Part shown: positions 1-64,000 of the stretch, piece after piece
Numbering within the stretch: the first letter of the stretch is position 1
How the letters are laid out: each line of letters starts with the position of its first letter
NCBI RefSeq assembly: GCF_003119195.2
Contig: NZ_CP022262.1
Span: 629,001-693,000 of the forward strand
Origin: Azospirillum baldaniorum
Lineage (GTDB): Bacteria > Pseudomonadota > Alphaproteobacteria > Azospirillales > Azospirillaceae
Length of the DNA: 64,000 nucleotides
Direction of reading: 5' to 3'
Made by a program: the position numbers and the translations under genes
The notes under the pieces: model-generated
What the model was told of the DNA's origin: nothing
What the model saw: the letters and a program-made list of their open reading frames with translations, nothing else
Databases searched by the model: none

Positions 1-1
1 T

Positions 2-739
2 CTCGCCCAGCTCGACATTCTGGACAGCATGATGGCACCGGGATCGCTGGGCGGCGGCGGCTGGACCTATTGGCTGGGCACCGACGACCAGGGGCGCGAC
101 ATGCTGTCGGCCATTGTCTTCGGCCTGCGCACCAGCCTGCTGGTCGGGGTGGTCGCCACGCTGATCGCGCTCGCCGTCGGGGTGGCGGTCGGGCTGCTCG
201 CCGCCTATGCGGGGGATCGGGTGGACGGGCTGGTCATGCGGCTGGTCGACATCCAGCTCTCCTTTCCGGCCATCCTGATCGCGCTGATCCTGTTGGCCCT
301 GCTGGGCAAGGGGGTCGACAAGGTCATCGTCGCGCTGGCCGCCGTGCAGTGGGCCTACTACGCGCGCACCATCCGGGGCTCCGCCCTGGTGGAACGGCGC
401 AAGGAGTACATCGAGGCCGCGCAATGCCTTGCCCTGCCCCACCGGCGGATCATGATGCGCCACCTGCTGCCCAACTGCCTGCCGCCGCTGATCGTCGTGG
501 CGACGGTGCAGGTCGCCCACGCCATCGCGCTGGAGGCGACGCTGAGCTTCCTCGGCGTCGGCGTGCCGGTGACCCAGCCATCGCTGGGGATGCTGATCGC
601 GTCGGGCTACCAGTACATGCTCTCAGGCGATTACTGGGTCAGCCTGTTCCCCGGCCTCGCCCTGCTGGTCACCATCGTGGCGATCAATCTGGTGGGGGAC
701 CGGCTGCGCGACGTCCTCAACCCGCGGCTCAATCATTGA
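2..739 (+). CDS. Peptide ABC transporter permease, DppC/OppC-like (5' end cut off by window)
   Basis: Inner-membrane permease subunit of a dipeptide/oligopeptide ABC importer. The frame is open to the window edge, so the N-terminus lies outside; the visible 245 codons hold several hydrophobic segments and the permease EAA loop (starting EAAQCLALPHRR) near codon 140, followed by the SFLGVG segment typical of DppC/OppC. It is followed after 13 bp by the first ATPase gene, so it belongs to one operon with the next three genes. The internal ATG at 29 is unlikely to be the real start because coding continues upstream. The family call is firm; substrate specificity cannot be read from the sequence. 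Confidence 0.9.
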   Translation, partial: LAQLDILDSMMAPGSLGGGGWTYWLGTDDQGRDMLSAIVFGLRTSLLVGVVATLIALAVGVAVGLLAAYAGDRVDGLVMRLVDIQLSFPAILIALILLALLGKGVDKVIVALAAVQWAYYARTIRGSALVERRKEYIEAAQCLALPHRRIMMRHLLPNCLPPLIVVATVQVAHAIALEATLSFLGVGVPVTQPSLGMLIASGYQYMLSGDYWVSLFPGLALLVTIVAINLVGDRLRDVLNPRLNH

Positions 740-752
740 GAGGGGGCACGCG

Positions 753-1738
753 ATGACCGCACCTCTGCTGCGCGTCGACGGGCTGAAGACCCATTTCCTG
801 ACCCGCGCCGGCACCGTGAAGGCGGTGGACGGGGTCGACCTGCGGCTCGACCGCGGCGAGATCCTCGGGCTAGTCGGCGAGTCCGGCTCCGGCAAGTCGG
901 TGACCGGGCAATCCATTCTCGGCCTCGTCGATCCGCCGGGCCAAGTGGTCGGCGGCCGGGTGCTGTTCCAAGGCGAGGATCTGGTGGGCGCCGGGGAGAA
1001 GCGGCTGCGCGCCATCCGCGGGCGGCGCATCGCCATGATCTTCCAGGACCCGATGATGACGCTGAACCCGGTGCTGAGCATCGGCACCCAGATGGTCGAG
1101 GCCGTACGGGCTCATGACAAGGTCAGCCGGGCGGAGGCGTGGGAGCGCTCGCGCCGGGCGCTGGCCCGCGTCGGCATCGCCTCGCCCGACGAGCGGCTGG
1201 CGTCCTATCCGCACCAGTTCTCCGGCGGGATGCGTCAGCGCGTCGCCATCGCCATCGCCCTTCTGCACTCCCCCGACCTGATCATCGCCGACGAGCCGAC
1301 CACCGCGCTCGACGTCACCATCCAGGCGCAGATCCTGTTCGAGGTGCAGACGCTCTGCCGCGAGACGGGGACGGCGCTGATCTGGGTGACCCACGACCTC
1401 GCCGTCGTGTCGGCGCTGGCCGACCGGGTGGCGGTGATGTACGCCGGGCGGGTGGTGGAGACCGGGACGGTGGCCGAGATCATCGGCAACCCGCGCCACC
1501 CCTACACCCGCGGCCTGCTGGAGTCGGTGCCCAGCCGCAACCGGCGCGGCGTGCCGCTGCGCTCCATCCCCGGCATGACGCCCTCCGTCCTCGACCTGCC
1601 GGAGGGCTGCGCCTTCCGCCCGCGCTGCGACCGGTCCACCGGAGCCTGCACTGTGATGCCGGAGCTGAGCGGTGAGCGGGAGGACCGCGCCTGGCGCTGC
1701 TGGAACCCCGTCGCGGCCGAAGTCCGGGGAGACGCCGC

Positions 1739-1742
<4 letters not shown>
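753..1742 (+). CDS. Peptide ABC transporter ATP-binding protein, DppD/OppD-like
   Basis: One of two ATPases energising the peptide importer. The 329-residue protein has the Walker A motif GESGSGKS at about residues 42-49, the ABC signature FSGGMRQR near 155, Walker B with DEPTTALDV, and the C-terminal oligopeptide-transporter extension containing GCAFRPRC, which in this family can carry a cysteine-rich metal site. A purine-rich AGAGGGGGC precedes the ATG. The stop overlaps the next gene start by 4 bp (ATGA), which indicates translational coupling with the partner ATPase. DppD/OppD membership is certain; the substrate (di-, oligo- or modified peptide) is not. Confidence 0.93.
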
Positions 1743-2742
<1,000 letters not shown>

Positions 2743-2746
<4 letters not shown>

Positions 2747-3939
2747 TGCCCTCACCCGATCCCGCCGGCCCATCCGCGTGCAGCCCGCGCACGCTGGAGC
2801 TGCTGCGCGACCTGATCGCCTTCGACACGACCAGCCGCAACTCCAACCTCGACCTGATCCACTACATCCGCGACCATCTCGCGGAGTTGGGCGTGTCCAG
2901 CACGCTGGTGTTCAACGAGGAGCGGACCAAGGCCAACCTCTACGCCACCATCGGCCCGATGGACCGCGGCGGCGTCTGCCTGTCCGGCCACACCGACGTG
3001 GTGCCGGTGGACGACCAGGACTGGTCCAGCGACCCCTTCACCCTGACGGAGCGCGACGGCAAGCTGTTCGGGCGCGGCACGGCGGACATGAAGGGCTTCA
3101 TCGCGGCGGCGCTGGCCATGGCGCCGGACTTCCTAGCCGCCAACCTGACGACGCCGGTCCATTACGCCTTCTCCTACGACGAGGAGCTGGGCTGCCTCGG
3201 CGTGCCCGGCCTGCTGACCCAGCTCGCCGGGATGGCGGTCAAGCCGCGCCTGTGCATCGTCGGCGAGCCGACGCGGATGCGGGTGATCGTCGGCCACAAG
3301 GGCAAGGTGGCGCTGCGCTGCCGCGTCCACGGCCACGCCTGCCACTCTTCGCTCGCCCCGCAGGGGGTGAACGCCGTGGAGTACGCGGCGGAGCTGGTGT
3401 CGTTCCTGCGCGGGATGGGCCGCCGCTTCGCCGAGCAGGGGCCGTTCGACCACGATTACGATATTCCCTACACCACGGTGCACACCGGGGTGATGGAGGG
3501 CGGCACCGCCCGCAACATCGTCCCCTCCGACGCCTCCTTCGAGTTCGAGATCCGGCATCTCGCCGACCATCCGGTGGCGCCGATGCTGAAGGAGCTGCGG
3601 GACTTCGCCAAGACGTTGGAACCGGAGATGCGCGCCGTCCGCCCCGATGCCGGATTCTCCTGGGAAACCCTGTCGGACAGCCCGGCGCTCGACACCCCGC
3701 CGGAGTCGGAGGAGGTGACGCTGGTCAAGAACCTCGCCGAGCAGAACGGCCACGGCAAGGTGGCTTTCGGCACGGAGGGCGCTCTGTTCACCAGCATCGC
3801 CAACATCCCCGCCGTGGTTTGCGGCCCCGGCGACATCGAGCAGGCCCACAAGCCCGACGAGTATGTGGAGCTGAGCGAACTCGCCCGCGCCGAGCGTTTC
3901 CTGCACCGGCTGAGGGATGCCGCGAAGAAGGGGCTGTAA
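2743..3939 (+). CDS. argE: Acetylornithine deacetylase-like M20 metallohydrolase
   Basis: Zinc-dependent amidohydrolase of the ArgE/M20 family, 398 residues, expected to remove acyl groups from N-acyl amino acids such as N-acetylornithine in the cytoplasm. Visible metal and catalytic residues are H83 and D85 (SGHTDVVP), D115 (GTADMKG) and the E147-E148 pair (YDEELG), in the right order. The ATG at 2743 overlaps the stop of the preceding ATPase (ATGA). The open frame continues upstream but there it is only a shadow of the transporter gene. Its place as last gene of a peptide-importer operon suggests it processes imported acyl-amino acids or peptides rather than, or in addition to, serving arginine biosynthesis. 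Confidence 0.87.
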
Positions 3940-3961
3940 CAAAGGGGCCTGTAACGCGGAA

Positions 3962-3987
3962 GGGCCGGAGCGTTGCCGCTCCGGCCC
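3962..3987. terminator. Hairpin between convergent genes
   Basis: A perfect 11-bp GC-rich stem (arms 3962-3972 and 3977-3987, loop TTGC) lies between the stop of the M20 gene at 3939 and the stop of the opposing small gene at 4024. There is no long T tract on either strand, so it may act as a weak bidirectional terminator or an mRNA 3'-end stabiliser. Confidence 0.5.
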
Positions 3988-4023
3988 CCTTCACAATGTC
4001 CCTGGACCGTTGCGCTTCGCCGG

Positions 4024-4281
4024 TCAGTGGACCTCCACGCTGACGATGGCCGGCAGGGTGCGCAGGAAGTCGGCACCCGTGTCGGTCGCCTCGACGACGA
4101 GGTGACCGCAGCGGTCGTGCCCGCGCAGGCGGGCCTCCGCGCCCATGCCGGCGGTGCGCAGCACCTCCGACAGGTCGGACACCGCGGTGCGAACCCAGGC
4201 CCGATGCTCGGCCAAGCTCTTGTACGCCGTTGCTTCCGAGTGATTCAGGGTAACGGTAAAGGTGTGCAGCTCGATGGTCAT
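4024..4281 (-). CDS. Small conserved-type hypothetical protein (85 aa)
   Basis: An 85-residue soluble protein that I do not recognise. It has no signal peptide or membrane segment; the middle is charged and helical and the C-terminus reads like a beta strand (AIVSVEVH). Start choice: ATG at 4281 is preceded by GGAG with a 6-base spacer, whereas the open frame further upstream runs through AT-richer, non-coding-looking DNA. It is monocistronic, convergent with the peptide-transporter operon, and separated from the next gene upstream by about 340 bp that should hold its promoter. The coding call rests on the ribosome site and biased third positions. Confidence 0.6.
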   Translation of the reverse strand: MTIELHTFTVTLNHSEATAYKSLAEHRAWVRTAVSDLSEVLRTAGMGAEARLRGHDRCGHLVVEATDTGADFLRTLPAIVSVEVH

Positions 4282-4617
4282 AAGAGCTCCGGAATGAACC
4301 GATTGTTCTGGGACAAGCTCAGTGTTTGACGCTGTTCGAGCATCCGCTCCGCCCCAACCGGACGGTGTGTGAAAACAAGCTGGAAAGGGACGTGCGGACA
4401 CTTGCCGGTTGGCGGATTGAATCCGGGGATCAGCCGATCGGCGAAAAGGGTCCCTTTCGATTTGGGGAGCAAACAAACCGCAGTGTAATCGAAACCGGCG
4501 GCCGATGCTTGTGATATCGTGGGAACGCTGCTCTGCGCCAAGAGCGTTCACAGGACGCAAAAGGGGTAGCCACGGCACGGCCACTTCGACAGATTTCATG
4601 GCCCCGTTGGACCGCCC
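4282..4617. other. 336-bp intergenic stretch
   Basis: Noticeably lower in GC than its surroundings and with no convincing gene on either strand. It should contain the promoter of the small leftward gene that starts at 4281 and the 3' end of the SDR transcript. I found no repeat, tRNA or strong terminator hairpin in it. Confidence 0.5.
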
Positions 4618-5445
4618 TCAATCCAGGAAGATGTCCGGCGCCAGCGGGACGCCCGGCTTGACCGCGTAGGGCTCCAGGTCGGTAACGCCCTCCTCCGCCA
4701 GCACCTCGTCGTCGATGAAGAAGTGTCCGGTGCAGGTCCTGGCGTCGCGGGTCAGGATGGCGTGGGCGGCGTCGGCCAGGATCTCCGGCTTGCGGCAATT
4801 GTCGAACTCGGCTGCGCCCTTCAGCATGGCGATGGCCGCCGTGCCGATGATGGTGCGCGGCCACAGGGAATTCACGGCGACCTTGCCGCGGAACTCGGCG
4901 CTCATGCCCAGCGTGCACAGGCTCATCGCGTATTTGGCGATGGTGTAGGCGGTGTGGTGCTGGAACCAGCGCGGATTGAGGTTCAGCGGCGGCGACAGGG
5001 TCAGGATGTGCGGGTTCTCCGCCTTCAGCAGATGCGGCAGGCAGGCCTGGGCGCAGGCGAAGGTGCCCCGCCCGTTGACCCCCATCATCAGGTCCCAGCG
5101 CTTCAGCGGCGTGTCCAGCGTGCCGGTCAGGCTGATCGCGCTGGCGTTGTTGACCAGGATGTCGACGCCGCCGAACGCCTCCACCGTGCGGGCCACCGCC
5201 TCGGCCACCTGGGCGTCGTCGCGGATATCGCAGAGGATCGGCAGCGCCTTGCCACCGGCGGCCTCGACCTCCTCCGCGGCGGAGAAGATGGTGCCGGGCA
5301 GCTTGGGGTGCGGCTCCGACGTCTTGGCGGCGATGACGACGTTGGCGCCGTCGCGGGCGGCGCGCAGCGCGATCGCCTTGCCGATGCCCCGGCTGGCGCC
5401 GGTGATGAACAGGGTCTTGCCCTTCAGCGTGCGGGTGTCCGTCAT
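4618..5445 (-). CDS. Short-chain dehydrogenase, HSDL2-like
   Basis: NAD(P)-dependent oxidoreductase of the SDR superfamily, 275 residues. The Rossmann motif GASRGIG is at 16-22, NNAS at 99-102, and the catalytic Tyr-Lys pair YTIAK at 167-171. The cofactor loop containing KTSEPHPKLPGTI is typical of the hydroxysteroid dehydrogenase-like 2 group, suggesting a fatty-acid or lipid-type substrate, which the sequence does not settle. The ATG at 5445 has a strong GGAGGGAAGCGAC leader; the longer frame to 5544 would run into promoter DNA. It is divergent from the secreted-protein gene at 5615. Confidence 0.85.
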   Translation of the reverse strand: MTDTRTLKGKTLFITGASRGIGKAIALRAARDGANVVIAAKTSEPHPKLPGTIFSAAEEVEAAGGKALPILCDIRDDAQVAEAVARTVEAFGGVDILVNNASAISLTGTLDTPLKRWDLMMGVNGRGTFACAQACLPHLLKAENPHILTLSPPLNLNPRWFQHHTAYTIAKYAMSLCTLGMSAEFRGKVAVNSLWPRTIIGTAAIAMLKGAAEFDNCRKPEILADAAHAILTRDARTCTGHFFIDDEVLAEEGVTDLEPYAVKPGVPLAPDIFLD

Positions 5446-5531
5446 GTCGCTTCCCTCCCCATGGTTCTTCCGCCGCAGTTGGCCGGTTGCCGGCGATGCT
5501 ATCACACATCCCCCGCGACTCGTCCAGACGC

Positions 5532-5559
5532 ATGCGTCATTCAATTACCCTATGCGTCA
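5532..5559. promoter_or_regulatory. Direct repeat ATGCGTCA x2, candidate operator
   Basis: Two identical 8-mers ATGCGTCA occur at 5532-5539 and 5552-5559, exactly 20 bp apart, so they face the same side of the helix. They lie in the 169-bp divergent region between the SDR gene and the secreted-protein/BMP operon. This looks like a two-site operator for an unidentified regulator. Confidence 0.4.
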
Positions 5560-5614
5560 ACGCACCCATCCCGTCTAGACTGCGCTTGCCCCTCTCGTTC
5601 GGGAGTTCCGGCCG

Positions 5615-6361
5615 GTGCGCCGTCACATCCTCGCCCTCGCGCTGCTCCTCGGCGCCTCGCCCGCCTTCGCGCAGGTGGTGGCGCAGCACCTGTTCTTCGA
5701 GGCCGTGCCCGCGGCCTCCCCGCTCAACATGTCCTACGAGGCGCGGCAACGCCTGACCGAGCAAGCCCGGACCGAGCTGCTGCCCGCCATTCTCGACGCC
5801 GCCGGCCTGGATGGAGCGGCCGCGGTCGCCGACCTGCGGATGGGCGGTTACCAGCTCCGGACCAACCCGTCGCTCCACCTGACCCTGCGGCTGGAGGATG
5901 GTCCCGCCGACCGTCTGGCCGGGGCCATCGCCTGGAGCCTCGAACAGGACAGCGTCCTGGTGGCCGATTTCGACAGCGCCGACGGCGCCACCGGCTATGC
6001 CCTGGTCCGCTTTCCCGCGGGTAGCCTGACGCCGGACCGCGCCCAGCGCTTCTTCCTCGCTGCCGCGGCGGAGCATGAGGGGCTGGGCGGCGGCTACACC
6101 GCCTTCGGCGACACGCTGCTGTTTCTGAATCTGCGCGGTAACGACGGGACGCCTTACAGTGGTCTGCCCGACGAGGCCTTCGCGGAGTTTTTGCGCCGCG
6201 CCGCCGACGCCATCCCCGGTGCGGTCCTGGCCGCGACCGGACGCGCCGACGCGCGGCTCGTTCTCCAGCCGCCCCAGCCCGACAGCCCTGCCCTCGCCCC
6301 GCTGCGGGCGCGGCACGCGGCACTGGTGTCCGAAATCCTGACCGCCGAGCCCGCCCGATGA
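5615..6361 (+). CDS. Secreted hypothetical protein
   Basis: A 248-residue protein of no family I recognise. A clear Sec signal peptide (MRRHILALALLLGASPAFA, cleavage expected after residue 19) points to the periplasm. The mature part is soluble, with alternating strands and helices and no evident catalytic motif; a phrase such as LHLTLRLEDGPADRLAGA hints at a beta-rich fold. The GTG start at 5615 is preceded by GGGAG at 5601-5605. Its stop overlaps the ATG of the BMP-type binding protein gene by 4 bp, so the two are translated together and the protein may assist that binding protein or act in the same uptake process. Confidence 0.75.
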   Translation: MRRHILALALLLGASPAFAQVVAQHLFFEAVPAASPLNMSYEARQRLTEQARTELLPAILDAAGLDGAAAVADLRMGGYQLRTNPSLHLTLRLEDGPADRLAGAIAWSLEQDSVLVADFDSADGATGYALVRFPAGSLTPDRAQRFFLAAAAEHEGLGGGYTAFGDTLLFLNLRGNDGTPYSGLPDEAFAEFLRRAADAIPGAVLAATGRADARLVLQPPQPDSPALAPLRARHAALVSEILTAEPAR

Positions 6362-7350
6362 CAACCCATCTCTCCCGCCGTTCCGTCCTGGCGCTGGGCG
6401 CCGCCGGCCTCGCCACGCTCGCCGCTCCGGCGCGGGCGCAGGACTTCGCGCCGGGGCTGCTCTACGCGGTCGGGCAAAAGTTCGACAAGAGCTTCAACGA
6501 GGGCGCCTTCACCGGCGCGGAGCGGTTCAAGGAGGCCACCGGGGTCGCCTACCGCGACTATCTGCCGGCCAGCACGGCGCAGTTCGAGCAGGCGGTGGCC
6601 GCCCTGCTGCGCCGCGGCGTGACCGACCTCGCGCTGATCGGCTTCTACTACGCCGCGCCGCTGGCCAGCCTCGCGCCGAGGCACCCCGCCGTCCGCTTCA
6701 CCCTGGTCGATGCGGTGGTGGAGGCACCGAACGTCCAGTCCGTGACCTTCAAGGAGCAGGAGGGGTCCTTCCTCGTCGGCATGCTGGCAGCCATGGCCTC
6801 ACGGACGGGAACCGTCGGCTTCATCGGGGCGCTGGACATCCCGCTGATCCGCAAATTCATCGCCGGCTTCCAGCAAGGTGCCCGTCACGCCCGCCCGGAC
6901 ATCGGCCTGCTGGTCAATTTCGTCGGCACCACCCCCGCCGCCTTCAACGACCCGACCACCGGGGCGGAGGTGGCGAAGGCCCAGTTCCAGCGCGGCGCCG
7001 ACGTGGTGTTCGCCGGGGCCGGCGTGTCCAATTTCGGGATCTTCGCGGCGGCCAAGGATGGCGGGCGCCTCGCCATCGGGGTGGACAGCAACCAGAACCA
7101 CCTCTACCCCGGCACCATCCTGACCTCGATGCTGAAGCGGGTGGATCTGGCGGTGGAGCGCGCCTTCGGGGAGGGCCGCAGCGGCGCCTGGACCCCCGGC
7201 CCGCGCGCCCTGGGGCTGGCCGAGCGCGGCGTCGATTACGCGCTGGACGACAACAACCGCGCGCTGGTCACCCCCGCCATGAAGGACCGGCTGGAGGAGG
7301 CGCGCGAGGCCATCATCCAGGGCCGCATCCGGGTGGCCGACGCCTCGTAG
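6358..7350 (+). CDS. BMP-family ABC transporter substrate-binding protein
   Basis: Periplasmic ligand-binding protein of the BMP/Med family (purine nucleoside or related ligand binding), 330 residues. The N-terminus holds a Tat-like signal (SRRSVLALGAAGL) ending near APARA. The family phrases KSFNEGAF, the DAVVEAPNVQSVTFKEQEGSFLVG region and GVDSNQNHLYPG are all present. It is translationally coupled to the secreted protein upstream. No permease or ATPase gene lies nearby, so it either feeds a transporter encoded elsewhere or is a stand-alone sensor or binding protein. The stop lies 6 bp from the convergent pentapeptide gene. Confidence 0.85.
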   Translation: MTTHLSRRSVLALGAAGLATLAAPARAQDFAPGLLYAVGQKFDKSFNEGAFTGAERFKEATGVAYRDYLPASTAQFEQAVAALLRRGVTDLALIGFYYAAPLASLAPRHPAVRFTLVDAVVEAPNVQSVTFKEQEGSFLVGMLAAMASRTGTVGFIGALDIPLIRKFIAGFQQGARHARPDIGLLVNFVGTTPAAFNDPTTGAEVAKAQFQRGADVVFAGAGVSNFGIFAAAKDGGRLAIGVDSNQNHLYPGTILTSMLKRVDLAVERAFGEGRSGAWTPGPRALGLAERGVDYALDDNNRALVTPAMKDRLEEAREAIIQGRIRVADAS

Positions 7351-7356
7351 CCACCC

Positions 7357-8541
7357 TCAAGCGTATTGCGGTTCGACCCCGACGGCGAAGCTCAGGTCGG
7401 CGCCGCGCAGCGTTTCCGCCGTGGCGCGGACGCGCGTCAGGTCGGTGCCGTGCAGGATCGCGCGGGCGAGGCTGGTGTCGCGCAGATCGGCGCCGGTCAG
7501 GCTGGCCTCGGCGAGGTTGGTCGGCCACAGGCGGCTGCCGTCCCCGGCGAGGTCCACCGGGCGCAGCCGCGCCCGCCACAGCTTGGCCCCCGCCAGATTG
7601 GCACCGCGCAGGTTGCAGCCGGACAGGTCGGCGCTGGTGAAGTCCGCCTCGCGCAGGTCGCAGTAGGACAGATCCGCCATGACCAGCTTCGCCCCGGAGA
7701 AATCCGCCCCGCGCAGCCCGCAGAAGCGCATCACGCTGCCGGCGAGGAGTTGGTTGGCGAAGTTGTAGCCGCGCAGGTCGACTCGCTGCATCTCCAGCCG
7801 GAGGCCGGCGGCGGCGTTGCGCTCGACCCAGAGCTGGTGGGCGGAAATGCTGTCGGCCATTCGCCCGGCGAGGCTGACCAGCCCGGTCCCGTCGACGTCG
7901 ATGCCGCGCCGCTCCAGCGTCTGGCGCAGTTCGTCATCCAGCCGGGCGCCGCACAGCAGGGCGCCCTGCATCTCCACCCGCTCCATCACCGCGCCGATCA
8001 GATTGGCGCCGATCAGGATGGTTCCGGTCATGTCACTGCCGGAAAAGGTCGCGCCGCAGAGATCGCAACCGGAAAAGTCGCACTGCGCCAGACGCGCGTC
8101 GGACAGGATGGCGCGGGCCATCTTGGACCCGATGAAGGTGGTGCTGCCGTCGGCGTTGCCCGCCGGCTTGCGTTCGTCCGCCCCCAGCATCATGCCCTTG
8201 CGCAGGTCGGCGCCGCGCAGGTTGGCCTCCTCCATCAAGGCGCCCTCCACCCGCGCGCCGCGCAGGTCGGCCCCCTCCAGCGACGCGCCGGTGAGGTCGG
8301 CCTTGGACAGGTCGGCGCCGAACAGGTCGGTGCGCGACAGAACGGCCCCGGACAGCCGGGCGCTGTTCAGGTTCGCCCCGCTGAGCTTGGCGCCGCTGAG
8401 GTTGATGCGGCGCAGCCCCAGACCCGACAGGTTGTGAAAGCTGAGGTCGGCGCAGCGCCCCTTCATGCTGGGGTCGCGCGTCAGCCATTGCTGATGCTTG
8501 ACCAGCGCGTTGCGGATCGCCCTCAGATATCGCTCTTCCAC
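7357..8541 (-). CDS. Pentapeptide-repeat protein
   Basis: A 394-residue protein built of A(D/N)LXX pentapeptide repeats, which form a square right-handed beta helix. There are two repeat blocks, about residues 30-200 and 252-386, separated by a non-repetitive, helix-like stretch (about 202-250). The N-terminal 30 residues are a helical cap. No signal peptide, so it is cytosolic. Start choice: GTG at 8541 has GGAGG eight bases upstream; the frame can be extended to a GTG at 8586 without a ribosome site. Known relatives include DNA-mimic proteins that protect gyrase (Qnr/MfpA type), but most members have no known role and nothing here proves DNA mimicry. Confidence 0.85.
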   Translation of the reverse strand: MEERYLRAIRNALVKHQQWLTRDPSMKGRCADLSFHNLSGLGLRRINLSGAKLSGANLNSARLSGAVLSRTDLFGADLSKADLTGASLEGADLRGARVEGALMEEANLRGADLRKGMMLGADERKPAGNADGSTTFIGSKMARAILSDARLAQCDFSGCDLCGATFSGSDMTGTILIGANLIGAVMERVEMQGALLCGARLDDELRQTLERRGIDVDGTGLVSLAGRMADSISAHQLWVERNAAAGLRLEMQRVDLRGYNFANQLLAGSVMRFCGLRGADFSGAKLVMADLSYCDLREADFTSADLSGCNLRGANLAGAKLWRARLRPVDLAGDGSRLWPTNLAEASLTGADLRDTSLARAILHGTDLTRVRATAETLRGADLSFAVGVEPQYA

Positions 8542-8670
8542 GTGCGACGCCTCCGCGCCGTCCAGCCGTTTCCGCCGGCACCGCACGCCGGTTGAACGAT
8601 CGGGACCCTTGCCACGCTGGGATGTTACCAGAGCCGCCTGGAAAAAGCGAAAGCCCTGATTTGCCTCGCC

Positions 8671-9423
8671 TCAGCGCAGCGTGTCGGACAGCAGCGCGCC
8701 GCGCGACGCCATCATGTAGAGCCCCATGTGGTGCGCCGGCTCCTGCGGGTGGGCCGCCGTCTCCGGCAGGCCGAGGTCCCGCGCCGTCTCCTCCGGCAGG
8801 TCGTAGGTGGCGCAGGCCGGCTCGTAGACCACCACGTCCTTCAGCGTCGGCATCATGCCGTGGTTGCGCGCGGACAGCAGGGTCAGGACGAAATCCATCA
8901 CGCACACGTCGGTGCAGATGCCGACGGTGACGACCGACACCAGCCGGTTGCCGTTCACCCAGTCCACCAGCCGGTTGCGCCCGGCCTTGCCACCCGCGCC
9001 CAGTTCGGTCGCGCCGATGAAAAAATTGATGCAGTCCTTGGCGATCAGGGTCGCCGACGGCTCCGACTCGAGCCAAGCCAATTCGGACACCAGTTCGTCA
9101 TGGCCGGTGCCGATCAGGCAGTGCGGGGGATAGGGCGGCTCCGGCTTGTCCGGGGCGTGGCGGTCCAGCGAGACGCAGATCGGCCAGCCGGCCCCGGCGA
9201 AGCGGCGGGCCAGACGGTCCGTCTCGGCGATCATGCGGTCGACCTGGGCGTTCGGCGCCGCCGGGGCGAGCGGACCGCAACCGACGGCGGCGAACCCCTT
9301 CACCTCGTCGACGATCACCAGCCCGGTGCCCCCGGCCGGCATCGCGTAGTCGCCGAGCGCCACCGGAAAGGTGCGGCGGATGGTGTCCAGCGCCTCGTCG
9401 CTGCGAGTCATCAGGTCCAGCAT
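8671..9423 (-). CDS. Isochorismatase/nicotinamidase-family cysteine hydrolase
   Basis: Cysteine hydrolase of the isochorismatase fold, 250 residues. The triad expected for the nicotinamidase branch is visible as D39 (IVDEVKGF), K129 (IAKDC) and C174 (GICTDVCVMDF), and the DRH motif at 87-89 fits a metal-binding site. The likely activity is hydrolysis of an amide such as nicotinamide or a related compound; NAD salvage is plausible but unproven. The ATG at 9423 follows GGAGG by five bases and is preferred to an upstream TTG. It is followed on the same strand by the pentapeptide gene about 130 bp downstream, so co-transcription is possible. Confidence 0.82.
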   Translation of the reverse strand: MLDLMTRSDEALDTIRRTFPVALGDYAMPAGGTGLVIVDEVKGFAAVGCGPLAPAAPNAQVDRMIAETDRLARRFAGAGWPICVSLDRHAPDKPEPPYPPHCLIGTGHDELVSELAWLESEPSATLIAKDCINFFIGATELGAGGKAGRNRLVDWVNGNRLVSVVTVGICTDVCVMDFVLTLLSARNHGMMPTLKDVVVYEPACATYDLPEETARDLGLPETAAHPQEPAHHMGLYMMASRGALLSDTLR

Positions 9424-9702
9424 GGGTCCTCCCTTCAAACGGTGGAAATGTCAGTCCTGTGACCAGGGGTGCGCAACATTTCAGGACTGTGTCCAAGCAC
9501 TGCGACATTGTGGCCGAACGCTTGCGCATGGGTCCGAAAAGATCAATGGAATTCAGCCCGATCGACCGTTTGTTGCAACCGCGCGACATATTCCTGTCTG
9601 CATGCGGCGGGCCGTGCGACGGAATACCGCGGTGCCAAGTCGTGGCTCCCGGTCCTCAATAAAGGAGACGTGAAGCTTCCGCCGCAACCATAAGGTACAC
9701 CA

Positions 9703-10263
9703 ATGGTTCTATCGGCCGAGTTCCTGGGCATGCTTCTGCTGGTCACCAGCGCCGCGGCGCTCGGCCTGTCCATCGTCATCGACGTTGGGCAGATCACGTC
9801 GGAGAAGGCGCGCCAGACCATGATGATGCGCCAGCACGACCGGAAGAAGACGGCGCTGGGCGAATGGACCCGCAAGCTGGAGCAGCGGCAGGAGGAAATG
9901 ACCGCCTTCCAGGCCCGCACCACCGAATGCAACGGACGACGGCAGAAGGCGCTGTCGGAGATCAGGGCGCTGGAACTCACCAAGGTGGAGTTCGTGCATG
10001 AGCTGGGCGACGGCGAGGAGGCCGCTTGTTTCTGGGTCCGGCTGGCGGTGCAGGATGAGTTCCCCACCATCGAACGGCGCGACGTGATCTTCGCCCGCCA
10101 GATCTGGAGCTATCCGAACGTCGCCCACGTCTGGACCTACTCCGTCGATCAGGCGGCGGCGATGGCGCGTGTCGCCTTCACCGTGAAGAACGGCGTCCTG
10201 CCGACCATGGTCGTCCCGCTCGCCCAGGCACCCGACCCCGACGCGGAAGGAGCGGCGGCATGA
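9703..10263 (+). CDS. Membrane-anchored coiled-coil protein A
   Basis: A 186-residue protein I do not recognise. Residues 5-30 form one transmembrane helix near the N-terminus, residues about 32-85 are a charged coiled coil (KLEQRQEEMTAFQ and similar), and the remainder is a small globular domain (ACFWVRLAVQDE through VAFTVKNGVLP). The expected topology is N-out with the coiled coil in the cytoplasm, or the reverse. It overlaps the next gene by 4 bp, and that gene has the same architecture, so they may form a hetero-oligomer. The ATG has only a weak AAGG leader. Confidence 0.65.
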   Translation: MVLSAEFLGMLLLVTSAAALGLSIVIDVGQITSEKARQTMMMRQHDRKKTALGEWTRKLEQRQEEMTAFQARTTECNGRRQKALSEIRALELTKVEFVHELGDGEEAACFWVRLAVQDEFPTIERRDVIFARQIWSYPNVAHVWTYSVDQAAAMARVAFTVKNGVLPTMVVPLAQAPDPDAEGAAA

Positions 10264-10868
10264 CCGGGATGATGCTCTATCTCAGCCTTGGGCTGATGGT
10301 GCTGACGGTGCTGTCCAACCGCTACTGGCGGCGGCAGCTGGAAGGTCTGCGGCAGGGCCAGCTGCGCATCCGTGAGAAGATGGAGGAGGTGGGGAAGGAC
10401 GTGGAGGACATCGCCACCGCCTATTCCCAGATCACCCAGAAGCACGCCGAGGCCGAGAAGCGCGCCCAGAAGGCGGAGCAGGACATGCAGGCCGCCCTGA
10501 ACGAACTGGAGGCGAGGCAGACCGCGCCGGTCGTGCGCTATCACGTGTTCGACCGCTCCGAACCCCGGCCGGGCCGGTTCTGGGAAGCCGCGGTGCGTCA
10601 CTTGCCGAGCGAGGCCACCGTGATGACCGGCCAGCGCGGCTGGGTGGGCATCCGCCGCTGTCTCCTGACCGCCGAAACGGAACGGGAGGTGCGCGAGCGC
10701 GTCAGTGCCCGCTACCCGCGCAAGGCCGGATTCCAGGTGCTGGAGGTGGTGCCCTGCCGGGTCGCCGGACTGTCGGTGAACCGCATCCCCGAACTCAGCA
10801 CCTTCCGCCGCTCCGCTCCGCCGGAGGAAGCCGCGCGGCCTCCCCGCCGGGCCGCCGGCGGCCGTTGA
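10260..10868 (+). CDS. Membrane-anchored coiled-coil protein B
   Basis: A 202-residue partner of the preceding gene: an N-terminal hydrophobic helix (residues 2-18), a long coiled coil (about 22-86, rich in E, K, Q and A), then a globular domain (RYHVFDRSEPRPGRFWEAAVRHLP onwards in parts), and a basic proline-rich tail. The FW-x-x-AV pattern in its globular part resembles the FWVRLAV of protein A, suggesting the two arose by duplication; that is inference. Translationally coupled to gene A through an ATGA overlap. Convergent with galU, which makes a precursor of surface polysaccharides; a link is only positional. Confidence 0.65.
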   Translation: MTGMMLYLSLGLMVLTVLSNRYWRRQLEGLRQGQLRIREKMEEVGKDVEDIATAYSQITQKHAEAEKRAQKAEQDMQAALNELEARQTAPVVRYHVFDRSEPRPGRFWEAAVRHLPSEATVMTGQRGWVGIRRCLLTAETEREVRERVSARYPRKAGFQVLEVVPCRVAGLSVNRIPELSTFRRSAPPEEAARPPRRAAGGR

Positions 10869-10896
10869 CGGGCGCCGGCCCCGCAGGAAAACGGCT

Positions 10897-10934
10897 GGCC
10901 CGCGGGAAAAGGGCGGCGCCCTTCCCCGCGGGCC
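10897..10934. terminator. Bidirectional hairpin between coiled-coil operon and galU
   Basis: A long inverted repeat: GGCCCGCGG at its left end pairs with CCGCGGGCC at its right end, with an inner AAGGGC/GCCCTT stem. It sits in the 73-bp gap between two convergent genes. It has no T tract of note but is the only strong structure there. Confidence 0.55.
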
Positions 10935-10941
10935 GTCCGCC

Positions 10942-11811
10942 TCAGCAGTACTTGCGCAGCATGTCGCGGACCTTGTCCGCCATGTCCGGACGGCGCAGCG
11001 CGTGGGCCAGCGTGGCTTCGATGAAGCCGACCTTGTCGCCGCAGTCGTAGCGTGTGCCTTCGAAGCGCAGGCCGTGGAACGGCTGCGTGCCGATCAGCTT
11101 GGCCATCGCGTCGGTGAGCTGGATCTCGTTGCCGGCGCCACGCTGCTGCTTCTCCAGATGGTCGAACACCTCCGGCTGCAGGATGTAGCGGCCGATGATC
11201 GACAGGGTGGAGGGCGCCTCTTCCGGCTTCGGCTTCTCGACGAGGCCGCGCACGGTGGCCAGACGGCCGTCGTCCTTCTCCACGTCCAGGATGCCGTAGC
11301 TGCTGGTCCGCTCGCGCGGGACGTCCACCACGGCGACGATGTTGCCGCCCACCTCGTTGTAGGCCTCCACCATCTGCTTCAGGCAGGGGGTGTCGCCCTG
11401 GACGAAGTCGTCGGGCAGGACGATGGCGAAGGGGTCGTTGCCGATCACCGCCCGCGCGCACCACACCGCGTGACCGAGGCCCAGCGGGACCTGCTGACGC
11501 GTGTAGAAGCAGCGGCCCGGCGCGATCTCGCTGTCGCGCACCACCTCGAGGGCGTCCTGCTTGCCGCGCTCCTCAAGGGTGCGGTTCAGTTCCGTGTCGG
11601 TGTCGAAATGGTCTTCGATGGCGCGCTTGCTGCGGCCGGTGACGAACACGAAATCCTCGATGCCGGCGGCCCGCGCCTCCTCCACGGCATGCTGAAGCAG
11701 AGGCCGGTCGACCAAAGGCAGCATTTCCTTCGGAATCGCCTTGGTGGCCGGCAGAAAGCGCGTACCGAGACCGGCGACGGGGAACACCACCTTGCGCACA
11801 GGCTTTCGCAT
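10942..11811 (-). CDS. galU: UTP--glucose-1-phosphate uridylyltransferase
   Basis: Makes UDP-glucose from UTP and glucose-1-phosphate, the precursor for exopolysaccharide, lipopolysaccharide and galactose metabolism. The 289-residue protein has the nucleotidyltransferase signature GLGTRFLPATKAIPKEMLP at about 14-32, the LPDDF metal-binding segment, VEKPKPEEAPS and GRYIL, all standard for bacterial GalU, and is of normal length. The ATG at 11811 follows AGAG with a longer than usual spacer. It is monocistronic, with its own promoter expected in the 133 bp to the J-domain gene upstream. Confidence 0.95.
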   Translation of the reverse strand: MRKPVRKVVFPVAGLGTRFLPATKAIPKEMLPLVDRPLLQHAVEEARAAGIEDFVFVTGRSKRAIEDHFDTDTELNRTLEERGKQDALEVVRDSEIAPGRCFYTRQQVPLGLGHAVWCARAVIGNDPFAIVLPDDFVQGDTPCLKQMVEAYNEVGGNIVAVVDVPRERTSSYGILDVEKDDGRLATVRGLVEKPKPEEAPSTLSIIGRYILQPEVFDHLEKQQRGAGNEIQLTDAMAKLIGTQPFHGLRFEGTRYDCGDKVGFIEATLAHALRRPDMADKVRDMLRKYC

Positions 11812-11944
11812 TGGGGTTCTCTTGTGGTTGCTTGAGGAAATACTTCGAATACGGAGACGATTCGCAGGTTTGCAAAACGCTCGTCCAGCTTTCTGCCACA
11901 GAGAATTCGGTGGCGCAACACCCCTTCCGTAACCCGGCAAAAGG

Positions 11945-12700
11945 TTAGTTGCGAAGCAGCAAATCCTTCGCTTGGTTGATCTTGGCCGCCAAATAGGTGG
12001 ACCCCCCATGATCTGGATGCACTTTCATCATCAGCCGTCGGTGTGCGTCCTTTACCTGTTCGGGTGTGGCTCCGGGCGACAACCCCAAAATATCATAGGC
12101 CTCGTCGCGGGTCATAGAACCGCCCCCACGACCGCCGCCACTGTCCTTGGAGCCGGGATTGTTCGCACCGCCAGCGGGTTGTTCTTCAGCGGTCTGCCAA
12201 CCGGGATGGGCACGCTCCAACCACGCTTCCAGCACGGAGGCCGATTGCGCATCGTCGCGCCGGCAATCCTCCAGCAGCGCCAGCAATTGCCCCAGGGTCA
12301 GCGACTCCAGCGTTCGCCCGCGCCACGGCCCGTGCAGCACCTCCCCCGCCATCACCCCGGTGTCGTGCTGCAGCGTCATCCGCAGATAGAGCGTCTCGAT
12401 TTGCGAGGTCTGTCCGCTGCCCGCGGAGGCTCCGTAGGACGAGGGGCGGAAGGCGTCGCGCAGCGTCCGCCAGCGTGTCAGCAACGGAAAGGCCAAGGCG
12501 CCCAGCATCATGGCGGTGCCCAGCCGCCCCGTCAGAGTCAGAATGACGACCGTCACGGCCGCCAGCGCGACGCCGCCATAGCGCACCGCCGTGGCGAGCG
12601 CACGCGGGTCCGCGGACACGAAGACGCGGGCCAGCATGGCAAGGCCGGCCACCAGAGCGATGCCCAGGAGAAAAAACCCAAACATCCCGCTCTGCCCCAT
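11945..12700 (-). CDS. Membrane protein with C-terminal J domain
   Basis: Membrane-tethered DnaJ-like co-chaperone, 251 residues. Two or three hydrophobic helices occupy about residues 5-75, a middle helical domain (about 100-170) resembles the part found in other alphaproteobacterial TIM14/Pam18-like proteins, a Gly/Ser linker follows, and the J domain is at 198-251 with the HPD motif at 228-230. It should recruit DnaK to the inner membrane, as the mitochondrial Pam18 does. It starts 18 bp after the VWA gene stop, so both are one transcript. A second possible start is the Met at residue 6. Confidence 0.8.
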
Positions 12701-12718
12701 CTCTAGCCGAATCCTGCC

Positions 12719-13465
12719 CTATGATGCATGGGTTTGGTCTCCGCGTCCCCCCTGTCCGCTCCCAAGCTGGCTGGTGAGAAGCCGCACCGCGTCTCCCCTC
12801 CCGCGGCTGTAATGCTCCAGCGCGGCCCGGCCGCCCGCCGCATAGACGGCGACCGCGCTCAGCAGGTCCCGCAATTGCTGGGCGGACGAGCCGTCGAACG
12901 GGCAATAGGCGCCGCCGCTCAGCCGCGCGATGGTCTGGAAGGCGCGTTTGGCGATCAGGTCCCCCCGCTCGTGGAAGATGAAGACGGGAACGCCCAGCAG
13001 CCCCAACTGGCCCGCCTGATGGGCGAGCTGATCGACGTCCTCCTCCATGCAGTCGCCGACGAAGACCAGCGCGTTGACCTTGCGGTCCCGCGTCTGCTTG
13101 ATGCAGTGCCCCAGCACCCGCGCGATCTGGGTCTGGCCGGCCATGCAGGACACCGCGGTCATCCGCCGCAGCAGGTCCTGCGCGTTGCCGACCCAGGGGC
13201 TGGCCTGGCATTCACGGAATCCCCGGTAGTAGACGAGCTGGATGTCCAGCCCGCCCAGCGCGGAGGTCGCCTGGAACATCTCCCCTTGGATCTGGCAGGC
13301 GCGGTCCCAGGTCGGCTCGCGGCTGGCCGTGGCGTCCATGGCGAACATCAGGCGCCCGCGCGGCCCCCCCGTTGCCCGTGGAAGGGCCGCCACACGGCTC
13401 AGGAAATCGTCCACCTCGGTCTGGGTGGACCGCTGCTGCGCCGGCAGATTGTCGCGTTCAGCCAT
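12719..13465 (-). CDS. VWA-domain protein
   Basis: A 248-residue von Willebrand A-type protein. The metal-ion-dependent adhesion site is visible as DATAS (D44, T46, S48), with strand and helix order continuing through VNALVFVGDCMEEDVDQL, a typical second metal-site region. There is no signal peptide, so a cytosolic role in complex assembly is likely. Start choice: the ATG at 13465 follows GAAGGG by nine bases; ATGs at 13474 and 13498 are possible alternatives. It precedes the J-domain gene by 18 bp, so the two probably work together; the function of the pair is unknown to me. Confidence 0.75.
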   Translation of the reverse strand: MAERDNLPAQQRSTQTEVDDFLSRVAALPRATGGPRGRLMFAMDATASREPTWDRACQIQGEMFQATSALGGLDIQLVYYRGFRECQASPWVGNAQDLLRRMTAVSCMAGQTQIARVLGHCIKQTRDRKVNALVFVGDCMEEDVDQLAHQAGQLGLLGVPVFIFHERGDLIAKRAFQTIARLSGGAYCPFDGSSAQQLRDLLSAVAVYAAGGRAALEHYSRGRGDAVRLLTSQLGSGQGGRGDQTHAS

Positions 13466-13661
13466 CGCCCGCATCCCTTCGCCACGGTGCTTCGTCATTC
13501 CGTAAAGATGGGCGGCGCGGCGGCATGGGTCCAGACTCGTCCATCCAAGACTCGTCCACAACGCCGCCCGTTGGGCAACAGGCTGTGCGCCGATAGGGTT
13601 CCGCGACGCGGAACATCCGGCGGGCTTGCCCCTCCCCCCGCGCCGTGCTTGGGTGGCGCCC

Positions 13662-14372
13662 ATGAGCGACGCCGGAACCACCTTCACCCCCGCCACGCTG
13701 CGCGCCCGAATCCTGCACGAGGATGAGGACGTCTTCATCATCGACAAGCCCGCCGGGCTGGCCGTGCACAAGGCCGGGCGGATCACCGACCATCTCGACC
13801 TCTATCTGCCCTTCCTGGCGGAGGGGGACGGCACGCCGCCGCGGCTGGCCCACCGGCTGGACCGCGACACGGCGGGCTGCCTTGTGCTCGGCCGGTCACT
13901 CTGGGCGCTGAAGCGGCTGGGCGACATGTTCGCCGCCGGCCATGTCGAGAAGACCTACTGGGCAATCAGCGAGGGCATCCCGGAGACGGCGGAGGGGGTC
14001 ATCGACTTCCCGCTGCTGAAGCTGCTGATCCCCGGCGCCTGGAACATCGTGACGCACCCCACCGGCCAGCCCGCCGTCACCCAGTACAAGGTGCTGGGAA
14101 CCGGCAACGGGCGGGCATGGCTGGAGCTGAGGCCACGGACCGGGCGCACGCATCAGCTCCGCGTCCACAGCGCGGCCATCGGCTGCCCGCTGGTGGGAGA
14201 GCCCTATTACGGTCCGGTGCGCGTGCCGCCGGGAAACCTGCATCTGCTGGCGCGGTCGGTCACCTTCACCATGGCCTTCGACCGCGAGCCGGTCACCGCC
14301 CTGGCGCCGCCCCCGCCGCACATGCAGGACGCTCTGGCCGCCTGCGGCTGGACGGAACGAAGCGGGGCGTAA
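13662..14372 (+). CDS. RluA-family pseudouridine synthase
   Basis: Converts uridine to pseudouridine in rRNA or tRNA. The 236-residue protein has the RluA catalytic motif HRLDRDTAGCLVLG (Asp in RLD-R-DT is the nucleophile), the preceding VFIIDKPAGLAVH segment, and the C-terminal RTGRTHQLRVH motif. There is no S4 domain. The target position cannot be told from the sequence. The ATG at 13662 lacks a clear ribosome site; a GTG at 13644 in frame is possible. Convergent with the BMP gene, with only 3 bp between the two stops. Confidence 0.88.
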   Translation: MSDAGTTFTPATLRARILHEDEDVFIIDKPAGLAVHKAGRITDHLDLYLPFLAEGDGTPPRLAHRLDRDTAGCLVLGRSLWALKRLGDMFAAGHVEKTYWAISEGIPETAEGVIDFPLLKLLIPGAWNIVTHPTGQPAVTQYKVLGTGNGRAWLELRPRTGRTHQLRVHSAAIGCPLVGEPYYGPVRVPPGNLHLLARSVTFTMAFDREPVTALAPPPPHMQDALAACGWTERSGA

Positions 14373-14375
14373 GGG

Positions 14376-15527
14376 TCAGCGCCCGACCTCGGTGACTCCG
14401 TCGGCCAGCCAGACCATGCGGCCAAGCTCCGCGTCGCCGCCGCGCAGGGCCTTGCCCTTGGCAACCACCGTCCGCCCGGTGTTGTCCTGGATCGGCCCGC
14501 GGAAGACGGTGGCGTTGCCGTTGGCGAGCTGCATCCGCGCCGCGTCGGCGTGCGCCCGCGCCTCCACCCCCACCGCCGGACCGTAGGCGGTGTTGCGCAC
14601 GAAGCCCTGGTCGAAGCCGCCCTGGCGCAGATGCTTCCACGGCTTCCCCGCGGCGATCAGCGCGACGGTCTCGGCATAGGCCCTTTCCCAGGCCCATTCG
14701 GCCCCGGTCAGGAAGCCCTGCGGGGCGAAGGCCGACAGGTCGGTGTGCAGGCCGCAGCACAGGATGCCGTGGGCCTCCGCCACCTCGCAGACCGGGCGGG
14801 CCCCGTCGAGCTGGGCGGCCAGCACGTCGGCGCCGCCCTCGGCCAGGGCGCGGGCGGCCTCCGCGACCTGCTGCGGCGTCGCCGCCTCGCCGACGAAGGC
14901 GACGCGCAGCGCGGTGGCGGAATCGGCGCGCCGGGCGCCCAGCGCGAAGGCGTTCACGCAGCGCAGCACGTCCGGTGCGGGGTGGGAAGCGACGAGACCG
15001 ATCGTCTTGGCCCGGCTGGCGTAGCCCGCGACGAGGCCGGAGATGTGCTGCGCTTCCTCCAGATAGCCTTCGAAGAAGCCGGTGTTGATCGGCAGCCGCT
15101 CGCGATCCAGCGGCGCGCCGGCAAACAGGAACACCGTGTCGCGGTGGGCGTCGGCCTGGGCCAGCAGCCCCGGCAGGGCGTCACCCGCAGCGGTGACGAT
15201 GACGATCCGGCAGCCCTCGGGGCCGACCAGTTCCTCGGCCGTGGCGGCCAGCGTGCCGGCGGCGTGCTCCCGCTCCTCCAGCCGCAAGCCGGGCAAACCG
15301 GTCAGGGCGCGGGCGGCCTCCGCATGGGCTTGGTTGAAGCCGAAATCCGCGCGGTCCCCGCAGTAGAGGACGCCGACGCCCAAGTCGGACGATCCAAGGG
15401 CGGGCGATCCAAGGGTGGACGGTGCCGAGGGTGCCGATTGCCCCAACGCCTGGGGCGCCGTCAGAAGCATGGCCGCGGCCCCGAACGCCCGGAGGACATC
15501 CCGGCGGTTATGGGTCAATGTCTTCAT
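14376..15527 (-). CDS. BMP-family ABC transporter substrate-binding protein, second copy
   Basis: A 383-residue periplasmic binding protein of the BMP/Med family. It has an N-terminal Tat-like signal (NRRDVLRAFGAAAML), then a low-complexity Ser/Pro/Gly/Leu linker (about 30-50) encoded by short direct repeats near 15385-15415, then the ligand-binding domain with DFGFNQAH, INTGFFEGYLEEAQHISG and GFVRNTAYGPAV. The ATG at 15527 has a GGGAGGCGGGC leader. Like the copy at 6.4 kb it has no transporter genes beside it. The two copies are clearly divergent in sequence, so they probably bind different ligands. Confidence 0.83.
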   Translation of the reverse strand: MKTLTHNRRDVLRAFGAAAMLLTAPQALGQSAPSAPSTLGSPALGSSDLGVGVLYCGDRADFGFNQAHAEAARALTGLPGLRLEEREHAAGTLAATAEELVGPEGCRIVIVTAAGDALPGLLAQADAHRDTVFLFAGAPLDRERLPINTGFFEGYLEEAQHISGLVAGYASRAKTIGLVASHPAPDVLRCVNAFALGARRADSATALRVAFVGEAATPQQVAEAARALAEGGADVLAAQLDGARPVCEVAEAHGILCCGLHTDLSAFAPQGFLTGAEWAWERAYAETVALIAAGKPWKHLRQGGFDQGFVRNTAYGPAVGVEARAHADAARMQLANGNATVFRGPIQDNTGRTVVAKGKALRGGDAELGRMVWLADGVTEVGR

Positions 15528-15620
15528 GCCCGCCTCCCGATGACGGGGGACTATAACCTCCGGAAGGCGGTCGAACCAAGCAATTCGCCTCAATTCCCGT
15601 TCCGAAGCCCGTCCGGAGCC

Positions 15621-16058
15621 TCAAAACGGCGCATTGCGCAGCGGAATCGGCGCCCCGTCCGGCCAATGCAGCAGATGGCTGGCGCAGCGGCGGCAATCGC
15701 TGCTCCCAAAGCCGGGAACCGGCACCGGCAGGCCGGACAGCGCTACGACCAGGGCGCATTCGTCGCCGTCGGGAACGATCCAGGCGCCGAGCATCCGCCC
15801 CGCCGCGGTCAGCCGGTCGATGTGCCAGCGCTCCGGCTTGCCCTGGCGGAAATGGCGCCCCACCCGCGCGCGCAGGCCACCCGGCCCCCGCGCGCTGCCG
15901 CAGTAGAGGTAACGGCCCGGCGCCAGCACGCGCTCCGGCTTGCCGGGCAGGCGAAGCGGCAGGTCCCGGTCCAGCGCGATCAGCAGCACATAGGCTCCGG
16001 GCTCGGGCGGCAGGGTGTCGGGGCGGTCGTGGAATTGCGGATCGGGCGGCATGGCCAT
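15621..16058 (-). CDS. DUF123 (GIY-YIG superfamily) protein
   Basis: A 145-residue protein of the DUF123 group, distantly related to GIY-YIG nucleases. Recognisable features are GAYVLLIAL, the YLYCGSARGPGGLRARVGRH segment and WHIDRLTAAG, and a late cluster of cysteines (SSDCRRCASH), all in family order. In relatives this domain stands alone or is fused to endonuclease III; its activity has not been established to my knowledge. Two Met codons (16058 and 16052) are possible starts. Divergent from bioF across 88 bp. Confidence 0.78.
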   Translation of the reverse strand: MAMPPDPQFHDRPDTLPPEPGAYVLLIALDRDLPLRLPGKPERVLAPGRYLYCGSARGPGGLRARVGRHFRQGKPERWHIDRLTAAGRMLGAWIVPDGDECALVVALSGLPVPVPGFGSSDCRRCASHLLHWPDGAPIPLRNAPF

Positions 16059-16146
16059 GCCAGTCTACCGCCGCCGAAGCGTGGGGGCACCGGTTGTTAA
16101 TCGGACCTTTCGCCCCAGCGGCGCGCTCTGCTATCACGCCCGCATC

Positions 16147-17328
16147 ATGTCCCTGCTCGACCCGCTGTTCCGCCAGCATCTCGACCGCCTCGACCGGCGC
16201 CACACGCGCCGCACCCTGCTGCCCGTGCGCCCGGAGGGGGCGGGGCGCATCCGGCGCGGCGGGCGGACGCTGCTGAACTTCTCCAGCAACGACTATCTCG
16301 GCCTCGCCTCCCATCCGCTGCTGGTGGAGCGCGCCGGCGACTGGACGCGGCGCTGGGGGGCGGGGGCCACGGCGTCGCGTCTCGTCTGCGGCACGCTGGA
16401 GCTTCACGCGGAGGTCGAGGCGAAGCTCGCCCGGCTCAAGGGCACGGAGGCGGCGCTTCTGTTCAATTCCGGCTGGCAGGCCAACGCCGCCGTCCTGCCC
16501 GCCCTGTTCGACCGCGAGCTTCTGGGCGTGGAGGCCCAGGTCTTCACCGACCGGCTGAACCACGCCAGCCTGCACCATGGCTGCGCCGCCGCCGGGGTGC
16601 GGCAGATCCGCTTCCGCCACAACGACCTCGACCATCTGGAAACGCTTCTGTCCCAACGCACGGGCGAGCCGGGCATGCGCTTCATCGTGACGGAGAGCGT
16701 CTTCAGCATGGACGGCGACCGCGCCGACGTGCCGGCGCTGGCCGCGCTGGCGGAGCGGCACGGCGCTTTCCTGTTCCTTGACGAGGCGCACGCGACCGGC
16801 GTGCTCGGCCCGCGCGGGATGGGGCTGGCGGCGCTGGGCGGCGGGCGCGTGGACCTCGCCATGGGCACCTTCAGCAAGGCGCTGGGCGGCTTCGGTGCCT
16901 ACGTGGCGGGGTCGAGGGAACTCTGCGACTATCTGGTGAACCGCTGCGGCGGGCTGATCTACGCCACCGCCCTGCCGCCCGCCGTGCTGGGGGCGATGGA
17001 CGCGGCGCTCGACCTCGTGCCGAAGCTGGACGCGGAGCGTGCGCGGCTCCAGGCCATGGCCGAACGGCTGCGGACCGCCTTGCACGGGCTGGGCGTCGCC
17101 ACGGCGGGGTCGAGCACGCAGATCGTCCCGGCCATCACCGGAGCGGAGGAGGACGCGCTGGCCCTCGGCCGGCGGCTGGAGGAGCGCGGCATCCTGGGCA
17201 TCGCCATCCGCCCGCCGACCGTTCCGCCGGGCACCAGCCGCCTGCGCTTCGCCCTGTCCGCCGCCCACACGGACGCCGACCTGGAGACGTTGGTGAGCGC
17301 GGTGGCCGACGCCTGGAGCCGGCGATGA
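16147..17328 (+). CDS. bioF: 8-amino-7-oxononanoate synthase
   Basis: PLP enzyme that condenses pimeloyl-ACP/CoA with L-alanine, the first step of biotin ring assembly. It has 393 residues with DEAHATG at 212-218 and the PLP lysine K244 in GTFSKALGG, as in BioF and other alpha-oxoamine synthases. The start chosen is the ATG at 16147; the frame is open further upstream to 16015 but that part overlaps the divergent DUF123 gene. It heads a five-gene biotin operon and overlaps the next gene by 4 bp. I see no BioR-like or BirA-like operator in the 88-bp upstream region. Confidence 0.94.
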   Translation: MSLLDPLFRQHLDRLDRRHTRRTLLPVRPEGAGRIRRGGRTLLNFSSNDYLGLASHPLLVERAGDWTRRWGAGATASRLVCGTLELHAEVEAKLARLKGTEAALLFNSGWQANAAVLPALFDRELLGVEAQVFTDRLNHASLHHGCAAAGVRQIRFRHNDLDHLETLLSQRTGEPGMRFIVTESVFSMDGDRADVPALAALAERHGAFLFLDEAHATGVLGPRGMGLAALGGGRVDLAMGTFSKALGGFGAYVAGSRELCDYLVNRCGGLIYATALPPAVLGAMDAALDLVPKLDAERARLQAMAERLRTALHGLGVATAGSSTQIVPAITGAEEDALALGRRLEERGILGIAIRPPTVPPGTSRLRFALSAAHTDADLETLVSAVADAWSRR

Positions 17329-18128
17329 CTCGGCCGGCGATGACCCAGCCGCTGTTCGTTTTCGTCCATGGCTGGGGGTTCGGCCCCGCCGTCTGGGATG
17401 GTTTGCGGAACGCCCTTTCCGAGGTGGAGAGCGTGGCGGTGGATCTGGGCTTCTGCGGCCCGCCATTGATTCCTGCGCTCCCCACCGGACGCCCCGTCGT
17501 CGCGGTTGGTCATTCCTTCGGGGGGCTGTGGCTGCTGCACGAGCGGCCCTTCGCCTGGGACGGGCTGGTGCTGGTCAACGGCTTCCCCCGCTTCACCGAG
17601 GGCGACGGCTTCGCCCCCGCCACGCCGCGCCGGCTGCTGGACCGCATGATCGCGCGCTTCGACACGGCACCGGAGGCGGTGACCGCGGACTTCCTGCGCC
17701 GCTGCGGTGTCGAGACTCCATTGCCCGAGGGGCTGGACGCGGCCCGGCTGGGCGACGCGCTGCGGGCGCTGCGCGACTGGGACGCCCGCGACGCGCTCAC
17801 CGGCCCAGTGCTGGCCCTGGCGGGGGCGCAGGACCCCATCGTCCCGCCGGCCATGACTGAACAGGCGTTTCACGACCACTCTGTCCCTCGCCCCTCCGGG
17901 GAGAGGGTGGTGCCGAAGGCGCCGGGTGAGGGGGTTCTCGGGGAACCGGACGATCAGGCATTGCGCAACCCCCTCACCCTAACCCTCTCCCCAGGGGGGA
18001 GAGGGGATGGTGGATACGGTCAGATTTCGGTCGAGTGGCACCCGGAGGGCGGGCATCTGCTGCCGCTGACCGCGCCGGGCTGGTGCGCGGAGCGGATCGC
18101 CGCCTTCGCCGCCGGACTGACGGCATGA
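17325..18128 (+). CDS. bioH: BioH-like alpha/beta hydrolase carrying an in-frame repeat insertion
   Basis: Carboxylesterase expected to hydrolyse pimeloyl-ACP methyl ester, ending the BioC-BioH route to pimelate. The 267-residue protein has the nucleophile S64 in GHSFG, the acid D170 in AGAQDPIVPP and H244 in EGGHLLP. Residues about 186-232 (starting SVPRPSGERV) do not belong to the fold: they are encoded by a palindromic DNA repeat (17885-18006) that also occurs between genes at 47.9 and 57.9 kb. Without it the protein would be about 220 residues. The insertion keeps the frame and lies in the loop between Asp and His. It overlaps bioF and bioCD by 4 bp each. ATG 17340 is an alternative start. 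Confidence 0.85.
   Translation: MTRPAMTQPLFVFVHGWGFGPAVWDGLRNALSEVESVAVDLGFCGPPLIPALPTGRPVVAVGHSFGGLWLLHERPFAWDGLVLVNGFPRFTEGDGFAPATPRRLLDRMIARFDTAPEAVTADFLRRCGVETPLPEGLDAARLGDALRALRDWDARDALTGPVLALAGAQDPIVPPAMTEQAFHDHSVPRPSGERVVPKAPGEGVLGEPDDQALRNPLTLTLSPGGRGDGGYGQISVEWHPEGGHLLPLTAPGWCAERIAAFAAGLTA
17885..18006. repeat. Palindromic repeat, copy A (inside bioH-like gene)
   Basis: Composite palindrome of about 122 bp: a first hairpin (CCCTCGCCCC / GGGGAGAGGG), a small GC hairpin, a GTGAGGGGG arm that pairs with CCCCCTCAC some 40 bp later, then CCTAA and a closing CCCTCTCCCC / GGGGAGAGGGG hairpin. The same order of parts occurs in copies B and C between genes. Here it is read through as part of the bioH-like protein. 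Confidence 0.85.
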
Positions 18129-19534
18129 CCGCCGACCCGCGCAAGGCCGCCATCGCCGCCGCCTTCGGCAAGGCCGCCCCCCGCTACGAGGAACACGCCG
18201 CCGTGCAGCGCGTCGCGGCGGAACGTCTGGCGGAACGCGTCGCCCGTCTGCCGTTGCCGCCCCGCCCCCGCGTGCTGGAGATCGGCTGCGGCACCGGCTT
18301 CCTCAGCCGCGCCCTGCGCGAGCGGATCGGGCCGGCGGACTGGCTGTTCACCGACCTGTCGCCGGGCATGCTGGCGCGCTGCCGCGCCACGCTGGGTGAC
18401 CCAGCCAATTCCGAATTCCGGATCGTGGATGGAGAACAGCCGGACCTCGACGGCCCCTTCAACCTCATCGTCTCCAGCCTCGCCCTGCAATGGTTCCGCA
18501 ACCCCGCCGCCGCCCTGGCGCGCTGGGCGGAGTTGCTGGCGCCGGGCGGGCGCATCGCCGTCGCCACGCTCGCCGCCGACAGCTTCCTCGAATGGCGGGA
18601 GGCCCACCATGCGCTGGGGCTTGAGGCCGGCGTTCCCACCTACCCCACCCGCCACACCCTCGACCGGCTGTGGCCCGCCGGGGGCGAGGGATCGGTGGAG
18701 GAGGAGCGGCTGCTGCGCCGTCACGCCGACGGTCTGGAGTTCCTGGCCGAACTGAAGGGCATCGGCGCCCATCTGCCGGCGGAGGGCCGCCGCCCGCTGC
18801 CGCCGGGCGCCCTGCGCCGCGTGCTGCGCCAGCTGGAACGGCCGGAAGGACTGACCATGACCCATCACATCGCCTACGGCCTGTTCCGCAAGGACGGCGC
18901 CCAGCCCCGCGGGGTGTTCGTCACCGGCACCGACACCGGCGTCGGCAAGACGCTGGTCTCCGCGTGCCTCGCGCGGGCGTGGTCCGCCGTCTATTGGAAG
19001 CCGCTGCAAACCGGCCTGAAGGACGAGGGCGGCGACACACCCACCGTCACCTCCCTTGCCGCCCTGCCCGCGGAGCGCGTGCATCCGCCGGCCTATGCGC
19101 TGGCCGAGCCGCTGTCCCCCCACGCCGCGGCAGAGCTGGAGGGCGTCGCCATCGACGCCGGCGCCCTGACTCTGCCCGACACCGGCCGCCCGCTGGTGGT
19201 GGAGGGGGCCGGCGGGCTGATGGTGCCGGTGACGGAGGACGTCTTCATCATCGACCTGATCGCCCGCTTCGGCCTGCCGGTGGTGCTGGTGGCGCGCAGC
19301 ACGCTCGGCACCATCAACCACACGCTGCTCAGCCTGGAGGCGCTGCGGGCGCGCGGGCTGGCGGTGGCCGGGGTGGTGCTGAACGGCCCGCCCAACCCCG
19401 GCAACCGCGCCGCCATCGAACGGTTCGGCAAGGTCCGCGTCCTGGCCGAAATCCCAACGCTCGACCGAATCGACGCCGAAACCGTCGCGGACGCGGCGGC
19501 GCTCATCCCTTCCTTCGACAGCGTGTTTCCATGA
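18125..19534 (+). CDS. bioCD: Fused BioC-BioD: malonyl-ACP methyltransferase and dethiobiotin synthetase
   Basis: One 469-residue frame carrying two biotin enzymes. Residues 1-255 are BioC: SAM motif LEIGCGTGFL at 51-60 and LALQWF at 119-124; it methylates malonyl-ACP to start pimelate synthesis. Residues about 262-469 are BioD: P-loop GTDTGVGKT at 268-276, KPLQTG at 292-297 and EGAGGLMVP at 360-368; it closes the ureido ring of dethiobiotin. The junction runs straight from the BioC end (HHIAYGLFRK) to the BioD start (GVFVTGTD) with a linker of about seven residues, no stop and no clear internal ribosome site. The start overlaps the bioH-like stop by 4 bp and the end overlaps bioA by 4 bp. 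Confidence 0.9.
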   Translation: MTADPRKAAIAAAFGKAAPRYEEHAAVQRVAAERLAERVARLPLPPRPRVLEIGCGTGFLSRALRERIGPADWLFTDLSPGMLARCRATLGDPANSEFRIVDGEQPDLDGPFNLIVSSLALQWFRNPAAALARWAELLAPGGRIAVATLAADSFLEWREAHHALGLEAGVPTYPTRHTLDRLWPAGGEGSVEEERLLRRHADGLEFLAELKGIGAHLPAEGRRPLPPGALRRVLRQLERPEGLTMTHHIAYGLFRKDGAQPRGVFVTGTDTGVGKTLVSACLARAWSAVYWKPLQTGLKDEGGDTPTVTSLAALPAERVHPPAYALAEPLSPHAAAELEGVAIDAGALTLPDTGRPLVVEGAGGLMVPVTEDVFIIDLIARFGLPVVLVARSTLGTINHTLLSLEALRARGLAVAGVVLNGPPNPGNRAAIERFGKVRVLAEIPTLDRIDAETVADAAALIPSFDSVFP

Positions 19535-20835
19535 CCGACACCGTTTCTCTCGACCAGCGCCACGTCTGGCACCCCTTCACCCAGGCGCAGACCGCACCGG
19601 AGCCGCTGGCCGTCACCCACGGCAAGGGAGCCAGCCTGTTCACCGAGGACGGGCGGGAAATCCTCGACCTCATCTCCTCCTGGTGGGTGAACCTGCACGG
19701 CCACGCCCACCCGGCCGTCGCCGGAGCCATCGCGGAGCAGGCGCACCGGCTGGAGCAGGTGATCTTCGCCGACTTCACCCACAGCCCGGCCGCCCGCCTC
19801 GCCGCCCGGCTGGCCGAGGTGCTGCCGGGCGGCCTCGGCCGCGTCTTCTACTCCGACAACGGCTCGACCGCGGTGGAGGTGGCGCTGAAGCTCGCCTGGC
19901 AGTACTGGCGCAACAAGGGCGAGGGCCAGCGCCGCCGCTTCCTCGCCTTCGAGGGCAGCTACCACGGCGACACCTTCGGCGCCATGGCGGCGGGGGTCGG
20001 CTCCGGCTTCTACGCGCCGTTCCAGGAGTTGCTGTTCGCCGTCGACCGCATGCCCTACCCGGCCACCTGGGACGGCGACCCGGAGGTCGAGGCCAAGGAG
20101 GCCGCGGCACTGGACTGGCTCGACCGCTGGCTGGCCACCAACGGGGCGGAGTTGGTCGCCGTCATCATCGAGCCGCTGGTCCAGGGCGCGTCTGGCATGC
20201 GCTTCTGCCGCCCGGAGTTCCTGCGGGCCATGGCGGCGCGGGTGCGGGCGGCGGGCGGCCTGGTGATCTTCGACGAGGTGATGACCGGCTTTGGCCGCAC
20301 CGGCGCCCTGTTCGCCAGCCAGAAGGCCGGGGTCGCGCCGGACCTGATCTGCCTGTCCAAGGGCCTGACCGGCGGCTTCCTGCCGCTGTCGGTCACCGCC
20401 TGCGGCGCTTCGATCTACGAGGCGTTCCTCGGCGCCGGCTTCGACCGCGCCTTCGCCCACGGCCACAGCTTCACCGCCAACCCGCTGGGCTGCGCCGCCG
20501 CCCTGGCCTCGCTGGAGCTGACCACCTCGGCGGAGACCACCGCCAACCTCGCGCGCATCGAGACGCGGCACCGCGCCGCCATCGCCGACCTGTCCGGCCA
20601 CCCGAAGCTGTCGCGCGGGCGCGTCATGGGCACCATCGCCGCCATCGAGGTGACCGACGCGCAGGGCTACACCGCCGCGGTCGGGCAGACGCTGAAGCGC
20701 TTCTTCCTGGAGCGGGGATTGCTGCTGCGGCCGCTCGGCCCCGTGATATACCTGCTGCCGCCCTACTGCGTGACGGACGGGCAGTTGGACCGCGCCTACG
20801 CCGCGATCCGCGACGCCGCCGATACCCTTCTCTGA
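19531..20835 (+). CDS. bioA: Adenosylmethionine--8-amino-7-oxononanoate aminotransferase
   Basis: PLP-dependent aminotransferase that converts 8-amino-7-oxononanoate to 7,8-diaminononanoate with SAM as amino donor. It has 434 residues, normal for BioA. Landmarks: the N-terminal [26 protein letters not shown], the class-III motif [11 protein letters not shown] at 248-258 and the PLP lysine K277 in LSKGLTGG. The ATG at 19531 overlaps the bioCD stop (ATGA); the open frame upstream of it is only a shadow of bioCD. Followed 25 bp later by bioB. Confidence 0.95.
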
Positions 20836-20860
20836 TTCGCTTTTCCCCCGAGGACCAACC

Positions 20861-21853
20861 ATGCCCGACACCGCCATGCAGACCGCGGACTCCGCCACCA
20901 CCACCATCGCCCGGCGCTGGACCCGCGCGGACATCCTGGCCCTGTTCGAGCTGCCCTTCATGGAGCTGCTGCACCGCGCCCACGAGACGCACCGCCAGCA
21001 CCACGACCCGAACAAGGTCCAGCTCTCCACCCTGCTGAACATCAAGACCGGCGGCTGTCAGGAGGACTGCAAGTACTGCGCGCAGAGCGTGAAGTACGAC
21101 ACCGGCGTCGGGGCGGAGAAGCTGCTCGACCGCGCCCAGGTGCGCGCCGCCGCGGAGAAGGCCAAGCAGGCGGGCGCCGGCCGCTTCTGCATGGGCGCCG
21201 CGTGGCGCGAGCTGAAGGACCGCGACGTCGAGAAGCTGGCGAACATCGTCCGCGACGTGAAGGACCTCGGGCTGGAGGCCTGCATGACGCTGGGCATGCT
21301 GACCCGCCCGCAGGCCGACGCGCTGAAGGACGCCGGCCTCGACTACTACAACCACAACCTCGACACGTCGGAGGAGTTCTACGAGCAGATCGTCTCCACC
21401 CACAGCTACCGCGACCGGCTGGACACGCTGGCCAACGTCCGCGACGCCGGGCTGAAGGTCTGCTCCGGCGGCATCGTCGGGCTGGGAGAGAGCCGGGTGG
21501 ACCGCGCCGGCCTGCTGGAGACCCTGGCGAACCTGTCGCCGCAGCCGGAAAGCGTGCCGATCAACAAACTGGTGTCGGTCGCCGGCACCCCGCTGGGCGG
21601 CGTCGACGCGTTGGACGCCTTCGAGTTCATCCGCACCATCGCGGTCGCCCGCATCCTGATGCCGCGCTCCTACGTCCGCCTGTCGGCGGGCCGCCGCTCG
21701 CTCAGCGACGAGGGGCAGGCGCTCTGTTTCTACGCCGGCGCGAACTCCATCTTCTATGGGGACAAGCTGCTGACCACCGGCAACCCGGAGCATGAGGCCG
21801 ACCGGCGGCTGTTCGACCGGCTGGGGCTGGAGGCCGACGGCGGCGCCCACTGA
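20861..21853 (+). CDS. bioB: Biotin synthase
   Basis: Radical SAM enzyme that inserts sulfur into dethiobiotin, the last step. It has 330 residues with the radical-SAM cysteines C66, C70 and C73 in [13 protein letters not shown], and the biotin synthase phrases [24 protein letters not shown] and [14 protein letters not shown]. It is preceded by an AGGACC leader and is the last gene of the bioF-bioH-bioCD-bioA-bioB unit, which covers every late step from malonyl-ACP capping to biotin apart from the fatty-acid elongation done by the housekeeping system. Confidence 0.96.
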
Positions 21854-21908
21854 CGCGCCGGCGTCCCCGGCCCCTGCGCAAGAAAAAGCCAGGGGGAGGA
21901 CGCCGAGC

Positions 21909-22616
21909 ATGGACGACATCGCCACCAAAGCACCCAAGACCCACTACACCTCGGCCGAGGTCACGGCCCTGTCGCACCTCTACAGGGCCGAGATCTACCG
22001 CAGCACCGTCTGGCGCACGCGGCTGGACGCCACCACCAACTGGGCGGTGGTCACCACCGGGATCGCCCTGTCGCTGACCTTCAGCAGCGCCACCGCCTCC
22101 CCCCTGCCGCTGGTGCTGGTGGGGCTTCTGGTCGCCGTGTTCCTCTACATCGAGGCGCGGCGCTACCGCTTCTTCGACTTCTGGCGAATCCGCGCCCATG
22201 TGCTGGAGCTGTACTTTCTCGGCCCCATCCTGCGCGGCCAGGGCGACCAATTCGCCCGGGGCTGGAATGAGACGCTGTTCCAGGACTACCAGCACCCCAA
22301 CCTGCACATCACCTACCTGGAGGCGGTGGGCCGCCGGCTGCGGCGGAACTACGGCTGGATCTTCCTGATCCAGGTGGTGGCCTATCTGGGCAAGCTGATG
22401 ATCCACCCGGTCCCGCTGTCGAGCCTGGACGAGTTGTTCGCGCGGGCGACCATCGGGCCGGTGCCGGGGGAGATCGTCCTGCTCTGCGGCATGGCCTTCC
22501 ACGGCACCTGGATGGCCATCGCCTTCCGGACCTTCCGCAGCCGCCGCGGCGCCGACCGCGAACGCCCGCCCCCGCCGGCCACCGACGCCGTGCTCGATCT
22601 GGCCCGCGGTCCGTGA
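21909..22616 (+). CDS. DUF2270 membrane protein
   Basis: A 235-residue inner-membrane protein of the DUF2270 family. The N-terminal part has SHLYRAEIYRSTVWRTRLD, typical of the family; hydrophobic helices are at roughly 48-62, 65-85, 150-167 and 190-208, and a loop has LYFLGPILRGQ and NETLFQDYQ. The function of the family is unknown. The ATG at 21909 follows a GGGGGAGGA leader. It lies 55 bp downstream of bioB on the same strand and may be a rider gene on the biotin transcript or have its own promoter. Confidence 0.8.
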   Translation: MDDIATKAPKTHYTSAEVTALSHLYRAEIYRSTVWRTRLDATTNWAVVTTGIALSLTFSSATASPLPLVLVGLLVAVFLYIEARRYRFFDFWRIRAHVLELYFLGPILRGQGDQFARGWNETLFQDYQHPNLHITYLEAVGRRLRRNYGWIFLIQVVAYLGKLMIHPVPLSSLDELFARATIGPVPGEIVLLCGMAFHGTWMAIAFRTFRSRRGADRERPPPPATDAVLDLARGP

Positions 22617-22895
22617 GGGCCGCAGCGGATTTCCCTTTTCGCGCAAGGGATAAGGGGTAGCTTTCCGTCCGGCCTGCCCCTTTTGCGCGCCGTGGCATAA
22701 ATGGGATCAGCACCGTCGCGCTCACGCTATGCAACGGATCGTCTTGTGTTCTCCTTCCGCGGAGGGCTAGAAGGGGCTCCATCGGATGCGGTTGCGCGGT
22801 CATACCAGAAGGACACCCGTTCGCCGGGCTGATCTTCACCGGTTCCCCGCACAGCCGACGGCCGGACGACCATAGAGGTGAACGAGGATTTCACG

Positions 22896-25589
22896 ATGGC
22901 GAGCCAGGGCGAGAACAAGTGGGTTTACTGCTTCGGTGCCGATGCCACCGAAGGCCGGGCGGACATGAAGAACCTGCTCGGCGGCAAGGGAGCCAATCTG
23001 GCCGAGATGGCCAATCTGGGCCTCCCGGTTCCTCCGGGTTTCACCATCACGACTGGGGTCTGCACCTATTTCTATGCCAACGGCCGCAACTATCCGCCGG
23101 AGCTGAAGGCCCAGGTGGACGGCGCGGTGAAGGGGCTGGAGCAGGCCATGGGCGCCACCTTCGGCGATCCGGCCAACCCGCTGCTGGTCTCGGTGCGCTC
23201 CGGCGCCCGCGCCTCCATGCCGGGCATGATGGACACGGTGCTGAATCTCGGGCTGAACGACGCGACCGCCGCCGGCCTCGCCAAGCGCTCGGGCGACGCC
23301 CGATTCGCCTACGACAGCTACCGCCGCTTCATCCAGATGTACTCGAACGTGGTGCTGGACGTTGACCACCACCACTTCGAGGAGATCCTGGACAACCACA
23401 AGCGCGACAAGAACCACAACCTCGACACCGACCTGAGCGCCGCCGACTGGCAGGCCGTCATCGAGGACTACAAGAAGGCCGTCGAGCACGAGCTCGGCAA
23501 GCCCTTCCCGCAGGACGTTCAGGAGCAGCTGTGGGGCGCCGTCGGCGCCGTGTTCGGCTCGTGGATGAACGCCCGCGCCATCACCTACCGCAAGCTGCAC
23601 GACATCCCCGCCGATTGGGGCACCGCCGTCAACGTGCAGTGCATGGTGTTCGGCAACATGGGCAACGACTGCGCCACCGGCGTGGCCTTCACCCGCAACC
23701 CGTCCACCGGCGAGAACGCCTTCTACGGCGAATACCTCGTCAACGCCCAGGGCGAGGACGTGGTGGCCGGCATCCGCACGCCGCAGCACCTGACCATTGC
23801 CGGCAAGGAGGCCAACAAGTCCGACCTCCCCGCCATGGAAGAGGTCATGCCGGAGGTCTTCAACCAGCTGAACGAGGTCCGCCTCACGCTGGAGAAGCAC
23901 TACCGCGACATGCAGGACATCGAGTTCACGGTCCAGCAGAACAAGCTGTTCATGCTGCAGACCCGCAACGGCAAGCGCACCGCCCCGGCGGCGCTGAAGA
24001 TCGCCGTCGACCTCGCCGAGGAAGGGCTGATCGACAAGGCGGAGGCCGTGCGCCGCATCGATCCGGCCTCGCTCGACCAGCTCCTCCACCCGACGCTGGA
24101 CCCGAAGGCGGAGCGCAAGGTCATCGCCAAGGGCCTGCCGGCGTCGCCGGGTGCCGCCTCGGGCAAGGTCGTCTTCACCGCCGACGAGGCGGAGACGCTG
24201 GCCGGCCAGGGCGAGGCGGTCATTCTCTGCCGCGTGGAGACCTCGCCTGAGGACATCCACGGCATGCACGCCGCCCGCGGCATCCTGACCACCCGCGGCG
24301 GCATGACCAGCCACGCCGCCGTGGTGGCCCGCGGCATGGGCCGCGCCTGCGTGTCGGGCGCCGGCGACCTGCGCGTGGACTACAAGTCCAAGATCATGTC
24401 GGTCCGCGGCGTCACCATCAAGGAAGGCGACATCGTCACCATCGACGGCTCGACCGGCGAGGTGATGCTGGGCCAGGTCCCGACGATCCAGCCGGAGCTG
24501 TCGGGCGACTTCGCCACGCTGATGGGCTGGGCCGACTCGCTGCGCCGCATGAAGATCCGCACCAACGCGGAGACCCCGCTGGACGCCCGCACCGCGCGGA
24601 AGTTCGGCGCGGAGGGCATCGGCCTGTCGCGCACCGAGCACATGTTCTTCGACCCGGACCGCATCCTGGCGGTGCGTGAGATGATCCTGGCGGAGACCGA
24701 GGCCGGCCGCCGCGCCGCGCTCGCCAAGCTGGAGCCCTTCCAGAAGAAGGACTTCGCCGAGCTGTTCACGATCATGTCGGGCCTGCCGGTGACCATCCGC
24801 CTGCTCGACCCGCCGCTGCACGAGTTCCTGCCCAACACCGAGGCGGAGATGGCGGAGGTCGCCAAGGCCACCGGCACCGACCAGCTCAAGGTGAACCACC
24901 GCGTGGTGCAGCTCCACGAGGCCAACCCGATGCTCGGCCATCGCGGCTGCCGCCTCGGCATCACCTACCCCGAGATCTACGAGATGCAGGCCCGCGCCAT
25001 CTTCAGCGCGGTCGCCGAGGTCTCCCAGACCACGGGCGAGACGGTGATGCCGGAGGTCATGATCCCGCTCATCGGCACCAAGAAGGAGCTGGACATCCTC
25101 AAGGCGGTCGTCGACCGCGTCGCCAAGGAGGTCATGGACTCGACCGGCGTCACGTTCGAGTACATGGTCGGCACGATGATCGAGCTGCCGCGCGCCGCGC
25201 TGAAGGCCGGTGAGATCGCCGAGACGGCGGAGTTCTTCTCCTACGGCACGAACGACCTGACCCAGACCACCTTCGGCCTGTCGCGCGACGACGCCGGCGC
25301 CTTCCTGCCGGAGTACCAGCGCCAGGGCATCCTGGAGCACGACCCGTTCCAGACGCTGGACCAGGACGGCGTCGGCGAGCTGATCGCCATCGCCACGGAG
25401 CGCGGCCGCAAGGTCCGTCCCAACATCAAGCTCGGCATCTGCGGCGAGCATGGCGGCGACCCGGCCTCCATCTCCTTCTGCGAGAAGGTCGGGCTGGATT
25501 ACGTGTCCTGCTCGCCCTACCGCGTGCCGATCGCCCGTCTCGCCGCCGCCCAGGCGGCGCTCGACGCCGACACGGTGAAACGCGACTGA
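22896..25589 (+). CDS. ppdK: Pyruvate, phosphate dikinase
   Basis: Interconverts pyruvate + ATP + Pi and phosphoenolpyruvate + AMP + PPi, giving a gluconeogenic or glycolytic route reversible at low energy cost. The 897-residue protein has the N-terminal nucleotide-binding domain (KNLLGGKGANLAEM), the swivelling phosphohistidine domain (GGMTSHAAVVARGMG), and the C-terminal TIM barrel with EGIGLSRTEHMF, PNTEAEM and the catalytic CGEHGGD. ATG 22896 follows CGAGG by eight bases; a GTG at 22878 would add six residues. A strong intrinsic terminator follows at 25606, so it is a single-gene unit with about 280 bp of upstream DNA. Confidence 0.96.
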   Translation: MASQGENKWVYCFGADATEGRADMKNLLGGKGANLAEMANLGLPVPPGFTITTGVCTYFYANGRNYPPELKAQVDGAVKGLEQAMGATFGDPANPLLVSVRSGARASMPGMMDTVLNLGLNDATAAGLAKRSGDARFAYDSYRRFIQMYSNVVLDVDHHHFEEILDNHKRDKNHNLDTDLSAADWQAVIEDYKKAVEHELGKPFPQDVQEQLWGAVGAVFGSWMNARAITYRKLHDIPADWGTAVNVQCMVFGNMGNDCATGVAFTRNPSTGENAFYGEYLVNAQGEDVVAGIRTPQHLTIAGKEANKSDLPAMEEVMPEVFNQLNEVRLTLEKHYRDMQDIEFTVQQNKLFMLQTRNGKRTAPAALKIAVDLAEEGLIDKAEAVRRIDPASLDQLLHPTLDPKAERKVIAKGLPASPGAASGKVVFTADEAETLAGQGEAVILCRVETSPEDIHGMHAARGILTTRGGMTSHAAVVARGMGRACVSGAGDLRVDYKSKIMSVRGVTIKEGDIVTIDGSTGEVMLGQVPTIQPELSGDFATLMGWADSLRRMKIRTNAETPLDARTARKFGAEGIGLSRTEHMFFDPDRILAVREMILAETEAGRRAALAKLEPFQKKDFAELFTIMSGLPVTIRLLDPPLHEFLPNTEAEMAEVAKATGTDQLKVNHRVVQLHEANPMLGHRGCRLGITYPEIYEMQARAIFSAVAEVSQTTGETVMPEVMIPLIGTKKELDILKAVVDRVAKEVMDSTGVTFEYMVGTMIELPRAALKAGEIAETAEFFSYGTNDLTQTTFGLSRDDAGAFLPEYQRQGILEHDPFQTLDQDGVGELIAIATERGRKVRPNIKLGICGEHGGDPASISFCEKVGLDYVSCSPYRVPIARLAAAQAALDADTVKRD

Positions 25590-25605
25590 CCGGTACCCGA
25601 CGACG

Positions 25606-25639
25606 CGAAGGCCCCCACCCCTGGGGGCCTTCGTTTTTT
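25606..25639 (+). terminator. Intrinsic terminator of ppdK
   Basis: Perfect 11-bp stem (25606-25616 with 25623-25633) followed directly by six T residues. It ends the ppdK transcript 17 bp after the stop codon. Confidence 0.92.
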
Positions 25640-25652
25640 GAGGGATGGTTCC

Positions 25653-26735
25653 GTGGACACTGACGCCACCCTTCCGACCCGGCACATCGATCTGTTGACC
25701 GAGCGCCTCGTCGCCTGTCTCGACGAGGGCGACGGCCCCGCCTCGGCCCGCGCCGCGGTGGTGGCGGTCCGTTCGGGTCCGCGCTCCTGGACCGCCGGTT
25801 TCGCCCGCGGCGGCTCGGCGGCTCCGCCGGTCACGGCCCGCTTCCTCGTCTACAGCATCACCAAGACCCTGACCGCTGCCGCCCTGCTGCGCCTGTGCGG
25901 GCAAGGTCTGATCGACCCCGACGCCCCGCTGGATCGCTGGCTGCCCGACTTCGCGGCCGCCGACCGGATCACCCTGGCCCAACTGCTCGCCCACCGCGCC
26001 GGCCTGCGCAATTACGGCGGCAGCCCCGCCTACCATGCCGCCGTGCGGGCGGGCGAGGAGCCGTGGAGCGAGGACGGGTTCCTGGAACGCTGCCGCGCCG
26101 CCGACCTGTTCGCCCCGCCGGGGCGGGAGTTCTCCTATTCCAACATTGGCTACCTGCTGGCGAAGCGGGTGCTGGAGCGGGTCACCGACCTGCCCTTCGC
26201 CCAGGCTCTCGACCGCGAGCTGTTCGCCCCGCTGGGCCTGACCGGCTGGTCGGTGCCGACGGAGCGCGGCGACCTGTCCGGCCTGTGGACCGGCCCCAGC
26301 CCCTATCTCGGCGGCAAGGACGGTCCGTCCGCCGCCGTGGCGGCCCTCTACCATCCCGGCTGGGTGGCCCACGGCGTGGTGGCGGCGACGGCGGCGGACA
26401 TCGCCGGTCTTCTTCACGCGCTGTTCGCGGACGGCCTGCTGCCCGGCGCCTTGGCGGCGCGGATGCAGGACTCCTTCCCGGTGCCGGGAACCATGCGCGG
26501 ACGCCCGTGGGTGGAGCCGGGTTATGGCCTCGGCCTGATGGTCGAGCGCGACGGGCAGGCCGGACCCTACTGGGGACACACCGGCGGCGGGCCGGGCGGA
26601 TCGGCCTGCGCCTATCACTTCCCCGCCCGCAAGCCGGGAGAGGAGCCGGTGACCGTCGCCCTCTTCACCGATGGCGAGGACAATGACCAGGCGGAGTGGA
26701 TGACCGTGGAGACCGTGGAAATTCTGCGCGAGTGA
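25653..26735 (+). CDS. Serine hydrolase, beta-lactamase/esterase family (class C-like)
   Basis: A 360-residue enzyme of the class C beta-lactamase/D-alanyl-D-alanine carboxypeptidase fold. Motifs: S68-x-x-K71 (YSITK), Y162-S-N164 (SYSNIGY) and H309-T-G311 (HTGGG). It has no signal peptide, which argues against a true beta-lactamase or wall enzyme and for a cytosolic esterase or peptidase. The GTG at 25653 follows GAGGG by eight bases; a TTG at 25638 inside the ppdK terminator is less likely. Convergent with cheD with 4 bp between stops. The substrate is unknown. Confidence 0.82.
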   Translation: MDTDATLPTRHIDLLTERLVACLDEGDGPASARAAVVAVRSGPRSWTAGFARGGSAAPPVTARFLVYSITKTLTAAALLRLCGQGLIDPDAPLDRWLPDFAAADRITLAQLLAHRAGLRNYGGSPAYHAAVRAGEEPWSEDGFLERCRAADLFAPPGREFSYSNIGYLLAKRVLERVTDLPFAQALDRELFAPLGLTGWSVPTERGDLSGLWTGPSPYLGGKDGPSAAVAALYHPGWVAHGVVAATAADIAGLLHALFADGLLPGALAARMQDSFPVPGTMRGRPWVEPGYGLGLMVERDGQAGPYWGHTGGGPGGSACAYHFPARKPGEEPVTVALFTDGEDNDQAEWMTVETVEILRE

Positions 26736-26739
26736 CCCG

Positions 26740-27402
26740 TCAGCGCCGGTCGAACAACTCCATCTCCCCCTCGACGGGGGTGCGCCGCAGCGCCTGGAGA
26801 TAGTCCATCTCCTGATGCACCGTCTCCCGCTCCGCCTCGGGGCGCAGCAGGCGGCGGAAGGCCCGCCCGGTGGCCGGGAAGAAATGGACGCGCCGCCCCT
26901 TGTCCCCGCCCAGATCCTGAACGGCCAGCCCCAGCCCCTCCCGCCGCACATAATCCACCGCGAAGGCGGCGTTGGCGGCACCGACGTCCAGGCTGGTCTC
27001 GATGACGCGGGCCGCCCCGAACAGCTTGACCTCCATGCGCTCGCGGCGGGCGCCGCGCGCCAGCAGGTCGTTGATCAGCCGTTCCATCGCGACGCTGCCG
27101 TAGCGGGTGGCGACTCCGAAGCCCTCGCCGCCGGACGGGGAGCCGGGCAGCAGGAAATGGTTCATGCCGCCAACCCTCGCGACCGGATCATTGATGCAGG
27201 CGGCGACGCAGGACCCGAGCGTGGTCACCAGCATGTCGTCGTCGCGCCCGGAGATCCGATGATGACCAAGCACCACCGGAACCACATAGGCGCCGAACTC
27301 GCGGTCCAGGTAGCTGCCGTCCGCGCGCGTCCCGTCGCCATCCGCGCCGCGGCAGTCGCTGCCGACGGAGGATTGGAAGTGAAGCGGTCCGGACAGAGGC
27401 AT
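26740..27402 (-). CDS. cheD: Chemoreceptor glutamine deamidase/phosphatase regulator CheD
   Basis: CheD deamidates glutamines in methyl-accepting chemotaxis proteins and in some species helps CheC. The 220-residue protein has the catalytic core TTLGSCVAACI with C65 and nearby Thr, and GGMNHFLLPG with H82. A 45-residue N-terminal extension precedes the core (REFGAYVVPVVLGHHRISG), and a helical tail follows (about 170-220). ATG 27402 is used; a TTG at 27447 is open in frame. It stands alone, without other chemotaxis genes in the window, as often seen for CheD in this group. Confidence 0.85.
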   Translation of the reverse strand: MPLSGPLHFQSSVGSDCRGADGDGTRADGSYLDREFGAYVVPVVLGHHRISGRDDDMLVTTLGSCVAACINDPVARVGGMNHFLLPGSPSGGEGFGVATRYGSVAMERLINDLLARGARRERMEVKLFGAARVIETSLDVGAANAAFAVDYVRREGLGLAVQDLGGDKGRRVHFFPATGRAFRRLLRPEAERETVHQEMDYLQALRRTPVEGEMELFDRR

Positions 27403-27511
27403 CGTCGTGAGCCTGGAAGGGACAAGAGCGTCGACGATGGTAATCAATGGTAATTAAAGAAAATACAACAGGTCCGTATGCCCCGCCGACCTTTCGGCGT
27501 CGACGAGCGCG

Positions 27512-28045
27512 TCACAGCAGCACGACCCAGGACGCCTCCCGCCCTTTCGGCGCGGCGCGCGCCCGCAACAGCACCCGCTGTCCGGACTCCAATCCGGTCA
27601 GGTTGCAGCGGCGCAGGACGCTCTTGTGGACGAAGACGTCCTTGGCCCCGTCGTCCGCCGTGACAAATCCGAAGCCCTGCTCCGGCTTGAACCACTTCAC
27701 GGTGCCCGTCAGTTCCTCCTCGGGGCCGGACGCTGCGTCGTGGCGCGTGTTGCGGCTTTCGGCAGGCGTGCCGGTGCTCAGAACGTCCAGGATGTCGGCA
27801 ACCTGCGGCCCCTTGGCCCCCGGAACCACCCGGCACAGAAGCTCCGCCCCCTCGCCGATCTCGTGCAGCCCGGCCCGGTTCAGGACGGAGAAGTGCAGGA
27901 AGGCATCGGTCGTCCCGTCCTGCGGCGCCACGAAGCCGAAGCCCTTGACCGGATCGAACCACTTCACCGAAGCGCGGAGCGGGGCTGCTTCGCCTGAGGA
28001 GAAAACATCCGGAACGCCGCTGGGATGCGAATCGGCTGAAGGCAA
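27512..28045 (-). CDS. Protein with two cold-shock domains
   Basis: RNA/ssDNA-binding protein with two CSDs in tandem: residues about 25-88 (SVKWFDPVKGFGFVAP, DAFLHFS) and 112-177 (GTVKWFKPEQGFGFVTA, DVFVHKS). Both have intact RNP1 and RNP2 motifs. A short charged linker joins them. The start is uncertain: TTG at 28045 has AAGGATCGGA upstream and follows the fall in coding character, giving 177 residues; an in-frame ATG at 28195 would add 50 residues across an AT-rich stretch that looks like promoter DNA. Double-CSD proteins are common in alphaproteobacteria and are thought to act as RNA chaperones. Confidence 0.8.
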   Translation of the reverse strand: MPSADSHPSGVPDVFSSGEAAPLRASVKWFDPVKGFGFVAPQDGTTDAFLHFSVLNRAGLHEIGEGAELLCRVVPGAKGPQVADILDVLSTGTPAESRNTRHDAASGPEEELTGTVKWFKPEQGFGFVTADDGAKDVFVHKSVLRRCNLTGLESGQRVLLRARAAPKGREASWVVLL

Positions 28046-28317
28046 GGGTCCGATCCTTTCGGTCAAGGCGCCAAGCGCGGAAAGCGGATCGTCCGCCGAA
28101 CACGAATTTAGCCACACGAAAAATAGGGTTTCCAGCGTAATTTTTTCTTCACGCCCGCCGTTTGCCTCTGGCGGCGGCACCGTCACAGGGACCATTTCTC
28201 CGGATGACGGGTTTCCAAAAGGGCTACAACGCGTCAAAGGCCCGCAACTAAGCTCGAACGGGCGCCAGGGCCGAACAAGAACCGAACCAACAAGAATCGA
28301 ACATGGGAGGGATAACG

Positions 28318-30021
28318 ATGATGGGGGATGCGGCCCGCACATTGCCGGACCAGAGCTGGACCCTGGGCTACCCGCCCGACGTGGACTGGAACGCGCCGAT
28401 TCCGGTGAAGCCGCTGACCGCGCTGCTTGAGGACGCGGCGGCCCGTTTCGCCGAGCGCCCCTTCCTGGACTTCATGGGCAAGCGTTCGACCTACGCGGAG
28501 GTGGCGCGGATGGTGGACCGCGCCGCCCGCGGCTTTCAGGCGATCGGCGTCAGCAAGGGCGTGCGCGTCGGGCTGTTCCTGCCCAACACGCCTTATTTCG
28601 TGATCTGCTATTTCGCGATCCTGAAGGCCGGCGGGACGGTGGTGAACTTCAACCCTCTCTACGCCGAGCGCGAGCTGCACCACCAGATCACCGACAGCGG
28701 CGTCGAGCTGATGGTCACGCTCGACCTCAAGGTGCTCTACGGCAAGATGGCCCGGATGCTCGCCGAATCAGGGCTGAAGCGGCTGGTGATCTGCCCGATG
28801 GCCGACATCCTGCCCTTCCCCAAGAACTGGCTGTTCCCCATCGTGAAGCGGGCGGAGGTCGCACGCATCCCCGCGGACGACCGCCACCTGTCCTTCCGCC
28901 GGCTCGTCGCCAACGACGGCGCCCCGAAGCCGGTCGCCATCGACCCGACGGAGGACGTGGCGGTGCTGCAATACACCGGCGGCACCACCGGCGTGCCCAA
29001 GGGCGCCATGCTGACCCACGCCAACCTGTTCGCCAACACCGAGCAGTGCAGCCTGTGGTTCGTCGGCGCGCGGCAGGGGGAGGAGCGGATGCTGGGCGTG
29101 CTGCCCTTCTTCCACGTCTTCGCCATGACCGTGGTGATGAACTTCAGCATCCGCATAGGGGCGGAGATCGTGATGCTGCCCCGCTTCGAGCTGGATCAGG
29201 TGATGGAGACCATCCACGCCAGGAAACCGACGCTGTTCCCGGCGGTGCCGACCATCTACACGGCGATCAACCACCACAGGCACTTGGAAAAATACGACCT
29301 TTCCTCGATCCGCTACTGCCTGTCGGGCGGCGCCCCCCTGCCGGTGGAGGTCAAGGAGGCGTTCGAGCGGAACACCGGCTGCGTCCTGGTGGAGGGTTAC
29401 GGCCTGTCCGAATCCTCCCCCGTCGCCACCGCGAATCCGATAACCGGGCTGAACAAGGCCGGCTCCATCGGCCTGCCCCTGCCCGGCACGCTGATTGAGA
29501 TCGTCAGCCTGGAGGAGCCGCGCCGCGTCCTGCCCGTCGGCGAGAAAGGCGAGGTGTGCATCCGCGGCCCGCAGGTGATGAAGGGCTATTGGAACAAGCC
29601 GTCCGAAACGGCGCTGACCCTGGTGGACGGGCGCCTGCACACCGGCGACGTCGGCTACATGGACGAGGACGGCTACACCCACATCGTCGACCGCATCAAG
29701 GACATGATCCTGTGCAGCGGCTTCAACGTCTACCCGCGCAACGTGGAGGAGGCGATCTACCTGCACCCCGCCGTCGCGGAATGCGTGGTCGCCGGCCTGC
29801 CCGACGAATACCGCGGCCAGACGGTGAAGGCCTACATCCGCGTCGACGACGGCAAGACCCTGACGCGCGAGGAACTGATCGGCTTCCTCAAAGACAAGCT
29901 CTCCCCCATCGAGATGCCCAAGGCGATCGAGTTCCGCGGCGAGTTGCCCAAGACGATGATCGGCAAGCTGTCGCGCAAGGCCCTGCTCGACGAGGAGGCG
30001 GAGCGGCGGAAGGGCTCGTAA
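28318..30021 (+). CDS. fadD: Long-chain fatty acid--CoA ligase (AMP-binding enzyme)
   Basis: Activates fatty acids to acyl-CoA via an acyl-adenylate, on the cytoplasmic side of the inner membrane. The 567-residue protein has the P-loop-like YTGGTTGVPKGAM, the adenylate motif GYGLSESSP, TGDVGYMDEDGY, DRIKDMILCSGFNVYPRNVEE and the C-terminal lysine in KTMIGKLSRKAL. Length and motifs fit FadD rather than shorter aryl or acetyl ligases, though chain length cannot be read. Start: ATG 28318 after GGGAGGGATAACG; ATG 28303 is within the ribosome site. Monocistronic, divergent from the cold-shock gene across 272 bp. Confidence 0.9.
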   Translation: MMGDAARTLPDQSWTLGYPPDVDWNAPIPVKPLTALLEDAAARFAERPFLDFMGKRSTYAEVARMVDRAARGFQAIGVSKGVRVGLFLPNTPYFVICYFAILKAGGTVVNFNPLYAERELHHQITDSGVELMVTLDLKVLYGKMARMLAESGLKRLVICPMADILPFPKNWLFPIVKRAEVARIPADDRHLSFRRLVANDGAPKPVAIDPTEDVAVLQYTGGTTGVPKGAMLTHANLFANTEQCSLWFVGARQGEERMLGVLPFFHVFAMTVVMNFSIRIGAEIVMLPRFELDQVMETIHARKPTLFPAVPTIYTAINHHRHLEKYDLSSIRYCLSGGAPLPVEVKEAFERNTGCVLVEGYGLSESSPVATANPITGLNKAGSIGLPLPGTLIEIVSLEEPRRVLPVGEKGEVCIRGPQVMKGYWNKPSETALTLVDGRLHTGDVGYMDEDGYTHIVDRIKDMILCSGFNVYPRNVEEAIYLHPAVAECVVAGLPDEYRGQTVKAYIRVDDGKTLTREELIGFLKDKLSPIEMPKAIEFRGELPKTMIGKLSRKALLDEEAERRKGS

Positions 30022-30144
30022 GGCACCGCGTGCCCTTCCGGAACCGCAGGGTGGCCATACGCCCCACCCCACCTTGCGGCCCCGCCCCCCGGACCCTATA
30101 AGGACGCTCGTCCTTTCTTTCGGTCCGGCGGCAAGGAAAAGCGC

Positions 30145-31131
30145 ATGATCGTGGTCACCGGTGGGGCCGGTTTCATCGGCTCGAATCTCGTGGCGGCCCT
30201 GGCCGCGCGCGGGATCACCAACGTCGCGGTGATCGACCGCTTCGGCGACGGGGAGAAGTGGCAGAATCTCGCCAAGCGGGAACTCGCCACCCTCGTCGCA
30301 CCGGAAAACGCGCTCGCCTTCCTTGACCAGCACGCCGCGGAGATCGACGTGATCTTCCACCTCGGCGCCATCTCGGCGACGACGGAACGCGACGTGGACA
30401 AGATCGTCGCCAACAACGTGGCGCTGACGCTGGACCTGTGGCGCTGGTCCTCCTGGCGGGGGGCGCGGCTGATCTACGCCTCCTCCGCCGCGACCTACGG
30501 CGACGGCTCCGCCGGCTTCGACGACGACGGGTCGCCGGAGGCGCTGGCGGCCCTGCGCCCGCTCAACGCCTATGGCTGGTCCAAGCATCTGATCGACCGC
30601 CGCGTCGCCCGCGTGGTGAGCGAGGGCGACATCCTGCCGCCGCAGTGGGCGGGCCTGAAGTTCTTCAACGTCTACGGCCCGAACGAGCGGCACAAGGACG
30701 ACATGATGAGCGTCGTCGCCAAGCTGCACCCCAAGCTCAAGGCCGGGGAACCGGCGCGGCTGTTCAAGTCCCACCGCCCGGAGTTCGAGGATGGCGGGCA
30801 GCTCCGCGATTTCATCTTCGTGGACGACTGCGTGGCGGTGATGCTCTGGCTGTATGACAACCCGCAGGTCAGCGGGCTGTTCAACGTCGGCACCGGCAAG
30901 GCCCGCAGCTTCAAGGATCTGGCGCTCGCCACCTTCGCCGCTCTGGGGCTGGAGCCGCGCGTCGAGTATTTCGACATGCCGGCCGAGCTTCAGGGCAAAT
31001 ACCAGTATTTCACCGAGGCGCGCACCGAACGCCTGCGCGCCGCCGGATTCGACCAGCCTTTCACCGAGCTGGAAGAGGGCGTGCGCCGCTACGTCCAAGA
31101 TTTCCTGTCGCAGCCCGACCCCTACCGCTGA
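30145..31131 (+). CDS. hldD: ADP-L-glycero-D-manno-heptose 6-epimerase
   Basis: NAD(P)-dependent epimerase that makes the heptose donor for the LPS inner core. The 328-residue extended SDR has GGAGFIGSN at 6-14, YGWSK (catalytic Tyr and Lys), and the HldD-specific phrases KFFNVYGPNE and LFKSHRPEFEDGGQLRDFI, with normal length. The ATG at 30145 is preceded by AAGGAAAAGCGC. No other LPS gene lies beside it. It is followed about 60 bp later by lgt in the same direction. Confidence 0.93.
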   Translation: MIVVTGGAGFIGSNLVAALAARGITNVAVIDRFGDGEKWQNLAKRELATLVAPENALAFLDQHAAEIDVIFHLGAISATTERDVDKIVANNVALTLDLWRWSSWRGARLIYASSAATYGDGSAGFDDDGSPEALAALRPLNAYGWSKHLIDRRVARVVSEGDILPPQWAGLKFFNVYGPNERHKDDMMSVVAKLHPKLKAGEPARLFKSHRPEFEDGGQLRDFIFVDDCVAVMLWLYDNPQVSGLFNVGTGKARSFKDLALATFAALGLEPRVEYFDMPAELQGKYQYFTEARTERLRAAGFDQPFTELEEGVRRYVQDFLSQPDPYR

Positions 31132-31189
31132 CGGTTCCGCCTCTCCCCGACCGGGGAAACGCCCAAACAACAAAAGGCACCCGCCGCGC

Positions 31190-31996
31190 ATGCTCGCCAT
31201 CGCCTTTCCCGCCATCGACCCCGTGGCGTTCGAACTCGGGCCGATCGTCATCCGCTGGTACGCGCTGGCCTATCTGGCGGGCTTCGTGCTCGGCTGGCGC
31301 TACTGCCTGGCGCTGGCCCGCCGCACGCCCGGCCGCCCCTCGGCGGAGGATTACGACGACTTCCTGACCTGGGCCGTGGTCGGCGTCATCCTGGGTGGAC
31401 GGATCGGCTACGTGCTGTTCTACAACCTGCCCTTCTACCTCCAGAATCCGCTCGACGCGCTGATGGTCTGGCACGGCGGGATGTCCTTCCACGGCGGGCT
31501 GATCGGCGTCCTCGGCGCGATCCTGCTGTTCTGCTGGAGGCGGGGCCTGTCGCCGCTGGCCTTCGGCGACCTGATCGCCGCGGCGGCCCCCATCGGGCTG
31601 TTCTTCGGCCGCATCGCCAACTTCATCAACGGCGAGCTGTACGGCCGCCCGGCCCCCGACGTGTCCTGGGCGGTTGTGTTCCCGCGCGACCCGCTGCAGG
31701 TGCCGCGGCACCCCAGCCAGCTCTATGAAGCCTTCCTGGAGGGGGCGGTGCTGTTCGTCCTCCTGGCCATCCTGGTGCGGATGCCCGCCGTGCGCGGGCG
31801 GGCGGGCATGACGGCGGGCATCTTCTTCATCGGTTACGGCCTGTCGCGCATCATCGCGGAGTTCTTCCGCGAGCCGGACGCGCAGCTTGGCTTCCTCTAC
31901 GCCGGGGCGACGATGGGACAACTTCTGTCGGTGCCGATGGTTCTGTTCGGTGTGTGGCTGGTCGCCCAGGCCCGCCGCCGCCCCGCCGCCGTCTGA
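31190..31996 (+). CDS. lgt: Phosphatidylglycerol--prolipoprotein diacylglyceryl transferase
   Basis: Integral inner-membrane enzyme that attaches diacylglycerol to the lipobox cysteine, the first step of lipoprotein maturation. It has 268 residues with about seven membrane helices and the Lgt signature GRIANFINGELYGR, along with HGGMSFHGGL and RHPSQLYEA. The ATG at 31190 lies downstream of AAAAGGCACC; the longer open frame to 30854 is a shadow of hldD. It heads the lgt-midA-pgeF group, an order seen in other alphaproteobacteria. Confidence 0.95.
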   Translation: MLAIAFPAIDPVAFELGPIVIRWYALAYLAGFVLGWRYCLALARRTPGRPSAEDYDDFLTWAVVGVILGGRIGYVLFYNLPFYLQNPLDALMVWHGGMSFHGGLIGVLGAILLFCWRRGLSPLAFGDLIAAAAPIGLFFGRIANFINGELYGRPAPDVSWAVVFPRDPLQVPRHPSQLYEAFLEGAVLFVLLAILVRMPAVRGRAGMTAGIFFIGYGLSRIIAEFFREPDAQLGFLYAGATMGQLLSVPMVLFGVWLVAQARRRPAAV

Positions 31997-32013
31997 GGTC
32001 GGAAGGTCCCGCC

Positions 32014-33156
32014 ATGAGTGATGCCGCCCCGAATTGCCTCGCCCACCACCTCGCCCGCCGCATCGTGATGGACGGGCCGCTGTCGGTCGCCGCCTTCATG
32101 GCGGAGGCACTGGGGCACCCGCGCTTCGGCTACTACATGCGCCAGGACCCCTTCGGCGTGTCCGGCGACTTCACCACCGCCCCGGAAATCAGCCAGATGT
32201 TCGGCGAGCTGGCCGGGCTGTGGTGCGTCGACACCTGGGCGCGGCTGGGCGGCCCCGCCTCCTTCCATCTGGTGGAGCTGGGTCCGGGCCGCGGCACGCT
32301 GATGCAGGACGCCCTGCGCGCCGCCGCGCTCGTCCCCGCCTTCCGCGAAGCCGCCCAGGTCCATCTGGTGGAAACCAGCCCGACGCTGCGCGCCCGCCAG
32401 AAGGAAACTTTGGCCGGCCTTCCGGTCGCTTGGCACGACCGGCTGGAGGACGTGCCCGAGGGCCCGACCCTGATCCTCGCCAACGAGTTCTTCGACGCCC
32501 TGCCCATCCGTCAGGTCCAGAAGACCAACCACGGCTGGTTCGAGCGGCTGATCGACATCGACCCCGCCGTGCCCACCGATACGACGGCCGACACGCCCCG
32601 CTTCCGCTTCGTCCTGGAGGCCTTCGGCAGCGCCGGCGCCCGGCTGATCCCGCCGGCCCTGCGCGACGCGCCGGAAGGCAGCGTGGTCGAGGTCTCCCCG
32701 GCCTCCCAGGCGGTGGCCCGCCTGATCGGGGAGCGTCTGGCCGCCCACCCTGGCGCGGCGCTGGTGATCGACTACGGCTACCGCGGCGGGCCGGCGGTCG
32801 GCGACACGCTCCAGGCGCTGCGCCGCCACGCCTACGCCCCGGTGCTGGACGCACCGGGCGAGGCCGACCTGACCGCCCATGTGGATTTCGCCGCCATCGC
32901 CGCCGCGGCCCGCGAGGGCGGGGCGGAGAGCTTCGGCCCGGTGGACCAGGGCGACTGGCTGGTCCGGCTGGGCATCCAGCCGCGCGCCGCCGCGCTGAAG
33001 CGCAACGCCACGGCGACGCAGGCCGCGGACATCGACTCCGCATTGGCCCGCTTGATCGGGCCCGACCAAATGGGCACCCTCTTCAAGGTTCTGGCCCTCG
33101 CCTCCCCCGGCCTGGGGCCTCCGGCGGGCTTCGAAAGCCCGGGTCTGGCATCCTGA
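32014..33156 (+). CDS. MidA/NDUFAF7-family SAM-dependent methyltransferase
   Basis: A 380-residue class I methyltransferase of the DUF185 family, whose mitochondrial member NDUFAF7 dimethylates an arginine of a complex I subunit. Characteristic parts: GHPRFGYYMRQDPFG, GDFTTAPEISQMFGE, the SAM site HLVELGPGRGTLM, and NEFFDALPIRQ. The ATG at 32014 has GGAAGG upstream. It lies 17 bp after lgt and 46 bp before pgeF and is probably in one operon. A role in assembly of bacterial complex I is inferred from the homologue. Confidence 0.88.
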   Translation: MSDAAPNCLAHHLARRIVMDGPLSVAAFMAEALGHPRFGYYMRQDPFGVSGDFTTAPEISQMFGELAGLWCVDTWARLGGPASFHLVELGPGRGTLMQDALRAAALVPAFREAAQVHLVETSPTLRARQKETLAGLPVAWHDRLEDVPEGPTLILANEFFDALPIRQVQKTNHGWFERLIDIDPAVPTDTTADTPRFRFVLEAFGSAGARLIPPALRDAPEGSVVEVSPASQAVARLIGERLAAHPGAALVIDYGYRGGPAVGDTLQALRRHAYAPVLDAPGEADLTAHVDFAAIAAAAREGGAESFGPVDQGDWLVRLGIQPRAAALKRNATATQAADIDSALARLIGPDQMGTLFKVLALASPGLGPPAGFESPGLAS

Positions 33157-33202
33157 ACACTGGCATCCAAACAAGAGACCGCGACAGCAAAGGGACGGGT
33201 TC

Positions 33203-33970
33203 GTGATTACGCTTGGCGCGCTGAACGACATCACCCACATCCGACACGCCTTCTTCACCCGCACCGGCGGCGTGTCGACGGGGCTGTACGCCTCGCTGAA
33301 CGTCGGCTTCGGCTCCGGGGACGCGCCCGCCGCCGTTGCGGAGAACCGCGCGCGCGCCGCGGCCCGCATGGACGTTCCGCCGGAGCGGCTCGTCACCTGC
33401 TATCAGGTGCACAGCCCGACCTGCGTCGCCGTCACCGAGCCCTGGACGCCCGATCAGGCGCCCCACGCCGACGCCATGGCGACCGACCGTCCGGGCATCG
33501 CGCTGGGCATCCTGACCGCCGACTGCGCCCCGGTGCTGTTCGCCGACGAGAAGGCCCGCGTCATCGGCGCCGCCCACGCCGGCTGGAAGGGCGCCAAGGG
33601 CGGCGTTCTGGAGGCGACCATCGCGCGGATGGAGGAGTTGGGCGCCAAGCGCAACCGCATCGTCGCCGCCATCGGCCCCTGCATCGCCCAGCGCTCCTAC
33701 GAGGTCGGGCCGGAATTCCCCGCCCCCTTCCTGGATGAGGACCCGCGCAACCGCGATTACTTCGCGCCGGCCCGCCGCCCGGATCATTTCCTGTTCGATC
33801 TGGCCGGCTACATCACCCGCCGCCTGGGCGACACCGGGGTGGAGATCATCCAGCGCTGCCCCAACGACACGGTGGTCGAGGAGGACCGCTTCTTCAGCTA
33901 CCGCCGGTCCTGCCTGCGCGGCGAAAAGGACTATGGGCGCGGCCTGTCGGCCATCGTCCTTCAGGGCTGA
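33203..33970 (+). CDS. pgeF: Multicopper-type laccase-domain protein PgeF (YfiH)
   Basis: A 255-residue protein of the YfiH/PgeF family, described as a purine nucleoside phosphorylase/polyphenol oxidase and as an editing enzyme for peptidoglycan precursors. Metal-ligand residues are present: H in CYQVHSPT, C in TADCAPVLF and H in GAAHAGWKG, along with GPCIAQRSYEV. The start is GTG at 33203 after AAAGGGACGGG. Last gene of the lgt-midA-pgeF operon. The name follows the E. coli editing role; that role here is inference. Confidence 0.88.
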   Translation: MITLGALNDITHIRHAFFTRTGGVSTGLYASLNVGFGSGDAPAAVAENRARAAARMDVPPERLVTCYQVHSPTCVAVTEPWTPDQAPHADAMATDRPGIALGILTADCAPVLFADEKARVIGAAHAGWKGAKGGVLEATIARMEELGAKRNRIVAAIGPCIAQRSYEVGPEFPAPFLDEDPRNRDYFAPARRPDHFLFDLAGYITRRLGDTGVEIIQRCPNDTVVEEDRFFSYRRSCLRGEKDYGRGLSAIVLQG

Positions 33971-34003
33971 ACACGACAGAAAAGTTCCCGCCCGAAATTT
34001 GTT

Positions 34004-34044
34004 CTTACCTCTGACTGATTGCGATACGACCTATTTCAGGTAAG
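34004..34044. promoter_or_regulatory. Spaced inverted repeat CTTACCT/AGGTAAG upstream of hemerythrin gene
   Basis: CTTACCT at 34004-34010 and its exact complement AGGTAAG at 34038-34044 are separated by 27 bp, ending about 45 bp before the hemerythrin ATG. It may be a regulator binding site or a 5'-leader stem. No FNR/FixK-type box was found. Confidence 0.3.
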
Positions 34045-34089
34045 ATCGATTCTCAAGGGTGAGGGCATTCCGGAGAGGGAGACGCCGGC

Positions 34090-34569
34090 ATGACGATGGA
34101 CGCGCACCGGGAAGACACGCATCGGAGCGATGGGCGGGGCGGCGACGGGCGAAGCGATTGGCGCAGCGCGCGGATGGTGCTCGACAACGGCGGACTGGAC
34201 GCCGACCACCGGATGCAGCACGAACTGATCCGCCGCTTCGTCGCCCTGCCGGGCGAGGAAGCGGAGCGCAAGCCGGCGCTGGCCCTGCTGAACGAGCTGC
34301 GCCGCGTCTCCGTCCGCCATTTCCTGCGGGAAGAGCGGGTCCAGGCCTCGATGCGCTACCCGCATCTGGAGGAACACCGGGCGCAGCACCGCCGGCTGGC
34401 CACCCTGCTGGACGACATCATCGGGCAGGTGGACGCCGAGGAGTCGGCCTTCGAATACAGCTATGTGAAGGCCAAGGCGGACGAGCTTCTGCAATTCTGG
34501 TTCTTCGACCATTTCGTGAAGGCCGACCTGCCCATGAAATCGCACCTTGCGAAGTTCGCCGTGCGGTGA
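34090..34569 (+). CDS. Hemerythrin-like protein
   Basis: A 159-residue four-helix protein with the hemerythrin iron ligand pattern: H40/H44 (DADHRMQHE), H77 and E81 (HFLREE), H92/H96/H100 (HLEEHRAQH), and H141 and D146 (DHFVKAD). Such proteins bind O2 (or sense it) at a di-iron site in the cytoplasm. A 25-residue polar N-terminal tail precedes the domain. The ATG at 34090 has GGAGAGGGAGA upstream. Single gene. Aerotactic Azospirillum-type bacteria often encode many hemerythrins; O2 storage or sensing is inferred. Confidence 0.85.
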   Translation: MTMDAHREDTHRSDGRGGDGRSDWRSARMVLDNGGLDADHRMQHELIRRFVALPGEEAERKPALALLNELRRVSVRHFLREERVQASMRYPHLEEHRAQHRRLATLLDDIIGQVDAEESAFEYSYVKAKADELLQFWFFDHFVKADLPMKSHLAKFAVR

Positions 34570-34768
34570 TGCGCAAGTGTCCTGCCGCCACGCTTGCGCC
34601 ATGCGGGAATCGCAGGGCCGGCTGGCTGCGGCGTCTTGAACCGCCCGTCATGGAACGTTTACATAGGTGCGCCCCTTTGTTATGGTCCGCCGCGTTTTCA
34701 AGGGGCGGCGTCGGCAAGGGACTGACGGGCGCACCGAAACCTATTCCCTGCAGAGAGAGCCGACTGCG

Positions 34769-35704
34769 ATGAAGGTGCTTGCCGGCAACAGCAACCGTCC
34801 GCTGGCCGAGGCCATCTCCACCTGTCTCGGCGTGCCGCTGACCAAAGCGAGCATCCGCCGTTTTTCGGACATGGAGGTGTTCGTCGAAATCCTGGAGAAC
34901 GTGCGCGGCGAAGACGTGTTCGTGGTCCAGTCGACGTCGTTCCCGGCCAACGACAACCTGATGGAGCTGCTGGTCACCATCGACGCCCTGCGTCGCGGGT
35001 CGGCCCGGCGCATCACGGCGGTCCTCCCCTACTACGGCTATGCGCGCCAGGACCGCAAGACCGGCCCGCGCACGCCGATCTCGGCCAAGCTGGTCGCCAA
35101 CCTGATCACCCAGGCCGGCGCCAACCGCGTGCTGACCATGGACCTGCACGCGGGTCAGATCCAGGGCTTCTTCGACATTCCGACCGACAACCTGATGGCC
35201 GCCCCGGTGTTCGAGAAGGACATCCGCGCGACCTTCGAGGACATCGGCGAGGTGACGATGGTGTCGCCCGACGTCGGCGGTGTGGTGCGCGCCCGCTCGC
35301 TGGCCAAGCGGCTGGACGCCGATCTCGCCATCATCGACAAGCGGCGTGAGCGCGCCGGCGTGTCGGAGGTGATGAACATCATCGGCGACGTCAAGAACCG
35401 CCGCTGCATCCTGCTGGACGACATCGTGGATTCGGGCGGCACGCTGTGCAACGCCGCGGTCGCCCTGATGGACGCCGGCGCGAAGTCGGTCCACGCCTAT
35501 TGCACCCACGGCGTCCTGTCCGGCGGCGCGGTGGCCCGCGTGGCCGTGTCGCCGCTGGAGCAGCTCGTCACCACCGACAGCATCCAGGCGACCGAGGCCG
35601 TGCGCGTGTCCCGCAACATCCGCCAGCTCACCATCGCCCCGCTGCTCGCCGACGCGATCACGCGCATCAGCGAGGAGCGTTCGGTGTCGAGCCTGTTCTC
35701 GTAA
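34769..35704 (+). CDS. prs: Ribose-phosphate pyrophosphokinase
   Basis: Makes PRPP from ribose-5-phosphate and ATP for nucleotide, histidine and tryptophan synthesis. The 311-residue protein has [27 protein letters not shown], the [14 protein letters not shown] metal/ATP region, and the PRPP loop [10 protein letters not shown]. The ATG at 34769 lies downstream of AGAGAGAGC; the open frame upstream is not coding. A strong terminator follows at 35726-35759. Confidence 0.96.
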
Positions 35705-35725
35705 CAGCGCTCCATCCCACGTGGA

Positions 35726-35759
35726 AAGCCCTTCCCCTTCGCGGGGGAAGGGCTTTTTT
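35726..35759 (+). terminator. Intrinsic terminator of prs
   Basis: A 12-bp stem, AAGCCCTTCCCC paired with GGGGAAGGGCTT, around a short TTCGCG-type loop, followed by a run of T residues. It lies about 20 bp after the prs stop codon. Confidence 0.9.
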
Positions 35760-35893
35760 CTTGGGCTTCCCGGCCGTCTTCCGCGCGTTTCCGGACTCTG
35801 TCCTTGACGCCGCGCCCCGCATGGCTTAATCACCGCGCCCACGCGTCAGCACCCCTGGAGGCTGGCGCTTTTTTCCGTTCAAGGAGTTTTCCG

Positions 35894-36505
35894 ATGACGC
35901 AGATCGTTCCGCTCAGCGCCGAAGCGCGCGACCGGGCCGGCAAGGGGACCGCCCGCCAGACCCGTCGTGATGGCCGTATCCCGGCCGTGATCTACGGTGG
36001 CAAGCAGGCCCCCATCATGATTTCGCTGGAGAAGTTCACGTTCACCCGTGTTCTGAACCAGGCGGGCTTCTTCACGCACCTGTTCGACGTCACCGTCGAT
36101 GGCGCCACCCACCGGGTCCTGCCGCGCGACGTGCAGTTCCATCCGGTCACCGACGTCCCGCTGCACGTCGACTTCCTGCGCGTCTCCGCCGAAACCCGCA
36201 CCACCGTGCAGGTTCCGGTCGAATTCGTCGACCAGGAGAAGTCGCCGGGCCTGAAGCGCGGCGGCGTGCTGAACATCGTCCGCCACGAGCTGGACGTGAC
36301 CGTCTCCGCCGGCAACATCCCGGAGCAGATCACGATCTCCTGCGAGGGCTACGACGTCGGCGATTCGATCCACATCTCTTCGGTGAAGCTGCCGGAAGGT
36401 GTCGCCTCGACCATCACCGACCGCGACTTCACGATCGCCACGATCGTCGCCCCGTCGGGCCTGAAGTCCGAAGAGGGCGAAGCCACCGAGGCCGCCGCTT
36501 CCTGA
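35894..36505 (+). CDS. rplY: 50S ribosomal protein L25 (CTC type)
   Basis: 5S rRNA-binding ribosomal protein of the long CTC form, 203 residues: an N-terminal L25 beta barrel (RDRAGKGTARQTRRDGRIPAVIYG in parts, residues about 8-95) and a C-terminal TL5-like domain (about 96-190) with an acidic tail. The ATG at 35894 follows a near-perfect AAGGAG. Followed by pth, the usual neighbour in alphaproteobacteria, with a hairpin in between. Confidence 0.95.
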   Translation: MTQIVPLSAEARDRAGKGTARQTRRDGRIPAVIYGGKQAPIMISLEKFTFTRVLNQAGFFTHLFDVTVDGATHRVLPRDVQFHPVTDVPLHVDFLRVSAETRTTVQVPVEFVDQEKSPGLKRGGVLNIVRHELDVTVSAGNIPEQITISCEGYDVGDSIHISSVKLPEGVASTITDRDFTIATIVAPSGLKSEEGEATEAAAS

Positions 36506-36530
36506 TCGGAAGCCGCCTTTGGGGTTGCGA

Positions 36531-36558
36531 CAGGGGGCTTCGGCCCCCTGTTTCGTTT
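36531..36558 (+). terminator. Hairpin between rplY and pth
   Basis: An 8-bp stem, CAGGGGGC with GCCCCCTG, around a stable TTCG loop, followed by TTTCGTTT. It could terminate or attenuate rplY transcription before pth. Confidence 0.7.
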
Positions 36559-36594
36559 CCGGCCTACGCTGTCATGAGATGAGGAGAATGCGCC

Positions 36595-37170
36595 ATGCTG
36601 CTGCTGGTGGGATTGGGCAACCCTGGCGCCGAATACGCGCGCAACCGGCACAACATCGGCTTCATGGCGGTGGAGGAGATCGCCCGCCGCCACGGCTTCG
36701 GCCCTTGGCGCAAACGCTTCCAGGGTCAGACCGCCGAGGGCACGATCGGCGGCGAGAAGGTGATCGCCCTGGAGCCGCTGACCTTCATGAACCTGTCCGG
36801 CCAGTCGGTCACCGCGGCCGTCCAGTTCTTCAAGTTGAAGCCCGAGGACGTCGTCGTCATCCATGACGAGTTGGACCTGCCGCCCGGCAAGATCCGGGTG
36901 AAGAAGGGCGGCGGGCATGGCGGGCACAACGGCCTGCGCTCCATCGACGCGCATCTCGGCAAGGAGTACTGGCGCATCCGCCTGGGCATCGGCCATCCCG
37001 GCGACAAGGACCGGGTCAGCGGCTATGTCCTCCACGACTTCGCCAAGGCCGAGCAGAGCTGGCTCGACCCGCTGATCGACGCCGTTGCCGACGCCTTCCC
37101 GCTGGTCGTGAAGGGGCAGGCCGAGAACTTCATGAACAAGGTCACCCTGGCGACCGCGCCCGTCAAGTAA
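36595..37170 (+). CDS. pth: Peptidyl-tRNA hydrolase
   Basis: Cleaves peptidyl-tRNA released from stalled ribosomes. It has 191 residues with [19 protein letters not shown] at the N-terminus containing the catalytic His, the tRNA-contact segment [11 protein letters not shown], and [27 protein letters not shown] in parts. The ATG at 36595 has a GAGGAG leader. It ends 6 bp before the convergent sugar permease gene. Confidence 0.96.
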
Positions 37171-37176
37171 ACGGGA

Positions 37177-38154
37177 TCACGCCTCCGCTGGGGCGCCGCC
37201 GCGGCCGGTCCAGACCGCCAGCAGGCCCTTCTGCAGCAGGATGAAGACGAACAGCAGGACGCCGATGGCGATCTTCGTCCACCAGCTGCTGAGGCTGCCG
37301 TCGAAGGTGATGTAGGTCTGGATCAGCCCCTGGATCAGCACGCCGATGAAGGTGCCGATCACGTAGCCGTAGCCGCCGGTCAGCTGGGTCCCCCCGATCA
37401 CCACCGCGGTGATGGTGTCCAGCTCCACCCCCGTCGCCGCCAGCGAATAGCCCGCTCCGGTGTAGAGCGAGAAGACGATCCCCGCCAGCCCGGCGAGCAG
37501 CCCCGACAGGGCGTAGACCGCCACCGTGGTGCGGCCCACCGGCACGCCCATCAGCTCCGCCGACTGCCGGTTGCCGCCCAGTGCGTAGAGGTTGGCGCCG
37601 AAGCGCGTCCAATGGGCGCAGACCACAGCGGCCGCCACCACCCCCAGCATCAGCAGCGCCGGCAGCGTCAGCTTGCCCCCGCCGTCGAAACGCAGCGCCA
37701 GATCGCCCAGCTCGGCGTAGAGCGGGTGGTTGATCGGAATGGAATCGGTGCTCAGCACGAAGCCGAGGCCGCGGGCGACGAACATGCCGGCCAGCGTGAC
37801 GATGAAGGGCGGCATCTGGAAAACGTGGATCACGGCGCCCATCGCGGCGCCGAAACCGCCGGCCACCGCCAGCGCCACCGCGAAGGCGGAGACGGGGTGC
37901 CAACCGCCCTGCTCGATCAGAACGGCCAGCAGCACGGTGGTGAAACCGATCACCGCCCCCACCGACAGGTCGATGCCGCCCGACAGGATCACGAAGGTCA
38001 TGCCGACCGCCGTGATGCCGAGGAAGGCGTTGTCGGTCAGCAGGTTGCCGACGACCCGCAACGAGGCGAAGTTGGGGAACTGCGCGGCGCAGAGCAGGAA
38101 GCCGACCACCAGGACGGCGCTGGTCACCAGCAGGGGAAGGAAGCGGTGGATCAT
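37177..38154 (-). CDS. yjfF: Sugar ABC transporter permease, YjfF-like
   Basis: Second permease of a furanose importer, 325 residues, eight or nine membrane helices, RbsC/AraH family (GGIDLSVGAVIGF and VIGGTQLTGGYGYVIG). The order of the four genes on this strand (binding protein, ATPase, two different permeases) is exactly that of E. coli ytfQ-ytfR-ytfT-yjfF, which imports galactofuranose and also accepts arabinofuranose. It overlaps the upstream permease gene, whose stop lies near 38159, by a few bases of intergenic spacing (4 bp). Last gene of the unit and convergent with pth. Confidence 0.88.
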   Translation of the reverse strand: MIHRFLPLLVTSAVLVVGFLLCAAQFPNFASLRVVGNLLTDNAFLGITAVGMTFVILSGGIDLSVGAVIGFTTVLLAVLIEQGGWHPVSAFAVALAVAGGFGAAMGAVIHVFQMPPFIVTLAGMFVARGLGFVLSTDSIPINHPLYAELGDLALRFDGGGKLTLPALLMLGVVAAAVVCAHWTRFGANLYALGGNRQSAELMGVPVGRTTVAVYALSGLLAGLAGIVFSLYTGAGYSLAATGVELDTITAVVIGGTQLTGGYGYVIGTFIGVLIQGLIQTYITFDGSLSSWWTKIAIGVLLFVFILLQKGLLAVWTGRGGAPAEA

Positions 38155-38158
38155 GGCG

Positions 38159-39223
38159 TCACGCTCCCGCGCTCGGGCTTGGGCTCTCGGGCTTGGCCCG
38201 TGGCGGAGTCGGCGGCCGGACCGGCGGCTGGGCGGGTCGGTGGCCGGCCGGGCGCGGCAGGAACAGGGTCAGGGTCGGCGACTGCAGCAGCAGGACGACC
38301 ATCAGGACGCCCGCCTTGACGATCAGGTTGAACTCCGGCTTGAAGCCGCTCAGCAGGATGCCGGTGTTCATGGCCTGGATGGTCAGCGCGCCCACCACCG
38401 ACAGCAGCAGCCCGAACCGGCCGCCGAGCAGGGACGTGCCGCCGACCACCACCGCCAAGATGGCGTCCAGCTCCAGCCACAGGCCGGCGTTGTTGGCGTC
38501 GGCGCCGCGGATGTCGGCGGCGACCACCAGACCGGCGACGGCGGCGCACAGGCCGCACCAGACATAGACGGCGACCAGCACGACCGGCGTGTTGACCCCC
38601 GCCCCGGCGCTGGACAGCCGGCTGACGCCGACCGCCTCGATCATCAGCCCCAGCGCGGTCATCCGGACCAGCAGTGCGGTCACCCCCAGCAGGACGGCGG
38701 TGATGACCACCGGCATCGGCACGGTCAGGAACGACCCGCTGCCGATGAAGGTGAGGCCGGGGCTGGTGAAGGTGACGATCTGCCCCTCGGTGACCAGCTG
38801 GGCGATACCGCGGCCGGCGACCATCAGGATCAGGGTGGCGACGATCGGCTGGATGCGCAGGACGGCCACCAGAAGCCCGTTCCACAGGCCGCAGAGCAGG
38901 CCGGCCGCCAGCGACGCCGCCAGCACCGGGGTCAAGCCCCAGCCCGCCTGGGTCAGGGTGGCGGCGACCGCGCCGGAAATCGCCATCACCGCGCCCACCG
39001 ACAGGTCGACGCCGCGGGTGGCGATGACCATGGTCATGCCGATGGCGAGCAGCGCCACCGGGGCGCCGCGGTTCAGCACGTCGATCAGGCTGCCGAACAG
39101 CCGGCCGTCCTGCAGACGGATCGAAAAGAAGTCGGGGAAGAGCAGCCAGTTGGCCAGCAGCACGGCAGCCAGCGCGCCGTATTGCGGCAGGTTGCGCGAC
39201 GGGCCGGGGGCTGACCGCGTCAT
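38159..39223 (-). CDS. ytfT: Sugar ABC transporter permease, YtfT-like
   Basis: First permease of the furanose importer, 354 residues. RbsC-family features are RGVDLSVGAVMAISG and VVVGGTSLLGGRFGLL. The last 40 residues are a proline-rich, probably disordered cytoplasmic tail (AGHRPAQPPVRPPTPP), longer than in E. coli YtfT. The ATG at 39223 overlaps the ATPase stop by 4 bp. It works as a heterodimer with the YjfF-like protein. Confidence 0.88.
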   Translation of the reverse strand: MTRSAPGPSRNLPQYGALAAVLLANWLLFPDFFSIRLQDGRLFGSLIDVLNRGAPVALLAIGMTMVIATRGVDLSVGAVMAISGAVAATLTQAGWGLTPVLAASLAAGLLCGLWNGLLVAVLRIQPIVATLILMVAGRGIAQLVTEGQIVTFTSPGLTFIGSGSFLTVPMPVVITAVLLGVTALLVRMTALGLMIEAVGVSRLSSAGAGVNTPVVLVAVYVWCGLCAAVAGLVVAADIRGADANNAGLWLELDAILAVVVGGTSLLGGRFGLLLSVVGALTIQAMNTGILLSGFKPEFNLIVKAGVLMVVLLLQSPTLTLFLPRPAGHRPAQPPVRPPTPPRAKPESPSPSAGA

Positions 39224-40770
39224 GGGCGCGGCTCCTCGGGAACGGACTCCGACGCGATGGCGGCGACGATGCGGTCCACGGCGACCTCCCCTCCCCTCAG
39301 CTCCGCCACATGGCGGCGGTCGCGCAGCACGACGACGCGGCGGCTGTAGGCGACGATCTCCTCAAGCTCCGACGAGACGACCAGCAGGGCCATGCCGTCG
39401 GCGCACAGCCGCTCGATCAGGCGGATGATCTCGGCGTGGGCGCCGACGTCGATGCCGCGCGTCGGCTCGTCGAGGATCAGCAGGCGCGGCTCGGTCGCCA
39501 GCCAGCGGGCGAGCAGCGCCTTCTGCTGGTTGCCGCCGGACAGGAGCTGGATCGGCTGCTCGGCGTGCGGCGTGCGGATGTCGAGCAGGCGGATGAAGCG
39601 GTCGGCGATCTCCTCCTGGCGGCAGCGCGGGATCGGCCGCAGCCAGCCCTGGCGGGCCTGGAGCGCCAGGATGATGTTCTCGCGCACCGACAGCGCGCCG
39701 ACGATGCCCTCCTTCTTGCGGTCCTCCGGGCAGAAGCCGAAGCCGAGGCGGATGGCGTCGCGCGGCCCGCGCAGCCGCACCGCCTGGCCGTCCACCGCCG
39801 CCTCGCCGCGGTCGGCGCGGTCCATGCCGAAGACCAGCCGCGCCGTCTCCGTCCGTCCGGAGCCGAGCAGCCCGGCGAGCCCCACCACCTCGCCGGGGCG
39901 GATGTCGAGGTCGAAGGGCTCGACGCTGCGCGCCTTGCCGTAGCCGCGGAAGCGGACCAGCGGCGGCCGGGCGTCCTCCTCCGCGTCGTCCGCCGGCGGG
40001 GCGATGCGGTGGGCCACCGCTTCCAATTCCCGCCCCAGCATCATGGCGACGAGGTCGAGGCGCGGCAGTTCCGCGGTGCGCCGCTCCCCCACCAGGCGGC
40101 CGTTGCGCAGCACGGTGATGCGGTCGCACAGCGCGTAGACCTGGTCGAGGAAATGGGTGACGAAGACGATGCCGATGCCGCGCGAGCGCAGGGTCCGCAT
40201 CACCTTGAAGAGGACCGCCACCTCCTGCGCGTCGAGGCTGGCGGTCGGCTCGTCGAGGATCAGCACCTTGGCCGACATGTCCACCGCGCGGGCGATGGCA
40301 ACGATCTGCTGCGTCGCCACCGAGAAGCGGCCGAGCGGCGCCGTCACGTCGAGGGTCAGGCCGTAAGGGATCAGCACCGCCCGCGCCCGCCGCCGCATGG
40401 CGCCGCGGTCGACCAAGCCGAAGCGCATGGGTTGCCGGCCAAGGAACAGGTTCTCCGCCACCGACAGGTTCGGCAGCAGGTTCACCTCCTGATAGACGGT
40501 GCCGATGTGCAGGCGTTGCGCCTCCTCCACGCCGCGCGGGGCGATCGCCCGCCCCTCCAGCGTCACGGTGCCGGCGTCGCGCTGGTAGACGCCGGTCAGG
40601 GTCTTGATCAGCGTCGACTTTCCGGCGCCGTTCTCGCCGAGGAGGGCGTGGATCTCGCCGTGGCGCACGGTGAAGTCCACGCCGTCGAGCGCCTGGACGC
40701 CCAGGAAGGCCTTGGACAGACCGCGGATCGCCAGAAGCGGCGGGGACGCGGTGGGGGTGGGGTCCGTCAT
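39220..40770 (-). CDS. ytfR: Sugar ABC transporter ATPase, YtfR-like (double nucleotide-binding domain)
   Basis: Tandem ABC ATPase of the sugar type, 516 residues. First domain: GENGAGKST, the signature in FSVATQQIVAIARA (a weak LSGGQ, as is usual for the first domain here) and LDEPTASLD. Second domain: GLLGSGRTE in place of a classical Walker [16 protein letters not shown] and [12 protein letters not shown]. Thus only one canonical P-loop, typical of RbsA/MglA proteins. ATG 40770; the open frame upstream is a shadow of the binding-protein gene. It overlaps the first permease by 4 bp. Confidence 0.9.
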   Translation of the reverse strand: MTDPTPTASPPLLAIRGLSKAFLGVQALDGVDFTVRHGEIHALLGENGAGKSTLIKTLTGVYQRDAGTVTLEGRAIAPRGVEEAQRLHIGTVYQEVNLLPNLSVAENLFLGRQPMRFGLVDRGAMRRRARAVLIPYGLTLDVTAPLGRFSVATQQIVAIARAVDMSAKVLILDEPTASLDAQEVAVLFKVMRTLRSRGIGIVFVTHFLDQVYALCDRITVLRNGRLVGERRTAELPRLDLVAMMLGRELEAVAHRIAPPADDAEEDARPPLVRFRGYGKARSVEPFDLDIRPGEVVGLAGLLGSGRTETARLVFGMDRADRGEAAVDGQAVRLRGPRDAIRLGFGFCPEDRKKEGIVGALSVRENIILALQARQGWLRPIPRCRQEEIADRFIRLLDIRTPHAEQPIQLLSGGNQQKALLARWLATEPRLLILDEPTRGIDVGAHAEIIRLIERLCADGMALLVVSSELEEIVAYSRRVVVLRDRRHVAELRGGEVAVDRIVAAIASESVPEEPRP

Positions 40771-40808
40771 GCGGGGGGCCTTGCCGGCAGTTCCGTGGGA
40801 CGGCCGGG

Positions 40809-41774
40809 TCAGTAGGCGTCCTTGCGGCGTTCGTACTCGGCCTTGGCGGTGTCCGGGGTGAACAGCGCCGATTCCGTCTGGATCCATTTCGGCGGCGCCT
40901 TGCCGTCCTTCTTGAAGGCGACCAGCGCATCGAAGGCCGGGCCGGCCATGTTCGGGGTCAGCTCCACGGTCGCGTTCGCCTCGCCCTCGGCCATCGCCTT
41001 GAAGATGTCGGGCACGCCGTCGATGGACACGACCAGGATGTCCTTGCCCGGCTTCAGCCCGGCCTCCTTGATCGCCTGAATGGCGCCGACCGCCATGTCG
41101 TCGTTGTGGGCGTAGACCGCGCAGATGCCCTTGCCGCCGTTCTCCGCCTTGATGAAGCTCTCCATCACCTCCTTGCCCTTGGCGCGGGTGAAGTCGCCGG
41201 ACTGGGTGCGGACGATCTTCATGCCGGGAGTCTTGGCGACGACCTCGTCGAAGCCCTTCTTGCGGTTGATGGCGGGGGAGGAGCCGACGGTGCCCTGGAG
41301 TTCGACCACGTTGCAGGTGCCGCCGGTCTGCTTGGCCAGCCACTCGCCGGCGACCCGGCCCTCCAGCACCGTGTCGGAGGTGACGGCGGTCATGTAGAGG
41401 CCCGGGTCGCGGGTCTCAATCTGGCGGTCGAGCAGGACAACGGGGATCTTCGCCTCCTTGGCCTCCTTCAGCACCGAATCCCAGCCGGTCGCCACCACGG
41501 GGGCGATGAAGATGGCGTCCACGCCCTGGGCGACGAAGGAGCGCACGGCCTTGATCTGGTTCTCCTGCTTCTGCTGGGCGTCGGAGATCTTCAGATCGAT
41601 CCCGCGCTTCTCGGCTTCCGCCTTGGCGGTCTTGGTCTCGGCGGCGCGCCAGCCCGATTCCGAGCCGATCTGCGAGAAGCCGACCACCAGCTTCTTGTCG
41701 GCGGCCTGCGCGCCGCCGAGCCCGATCAACAAGGCCGCGGCGGCAGCGGCGGAGATCAGCCATGTCCTGGACAT
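40809..41774 (-). CDS. ytfQ: Furanose-binding periplasmic protein, YtfQ-like
   Basis: Periplasmic sugar-binding protein of the RbsB/YtfQ family, 321 residues, with a Sec signal peptide (MSRTWLISAAAAAALLIGLGGAQA). YtfQ-specific text: VVGFSQIGSESGWRAAET, the AIFIAPVVATGWDSVL and VVLLDRQIE regions, and NMAGPAFDAL. The expected ligand is a furanose sugar such as galactofuranose or L-arabinofuranose; the second is favoured because the promoter shares an element with the arabinose genes. First gene of the ytfQRT-yjfF operon, which is read leftwards. Confidence 0.9.
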   Translation of the reverse strand: MSRTWLISAAAAAALLIGLGGAQAADKKLVVGFSQIGSESGWRAAETKTAKAEAEKRGIDLKISDAQQKQENQIKAVRSFVAQGVDAIFIAPVVATGWDSVLKEAKEAKIPVVLLDRQIETRDPGLYMTAVTSDTVLEGRVAGEWLAKQTGGTCNVVELQGTVGSSPAINRKKGFDEVVAKTPGMKIVRTQSGDFTRAKGKEVMESFIKAENGGKGICAVYAHNDDMAVGAIQAIKEAGLKPGKDILVVSIDGVPDIFKAMAEGEANATVELTPNMAGPAFDALVAFKKDGKAPPKWIQTESALFTPDTAKAEYERRKDAY

Positions 41775-41861
41775 ACCGTTTCACTCCCCTGGGTGTCTTG
41801 TCATCGATCCGGGCAACCCCGGCGACCCGCCTGTGCCCGCTCGCATCTGTTCGTTGCGCCA

Positions 41862-41915
41862 ACATTAGGCGTCAAAAACCATATCTGTCCAATACGATTC
41901 TCGACCGAAGCGATA
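41862..41915 (-). promoter_or_regulatory. Promoter and operator of ytfQRT-yjfF (shared arabinose element, copy 1)
   Basis: Read on the minus strand: TATCGC, 12 bases, TCGTATTGGAC (41897-41887), and a -10-like TAATGT (41867-41862) 18 bases after the -35-like TGGACA. The same parts at the same spacing occur before the araB gene (45.5 kb), and a variant occurs before chvE (46.6 kb). It lies about 88 bp before the ytfQ ATG. GbpR, encoded next to the other copies, is the obvious candidate regulator. Confidence 0.7.
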
Positions 41916-41966
41916 CCGAAACCGGCATGATCGCCCGATGCGGGCAAAGCGTTGCCGGTCCTTCCC

Positions 41967-43550
41967 TCAGACCTCTCCGGGCACACCGTCAATCCGCCGC
42001 CACAGGCCGAGCGGGTTGCCGTCGCGCAGCGCCTCCGGCAGCAGGGCGGCGGGGATGTCCTGGTAGCAGACCGGGCGCAGGAAGCGCCGGATCGCCAAGG
42101 TGCCAACCGAGGTGGTCCGGCTGTCCGAGGTCGCCGGAAAGGGGCCACCATGCACCATGGCGTGGCAGACCTCGACGCCCGTCGGCCAGCCGTTGGCCAG
42201 GATTCGGCCCGCCTTGCGTTCCAGGGTCGGCAGCAGCGCCGCCACGGCGTCGCCGTCCGCCGGCTCCATCTGCACGGTCGCGGTGAGCTGGCCCTCCAGC
42301 CGCTCGGCGACGGTCCGCATCGCTGCGACGTCCGGGCAACGGATCAGCAGCGACGCCGCCCCGAACACCTCGTCCTGCAGAGCCGGGTCGGCGAGAAAGG
42401 CGTCGGCCGTCGTGCCGAACAAAGCCGCTTGCGCCTGGTTGGGGCCGGAACAGGCCAGCCCGCGGGCGAGCGTCGCCACGGCGGCGCTTCCGGACAGCCG
42501 CGCCACCCCCGAATCATAGGCGGCCTGGATGGCCGGGGTCAGCATGGTCGAGGCGGCGCTGCCGCCCAGCGCATCCACCGCGGTGGCCAGGAAGCGGTCG
42601 AGGTCCGGCCCGTCGACGCCCAGCAGGATGCCGGGGTTGGTGCAGAACTGGCCGGCGCCCATGGTCAGCGACGCCACGAAGCCCTTGCCCAGCGCCTCCG
42701 CCCGCGCGGCCAGCGCCGCCGGCATCAGGAAGACCGGGTTGATGCTGCTCATCTCCGCATAGACCGGGATCGGTTCGGGCCGGCGGGCCGCCGCTTCCAT
42801 CAAAGCCAAGCCGCCGCGGCGCGAGCCGGTGAAGCCCACCGCCTTGATGCGCGGGTCGGTCACCAGCGCCGTTCCGATGGGGGTGCCGACGCCGAACAGC
42901 AGCGAGAAGACGCCCTCGGGCAATCCGCAGGAGGCCACCGCCGCCCGGATGGCCCGGCCAACCAGCTCCGACGTGCCGGGATGGGCGGAGTGGCCCTTGA
43001 CCACCACCGGACAGCCGGCGGCCAGCGCCGACGCGGTGTCGCCCCCGGCCACCGAGAAGGCCAGCGGGAAATTCGACGCGCCGAACACCGCGACCGGGCC
43101 GAGCGGGATGTGGCGCTGCCGGACGTCGGGACGCGGCAGCGGCGTGCGCTCCGGCTGAGCCGGGTCGATGCGGGCTTCCAGCCAGCCGCCCTCGCGCACC
43201 GTCTGGGCGAACAGGCGGAGCTGGCCGACGGTGCGCCCGCGCTCCCCCTCCAGCCGGGGGCGCGGCAGGCCGCTCTCGGCCATGGCGCGGAGGATCAGAT
43301 CGTCGCCGAGGTCGAGGATGTTGGCGGCGATGGTCTCCAAGAAGGCGGCCCGCGCCTCCAGCCCGGTCTCGCGAAAGGCGTCGAAGGCGGCCCAGGCCAG
43401 CGCGCAGGCGCGCTCGACCTCCGCCGCCCCGCCGCCGCCGAAGACCGGCTCCAGCTCCGCGCCGGTGGCGGGATCGACGGCGCGCAAGGCGCCGTCGGAG
43501 CCGCGGTGGCCGCGGGCGCCGATCAGCATCTCGCCGGTGATGGTCATCAT
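41967..43550 (-). CDS. araE: 2,5-dioxovalerate (alpha-ketoglutarate semialdehyde) dehydrogenase
   Basis: NAD(P)-dependent aldehyde dehydrogenase, 527 residues, that oxidises alpha-ketoglutarate semialdehyde to 2-oxoglutarate, the last step of the non-phosphorylative L-arabinose pathway (AraE in A. brasilense naming, not the E. coli permease). Catalytic residues E266 (YAEMSSINP) and C303 ([10 protein letters not shown]) are present; [23 protein letters not shown] matches KGSA dehydrogenases of the type that handle hydroxyproline, glucarate and arabinose products. ATG 43550 follows GGGAGACCC. Third gene of the araB-araD-araE unit read leftwards. Confidence 0.88.
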
Positions 43551-43584
43551 GGGTCTCCCGGTTTGGCGAGGGGTGGCGCCGTCC

Positions 43585-44511
43585 TCAGCGCGCCCAGCGC
43601 AGGACCAGCGGGTCGAGGCGGCGGGCGGCGTCGAGCAGGCCGGCGCGGCTGGCCGGGTGCGGGTCCGCCAGCGGGTGGCGCACGGCGTCACAGGCGATGA
43701 TGCCGCCCTCCTTCATCAGGATCTTGGCGGTGGCGAGGCCGCATTGGCGGTTCTCGTGGTTGATCAGCGGCAGCCATCGCCCGTAGGCCGCCACCGCCGC
43801 CTCACGGTCGCCGGCCAGGAAGGAATCGACAATCTGGCGGATGCCGTCGGGATAACCGCCGCCCGTCATGGCGCCGGTGGCCCCGGCGTCGAGATCGGCC
43901 AGCAGGGTGATCGCCTCCTCGCCGTCCCAAGGTCCCTCGATGGCGTCGCCGCCCAGCTCGATCAGCCGGCGCAGCTTGGCCGCGGCCTGCGGCACCTCGA
44001 TTTTGAAGTAGGCGACGTTGGCGATCTCCCGCGCCATGCGGGCCAGCAGCTCCGCCGACAGCGCGGTGCCGCTGACCGGGGCGTCCTGGATCATGATCGG
44101 GATGTCGATGGCGTCGGACACCCGCTGGAAGAAGGCGGTGATGCCCGCCTCGGGCACGCGGATGGTGGCGCCGTGGTAGGGCGGCATGACCATCACCATG
44201 GCCGCCCCAAGCTCCTGGGCGCGGCGGCTGCGCGCGGCGCAGGCGGCGGTGCTGAAATGGGTGGTGGTGACGATGACCGGCACCCGCCCGGCGACGTGGC
44301 CGAGGATGGTCTCCATCAGCAGTTCCCGCTCGGCGTCGGTCAGCACGAACTGCTCGGAGAAGTTGGCGAGGATGCACAGGCCGTCGGAGCCGGCGTCGAT
44401 CATGAAATCGACGCAGCGCGTCTGCCCGGCGAGGTCGAGGTCCCCCGTCTCGGTGAAGATGGTGGGGACGACGGGGAACACTCCCCGGTAGGGACGGGCG
44501 CTGGGGTCCAT
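43585..44511 (-). CDS. araD: L-2-keto-3-deoxyarabonate dehydratase (DapA family)
   Basis: Class I aldolase-fold enzyme of the dihydrodipicolinate synthase family, 308 residues, that dehydrates L-2-keto-3-deoxyarabonate to alpha-ketoglutarate semialdehyde (AraD in A. brasilense naming, unrelated to ribulose-5-phosphate epimerase). The Schiff-base lysine is K170 in [24 protein letters not shown] at the start and the [15 protein letters not shown] region are as in the arabinose branch of the family. ATG 44511 has AAGGA upstream. It sits between the lactonase and the semialdehyde dehydrogenase genes, the expected order of a pathway operon. Confidence 0.87.
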
Positions 44512-44551
44512 GGCCGTTGGGGTCCTTCTGTCGGGTATGCGGAGGAGCCGG

Positions 44552-45451
44552 TCAGCCCGGCGGATGCCCGAAGCGGCCGGGTGGCAGGCCGCGAACGCCG
44601 CCGGGATCGCACTCGAACAGCGCGCCGGCCAGCGGTTCGTCCGGCCGGCCGTCGCGGCCGATGCCATGCGCCGCGGTGGTCACGAACAGCCGGTCGAGGG
44701 CGGGACCGGCGAAGACGCAGGAGGTGACGCGCGACACCGGCAGCGCGATCGCACGGTCGAGCGTGCCGTCGGGCCGGAAGCGGCTGACCCGTCCGCCGTC
44801 CCAATGGGCCACCCACAGGCCGCCCTCGGCGTCGCAGGTCATGCCGTCGGGATAGCCGTCGGCCTCGGCGAAGCGGATGTGGGCGCGCTTGCCGGACAGC
44901 CGTCCCGCGCCGTCCAGGTCGAAGGCATGGATCGTCCGCGCCGCGCTGTCGGTGTGGTAGAGCGTCCGCCCGTCCGGGGACAGGGCTGGGCCGTTGGCGA
45001 CGGTGTAGCCCTCATCCATGCGGGTGATCGACCCGTCGGGGTCGAGCCGGTGGAAGGCGCCGGACGGCGTTTCCTCCCCGTCATCCATGCTGCCGATCCA
45101 CAGGCGCCCCTGCGCGTCGGCCTTGGCGTCGTTCAGCCGGTTGCCCGGCCGGTCGGGGTCGATCCGCGCCAGTTCCCCGGCGATCACCGCGCGGCCCGGC
45201 TCCAACCGCAGGCGGACCACCCGGCGCGAGCGCAGCCCGGCGATGAAGCCGTCGCCATCGGCGCATTCCACCAGCCAGCAGGCCGCGTCCTCCAGCGCCC
45301 AGTCCGCTTGGGACCCGTCGTCGAGCCCGTGGCGCAGAATCCGCGATCCGTGGATGTCGACGAAGAAGACGGCGCCCTGCTCCGGCGACCACAGCGGGCC
45401 TTCGCCCAGGAGCGCCCGGGCGGGCCAGACGCAACGAACCTCCTGCGGCAT
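44552..45451 (-). CDS. araB: L-arabinolactonase (SMP-30/gluconolactonase family)
   Basis: Six-bladed beta-propeller lactonase, 299 residues, expected to open L-arabino-1,4-lactone to L-arabonate (AraB in A. brasilense naming, not ribulokinase). SMP-30 landmarks: LGEGPLWSPEQGAVFFVDI with its metal-ligand Glu, RLNDAKADAQGRLWIGSM, NGPALSPDGRTLYHTDS and YPDGMTCDAEGGLWVA. The ATG at 45451 has GGGAGG upstream; the open frame towards 45580 crosses the promoter. First gene of the leftward araB-araD-araE operon, divergent from the regulator gene. Confidence 0.87.
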   Translation of the reverse strand: MPQEVRCVWPARALLGEGPLWSPEQGAVFFVDIHGSRILRHGLDDGSQADWALEDAACWLVECADGDGFIAGLRSRRVVRLRLEPGRAVIAGELARIDPDRPGNRLNDAKADAQGRLWIGSMDDGEETPSGAFHRLDPDGSITRMDEGYTVANGPALSPDGRTLYHTDSAARTIHAFDLDGAGRLSGKRAHIRFAEADGYPDGMTCDAEGGLWVAHWDGGRVSRFRPDGTLDRAIALPVSRVTSCVFAGPALDRLFVTTAAHGIGRDGRPDEPLAGALFECDPGGVRGLPPGRFGHPPG

Positions 45452-45503
45452 GCCGTGTCGCCTCCCCCTCGCGGTCCCGTTCTGAATTTTGTTGACCATG
45501 CCA

Positions 45504-45556
45504 ACAATAGAGAGCGTTCTGATAATCGTCCAATACGAATATCGGCGCCGGCGATA
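45504..45556 (-). promoter_or_regulatory. Promoter and operator of araBDE (shared arabinose element, copy 2)
   Basis: On the minus strand: TATCGC (45556-45551), 12 bases, TCGTATTGGAC (45538-45528), -35-like TGGACG, then 17 bases to a -10-like TATTGT (45509-45504), about 53 bp before the araB ATG. Spacing between the two conserved blocks is identical to copy 1. The region is shared with the divergent gbpR gene, so GbpR could also control itself here. Confidence 0.7.
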
Positions 45557-45567
45557 CGAGATTTCGT

Positions 45568-46650
45568 ATGCCGACGCCATCGCCAGACCGGAGGCCCCCG
45601 CCCGTGACCCCGCACCGTTTCCCGGCCAACTGGTTCCTCAAGGCCCGGCTGAAGCTGCGCCATCTCCAGCTGTTCGTGGCGCTGGACGAGCACCGCAACC
45701 TGCACCGCGCCGCCGCCAGCCTGACCATGTCGCAGCCCGCCGCCTCGAAGCTGCTGGGCGACCTGGAGGAGTCGCTGGGCGTCACCCTGTTCGAACGCCA
45801 TGGCCGCGGCGTTGAGCCGAACTGGTACGGCGGCCTGATGATCCGCCACGCGCGGGCGATCCTCAGCGGCCTGCAGGAGGCGGGGGAGGAGCTGAACGAC
45901 CTGCTGGCCGGCCACAGCGGCAGCGTCTCCATCGGCACGGTGATGGCCCCGGCGGTGGAGCTGGTGGTGCCGGTGATCACCACGCTGACCCGCGATCACC
46001 CCGACCTGAAGATCGCCGTGGCGGTGGAGACCAGCGACGTGCTGGCCGAGCGGGTCCGGCAGGGCGTCATGGATTTCGCGATCGGCCGCCTGCCCGACCA
46101 CGTCGACGCCGCGTGCTTCGAGTATCAGGAGATCAGCAGCGAGGAGCTGTGCTTCGTCTGCCGCGACGGCCACCCGCTGCTGCGGCTCGGCCGCCCGCTG
46201 ACCGCGGCCGATCTGGTGGACGCCACCTGGATTCTCCAGCCCCTGGGGAGCCTGCTGCGCAGCCGGGTCGAGGCGCTGTTCCGCGCCGAGGGGGTTTCGC
46301 CGCCGCGCAAGGTGATCGAAAGCGCCTCCCCGGTCATCTCGCTGGCGATGGTGGCCGAGAACGATTCGGTCACCGTCTTCGCCCGCGCGCTCGCCCAGGT
46401 GTTTTCCCCCACCGGGAGCTGCACCATCGTGCCCTTCCACAAGCGCTTCAGCGTCGAGCCCTACGGCATCTTCTGGCTGAAGGACCGCCCGCTGTCGCCG
46501 GGCGCCCGCACCGCCCTGGCCGCCTTGCGGGCGGCGTCCGACGCCAAGATGCGCCGCGCGCTGGAAACGCCGCAGCCCAGCCTCTCAAGTGATACCGACC
46601 CTCCAAGTGATATCGAAATGTGTATGAATTCCGCCAATAATCGTATTTGA
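45568..46650 (+). CDS. gbpR: LysR-type regulator, GbpR-like
   Basis: Transcription regulator of the LysR family, 360 residues. The helix-turn-helix is at about 28-90 (RHLQLFVALDEHRNLHRAA, SQPAASKLLGDLEESLGV, LFERHGRGVEPNWYG), followed by the inducer-binding domain. GbpR proteins control the sugar-binding protein gene chvE/sbpA in response to galactose, arabinose or fucose; the gene lies directly beside chvE here. The start is ATG 45568; a GTG at 45604 is possible. The last 20 codons lie in DNA that also forms the upstream part of the chvE promoter, and the stop codon overlaps its -35 box. Confidence 0.85.
   Translation: MPTPSPDRRPPPVTPHRFPANWFLKARLKLRHLQLFVALDEHRNLHRAAASLTMSQPAASKLLGDLEESLGVTLFERHGRGVEPNWYGGLMIRHARAILSGLQEAGEELNDLLAGHSGSVSIGTVMAPAVELVVPVITTLTRDHPDLKIAVAVETSDVLAERVRQGVMDFAIGRLPDHVDAACFEYQEISSEELCFVCRDGHPLLRLGRPLTAADLVDATWILQPLGSLLRSRVEALFRAEGVSPPRKVIESASPVISLAMVAENDSVTVFARALAQVFSPTGSCTIVPFHKRFSVEPYGIFWLKDRPLSPGARTALAALRAASDAKMRRALETPQPSLSSDTDPPSDIEMCMNSANNRI
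46586..46616 (+). repeat. Direct repeat CAAGTGATAyCGA x2 upstream of chvE promoter
   Basis: CAAGTGATACCGA (46586-46598) and CAAGTGATATCGA (46604-46616) differ at one base and are 18 bp apart. They lie at the 3' end of gbpR, about 30 bp upstream of the chvE -35 region, so they may be additional regulator contacts. Confidence 0.45.
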
Positions 46651-46675
46651 CAGTTATGGTTTTTCGGCCTATTGC
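46623..46675 (+). promoter_or_regulatory. Promoter and operator of chvE (shared arabinose element, copy 3)
   Basis: TCGTATTTGAC at 46641-46651 contains a perfect -35 TTGACA (46647-46652), followed after 17 bp by -10-like TATTGC (46670-46675). TATGAA at 46623-46628 takes the place of TATCGC at the same 12-bp distance. The segment AATCGTATTkGACAGwTATGGTTTTT is nearly identical to copy 1 read in gene direction. About 90 bp before the chvE ATG. Confidence 0.72.
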
Positions 46676-46765
46676 TAGCCTTACAAACATTGCGCCACCC
46701 GACACCCGTTCAAGAGCCGCGGGTGTGGCCAACCCGGTGCCGCAGAAGGGGGAGGAAATCGGCCC

Positions 46766-47842
46766 ATGTCTTCTTCGTTCACGACCACACTGGCCGGGAT
46801 GGCCGTCGGCGTGCTGGCCCTCACCGTTGCCGCCGCACCGACTCTGGCGCAGGACAAGCCCACCGTCGGCATCGCGATGCCCACCAAGTCCTCGGCCCGC
46901 TGGATCGACGACGGCAACAACATGGTCAAGCAGTTCCAGGCCAAGGGCTACAAGACCGACCTGCAATACGCCGAGGACGACATCCCCAACCAGCTCGCCC
47001 AGATCGAGACGATGGTCGCCAAGAACAGCAAGGTTCTGGTGATCGCCGCCATCGACGGCACGACGCTGACCGACGTGCTCCAGCAGGCCAAGGACCGCGG
47101 CGTCAAGGTCATCGCCTACGACCGGCTGATCCGCGGGTCGGAGAACGTGGACTATTACGCGACCTTCGACAACTTCCAGGTCGGCGTGCTCCAGGGCAGC
47201 TACATCGTCGACGCGCTGGGCCTGAAGGACGGCAAGGGACCCTTCAACATCGAGCTGTTCGGCGGCTCCCCCGACGACAACAACGCCTACTTCTTCTACA
47301 ACGGCGCCATGTCGGTGCTGCAGCCCCACATCGACAGCGGCAAGCTGAAGGTGGGCAGCGGTCAGGTGGGCATGGACAAGGTGTCCACCCTGCGCTGGGA
47401 CGGCGCCACCGCCCAGGCCCGCATGGACAACCTGCTGAGCGCGTTCTACGGCAACCGCCGCGTCGACGCCGTGCTGTCGCCCTACGACGGGATCAGCATC
47501 GGCATCATCTCCTCGCTGAAGGGGGTCGGCTACGGCTCGCCGTCGCAGCCGATGCCGGTGGTGACCGGGCAGGACGCTGAGGTGCCCTCGATCAAGTCGA
47601 TCCTGGCAGGCGAGCAGCGCGCCACCGTCTTCAAGGACACCCGCGAGCTTGCCCGGGTCACGGTCGAGATGGTCGACGCGGTGCTGGGTGGCGGCACGCC
47701 GCCGGTCAACGACACCAAGACCTACGACAACGGCAAGAAGGTCGTCCCGGCCTACCTGCTGAAGCCGGTCAGCGTGGACGCGTCGAACTGGAAGAGCACG
47801 CTGGTCGGCAGCGGCTACTACACCGAAGCCCAGTTCAAGTGA
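46766..47842 (+). CDS. chvE: Periplasmic multiple-sugar-binding protein ChvE/SbpA
   Basis: Periplasmic binding protein for D-galactose, L-arabinose, D-fucose and similar aldoses, 358 residues, with a Sec signal (cleavage near APTLAQ). ChvE in Agrobacterium also presents sugars to a virulence sensor, and the A. brasilense homologue SbpA acts in chemotaxis to the same sugars. Family text: [67 protein letters not shown] and [10 protein letters not shown]. The ATG at 46766 follows GGGGGAGGAAATC. A palindromic repeat separates it from gguA, a common way to let the binding protein be made in excess. Confidence 0.93.
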
Positions 47843-47879
47843 CGAAGCGGCGCAGGGCGGGCGCATTCGGCTTTCATAA

Positions 47880-47997
47880 CCCTCTCCCCTCTGGGGAGAG
47901 GGTGGCCCGAAGGGCCGGTGAGGGGGATGCGCGTGACGGTGCGTCCGGCACAGGCGCAACCCCCTCACCCTAACCCTCTCCCCAGAGGGGAGAGGGG
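47880..47997. repeat. Palindromic repeat, copy B (between chvE and gguA)
   Basis: The most regular copy: hairpin CCCTCTCCCC/GGGGAGAGGG, hairpin GGCCC/GGGCC, arm GTGAGGGGG paired with CCCCCTCAC about 35 bp on, CCTAA, and closing hairpin CCCTCTCCCC/GGGGAGAGGGG. It lies 38 bp after the chvE stop. By analogy with REP/BIME elements it may protect the chvE mRNA 3' end. Confidence 0.88.
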
Positions 47998-48069
47998 ATT
48001 GAAAATGCGAACGACCCGCCACCGGACTGAGGTGCGCTCGGGCGATCGCAGGTTCCTTGGAGGATTCTC

Positions 48070-49653
48070 ATGGACTCCATCCTGGAGCGGTCCAGTCTGG
48101 CGATGCCGATCCTAGAGATGAAGGGCATCACCAAGACGTTTCCCGGCGTGAAGGCGCTGGACGACGTCAACCTGTCGGTCCGCGAGGGCGAGATCCACGC
48201 GCTGATCGGCGAGAACGGCGCCGGCAAGTCGACGCTGATGAAGGTGCTGAGCGGGGTCTACCCGCAAGGCAGCTTCGACGGCGAGATCCGCTTCCGCGGC
48301 CAGCCCCAGGCCTTCCGCGGCATCGCCGACAGCGAGCGGCTGGGCATCATCATCATCCACCAGGAACTGGCGCTGGTTCCCCTGCTGTCGATCACCGAGA
48401 ACCTGTTCCTCGGCAACGAGCAGGCAAGCCGTGGAGTGATCGACTGGGACGCCGCCACCCTGCGGGCGCGGGAGCTGCTGCGCCTCGTCGGGCTGCACGA
48501 CCCGCCGGAGACCCTGATCACCGACATCGGCGTCGGCAAGCAGCAGCTCGTGGAGATCGCCAAGGCGCTGTCCAAGGAGGTCAAGCTGCTGATCCTGGAC
48601 GAGCCGACCGCCAGCCTGAACGAGAGCGACAGCGACGCCCTGCTGGAATTGCTGCTGCAGTTCAAGGCGCGCGGCATCGCCTCCATCCTCATCTCGCACA
48701 AACTGAACGAGATCGCCAAGGTCGCCGACCGGGTGACCATCCTGCGCGACGGCACGACGGTGGAGACGCTGGATTGCCGCGAGGCCGTGGTCAGCCAGGA
48801 CCGCATCATCCGCGGCATGGTCGGGCGCGCCCTGTCGGACCGCTATCCCAGGCGGACCACCGTGCCCGGCGACGTGCTGTTCGAGGTGAAGGGGTGGAGC
48901 GCCGACCACCCGGCCCATCCCGGCCGGCGCGTCGTCCGCGACGTGAACCTGACCGTCCGCCGCGGCGAGGTGGTGGGCATCGCCGGGCTGATGGGCGCCG
49001 GCCGCACCGAGTTCGCGATGAGCCTGTTCGGCCGCTCCTACGGCCGCAACATCCGCGGGCAGGCCTTCCTCGACGGGCGGGAGATCGACGTCTCCACCAT
49101 CAGCCGGGCCATGGCGAACGGCCTCGCCTACGCGACGGAGGACCGCAAGCATCTCGGCCTCGTGCTCGACAACGACATCCGCCACAACGTCACGCTGGCG
49201 AACCTCAGGGGGGTGGCGAAACGCTGGGTCATCGACCATGAGCGCGAGGTCCAGGTGGCCGAGGAGTTCCGGCGCCGGCTGCGCATCCGCTGCGCCGACG
49301 TGTTCCAGGAGACGGTGAACCTGTCGGGCGGCAACCAACAGAAGGTCGTGCTCAGCAAGTGGCTGTTCGCCGACCCGCAGGTGCTGATCCTCGACGAGCC
49401 GACCCGCGGCATCGACGTCGGCGCCAAGTACGAGATCTACACCATCATCAACCAGCTGGTCGCCGAGGGCCGGGGCGTCGTCCTGATCTCCTCCGAAATG
49501 CCGGAGCTGCTGGGCGTCGCCGACCGCATCTACGTGATGAACGCCGGCGAAATGGTCGCCGAGATGCCGGCGGCCGAGGCCAGCCAGGAGAAAATCATGG
49601 GAGCGATCATGCGCTCCGGCGAGACGCTGATGTCCGGGGAGGCTCTGCCATGA
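48070..49653 (+). CDS. gguA: Multiple-sugar ABC transporter ATPase GguA (MmsA/XylG-like)
   Basis: Tandem sugar ABC ATPase, 527 residues, powering the ChvE-dependent importer. First domain: [16 protein letters not shown], a Q-loop [19 protein letters not shown], and [12 protein letters not shown]. Second domain: [31 protein letters not shown] and [17 protein letters not shown]. The ATG at 48070 has GGAGGATTCTC upstream; ATG 48103 would lose 11 residues. Coupled to gguB by a 4-bp overlap. Confidence 0.92.
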
Positions 49654-50861
49654 GTGCCGAACTCAACCTTCCGGCGCGCGGCCCGCGGGTGTCCATGGGA
49701 CGGTTCGTGAAGGCGCACATGCGCGAGTACGGCATGCTGCTGTCGCTGGTCGCCATCGTCCTGTTCTTCCAGTACATGACCGACGGCACGCTGCTGCAGC
49801 CGCTGAACCTGACCAACCTCGTGCTGCAGAACAGCTACATCGTCATCATGGCGCTGGGCATGCTGCTGGTGATCGTCGCCGGGCACATCGACCTGTCGGT
49901 GGGGTCGGTCGTCGCCCTCATCGGCGCGCTGGCGGCGACGCTGATGGTGCGGCTCCACCTGGATTTCGTCACCACGACGCTGCTGTGCCTGCTGGCCGGG
50001 GCGGCGATCGGGGCGGTGCAGGGCTTCTGGGTCGCCTATCTGCGCATCCCGTCCTTCATCGTGACGCTGGCCGGCATGCTGGTCTTCCGCGGCCTGTGCC
50101 TGATCCTGCTAGCCGGCCAGTCGGTCGGTCCCTTCCCAGTGGAGTTCCAGCGCCTCAGCTCCGGCTTCATCCCCGACTTCCTGGCGCTCGATGCCCTCAA
50201 TCTGGGCAAGTTCCACCTGACCAGCCTGCTGCTCTGCGCGGCCGTGGCCGCCGCGATGGTGGCGATGAACACCAGGGCGCGCCTGCGCCGGCAGAGCGTC
50301 GCCATCGAGCAGGAGCCGCTGCCGCTGTTCGTGGCGAAGAACGTCGCGCTGGCCGCCGTGCTGATCTATGTCGGGCAGCTGATGGCCTCCTACCGCGGCC
50401 TGCCCAACGTGCTGATCATCATGAGCGTGCTGATCGCGCTCTACAGCTTCGTCACCCGCAACACCACGGTGGGGCGGCGCGTCTACGCGCTGGGCGGCAA
50501 CGAGAAGGCGGCCAAGCTGTCCGGCATCGACACCCGGCGGCTCAGCTTCTACACCTTCGTCAACATGGGGGTGCTGGCGGCGCTGGCCGGGCTGATCTTC
50601 GCCGCGCGGCTGAACACCGCCACGCCGAAGGCCGGCGCCTCGTTCGAGCTGGACGTGATCGCCGCCTGCTTCATCGGCGGCGCCTCGGCGTCGGGCGGCG
50701 TGGGCCGGGTGACCGGGGCGGTGATCGGCGCCTTCATCATGGGCGTGATGAACAACGGCATGTCGATCCTGGGCATCGGCATCGACTGGCAGCAGGTCAT
50801 CAAGGGCATGGTGCTGCTCGCCGCCGTGACCATCGACGTCTACAACAAGAACAAGGCGTGA
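49650..50861 (+). CDS. gguB: Multiple-sugar ABC transporter permease GguB (XylH-like)
   Basis: Inner-membrane permease of the ChvE-GguAB importer, 403 residues, around ten helices, with [37 protein letters not shown] and [22 protein letters not shown]. It has the insertion between helices (residues about 205-245, [16 protein letters not shown]) that marks the XylH/GguB group. The ATG at 49650 overlaps the gguA stop (ATGA). Followed 8 bp later by the L-arabinose dehydrogenase gene, linking transport and oxidation in one transcript. Confidence 0.92.
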
Positions 50862-50869
50862 GGACCGTC

Positions 50870-51847
50870 ATGACCCGTCCCACCCCCCTTCCCCCCGCCC
50901 CGCTCACGCTCGGCATCGTCGGCTTCGGCAAGATCGCCCGCGATCAGCATGTCCCGGCCATCGCCGCCACCGGCCTGTTCCGGCTCGCCGCGGTGGTCAG
51001 CCCGCACGGCGCCATCCCGGAGGAAACCGGGCTCGGCGACGTGGCGGTCTTCCGCAGCCAGACGGAGATGCTGGCCGCCCTGCCCGGCCTCGACGCCGTG
51101 GCGATCTGCACGCCGCCCGCGGTCCGCCATCCCCTGACGGTGGAGGCGCTGCGCGCCGGCAAGCATGTCCTGATCGAAAAGCCGCCGGCCGCCACCCTGA
51201 CGGAGCTGCGCCTGCTGCTCGACGCGGCGGAGGGCGCCAAGCGCACGCTGTTCGCCGCCTGGCACTCCCGCTTCAACGCGGCGGTGGAGGAGACGCGGCG
51301 GCGGCTGGCCGGCGCCACCGTCCGCAACGTTGCCATCACCTGGAAGGAGGACGTGCGGCGCTGGCATCCCGGCCAGGACTGGATTTTCGCGGCGGGGGGC
51401 TTCGGCGTCTTCGATCCCGGCATCAACGCCCTGTCGATCCTGACCGAGATCCTGCCGGCCCCCGTCGTCGTCCGCGACGCCGAGCTGCGGGTCCCCGCCA
51501 ACCGCGACACGCCCATCGCCGCGACGCTGAGGATGGAAGGTGCGGCGGGCTCCGCCGTCGGGACGGTAACCGCTGCCTTCGACTTCCTTCAGGAGGGCGA
51601 GCAGACCTGGGCCATCGCCATCGAGACAGATAGCGGAGGGCTCGACCTGACCCACGGCGGCACGCGGCTGAGCGTGGACGGCGTGCTCGTGCTGGCCAAG
51701 CCCGACGCCGAGTACCAGGGCATCTACCGCCGCTTCCACCATCTGATCGCGGACGCGGCCGGCGACGTCGACGCCCGTCCGCTGCAACTGGTCGCAGACG
51801 CCTGTCTGGTCGGGCGCTGGCGCACCACCGACGCCTTTCACTGGTAA
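50870..51847 (+). CDS. araA: L-arabinose/D-galactose 1-dehydrogenase (Gfo/Idh/MocA family)
   Basis: NAD(P)-dependent sugar dehydrogenase, 325 residues, that oxidises L-arabinose (and often D-galactose) to its lactone, the first step of the pathway (AraA in A. brasilense naming, not arabinose isomerase). The Rossmann motif GIVGFGKIARDQHVPAI is at about 14-30, EKPPAATL follows, and WKEDVRRWHPGQDWI and GVFDPGINALSI are typical of this enzyme. The ATG at 50870 lies 8 bp after gguB. Downstream after about 110 bp is the dehydratase gene. Confidence 0.9.
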   Translation: MTRPTPLPPAPLTLGIVGFGKIARDQHVPAIAATGLFRLAAVVSPHGAIPEETGLGDVAVFRSQTEMLAALPGLDAVAICTPPAVRHPLTVEALRAGKHVLIEKPPAATLTELRLLLDAAEGAKRTLFAAWHSRFNAAVEETRRRLAGATVRNVAITWKEDVRRWHPGQDWIFAAGGFGVFDPGINALSILTEILPAPVVVRDAELRVPANRDTPIAATLRMEGAAGSAVGTVTAAFDFLQEGEQTWAIAIETDSGGLDLTHGGTRLSVDGVLVLAKPDAEYQGIYRRFHHLIADAAGDVDARPLQLVADACLVGRWRTTDAFHW

Positions 51848-51958
51848 AGCGCCGGACACACCGCCCGGCCGACTCCCAACGACGCCCCGAACGAGGCTCC
51901 GAACGACCCCGGCGCCGGCCGACCCCGGTCCGCGCCCCCAACCCGAATTGGTGCCGAC

Positions 51959-53776
51959 ATGTCCGATACGAAGCCCTCTCCCCAGCACCCGGAAATCGGC
52001 TCCGGCCGGCGGCTGCGGTCGCGCGCGTGGTTCGACAACCCCGACATGACCGCGCTTTATCTGGAGCGCTACCTGAATTTCGGGCTGACGCGGGAGGAGC
52101 TGCAATCGGGCGCGCCGATCATCGGCATCGCCCAGACCGGCTCCGACCTCAGCCCCTGCAACCGGCACCATCTGGTCCTGGCCGAACGCCTGCGCGAAGG
52201 CATCCGCACCGCCGGCGGCATCGCCATCGAGTTCCCTGTCCACCCGATCCAGGAAACCGGCAAGCGGCCGACCGCCTCGATCGACCGCAACCTCGCCTAT
52301 CTCGGGCTGGTCGAGGTGCTGCACGGCTACCCGCTCGACGGGGTGGTGCTGACCATCGGCTGCGACAAGACCACCCCCGCCTGCCTGATGGCGGCGGCCA
52401 CCGTGAACATTCCGGCCATCGCCCTGTCGGTCGGCCCGATGCTGAACGGCTGGTTCCGCGGCGAGCGCACCGGCTCGGGCACCATCGTGTGGAAGGCCCG
52501 CCAGATGATGGCGGCCGGCGAGATCGACTATCAGGGCTTCATCGAGCTGGTGGCGTCGTCGGCCCCCTCGACCGGCTACTGCAACACGATGGGCACCGCC
52601 TCCACGATGAATTCGCTGGCCGAGGTGCTGGGCATGCAGCTTCCCGGCTCCGCCGCCATCCCCGCCCCCTACCGCGAGCGCCAGCAGGCCGCCTACGAGA
52701 CCGGCAAGCGGATCGTGGAGATGGTCCGCGAGGACCTCAAGCCGTCCGACATCCTGACCCGCGACGCCTTCCTCAACGCCATCGTCGTCAACTCCGCCAT
52801 TGGCGGCTCGACCAACGCGCCGATCCACATCAACGCCATTGCCAAGCACATCGGCGTGCCGCTGACGGTGGAGGACTGGCAGACCCACGGCCACGACGTG
52901 CCGCTGCTGGTCAACCTCCAGCCGGCCGGCGAGTATCTGGGCGAGGACTTCCACCGCGCCGGCGGCGTGCCCGCGGTCGTCGCCCAGCTGATGGGCAAGG
53001 GGCTGATCCGCGAGGGAGCGCCCACCGTCAACGGCCGAACCATCGGCGAGAACTGCCGCCGGCAGCCGATCCTCGACACGCGGGTGATCCACCCCATCGA
53101 CGAGCCGCTGATGCCCAACGCCGGCTTCGTGGTGCTGCGCGGCAACCTGTTCGGCGCCGCCATCATGAAGACCAGCGTCATCTCCGACGAGTTCCGCGAA
53201 CGCTATCTGTCCAACCCACAGGACCCGGAGGCGTTCGAGGGCAAGGTCGTCGTCTTCGACGGGCCGGAGGACTACCATCACCGCATCGACGACCCCAGCC
53301 TGGGCATCGACGCCTACACCATCCTGGTCATCCGCGGCACCGGCCCCATCGGCTATCCGGGGGCGGCGGAGGTGGTCAACATGCGGCCCCCCGCCACGCT
53401 GATCAAACAGGGGGTCCATTCCCTTCCCTGCATCGGCGACGGCCGCCAGTCCGGCACCTCGGGGTCGCCCTCCATCCTCAACGCGTCCCCGGAGGCGGCG
53501 GCGGGCGGCGGGCTGGCCCTGCTGCGCAGCGGCGACCGGGTGCGCATCGACCTGCGCCGCGGCAGCGCCGACATCCTGATCCCAGAGGGCGAACTGGCCG
53601 ACCGCCGTGCCGCTCTGGAGGCCGCGGGCGGCTACCCCATCCCGCCGTCGCAGACCCCCTGGCAGGAGATCCAGCGCGGCATCGTCGACCAGCTCGACGA
53701 GGGCATGGTGCTGAAGCCCGCCGTCAAGTACCAGCGCGTCGCCCAGACCATGGGCATCCCGCGCGACAATCACTGA
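51959..53776 (+). CDS. araC: L-arabonate dehydratase (IlvD/Edd family)
   Basis: Fe-S dehydratase of 605 residues that converts L-arabonate to L-2-keto-3-deoxyarabonate (AraC in A. brasilense naming, not the E. coli regulator). Cysteines C67 ([11 protein letters not shown]), C135 ([10 protein letters not shown]) and C208 (STGYCNTMG) stand where the [2Fe-2S] ligands of pentonate dehydratases are, with the same mutual spacing. The [11 protein letters not shown] segment and the late serine of [13 protein letters not shown] are also conserved. Such enzymes often accept D-fuconate and D-galactonate. The ATG at 51959 has a weak leader. The product feeds AraD. Confidence 0.9.
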
Positions 53777-53793
53777 CCCAGGAGGCGGGGGCG

Positions 53794-55014
53794 TCAGCCC
53801 CCAACCTTGAATCGGTCATCCAGCCAATCGAGGACGCGGAGGTTCAGGAGGGAGCGGTTGCCCATCTCGCAATGCCCGTCGGCGCCCTCGGCGGCGGTGA
53901 AGCGCATCAGCGTCTTCGGTCCGACGAGCGCGTCGAAGAAGGCGCCCGCGCCAGCCGACAGGGCGTCGCCCTCCGCCTGGGTGATCAGGGTGGGACAGGC
54001 GATGAGCTGCGCCCGCCCCCGCATGGTGAATTGCTCCGCGGAGGCGAGGTAGGAGCGCAGGTCCGCGACGCCATGCACCCAGAAGCCGCGCTGCACGACC
54101 TTCCAGTTGAGCTGGCGGTGGCTGCGGATGAAGGCGTCCATGCGGTCGATCACGCCTTGGTCCAGGGCGCCGAGATCGGCCGCCGCCTCCGGCGCGACGC
54201 CGAGCTTGTGCACCACCACATCGCGGAAGCCGTCGGCGATGCTCCAGGTGCCGGGATCGGCGATCAGCGCCGCGATGCGCGGCTCGCCCGACGCGGCGCG
54301 CGGGGCGAGATGCCCGCCCAGACTCCAGCCGCTGAGCGCGATGCGCGCCGCATCGACGAGCGGCAGGGTTTCGGCGAAATCGACCACCGCCGCGATCACC
54401 GTTTCCCAGTCCGGGCGCAGCGGGACGCCGTGCTCGTAGAGCATGGCCCCCTGGCCGGGGCCGTCGAACAGCAGACTGTGATAGCCCCGCCGCGAGGCCG
54501 CCACCGCCGACGCGAAATACATGTCGGTGATGGTGCCGTCGTAGCCGTTGGTGAAGACGATCAGCGGGCGAACCCGGGTCTCGAAGCCCTCCGCTGGAAT
54601 GAAGCGGCCGGGCATCGCCATCCCGCCGAAGGGAATGGCCAGCGGGATGGCCGGGCGCGGTCCGAGCGAGAGCCCCTTGTCGAGCGCCGCCGTCCCCTTG
54701 CGAAAGGCGGCAATCAGGCGCGGATCGACGGGCGCGCCGTAGAGCGGGTGGAAGGAAGCGTTGTGGAAGGCGCTCGCCCGCAGATAGAGGGCGCGGGCGG
54801 TCGCCTTGTGGCCCTTGGACAAAGCGATATCGGCCTCGTGCGCCAGCCGGTCGCCCGCCGCGGTCCAAGCGGCGTAATAGGCGCCGTCGTCACCGTCGCC
54901 GATGGCCTCGGCGACCGCCTTGATCTCGCCGAACTCCGCCCCGCCATAGGGGATGTAGGCGATGGGCCAGGTGCCGAAATCCTCGTGCAGAGCGTCGTGA
55001 AAGAGGGTGGTCAT
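53794..55014 (-). CDS. Alpha/beta hydrolase with N-terminal helical domain
   Basis: A 406-residue hydrolase. Residues 1-120 are a helical N-terminal domain (ASAFHNASFHPLYGAP and neighbours) as in FrsA/DUF1100-type and pseudooxynicotine-type hydrolases; the catalytic domain follows with nucleophile S231 (GWSLGGH), acid D350 (AEGD) and H381 (GADGHCEMGNRS). No signal peptide. The ATG at 55014 has GGGGAGGACAGCC upstream. It is convergent with the dehydratase gene and divergent from galM. The substrate is unknown; a C-C or ester bond hydrolase is possible. Confidence 0.8.
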   Translation of the reverse strand: MTTLFHDALHEDFGTWPIAYIPYGGAEFGEIKAVAEAIGDGDDGAYYAAWTAAGDRLAHEADIALSKGHKATARALYLRASAFHNASFHPLYGAPVDPRLIAAFRKGTAALDKGLSLGPRPAIPLAIPFGGMAMPGRFIPAEGFETRVRPLIVFTNGYDGTITDMYFASAVAASRRGYHSLLFDGPGQGAMLYEHGVPLRPDWETVIAAVVDFAETLPLVDAARIALSGWSLGGHLAPRAASGEPRIAALIADPGTWSIADGFRDVVVHKLGVAPEAAADLGALDQGVIDRMDAFIRSHRQLNWKVVQRGFWVHGVADLRSYLASAEQFTMRGRAQLIACPTLITQAEGDALSAGAGAFFDALVGPKTLMRFTAAEGADGHCEMGNRSLLNLRVLDWLDDRFKVGG

Positions 55015-55219
55015 GGCTGTCCTCCCCAGTCCCGCCGGCCGGTTCGCGGCGCCCCGGCAACCCTCGAGTGTCGCGTCGCCGTCATCATCACACCACCACG
55101 CAGAAGGTGAGACGCCCGAACGGACGTGACGTTGCTCCGCCGACCTTCTCCATCTTGTTGTGTGCGGCAAAAGCGCCCACTCCGGCGTCGGGCGCCTTTC
55201 TCCTTTCGCACCAACAACT

Positions 55220-55235
55220 GATATATTAATATATC
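55220..55235. promoter_or_regulatory. Perfect palindrome GATATATTAATATATC, candidate operator
   Basis: A 16-bp perfect palindrome of A and T in an otherwise GC-rich chromosome, 44 bp before the galM ATG and in the divergent region with the hydrolase gene. It looks like a dimeric repressor site (for example GntR-type) that would control galM-uxaB; the regulator is not in the window. Confidence 0.5.
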
Positions 55236-55278
55236 CAATATCCTTCCGGCATCCTCCGGTCCAAGGGGCACACACGCC

Positions 55279-56352
55279 ATGACGCCTTATGCCGACCTCC
55301 GGCGCGAGGATTTCCGCGCCACCATCGACGGCACGCCGACCGACCTGTTCACCCTGCGCAACCGCCGGGGCATGGCCGTCCGCATCACCAATTACGGCTG
55401 CAAGATCGTCCAGATCCTGGCGCCCGACCGCGACGGCACCCTCGGCGACGTGGTGCAGGGCTACGAGACGCTGGAGCGGACCATGGCCGGCCAGCCCTCC
55501 ATGGGCTCCTTCATCGGACGCTATTGCGGGCGCATCGGCGGTGGACGCTTCACGCTGGACGGGGTGGAGCACCGCACCGCCGTCAACGCGCCGCCCAACA
55601 CGCTGCACGGCGGCCAGCGCGGTTCGCGCTTCCGCACCTTCGCCGCGCGGCAACTGGACGAGGCGAGCCTGGAACTGACCTACGTCTTCGAGGACGGGGA
55701 GGAGGGCTTCCCCGGCACCCTGCCCGTCCGGCTGGTCTACGCGCTGGACGAGGACAACGCCCTGACCATCGCCTGGACCGCCGTGGCGGCGGACAAGGCG
55801 ACCGTGGCGAACTTCACCGACCACACCTTCTTCAACCTGTCGGGCGACGCCGGCTCCTCAATCCTCGACCATGTGGCGACGGTCAACGGCAGCCGCTATC
55901 TGGCGCTGGACGCCACCGCCGTCCCCACGGGGGAGCTGGTGGAGGTGACCGGCACCCCCCTCGACTTCCGCAGCCCCGCCGCCTTCGGCGCGCGGATCGC
56001 CGCCGACCACCCGATGCTGGCGCTCGGCAAGGGTTACGACTTGCATTACGCGGTGGACAAGCCGGAGGGCGCGCTGGGGCTGCACGCCCGCGTCGTCCAT
56101 CCGGGCAGCGGGCGGGTGCTGGAGGTCCTCTCCACCGAACCTGGTGTGCAGGTCTACACCGGCAATTTCCTGGACGGCCAGACGCCGCGCGACCTGGGCA
56201 AGGGCGGCACGCTCTACACCCGGCACAGCGCCTTCTGCCTGGAGCCGTCGCACTTCCCCAACGCCGTCAACATACCGTCCTTCCCCTCCACCGCGCTGGC
56301 CCCCGGCCAATGGTATGCGGGCCGCATCGTCTACCGCTTCGGCGTCGCCTGA
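55279..56352 (+). CDS. galM: Aldose 1-epimerase (galactose mutarotase)
   Basis: Interconverts alpha and beta anomers of aldoses such as galactose or arabinose, supplying the anomer needed by dehydrogenases. The 357-residue protein has NYGCKIVQILAPDRDG, FIGRYCGRIGGGRF, the catalytic His regions NTLHGG and NFTDHTFFNLSG, and the Glu region FCLEPSHFPNAVN, all in GalM order. No signal peptide. ATG 55279 follows AAGGGG. Co-directional with uxaB 41 bp downstream. Confidence 0.92.
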   Translation: MTPYADLRREDFRATIDGTPTDLFTLRNRRGMAVRITNYGCKIVQILAPDRDGTLGDVVQGYETLERTMAGQPSMGSFIGRYCGRIGGGRFTLDGVEHRTAVNAPPNTLHGGQRGSRFRTFAARQLDEASLELTYVFEDGEEGFPGTLPVRLVYALDEDNALTIAWTAVAADKATVANFTDHTFFNLSGDAGSSILDHVATVNGSRYLALDATAVPTGELVEVTGTPLDFRSPAAFGARIAADHPMLALGKGYDLHYAVDKPEGALGLHARVVHPGSGRVLEVLSTEPGVQVYTGNFLDGQTPRDLGKGGTLYTRHSAFCLEPSHFPNAVNIPSFPSTALAPGQWYAGRIVYRFGVA

Positions 56353-56393
56353 CCCCCTGCCAGCGCCTTCCGATTCCCAAAGGACCCTCCGTC

Positions 56394-57899
56394 ATGCCTC
56401 TTCTCTCCCGTGAATCGCTCGCCGCCGGCGCCTTCGATGTGGCGCACACGGCGGGCGCCCCGCGGCTGCCCGTCACCATCCTTCAGATCGGCGACGGCAA
56501 CTTCCTGCGCGGCTTCGTCGATTGGATGGTGGACGTCGCCAACGGCGCCGGGCTGATGAGCGCCGGGGTCGCCATCGCCCAGCCGCTGGACCAGGGCGTC
56601 GCCGGCCTGCTGAACGCGCAGGAGGGGCTCTACACCGTCCTGCTGCGCGGCATCGAGCAGGGCAAGGAGGTCGAATCCCGCCGGGTGGTGAGCTGCGTGT
56701 CCGACGCGCTGAACCCTTACGCGGAGTGGGACCGCATGCTGGCCCTCGCCACGTCCCCGGCGCTGCGCTTCCTGGTGTCCAACACGACGGAGGCTGGCAT
56801 CGCCGACGTGGCGGAGCCCTACACCCCCGGCGCCTGCCAGCAGAGCTTCCCGGCCAAGGTCGCGGCGCTGCTGCACGCCCGCTTCACCGCGCTGGGCGGC
56901 ACGCCGGACAGCGGCCTCGTCCTGCTGCCCTGCGAGCTGATTGAGGCCAACGGCGCCAAGCTGAAGCGGATCGTCCTGGCCCACGCCAAGCGCTGGGGCC
57001 TGGAATCCGGCTTCGCCGCCTGGGTCGAGGCGCACAACCATTTCCTGAACACGCTGGTCGACCGCATCGTCCCCGGCTACCCGCGCGACGAGGCTGAGGC
57101 ACTCGCCGCAACGTGGGGCTATGAAGACCCGCTGGCCGTGACCGGCGAACCGTTCCACGTCTGGGTCATCGAAGGCCCGGCGGCCCTGGCCGAGGAGTTC
57201 CCGCTGCACAAGGCCGGGCTGAACGTGGTCTGGACCGACGACCTGAAGCCCTACCGCACCCGCAAGGTGCGCATCCTGAACGGCGCCCACACCGCCAGCG
57301 CGCTCGCCGCCTTCGTGGCGGGAGTGGACACGGTGAAGGGCATGATGGACGACGCAACCCTGTCCGCCTACCTGAACACGGTGATGTTCGGGGAGATCGT
57401 GCCCTTCGTGCCCCTGCCGGACGCCGAGCGCCAGGACTACGCCCGCACCATCATGGAGCGCTTCGGCAATCCCTACATCCGGCACGAGCTGATCGCCATC
57501 GCGCTGAACTCGGTGTCGAAGTGGCAGGTCCGCGTCCTGCCCAGCTTGAAGGACTACGCCGCCGCCCATGGCGAGGCGCCGGACGGCCTGTCCTTCTCGC
57601 TGGCCGCCCTACTGCGCTTCTACAAGGGCACGCTGGCGGCGGACGGCGCCTGCACCGGCACCCGCGACGCCGGTCCCTATCCGATCCGAGACGACGCGGC
57701 GGTGCTGACGGCGCTGTCCGGCGCCTGGGCCGCGCATGGCGGCGACCCGGCGGCGCTGGTGGACGCCGTGCTGTCCAACGCCGCGCTGTGGGGCGAGGAC
57801 CTGACCCGCATCCCCGGTCTGGCCCACCGCACCGCCGTCCATCTGGCGGTGATCGAGGAGCGGGGCATGCGCGGCGCTTTGGAAGCACTGGTGAGCTGA
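56394..57899 (+). CDS. uxaB: Tagaturonate reductase
   Basis: NADH-dependent altronate oxidoreductase of the polyol/mannitol dehydrogenase family, 501 residues; reduces D-tagaturonate to D-altronate in galacturonate catabolism. Sequence text similar to E. coli UxaB: LQIGDGNFLRGFVDWM, the VSNTTEAGIADV and PCELIEANGAKLKRIVL regions, STLVDRIVPGYPRDEAE-like text (here NTLVDR), and the catalytic lysine segment RKVRILNGAHTA. The ATG is at 56394; the upstream open frame is a shadow of galM. UxaA and UxaC are not in the window, so the pathway must be completed elsewhere. Confidence 0.88.
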   Translation: MPLLSRESLAAGAFDVAHTAGAPRLPVTILQIGDGNFLRGFVDWMVDVANGAGLMSAGVAIAQPLDQGVAGLLNAQEGLYTVLLRGIEQGKEVESRRVVSCVSDALNPYAEWDRMLALATSPALRFLVSNTTEAGIADVAEPYTPGACQQSFPAKVAALLHARFTALGGTPDSGLVLLPCELIEANGAKLKRIVLAHAKRWGLESGFAAWVEAHNHFLNTLVDRIVPGYPRDEAEALAATWGYEDPLAVTGEPFHVWVIEGPAALAEEFPLHKAGLNVVWTDDLKPYRTRKVRILNGAHTASALAAFVAGVDTVKGMMDDATLSAYLNTVMFGEIVPFVPLPDAERQDYARTIMERFGNPYIRHELIAIALNSVSKWQVRVLPSLKDYAAAHGEAPDGLSFSLAALLRFYKGTLAADGACTGTRDAGPYPIRDDAAVLTALSGAWAAHGGDPAALVDAVLSNAALWGEDLTRIPGLAHRTAVHLAVIEERGMRGALEALVS

Positions 57900-57929
57900 G
57901 TCCCTTAAGCCACACGGCTCTTCATAACC

Positions 57930-58035
57930 CTCTCCCCTCTGGGGAGAGGGTGGCCCGCAGGGCCGGTGAGGGGGTTGCGCATGGCACTAACGTTTGGCAC
58001 AAGCGCACCCCCCTCTCCCCGGAGGGGAGAGGGGA
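57930..58035. repeat. Palindromic repeat, copy C (after uxaB)
   Basis: Starts with the same CCCTCTCCCC/GGGGAGAGGG hairpin, small GGCCC/GGGCC hairpin and GTGAGGGGG arm as copy B, but the right half is shortened: the CAC-CCTAA-CCCT part is missing and the closing hairpin follows the C run directly. It lies about 30 bp after the uxaB stop. Confidence 0.85.
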
Positions 58036-58053
58036 GCACCCCACACCCACAAC

Positions 58054-58077
58054 CGCTATATACCTTCGCGTACAACG
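58054..58077 (+). promoter_or_regulatory. ModE-like molybdate box
   Basis: CGCTATATA followed by CCTTCGCGTACAACG resembles the E. coli modA operator (CGTTATATTGTCGCCTACATAACG) at most conserved positions, including the TATA and TACA-ACG halves. It lies about 90 bp before the ModA-like gene and just after repeat C, supporting regulation by molybdate-loaded ModE. Confidence 0.55.
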
Positions 58078-58169
58078 GCCTGTTGACAGCATTCCACCAG
58101 CGCAGTATCCGAATCAATACAGCGTCGGGCGAGTCGTCATTCCGCAACGAACCGAAGGAAACCGTGTCC

Positions 58170-58937
58170 ATGCGTTTGAAAGCCCTCGCCCTCGCCTTCG
58201 GGCTGCTGGCCCTCCAGACCGCCGCCCAGACCACCGCGGCAGCGGCCCAGGACCTCCACGCCTATGTCGGCGCCGGTCTCCGCCCGCCGGTGGACGCGCT
58301 GATTGAGGACTTCCGCAAGGAAACCGGGATCACCGTGACGGCCGAGTATGGCGGGTCGGGCCAGCTTCTCGCCCGCTTCGCCGAGACGAGGACCGGCGAC
58401 CTGTTCATCCCCGGCACGACCTTCTACACCGACAAACTGAAGGAGCTGGACGCCGTCGCCGACCTGACGGTGCTGGTGGTGCACGGCCCCGTGCTGGCCG
58501 TGGCACCGGGCAAGGCCGAGGCGATCCGCAGTTTCGCCGACCTCGCCAAGCCGGGCGTCCGCGTCGGGCTCGGCGACCCGCAGGCCATGGCGCTGGGCCG
58601 CACGGCGGAGGACATCCTGGACAAGTCCGGCCAGGGCGAGGCGATCCGTCGCAACGTCACCGTCCGCGCCGCGACCGTGAAGCAACTCGCCCTCTATGTG
58701 CTGGACGGCAATGTGGACGCCGCCATCATCGGCGCGTCGGAAGCCGCGCAGAACCCCGGCAAGCTGTCCGTCATCGCCATCCCGCCGGACTGGTACGAGG
58801 CCGAATACGCCCCCGTCGCCGTCCTGAAGACCAGCGCCACGCCGGACGCCGCCAAGCGCTTCGCCGACTTCCTGGCCTCGGACGCCGGCCTCGCCACCTT
58901 CCAGCGCTTCGGCTTCCCGCCCGCCCCGAAGATGTGA
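58170..58937 (+). CDS. modA: Molybdate-type periplasmic binding protein (ModA-like)
   Basis: Periplasmic anion-binding protein of the ModA group, 255 residues, with a Sec signal (MRLKALALAFGLLALQTAAQ...). Mature start DLHAYVGAGLRPPVDALIEDF and the TAEYGGSGQLLARFAET, GDPQAMALGRTAEDIL and NVDAAIIGASEA regions fit a molybdate/tungstate binder. The ATG at 58170 follows GAAGGAAACC (a GTG at 58164 is also possible). It precedes the permease gene by 3 bp. The ModE-like box upstream supports molybdate, but tungstate or another oxyanion is possible. Confidence 0.8.
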   Translation: MRLKALALAFGLLALQTAAQTTAAAAQDLHAYVGAGLRPPVDALIEDFRKETGITVTAEYGGSGQLLARFAETRTGDLFIPGTTFYTDKLKELDAVADLTVLVVHGPVLAVAPGKAEAIRSFADLAKPGVRVGLGDPQAMALGRTAEDILDKSGQGEAIRRNVTVRAATVKQLALYVLDGNVDAAIIGASEAAQNPGKLSVIAIPPDWYEAEYAPVAVLKTSATPDAAKRFADFLASDAGLATFQRFGFPPAPKM

Positions 58938-58940
58938 CGG

Positions 58941-59747
58941 ATGGGCTTCACCGCCCTGCTGGCCCTGCCGCTCGCCGTCGTCGCGCTGACGATCGCGGGC
59001 GTGCTGGGCGCCCTGCTGGCCCGCCTGCCCCTGGGCGACCTTTGGGCCGCCCTGAGCGCGGCGGAAACGCTGTTCGCGCTGCGGCTGTCGGCGCTGACCT
59101 CCGTCGCGGCGCTGGGGATCGCGCTGGCCCTCGGCCTGCCGGCGGCCTACCTGATGGCGCGGCGGCGCTTTCCGGGGAAGGTCCTGCTCGACACGCTGCT
59201 CGACGTGCCGCTGGTCATGCCGCCGCTGGTCGCCGGGCTGGGGCTGCTGTTCCTGCTCGGGCGCAACGGGCCGTTCCCGGCCCTAGGGATGGAGCTGCTG
59301 TTCTCCCCCGCGGGCGTGGTGGTGGCGTTGGCCTTCGTGTCCACCGCGGTGGTGGTGCGCACCGCCACGGCCGCCTTCCGATCCGTCGACCGTGGCTACG
59401 CCGTCGCGGCGCAGTCGCTGGGCGCCGCCCCCTGGGCGGTGTTCTGGCGGGTGGAGCTGCCGCTGGCCGCCAAGGGCATCGCGGCGGGCGCCGTGCTGGC
59501 CTGGGCGCGGGCGCTGGGCGAGTTCGGCGCCACGCTGATGGTCGCCGGGGCCACCCGCCTGAAGACCGAGACGCTGCCCATGGCCGTCTTCCTCAACATC
59601 GCGACCGGGGAGACCGGCATCGCCGTGGCCTGCGCCCTCCTGCTTCTGGCAGCGGCTCTGCTGATGCTGGTGGCGATGCGGCTGCTCGGTGCGCGACGGA
59701 GCGAACGGTTCAGCCGCGGGTCCGCAGCCGGTTGCGGACCCGCTTGA
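58941..59747 (+). CDS. modB: Molybdate-type ABC transporter permease (ModB-like)
   Basis: Inner-membrane permease of the ModB/CysT family, 268 residues, with about five or six helices and the EAA-like loop VAAQSLGAAPWAVFWRVELPLAAKGI, ending in ARALGEFGATLMVAG. Lies 3 bp after the ModA-like gene. The last 17 residues are encoded in DNA shared with the 3' end of the convergent PP-loop gene (38-bp overlap). No modC ATPase follows, which is unusual; the partner must be encoded elsewhere. Confidence 0.85.
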   Translation: MGFTALLALPLAVVALTIAGVLGALLARLPLGDLWAALSAAETLFALRLSALTSVAALGIALALGLPAAYLMARRRFPGKVLLDTLLDVPLVMPPLVAGLGLLFLLGRNGPFPALGMELLFSPAGVVVALAFVSTAVVVRTATAAFRSVDRGYAVAAQSLGAAPWAVFWRVELPLAAKGIAAGAVLAWARALGEFGATLMVAGATRLKTETLPMAVFLNIATGETGIAVACALLLLAAALLMLVAMRLLGARRSERFSRGSAAGCGPA

Positions 59748-60984
59748 GCGGCTGCTTCAGTTCCATGGCGTCGAGCAATCCCACCGCCGCCTGCCGCAGC
59801 GACGCGGCGGCGCCCTTCATCGCCCGGACAGGACGGGGCTCGAGACGGCCGGAGTCGGATTGCCCGAAGTCCGGCTGGATGGCATGCACCCGCTCCTTCA
59901 GCCGCTCCAGCCATTCCCCTTCCACCGCGTGCAGGCGGGCGTAGTCGAGGATGGAGCGGAGTTCCGCCGCCTGCGGCTCGTTGCGCACGGGGATGCCGGC
60001 GATGCGCGCGGGGTCGAGCGGCCCGTCGAAGCAGTCCGGGGCGGCCACCCCGGCGGCGGCGAAGTTCATCCGGGTTCGCACGCATTTCTCGCAGACACCG
60101 CAGTTCCGGAACTGCTGCGCACCCTCCCAGCAGACGCGCAGGGAGCGCACCGCCTCCGGATAGGCGGCGACCGCCGCGGCCTTCTCCGTCCGCGAATAGG
60201 CGGCCCCGTCATGGACAATGGAGAAGCCGTCGCCGGACAGCAGATGGTCGGCGATCGGCGTGGTGCCGTAGGGGATGACCAGCGCGTCGTAGGGCTTGGT
60301 GCTGCCGATCAGCCCGAACTCGAACTCCGCCTCATAGAGATGCAGGCAGGCCGCCAGCTCCGCCGCGTGGGAGTCCTGCCAGTTCTGGAGATGCAGCTCC
60401 TTGCTGTTGGTGCGCACCACCCGCAGGTCCAGCCCGACCAACTCGCGGAAGGGCCGGGTGCGCTCGACCAGCCGCTCGAAATCCTCGGGCCGGTCCAGCT
60501 CCACATCGAAGCCATGCACCATCAGCAGCGCGCCGACGGTGTGGCGCCGCTCCGGCGGCAGGAGCAGCCGGTGGCGCAGGATGGTGAAGGTGCTGTCCAG
60601 CCCGCTGGAATAGGCGGCGATGGCCCGCCGCCCCGGCTTGGGCGCGTTGCGGTCGACCACCGTCTCCGGGATGATCTCCACCGGCCGGTAGCGGTCGGGA
60701 CGCCAGCGCCGCCACACGCCCTGGAGCGCGTCGATGTTGTGCAGCGCCGTGCGGGTCAGCGGCCCGTGGACATGGACGGGAAGGCCCCGCTCCATGGCGT
60801 GGAACAGGACGGCCATGACCGACCCGTCCATCGGCCGGTCCGCCGCGGTCCCGGCCGGGTCCTCGAACTCGTAGACGACGCGGTGCCGGCGGCGGGTGCC
60901 GTCCTCGGACAGCAGGACGGTGCGGCGGACCAGACCGCCGCTCGCCGTCTCCTCGAATCCGATGTGCAGCCCCTTGCCCGCCAT
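59710..60984 (-). CDS. QueC-like PP-loop ATPase of unknown role
   Basis: A 424-residue protein. Residues 1-115 form an N-terminal domain I cannot place (HVHGPLTRTALHNIDALQ); about 120-310 are a PP-loop pyrophosphatase domain with the ATP motif SSGLDS at 126-131, and a zinc-type cysteine set C285, C295, C298 and C301 (CWEGAQQFRNCGVCEKC) almost as in QueC (7-cyano-7-deazaguanine synthase). A helical tail follows. It is too long for QueC and lacks other queuosine genes nearby; it follows the pyruvyl transferase gene by 73 bp on the same strand. It may activate a carboxylate for amide or nitrile formation on a glycan. Start: ATG 60984, or GTG 60996. Confidence 0.75.
   Translation of the reverse strand: MAGKGLHIGFEETASGGLVRRTVLLSEDGTRRRHRVVYEFEDPAGTAADRPMDGSVMAVLFHAMERGLPVHVHGPLTRTALHNIDALQGVWRRWRPDRYRPVEIIPETVVDRNAPKPGRRAIAAYSSGLDSTFTILRHRLLLPPERRHTVGALLMVHGFDVELDRPEDFERLVERTRPFRELVGLDLRVVRTNSKELHLQNWQDSHAAELAACLHLYEAEFEFGLIGSTKPYDALVIPYGTTPIADHLLSGDGFSIVHDGAAYSRTEKAAAVAAYPEAVRSLRVCWEGAQQFRNCGVCEKCVRTRMNFAAAGVAAPDCFDGPLDPARIAGIPVRNEPQAAELRSILDYARLHAVEGEWLERLKERVHAIQPDFGQSDSGRLEPRPVRAMKGAAASLRQAAVGLLDAMELKQPLKRVRNRLRTRG
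59716..59743. terminator. Hairpin in the modB/PP-loop overlap
   Basis: A perfect 11-bp stem (59716-59726 with 59733-59743, six-base loop) lies in the 38 bp where the ends of two convergent genes overlap, so it codes for both C-termini and can form in both transcripts. Confidence 0.55.
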
Positions 60985-61057
60985 ACCCGCCGACACCCTC
61001 TTCAGCCCATGTTCCGGGATGACAGACGGATGCGGGGCGCAAACGTTCCCGGAGCCC

Positions 61058-62095
61058 TCAGCGTTTCCAATCGGCGAGCCAGCTGTCGATGTAGTTGGTC
61101 AGCTTGCCGTAGGAGTTGTCGCGCACCTGCACCGGCAACCCCATCATCAGGGCCAGCAGCATCCCGTGCAGGCGGTTGGTGACCACGGCGTTGGCCGCGC
61201 CGAAATGGGCGACGGCCTTGCGGACCAGCCGGTCGCGGATGGGATACCAGCCGCGCAGCGGATCGGCGGGCAGCGGCACCGCGTCGTCCAGCCGGATCAG
61301 CCGGGCGGCCAGCGCGAAGCCGGCGAAATCCTCCGGCCCGCACAGGTCCTCCCAGTCGAAGACCGGCGAGTCCTGGCGCAGCCAATGGCGCCCCGCGCAT
61401 TCCTGGTCGCGCCGGGCCATGACGAGCAACGTCGTGTCATGGGCCGAACGCACCGGCGTCAGCCGCGTCGGATAGCGCGTCAGGTAATGGGCGAGGTCCG
61501 GCACCTGGATCGCCCGCTCCCCCAGAAAGGGCCGCACCAGATCGAGCGACGGCGCGTCGCGCGCCATGAAGACCAGATTGCGGTGGGCCGCCCAGCGCTT
61601 CATGTCATGGCGCAGCCGGTCCCGGTCGCGGTAGTAGACGGTCTGCGGCAGCAGCACGATGCGGCTGGATGGAAAGCTCTCCAGCACCTTCTGCCGGAAC
61701 GTCTCGTGATGGGGGTAGAGGTCGCCGAAATTGCCGCCGCCGTGCAGCAGGATCGCCGCCTGCCCGTCGCGCTGGCGGCGCAGCAGGCGCCGGGCGTTGC
61801 CCAGCGTCACCCGCTCCCGAATGTCCACACCGCCATCGGTGAACAGGGTTTCCGCCGCCTGGTTGATCAGCAGGTCCCCGACGTTCAGATGGACCGGGAT
61901 GTCCGCATAGACGGCCGGTCCGCTGCCCAGATGCGGCAGAACCGAGTCCCGCACCCGCAGCGACAGCGCCTCCAGGGCCGCAAGATCCGGGTCCAGCCAC
62001 AGGTCCGCCGCACCGGCGGCACCGCCGGCAGACCCGTCACCAGACCCTGCGGCTGAGCGCCCCCCGGCACCGCCGTCATAACACCACGTATCCAT
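61058..62095 (-). CDS. Polysaccharide pyruvyl transferase
   Basis: Transfers pyruvate from PEP to a sugar of an exopolysaccharide, forming a ketal, in the ExoV/WcaK/CsaB family. The 345-residue protein has HLNVGDLLINQAAETLF, ILLHGGGNFGDLYPHHE, the PQTVYYRDRDRLR and RDAPSLDLVRPFLG regions, and TNRLHGMLLALMMGLPV, all family landmarks. The N-terminal 30 residues are Gly/Ala-rich and may be poorly structured. The ATG at 62095 is used. First gene of a two-gene unit with the QueC-like protein. No other glycan gene is in the window. Confidence 0.85.
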   Translation of the reverse strand: MDTWCYDGGAGGRSAAGSGDGSAGGAAGAADLWLDPDLAALEALSLRVRDSVLPHLGSGPAVYADIPVHLNVGDLLINQAAETLFTDGGVDIRERVTLGNARRLLRRQRDGQAAILLHGGGNFGDLYPHHETFRQKVLESFPSSRIVLLPQTVYYRDRDRLRHDMKRWAAHRNLVFMARDAPSLDLVRPFLGERAIQVPDLAHYLTRYPTRLTPVRSAHDTTLLVMARRDQECAGRHWLRQDSPVFDWEDLCGPEDFAGFALAARLIRLDDAVPLPADPLRGWYPIRDRLVRKAVAHFGAANAVVTNRLHGMLLALMMGLPVQVRDNSYGKLTNYIDSWLADWKR

Positions 62096-62283
62096 GGCCA
62101 ATGGCCGCCCCCGCAGAAGATTGGTCCCGGAACATTGGTTGCCGCCCCCGGAGATGGAAGAGAAGTGACACGTCCCGGTCCAATGTGAATGGGAGTGATG
62201 CGTGAAAGTTCGCTCCCAAAGGAATGCGTCTGGATTTGCCGGTTTCATCCGTCCGAACCGGCGCGGGGCTTTTGCGGTAACCG

Positions 62284-62310
62284 TTCCGGCGCGGTCGGGC
62301 CGCGCCGGAA
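62284..62310 (-). terminator. Hairpin after multicopper oxidase gene
   Basis: A perfect 11-bp stem, TTCCGGCGCGG with CCGCGCCGGAA around a five-base loop, 10 bp beyond the stop of the leftward oxidase gene. It lacks a T tract. Confidence 0.55.
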
Positions 62311-62319
62311 TCTTCGTGT

Positions 62320-63843
62320 TCATATGGTTTGTTCGCACACCAATTCGGTCATCATGCCGGTCGCCATGTGCAGAAGGTTGTGACAGTGCAACGGCCAGCG
62401 CCCGGGATTGTCGGCGTCGAAGGCGATGGTGGCGGAACCGTTCGTCGGCACCAGCACCGTGTCGCGCACCGCCCCGGCCAGCGCCGTCCCGTTGAGCGCC
62501 GCCACCTGGAAATGCTGGCCGTGCAGATGCATCGGGTGGGCCATCGGGCTTTCGTTGACCATGGTGACGGTCACCCGCTGCCCCTTGAGGACGGTCAGCG
62601 GCCGATGCTCGCCGAAGGGACGGTCGTCGATGGTCCAGACATAGGGAGCCATGCCGCCGGTCAGCCGGATGGTGAAGGCCGCATCCGTGGGGCGCGGCGC
62701 CAGAGGGGCGAGCGCCGTCAGCCGCCGCTCCAGCGACAGGTCCACCGGACCGGCGGCGCCGTCCGCGAGGCCGGCGACCTTGTTCACCGTGGCGCCAGGG
62801 GTGGCGAGGATGATGCCGGTGCGCTGACGCTCCCCCTCCCGCTGCGCCAGGACGGGGAAGGCGCCGCCTTCGTCGGGAAGCCGGACGAGGATGTCCAGCC
62901 GCTGGCCCATGACCATGCCGAAGCGCCGCCCGGTCACCGGCTGCACCGGGTTGCCATCCGCCGCGACCACCGTCCCGTCGAGGGCACCGAGTTCGATGTG
63001 GAAGGCCGTCGAGGTCGCCCCGTTGATCAGCCGCAACCGGACCCGTCCGCCGCGCTCCACCCGCACCACCTCCGGGTCGTCGAACGTGCGGTCGTTGGCG
63101 AGGTAGGCGTCGTACTCCACGTCGTTCAGGTCCATGGCGGCCATGGTCATGCCGCCCATGCCCTTCATGTCCCCCATCCCCTTCATGTCCATGGAATGGT
63201 TCATCATCGGCATGGCCCCACCATGACCGCCGCCATGACCGCCGCCGTGATTCATATCGCCATGATCCATGGTGCCGCCGGTCAGCCCGGCGAGCACCTC
63301 GGCAGGGTCCTTGAAGGTGAAATCGTGCAGCAGCACGGTGACCTCCTGCGCGTCCTCGCGCCGGTCTTCGACGGTGCGGACGATCAGGGGGGCCGCCATC
63401 AGCCGCTGTTCCTGGAGGCCATGGTGCGAGTGCATCCAGTGCGTGCCGGGCCGCGGCTCGAAATCGTAGCCCTGGCTGGCGCCGTCGCGGATCAGCGGCC
63501 GGTTCGCGTCGGCCACGCCGTCCTGGGCGTAGGGCGGGGTCATGCCGTGCCAGTGGATGACGGCGTCCTCCCCGGCCCGGTTCGCCAGATCGACCAGGAA
63601 GCGCTGCCCCGGATCGAGGAACAGGCCGGAGGTGCCGTCCGGTTGGCGGATGCCGAAGACGGAGGCGGGTTTGCCCATCACCTCCAGCACGCGCCGCTCG
63701 ACGGCGAGGCGGAGGGGGGCCGCGGCCCATGCGGGGCGCACGGCCCCAGGAATCAGGGCGGGAAGAAGGGTGGACAGGCCGCCCAGCGCGGCGGCCGAAG
63801 CCGCGGACGCCAGGAAACGGCGGCGGGTCTGAAGAATCGTCAT
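62320..63843 (-). CDS. Multicopper oxidase, copper-resistance type (CopA/CueO-like)
   Basis: Periplasmic oxidase of 507 residues that oxidises Cu(I) and phenols. It has a Tat signal (QTRRRFLASAA) and the four copper motifs: HWHG (97-100), HSHHG (138-142), HPMHLHGQHF, and HCHNLLHMATGMM at the C-terminus. A Met/His-rich insert (about 192-237, with GGHGGGHGG and repeated MKGMG) should bind extra copper, as the Met-rich region of CueO does. DNA repeats of period 12 encode the GGH part. ATG 63843. Start choice and family are firm. Confidence 0.92.
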   Translation of the reverse strand: MTILQTRRRFLASAASAAALGGLSTLLPALIPGAVRPAWAAAPLRLAVERRVLEVMGKPASVFGIRQPDGTSGLFLDPGQRFLVDLANRAGEDAVIHWHGMTPPYAQDGVADANRPLIRDGASQGYDFEPRPGTHWMHSHHGLQEQRLMAAPLIVRTVEDRREDAQEVTVLLHDFTFKDPAEVLAGLTGGTMDHGDMNHGGGHGGGHGGAMPMMNHSMDMKGMGDMKGMGGMTMAAMDLNDVEYDAYLANDRTFDDPEVVRVERGGRVRLRLINGATSTAFHIELGALDGTVVAADGNPVQPVTGRRFGMVMGQRLDILVRLPDEGGAFPVLAQREGERQRTGIILATPGATVNKVAGLADGAAGPVDLSLERRLTALAPLAPRPTDAAFTIRLTGGMAPYVWTIDDRPFGEHRPLTVLKGQRVTVTMVNESPMAHPMHLHGQHFQVAALNGTALAGAVRDTVLVPTNGSATIAFDADNPGRWPLHCHNLLHMATGMMTELVCEQTI

Positions 63844-63917
63844 GATGCGGTGGTCCGTTTTTGCGAAATGCCGGCCCGGAGCGCGCGGAAAAGGCGCACC
63901 TCGGGCATGGAGTCCGG

Positions 63918-64000
63918 TCAAACGGCCAAGCGCGGTGGCCTGAGGGCCGGCGGCGGGCCGATACCCTCCGGCAACAGGCCGGCGGGCCGGAAGGACGCGG
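63918..64000 (-). CDS. Possible 3' end of an upstream gene (partial)
   Basis: On the minus strand the frame entering at the window edge reads ASFRPAGLLPEGIGPPPALR and ends in a stop (TGA, 63920-63918). The Pro/Arg-rich tail resembles C-termini of small copper-linked DUF2946-type proteins that often precede multicopper oxidases, but only 27 codons are visible, so this is a suggestion. Confidence 0.3.
   Translation of the reverse strand, partial: ASFRPAGLLPEGIGPPPALRPPRLAV

What the first reader, a model, noticed from the sequence alone, without database searches (positions are those of the whole stretch)
17880..18020. Palindromic repeat inserted in frame into an essential-looking biotin gene
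About 122 bp inside the bioH-like gene match, part by part, two intergenic palindromic repeats at 47.9 and 57.9 kb. It adds about 47 residues (roughly 186-232) between catalytic D170 and H244 while the frame, the triad and the 4-bp overlaps with bioF and bioCD are all kept. Protein-coding insertions of mobile palindromes are known from Rickettsia (RPE elements), but I know of none described in this group. Two copies in transcribed gaps and one in a gene suggest a mobile, frame-tolerant repeat family. If the insert is tolerated, it shows how new loops arise from non-coding DNA.
Basis: partly seen in the sequence, partly recalled or inferred. Interest (0 to 1): 0.8.

Follow-up and report, generated by a model that had tools for sequence, protein, structure and literature searches.

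The report
Triplex repeat inside a biotin gene
A short, widespread self-pairing DNA repeat sits inside a biotin-synthesis gene of soil bacteria without breaking its reading frame, and following it up showed that repeats of this kind regularly flank a small gene for a DNA-cutting enzyme that may be what moves them.

Summary
A palindromic repeat unit (17884-18007; consensus 122 bp) sits in frame in a BioH-like gene (17325-18128), with two intergenic copies in the window. It belongs to a known family, the G/C-rich intrastrand-triplex motif (TM), alias E. coli BoxC. Its core has 151 matches in the genome; 3 of 110 mapped copies lie inside predicted genes (bioH, ruvC, dnaE2), so the family avoids genes rather than being frame-tolerant.

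The bioH insert (49 codons, 17877-18023) was seen in 12 Azospirillum sequences and is absent from 5. Its three internal indels are multiples of 3. pN/pS is 1.08 in the insert but 0.33 before and 0.22 after it. AlphaFold gives 186-232 as the only long low-confidence stretch of an alpha/beta-hydrolase. I read it as a tolerated, not selected, loop.

New lead: DUF559 (Vsr-like nuclease) genes have TM-like motifs beside them in 57 of 60 loci examined (HNH control 0 of 30; random positions 14 of 300), often as terminal inverted repeats. The dispersed element looks like such a unit without its gene. That DUF559 moves, or moved, the repeats is inferred, not shown. Four literature searches listed no report of the link.

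The parts
17325..18128 (+). BioH-like alpha/beta hydrolase gene (267 aa) between bioF and a bioD-annotated gene
   Evidence: Pfam Abhydrolase_6 1.9e-8; orthologues annotated alpha/beta (fold) hydrolase between bioF and bioD; fold matches include BioH 4nmw, 6k5e
17877..18023 (+). net insertion of 49 codons (residues 185-233) relative to insert-free relatives
17884..18007 (+). TM (BoxC-type) palindromic unit: two triplex motifs in inverted orientation
   Evidence: nhmmer cluster C7:646884-647007; consensus
17885..17936 (+). left triplex motif: hairpin CCCTCGCCCC..GGGGAGAGGG, loop with a small stem, third strand GGGTGAGGG
17967..18005 (-). right triplex motif (type A, TTA loop) in opposite orientation
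17514..17516 (+). catalytic Ser64 codon (GHSFG)
   Evidence: invariant in A1 and A2
17832..17834 (+). catalytic Asp170 codon
   Evidence: invariant in A1 and A2
18054..18056 (+). catalytic His244 codon, downstream of the insert
   Evidence: invariant in A1, nearly invariant in A2
47877..47998 (+). intergenic TM unit
57925..58035 (+). intergenic TM unit

Best explanation
The insert is one copy of a short dispersed element built from two intrastrand-triplex motifs in inverted orientation (TM/BoxC family). SHOWN: it is shared by a group of Azospirillum around A. brasilense and absent from others, is kept in frame, and adds a loop of low predicted confidence between the Asp and the His of the triad, with no sign of protein-level selection on its own residues. 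SHOWN: in the Pseudomonadota loci examined, motifs of the same architecture, in genome-specific variants, sit immediately beside DUF559 nuclease genes, often on both sides as terminal inverted repeats with the hairpin outward. INFERRED: the dispersed units are gene-less (MITE-like) derivatives of TM-DUF559-TM units, and DUF559 cuts at the folded motif and so moves, or moved, them in trans, as RAYT is thought to do for REP (recalled). INFERRED: insertions into genes were mostly purged; the bioH, ruvC and dnaE2 copies survived because net length and frame happened to be harmless.
For: Insertion: empty sites, 12 carrier sequences, indels of -3, -12 and +33 bp. pN/pS 1.08 (codon bootstrap 0.76-1.5) in the insert against 0.33 before and 0.22 after. 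pLDDT below 50 at 186-232 in an otherwise confident model. Family: 151 core matches, sharply bounded unit, E. coli type A + type B inverted pairs. DUF559: TM-like motif within about 450 bp in 30/31 genus and 27/29 phylum loci, HNH 0/30, random 14/300; terminal inverted repeats 13/31 and 14/29 against 0/30 and 0/300. TM calls by 150-bp distance bin 116, 16, 4, 3, 2, 2; 20 of 58 full-length loci have inverted copies on both sides with hairpins outward. Genome level 18/24 against 29/176, p=1.2e-8. Variant specificity. Empty and filled prfA-prmC sites.
Against: No movement was observed and no target-site duplication was resolved. 6 of the 24 genomes with 2 or more TM matches have no DUF559 match, and E. 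coli, which carries BoxC, is not one of the 2 of 14 control genomes where DUF559 rings. 29 of 47 genomes with strong DUF559 have fewer than 2 matches to that exact TM pattern. With the strict Azospirillum core only 20/31 genus and 4/29 phylum DUF559 loci are positive; the higher counts need the generic motif test. One variant occurs once only. A Caulobacter DUF559 protein (VsrA) is read by its authors as a mismatch-repair nuclease (PMC12907096, passages). Many DUF559 loci are orthologous, so the 60 are not independent, and they are the best-scoring hits, not a random draw. HNH loci seem largely conserved neighbourhoods and the random control is from one replicon. pS in the insert is lower than in the rest of the gene (0.129 against 0.216), unexplained.
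Confidence: 0.72

Rival explanations
1. DUF559 is a passenger or a repair nuclease; TM repeats spread by another route (slippage, illegitimate recombination, an unknown transposase), and DUF559 genes merely travel between TM copies or use them as terminators.
For: TM-bearing genomes without a DUF559 match; Vsr-like repair role proposed for Caulobacter VsrA; Holder et al. found no mobility genes near E. coli copies.
Against: TM calls fall from 116 within 150 bp of the domain to 16 and then 4 per bin; inverted both-sided arrangement with genome-specific variants; the HNH control loci show none.
Confidence: 0.35
2. The bioH segment is an ordinary ancestral low-complexity loop that some species lost.
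For: Shared by 12 sequences; low-complexity peptide.
Against: DNA matches the genomic repeat part by part; absent from 5 Azospirillum sequences and from the outgroup homologues aligned; residues unconstrained, pN/pS 1.08.
Confidence: 0.03
3. The loop has been domesticated: the repeat-encoded residues gained a function (partner binding, regulation).
For: Retained across several species; DNA of the insert differs less between species than the flanks at synonymous sites.
Against: pN/pS near 1 and no third-position excess; low-confidence loop in the model; absent from A. argentinense MTCC4035 with an otherwise intact gene.
Confidence: 0.08
4. The insert is held similar by DNA- or RNA-level constraint or by gene conversion with other copies, not by the protein (compatible with the best explanation).
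For: Synonymous difference in the insert is about 60% of that upstream (0.129 against 0.216).
Against: The central spacer differs in G020 and G036; no test of conversion tracts was made.
Confidence: 0.35

Closest known systems
TM / BoxC / PIT intrastrand triplex motif (Holder et al. 2015, PMC4666352)
   Same: Hairpin [20 protein letters not shown] plus third strand GGGTGAGGG; type A (TTA loop) paired with type B in inverted orientation (five pairs in E. coli, about 85-129 bp overall by its Table 1); many copies.
   Different: Reported as always intergenic in E. coli MG1655 and with no mobility genes nearby; here 3 of 110 are inside genes in frame, and DUF559 nuclease genes lie beside such motifs.
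REP/REPIN with RAYT transposase (largely recalled)
   Same: Short palindromic, mostly extragenic repeats in many copies; a nuclease gene flanked by the same repeats in inverted orientation; genome-specific variants.
   Different: Nuclease is DUF559 (PD-(D/E)XK, Vsr-like), not a tyrosine transposase; no GTAG/CGTC end in the consensus; third strand present.
Rickettsia palindromic elements (RPE; recalled)
   Same: Palindromic repeat inserted in frame in protein-coding genes and tolerated.
   Different: Sequences were not aligned here; in this genome gene insertions are rare and the family is mostly intergenic.
MITEs (recalled)
   Same: Short gene-less unit with inverted terminal repeats that match those of a larger gene-bearing unit.
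   Different: No target-site duplication resolved; the partner is not a known transposase.
Vsr-like DUF559 protein VsrA of Caulobacter (PMC12907096); solved relative 3hrl
   Same: DUF559 domain (VsrA, by its authors); 3hrl is similar in sequence to the DUF559 protein of L206.
   Different: VsrA is studied as a putative mismatch-repair nuclease; no repeat context is mentioned in the passages seen.

Membership tests
TM/BoxC triplex motif | C-rich arm, G-rich arm, third G-rich strand | tested here: met
   against Table 1 of PMC4666352
TM/BoxC triplex motif | type A + type B inverted pairs about 100 bp long | tested here: met
   type B loop enlarged to a small stem; E. coli pairs described
TM/BoxC triplex motif | high copy number | tested here: met
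   151 core matches, control 0
TM/BoxC triplex motif | intergenic location | tested here: not met
   not met by this copy; 96 of 110 copies overlap no predicted gene
TM/BoxC triplex motif | triplex formation in vitro | not testable with these tools
   needs CD or NMR
REP/REPIN-RAYT | GTAG or CGTC tag at one end | tested here: not met
   consensus TAaCCC...GGGGA; definition from title and start of abstract of PMC3733652 (search listings)
REP/REPIN-RAYT | tyrosine transposase gene flanked by the repeats | not tested
   no RAYT search was run
RPE | in-frame insertion within coding genes | tested here: met
   bioH, dnaE2, ruvC
RPE | Rickettsia RPE sequence family | not tested
   no RPE sequence was aligned
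MITE | short unit with defined ends and inverted terminal repeats | tested here: met
   122-bp consensus, sharp information drop at both ends
MITE | target-site duplication | tested here: inconclusive
   best signal 18 against 7.35 expected of 90 for a dinucleotide, the best of 648 combinations tried
MITE | matching terminal repeats on a gene-bearing unit | tested here: met
   DUF559 loci; L223 shows the same type-B stem as the dispersed element; function inferred
BioH | alpha/beta-hydrolase fold with Ser-Asp-His in a bio operon | tested here: met
   sequence similarity to solved BioH weak, E=6e-4
BioH | pimeloyl-ACP methyl ester esterase activity | not testable with these tools
   needs complementation or assay

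The most novel reading that the evidence does not exclude
DUF559 Vsr-like nucleases are the mobilising enzymes of the TM/BoxC triplex repeats: TM-DUF559-TM is an autonomous element whose terminal repeats can fold into triplexes, and the dispersed TM pairs in Azospirillum (and orphan BoxC copies in E. coli) are its gene-less derivatives. This would be a transposition-like system with a PD-(D/E)XK nuclease and structure-forming ends, parallel to but unrelated to REP-RAYT.
Probability: 0.5. Interest if true: 0.9.

Novelty: new variant of a known kind. Interest (0 to 1): 0.78.

Why it matters
TM/BoxC repeats are reported from more than 260 prokaryotes, and the paper that surveyed them found no mobility genes near the E. 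coli copies (PMC4666352). A nuclease gene bracketed by such repeats gives a testable candidate for how they spread, and gives DUF559 (Pfam: protein of unknown function) a context. The bioH case shows a repeat kept as a frame-preserving protein loop without visible selection on its residues, and the ruvC case shows a TM unit joining a core gene to a DUF559 domain.

Tried and rejected
Peptide-string paper searches gave 0 papers; the DNA-string search gave one paper, PMC7311995, where the match lies in E. coli sequence listed as appendix data (passage). Two early gene finders were discarded: the first missed bioH, the second put 273 of 600 test segments in the right frame. The third put 941 of 948 right, but was tested on genes it was trained on. 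The first AlphaFold model (10 sequences) had mean pLDDT 47 and was not used. An extended outer palindrome beyond the unit was tested and dropped (6 of 90 against 1.9 expected for one motif, no clear excess in general pairing). Target-site duplication was not resolved. Variant GGGGGAAGGTAGGGATGGGG was not dispersed (1 match). The reversed-pattern control is uninformative because the pattern is nearly its own mirror. Rows dropped: 2 of 60 DUF559 loci shorter than 3290 bp left out (in one search they were kept, although the centre of the short L213 is not its domain; it counts as a miss); 4 distant homologues left out of the codon alignment; L070 (partial) and L071 (stop codon) left out of A2. 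Considered and rejected: dead gene (downstream codons under purifying selection); ordinary low-complexity loop; frame-tolerant family.

Full report
THE OBSERVATION. The window lies at G000:C7:629001-693000 of a 7.68-Mb, seven-contig genome. Its closest named relatives among the records searched are Azospirillum argentinense and A. brasilense. The ORF 17325-18128 is open over 267 codons. Inside it lie two hairpins of the form [20 protein letters not shown] in inverted arrangement. The hairpin pattern with CCCTCTCCCC occurs 5 times in the window against a mean of 0 in 100 shuffles, and a 21-mer core is shared exactly with the 47.9-kb copy.

WHAT THE REPEAT IS. The 21-mer core (up to 2 mismatches) has 151 matches in the genome against 0 for the reversed control. 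An HMM built from 46 distinct copies found 110 clusters in 2.386 Mb of fetched stretches. Most stretches were chosen because they hold copies; contig C7 (16 clusters) and 14 stretches were not. Ninety full-length copies give a consensus of 122 bp with sharp ends, TAaCCC to GGGGA. The unit is two intrastrand-triplex motifs facing each other. It matches the G/C-rich triplex motif, TM, also known as BoxC or PIT. In E. coli MG1655 that motif has 23 copies, five inverted type A plus type B pairs, always intergenic (PMC4666352: abstract and outline, search passages, sections 15 and 18 and part 1 of section 20 read). blastn with the 47.9-kb copy finds matches in 5364 of 5426 E. coli genomes, none covering 80% of the query, and in 468 plasmid records, 48 of them Azospirillum.

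THE INSERTION IN bioH. A protein search of the own genome and 80 relatives gave matches in 34 of 81 genomes, many of them only to repeat-encoded peptides elsewhere. Nineteen bioH homologues were aligned. Eleven genomes, the own one included, carry the segment in frame. G017, G006 and G012 lack it at that place; G018, seen only as pieces on two contigs, also lacks it; so does outgroup G064. Among named plasmids, A. argentinense Az39 carries it and A. argentinense MTCC4035 lacks it; MTCC4038 is identical to G019 in the tree and was not counted. That makes 12 carriers and 5 non-carriers in the genus. The net insertion is 49 codons, 17877-18023. About 23-25 bp of it are not part of the repeat unit and are unexplained. 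Indels inside the insert are -3 (G020), -12 (G036) and +33 bp (Az39), all multiples of 3. G012 (Roseomonas genomospecies 6 ATCC 49961, L068) has an independent in-frame repeat-like insertion after about residue 46 of the same gene.

SELECTION AND STRUCTURE. Over 12 insert-bearing sequences, pN/pS (Nei-Gojobori, uncorrected) is 0.33 before the insert, 1.08 in it (codon bootstrap 0.76-1.50) and 0.22 after it, on the stretch that holds the catalytic His. Differences in the insert are spread over codon positions 0.31/0.42/0.27, against 0.26/0.19/0.55 in the flanks; Jukes-Cantor dN/dS is 1.08 in the insert and 0.27 in the flanks. The gene is therefore read through and maintained, while the inserted residues look unconstrained. 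pS in the insert is lower than upstream (0.129 against 0.216), which points to DNA-level constraint, gene conversion or younger shared ancestry; I did not resolve this. MTCC4035 groups with Az39 on the gene tree (support 0.993), but the 20 codons before the site are closer to G017 (0.917) than to Az39 (0.817), which suggests an insert-free allele acquired by local recombination. AlphaFold with 16 sequences gives mean pLDDT 80.7; apart from residues 1-3, the only stretch under 50 is 186-232. Foldseek matches are esterases and hydrolases including BioH (4nmw, 6k5e). Sequence similarity to solved BioH is weak (E=6e-4).

HOW OFTEN GENES ARE HIT. With a six-frame gene model (941 of 948 test segments in the right frame, tested on its own training genes; coding fraction 0.86), 96 of 110 copies overlap no predicted gene, 3 lie inside one, and the other 11 touch a gene end, mostly a 3' end. 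The three are bioH, ruvC and dnaE2 (Pfam RuvC, DUF559, DNA_pol3_alpha). The dnaE2 query crosses its insert (query 97-134). It aligns without a break at 83-97% identity in G013, G012, G043, G020, G044, G005 and G006, and at 68-78% in nine more; it falls into two pieces that meet within 15 bp, as expected without the insert, in G031, G017 and G018; in G008, G036, G034 and G019 it breaks inside the insert, so these may carry another or a shorter copy; the remaining genomes were not sorted. No loci were fetched to read them. The commonest unit is 122 bp (49 of 90), 15 of 90 are a multiple of 3, and units have fewer open frames than random DNA (2.34 against 3.83 of 6). So 'frame-tolerant family' is not supported; insertion into genes is rare and presumably purged.

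THE DUF559 LINK. The ruvC copy joins RuvC to a DUF559 domain in one ORF; a RuvC-linker-DUF559 ORF was recognised by motif in 9 of 31 genus DUF559 loci, and 4 of the 31 could not be read by that script. The own genome has two DUF559 matches, both within 60 bp of a TM core. 42 of 45 genus genomes and 68 of 200 phylum genomes have a DUF559 match. I examined the 31 + 29 loci returned with sequence, which are best-scoring hits. With the strict Azospirillum core, 20/31 and 4/29 are positive. With a generic triplex-motif test, 30/31 and 27/29 have one within about 450 bp of the domain; 30 HNH (PF01844) loci of the phylum search gave 0, and random positions on C7 gave 14/300. Terminal inverted repeats (E<=1e-5) were found in 13/31 and 14/29, against 0/30 and 0/300. 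In the 58 full-length loci, TM calls by 150-bp bin from the domain edge are 116, 16, 4, 3, 2, 2; 54 have one within 150 bp, 22 on both sides, 20 inverted with the hairpin outward; at single searches have the hairpin outward and 40 inward. One hairpin can be counted on both strands.

GENOME LEVEL AND VARIANTS. Reading with thresholds E<1e-10 for DUF559 and 2 or more TM matches, 18 of 24 TM genomes against 29 of 176 others have DUF559 (p=1.2e-8; relatedness not corrected). Variants follow the genome. GGGGAGAGGGTTGGGAGAGGG is found only in G231 (9 matches, two flanking a DUF559) and G060 (9, one beside a DUF559) of 12 genomes. GGGGGAGGGTTGGGGAGAGGG is only in G113 (5) and G235 (3), same genus. 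GGGGGAAGGTAGGGATGGGG is found once, in G098. The repeats at L223 carry the same TGGCCCGAAGGGCCGG stem as the dispersed Azospirillum unit.

FILLED AND EMPTY SITES. prmC was found in 44 of 45 genomes; the 30 loci returned were examined. Between prfA and prmC, 25 of 30 have 465-607 bp; of these I read only four (L305, L307, L308, L310), which contain a DUF559 reading frame by similarity to L206 (by eye) and triplex-type repeats, on both sides in L310 and, altered, in L307. Four are empty (8-43 bp: G028, G026, G007, G032), and G027 has 89 bp with a lone hairpin. This fits a unit that can be gained or lost and can leave a gene-less repeat, but the direction was not established.

MECHANISM. Inferred: DUF559, a Vsr-like PD-(D/E)XK nuclease, recognises the folded triplex ends and moves the unit and, in trans, gene-less pairs. 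Not shown: cleavage, movement, target duplication. Against: TM genomes without DUF559 (6 of 24, and E. coli), and a repair role proposed for Caulobacter VsrA (PMC12907096, passages only). The only solved DUF559 relative found is 3hrl.

LITERATURE. Searches that bear on novelty: sequence strings; palindromic repeats, BoxC; DUF559 with repeat/palindromic, endonuclease/mobile, inverted repeat; intrastrand triplex. No listing showed a DUF559-TM link; apart from PMC4666352, PMC12907096 and one passage of PMC7311995, only listings were seen. The library holds open-access PMC papers only, so this is a limited negative. RPE, REP-RAYT and MITE comparisons are largely recalled.

VERDICT. The bioH insertion is real, shared by a group of Azospirillum, tolerated and without sign of selection on its residues. 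The repeat family is known. The new part is the strong positional association with DUF559 genes, with a mobiliser role at about even odds.

Noticed in passing
L068 (Roseomonas genomospecies 6 ATCC 49961, G012), bioH after about residue 46: An independent second in-frame repeat-like insertion in the same bioH gene at another site, encoding LTLPPPGGGPLPLPGRERG.
   Followed up: partly
G000:C1, about 1464193-1465221 (L163:9193-10221): RuvC extended by a TM-encoded linker and a DUF559 domain in one ORF; such ORFs were recognised in 9 of 31 genus DUF559 loci.
   Followed up: partly
G000:C1:2850980-2854264 (L164:6980-10264): dnaE2/imuC with an in-frame TM insert (aa 796-833 of 1094), apparently shared by some but not all relatives.
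   Followed up: partly
L078 (A. argentinense MTCC4035) against L079 (Az39): Same named species, one without and one with the bioH insert; local similarity suggests recombination near the site.
   Followed up: partly
L079 (Az39) bioH insert: In-frame 33-bp near-tandem duplication inside the insert.
   Followed up: no
L067 (MAG labelled Magnetospirillum sp.): bioH 85% identical to the window protein; the MAG label may be wrong.
   Followed up: no
L083 1501-1624, L084 1501-1545, L085 1501-1611: Annotated 3' ends (SRPBCC, HlyD, XdhC) lie inside TM matches, as do 10 predicted gene 3' ends in the own genome.
   Followed up: partly
L243: DUF559 gene with a 101-bp, 99% inverted repeat that the TM test does not recognise.
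   Followed up: no
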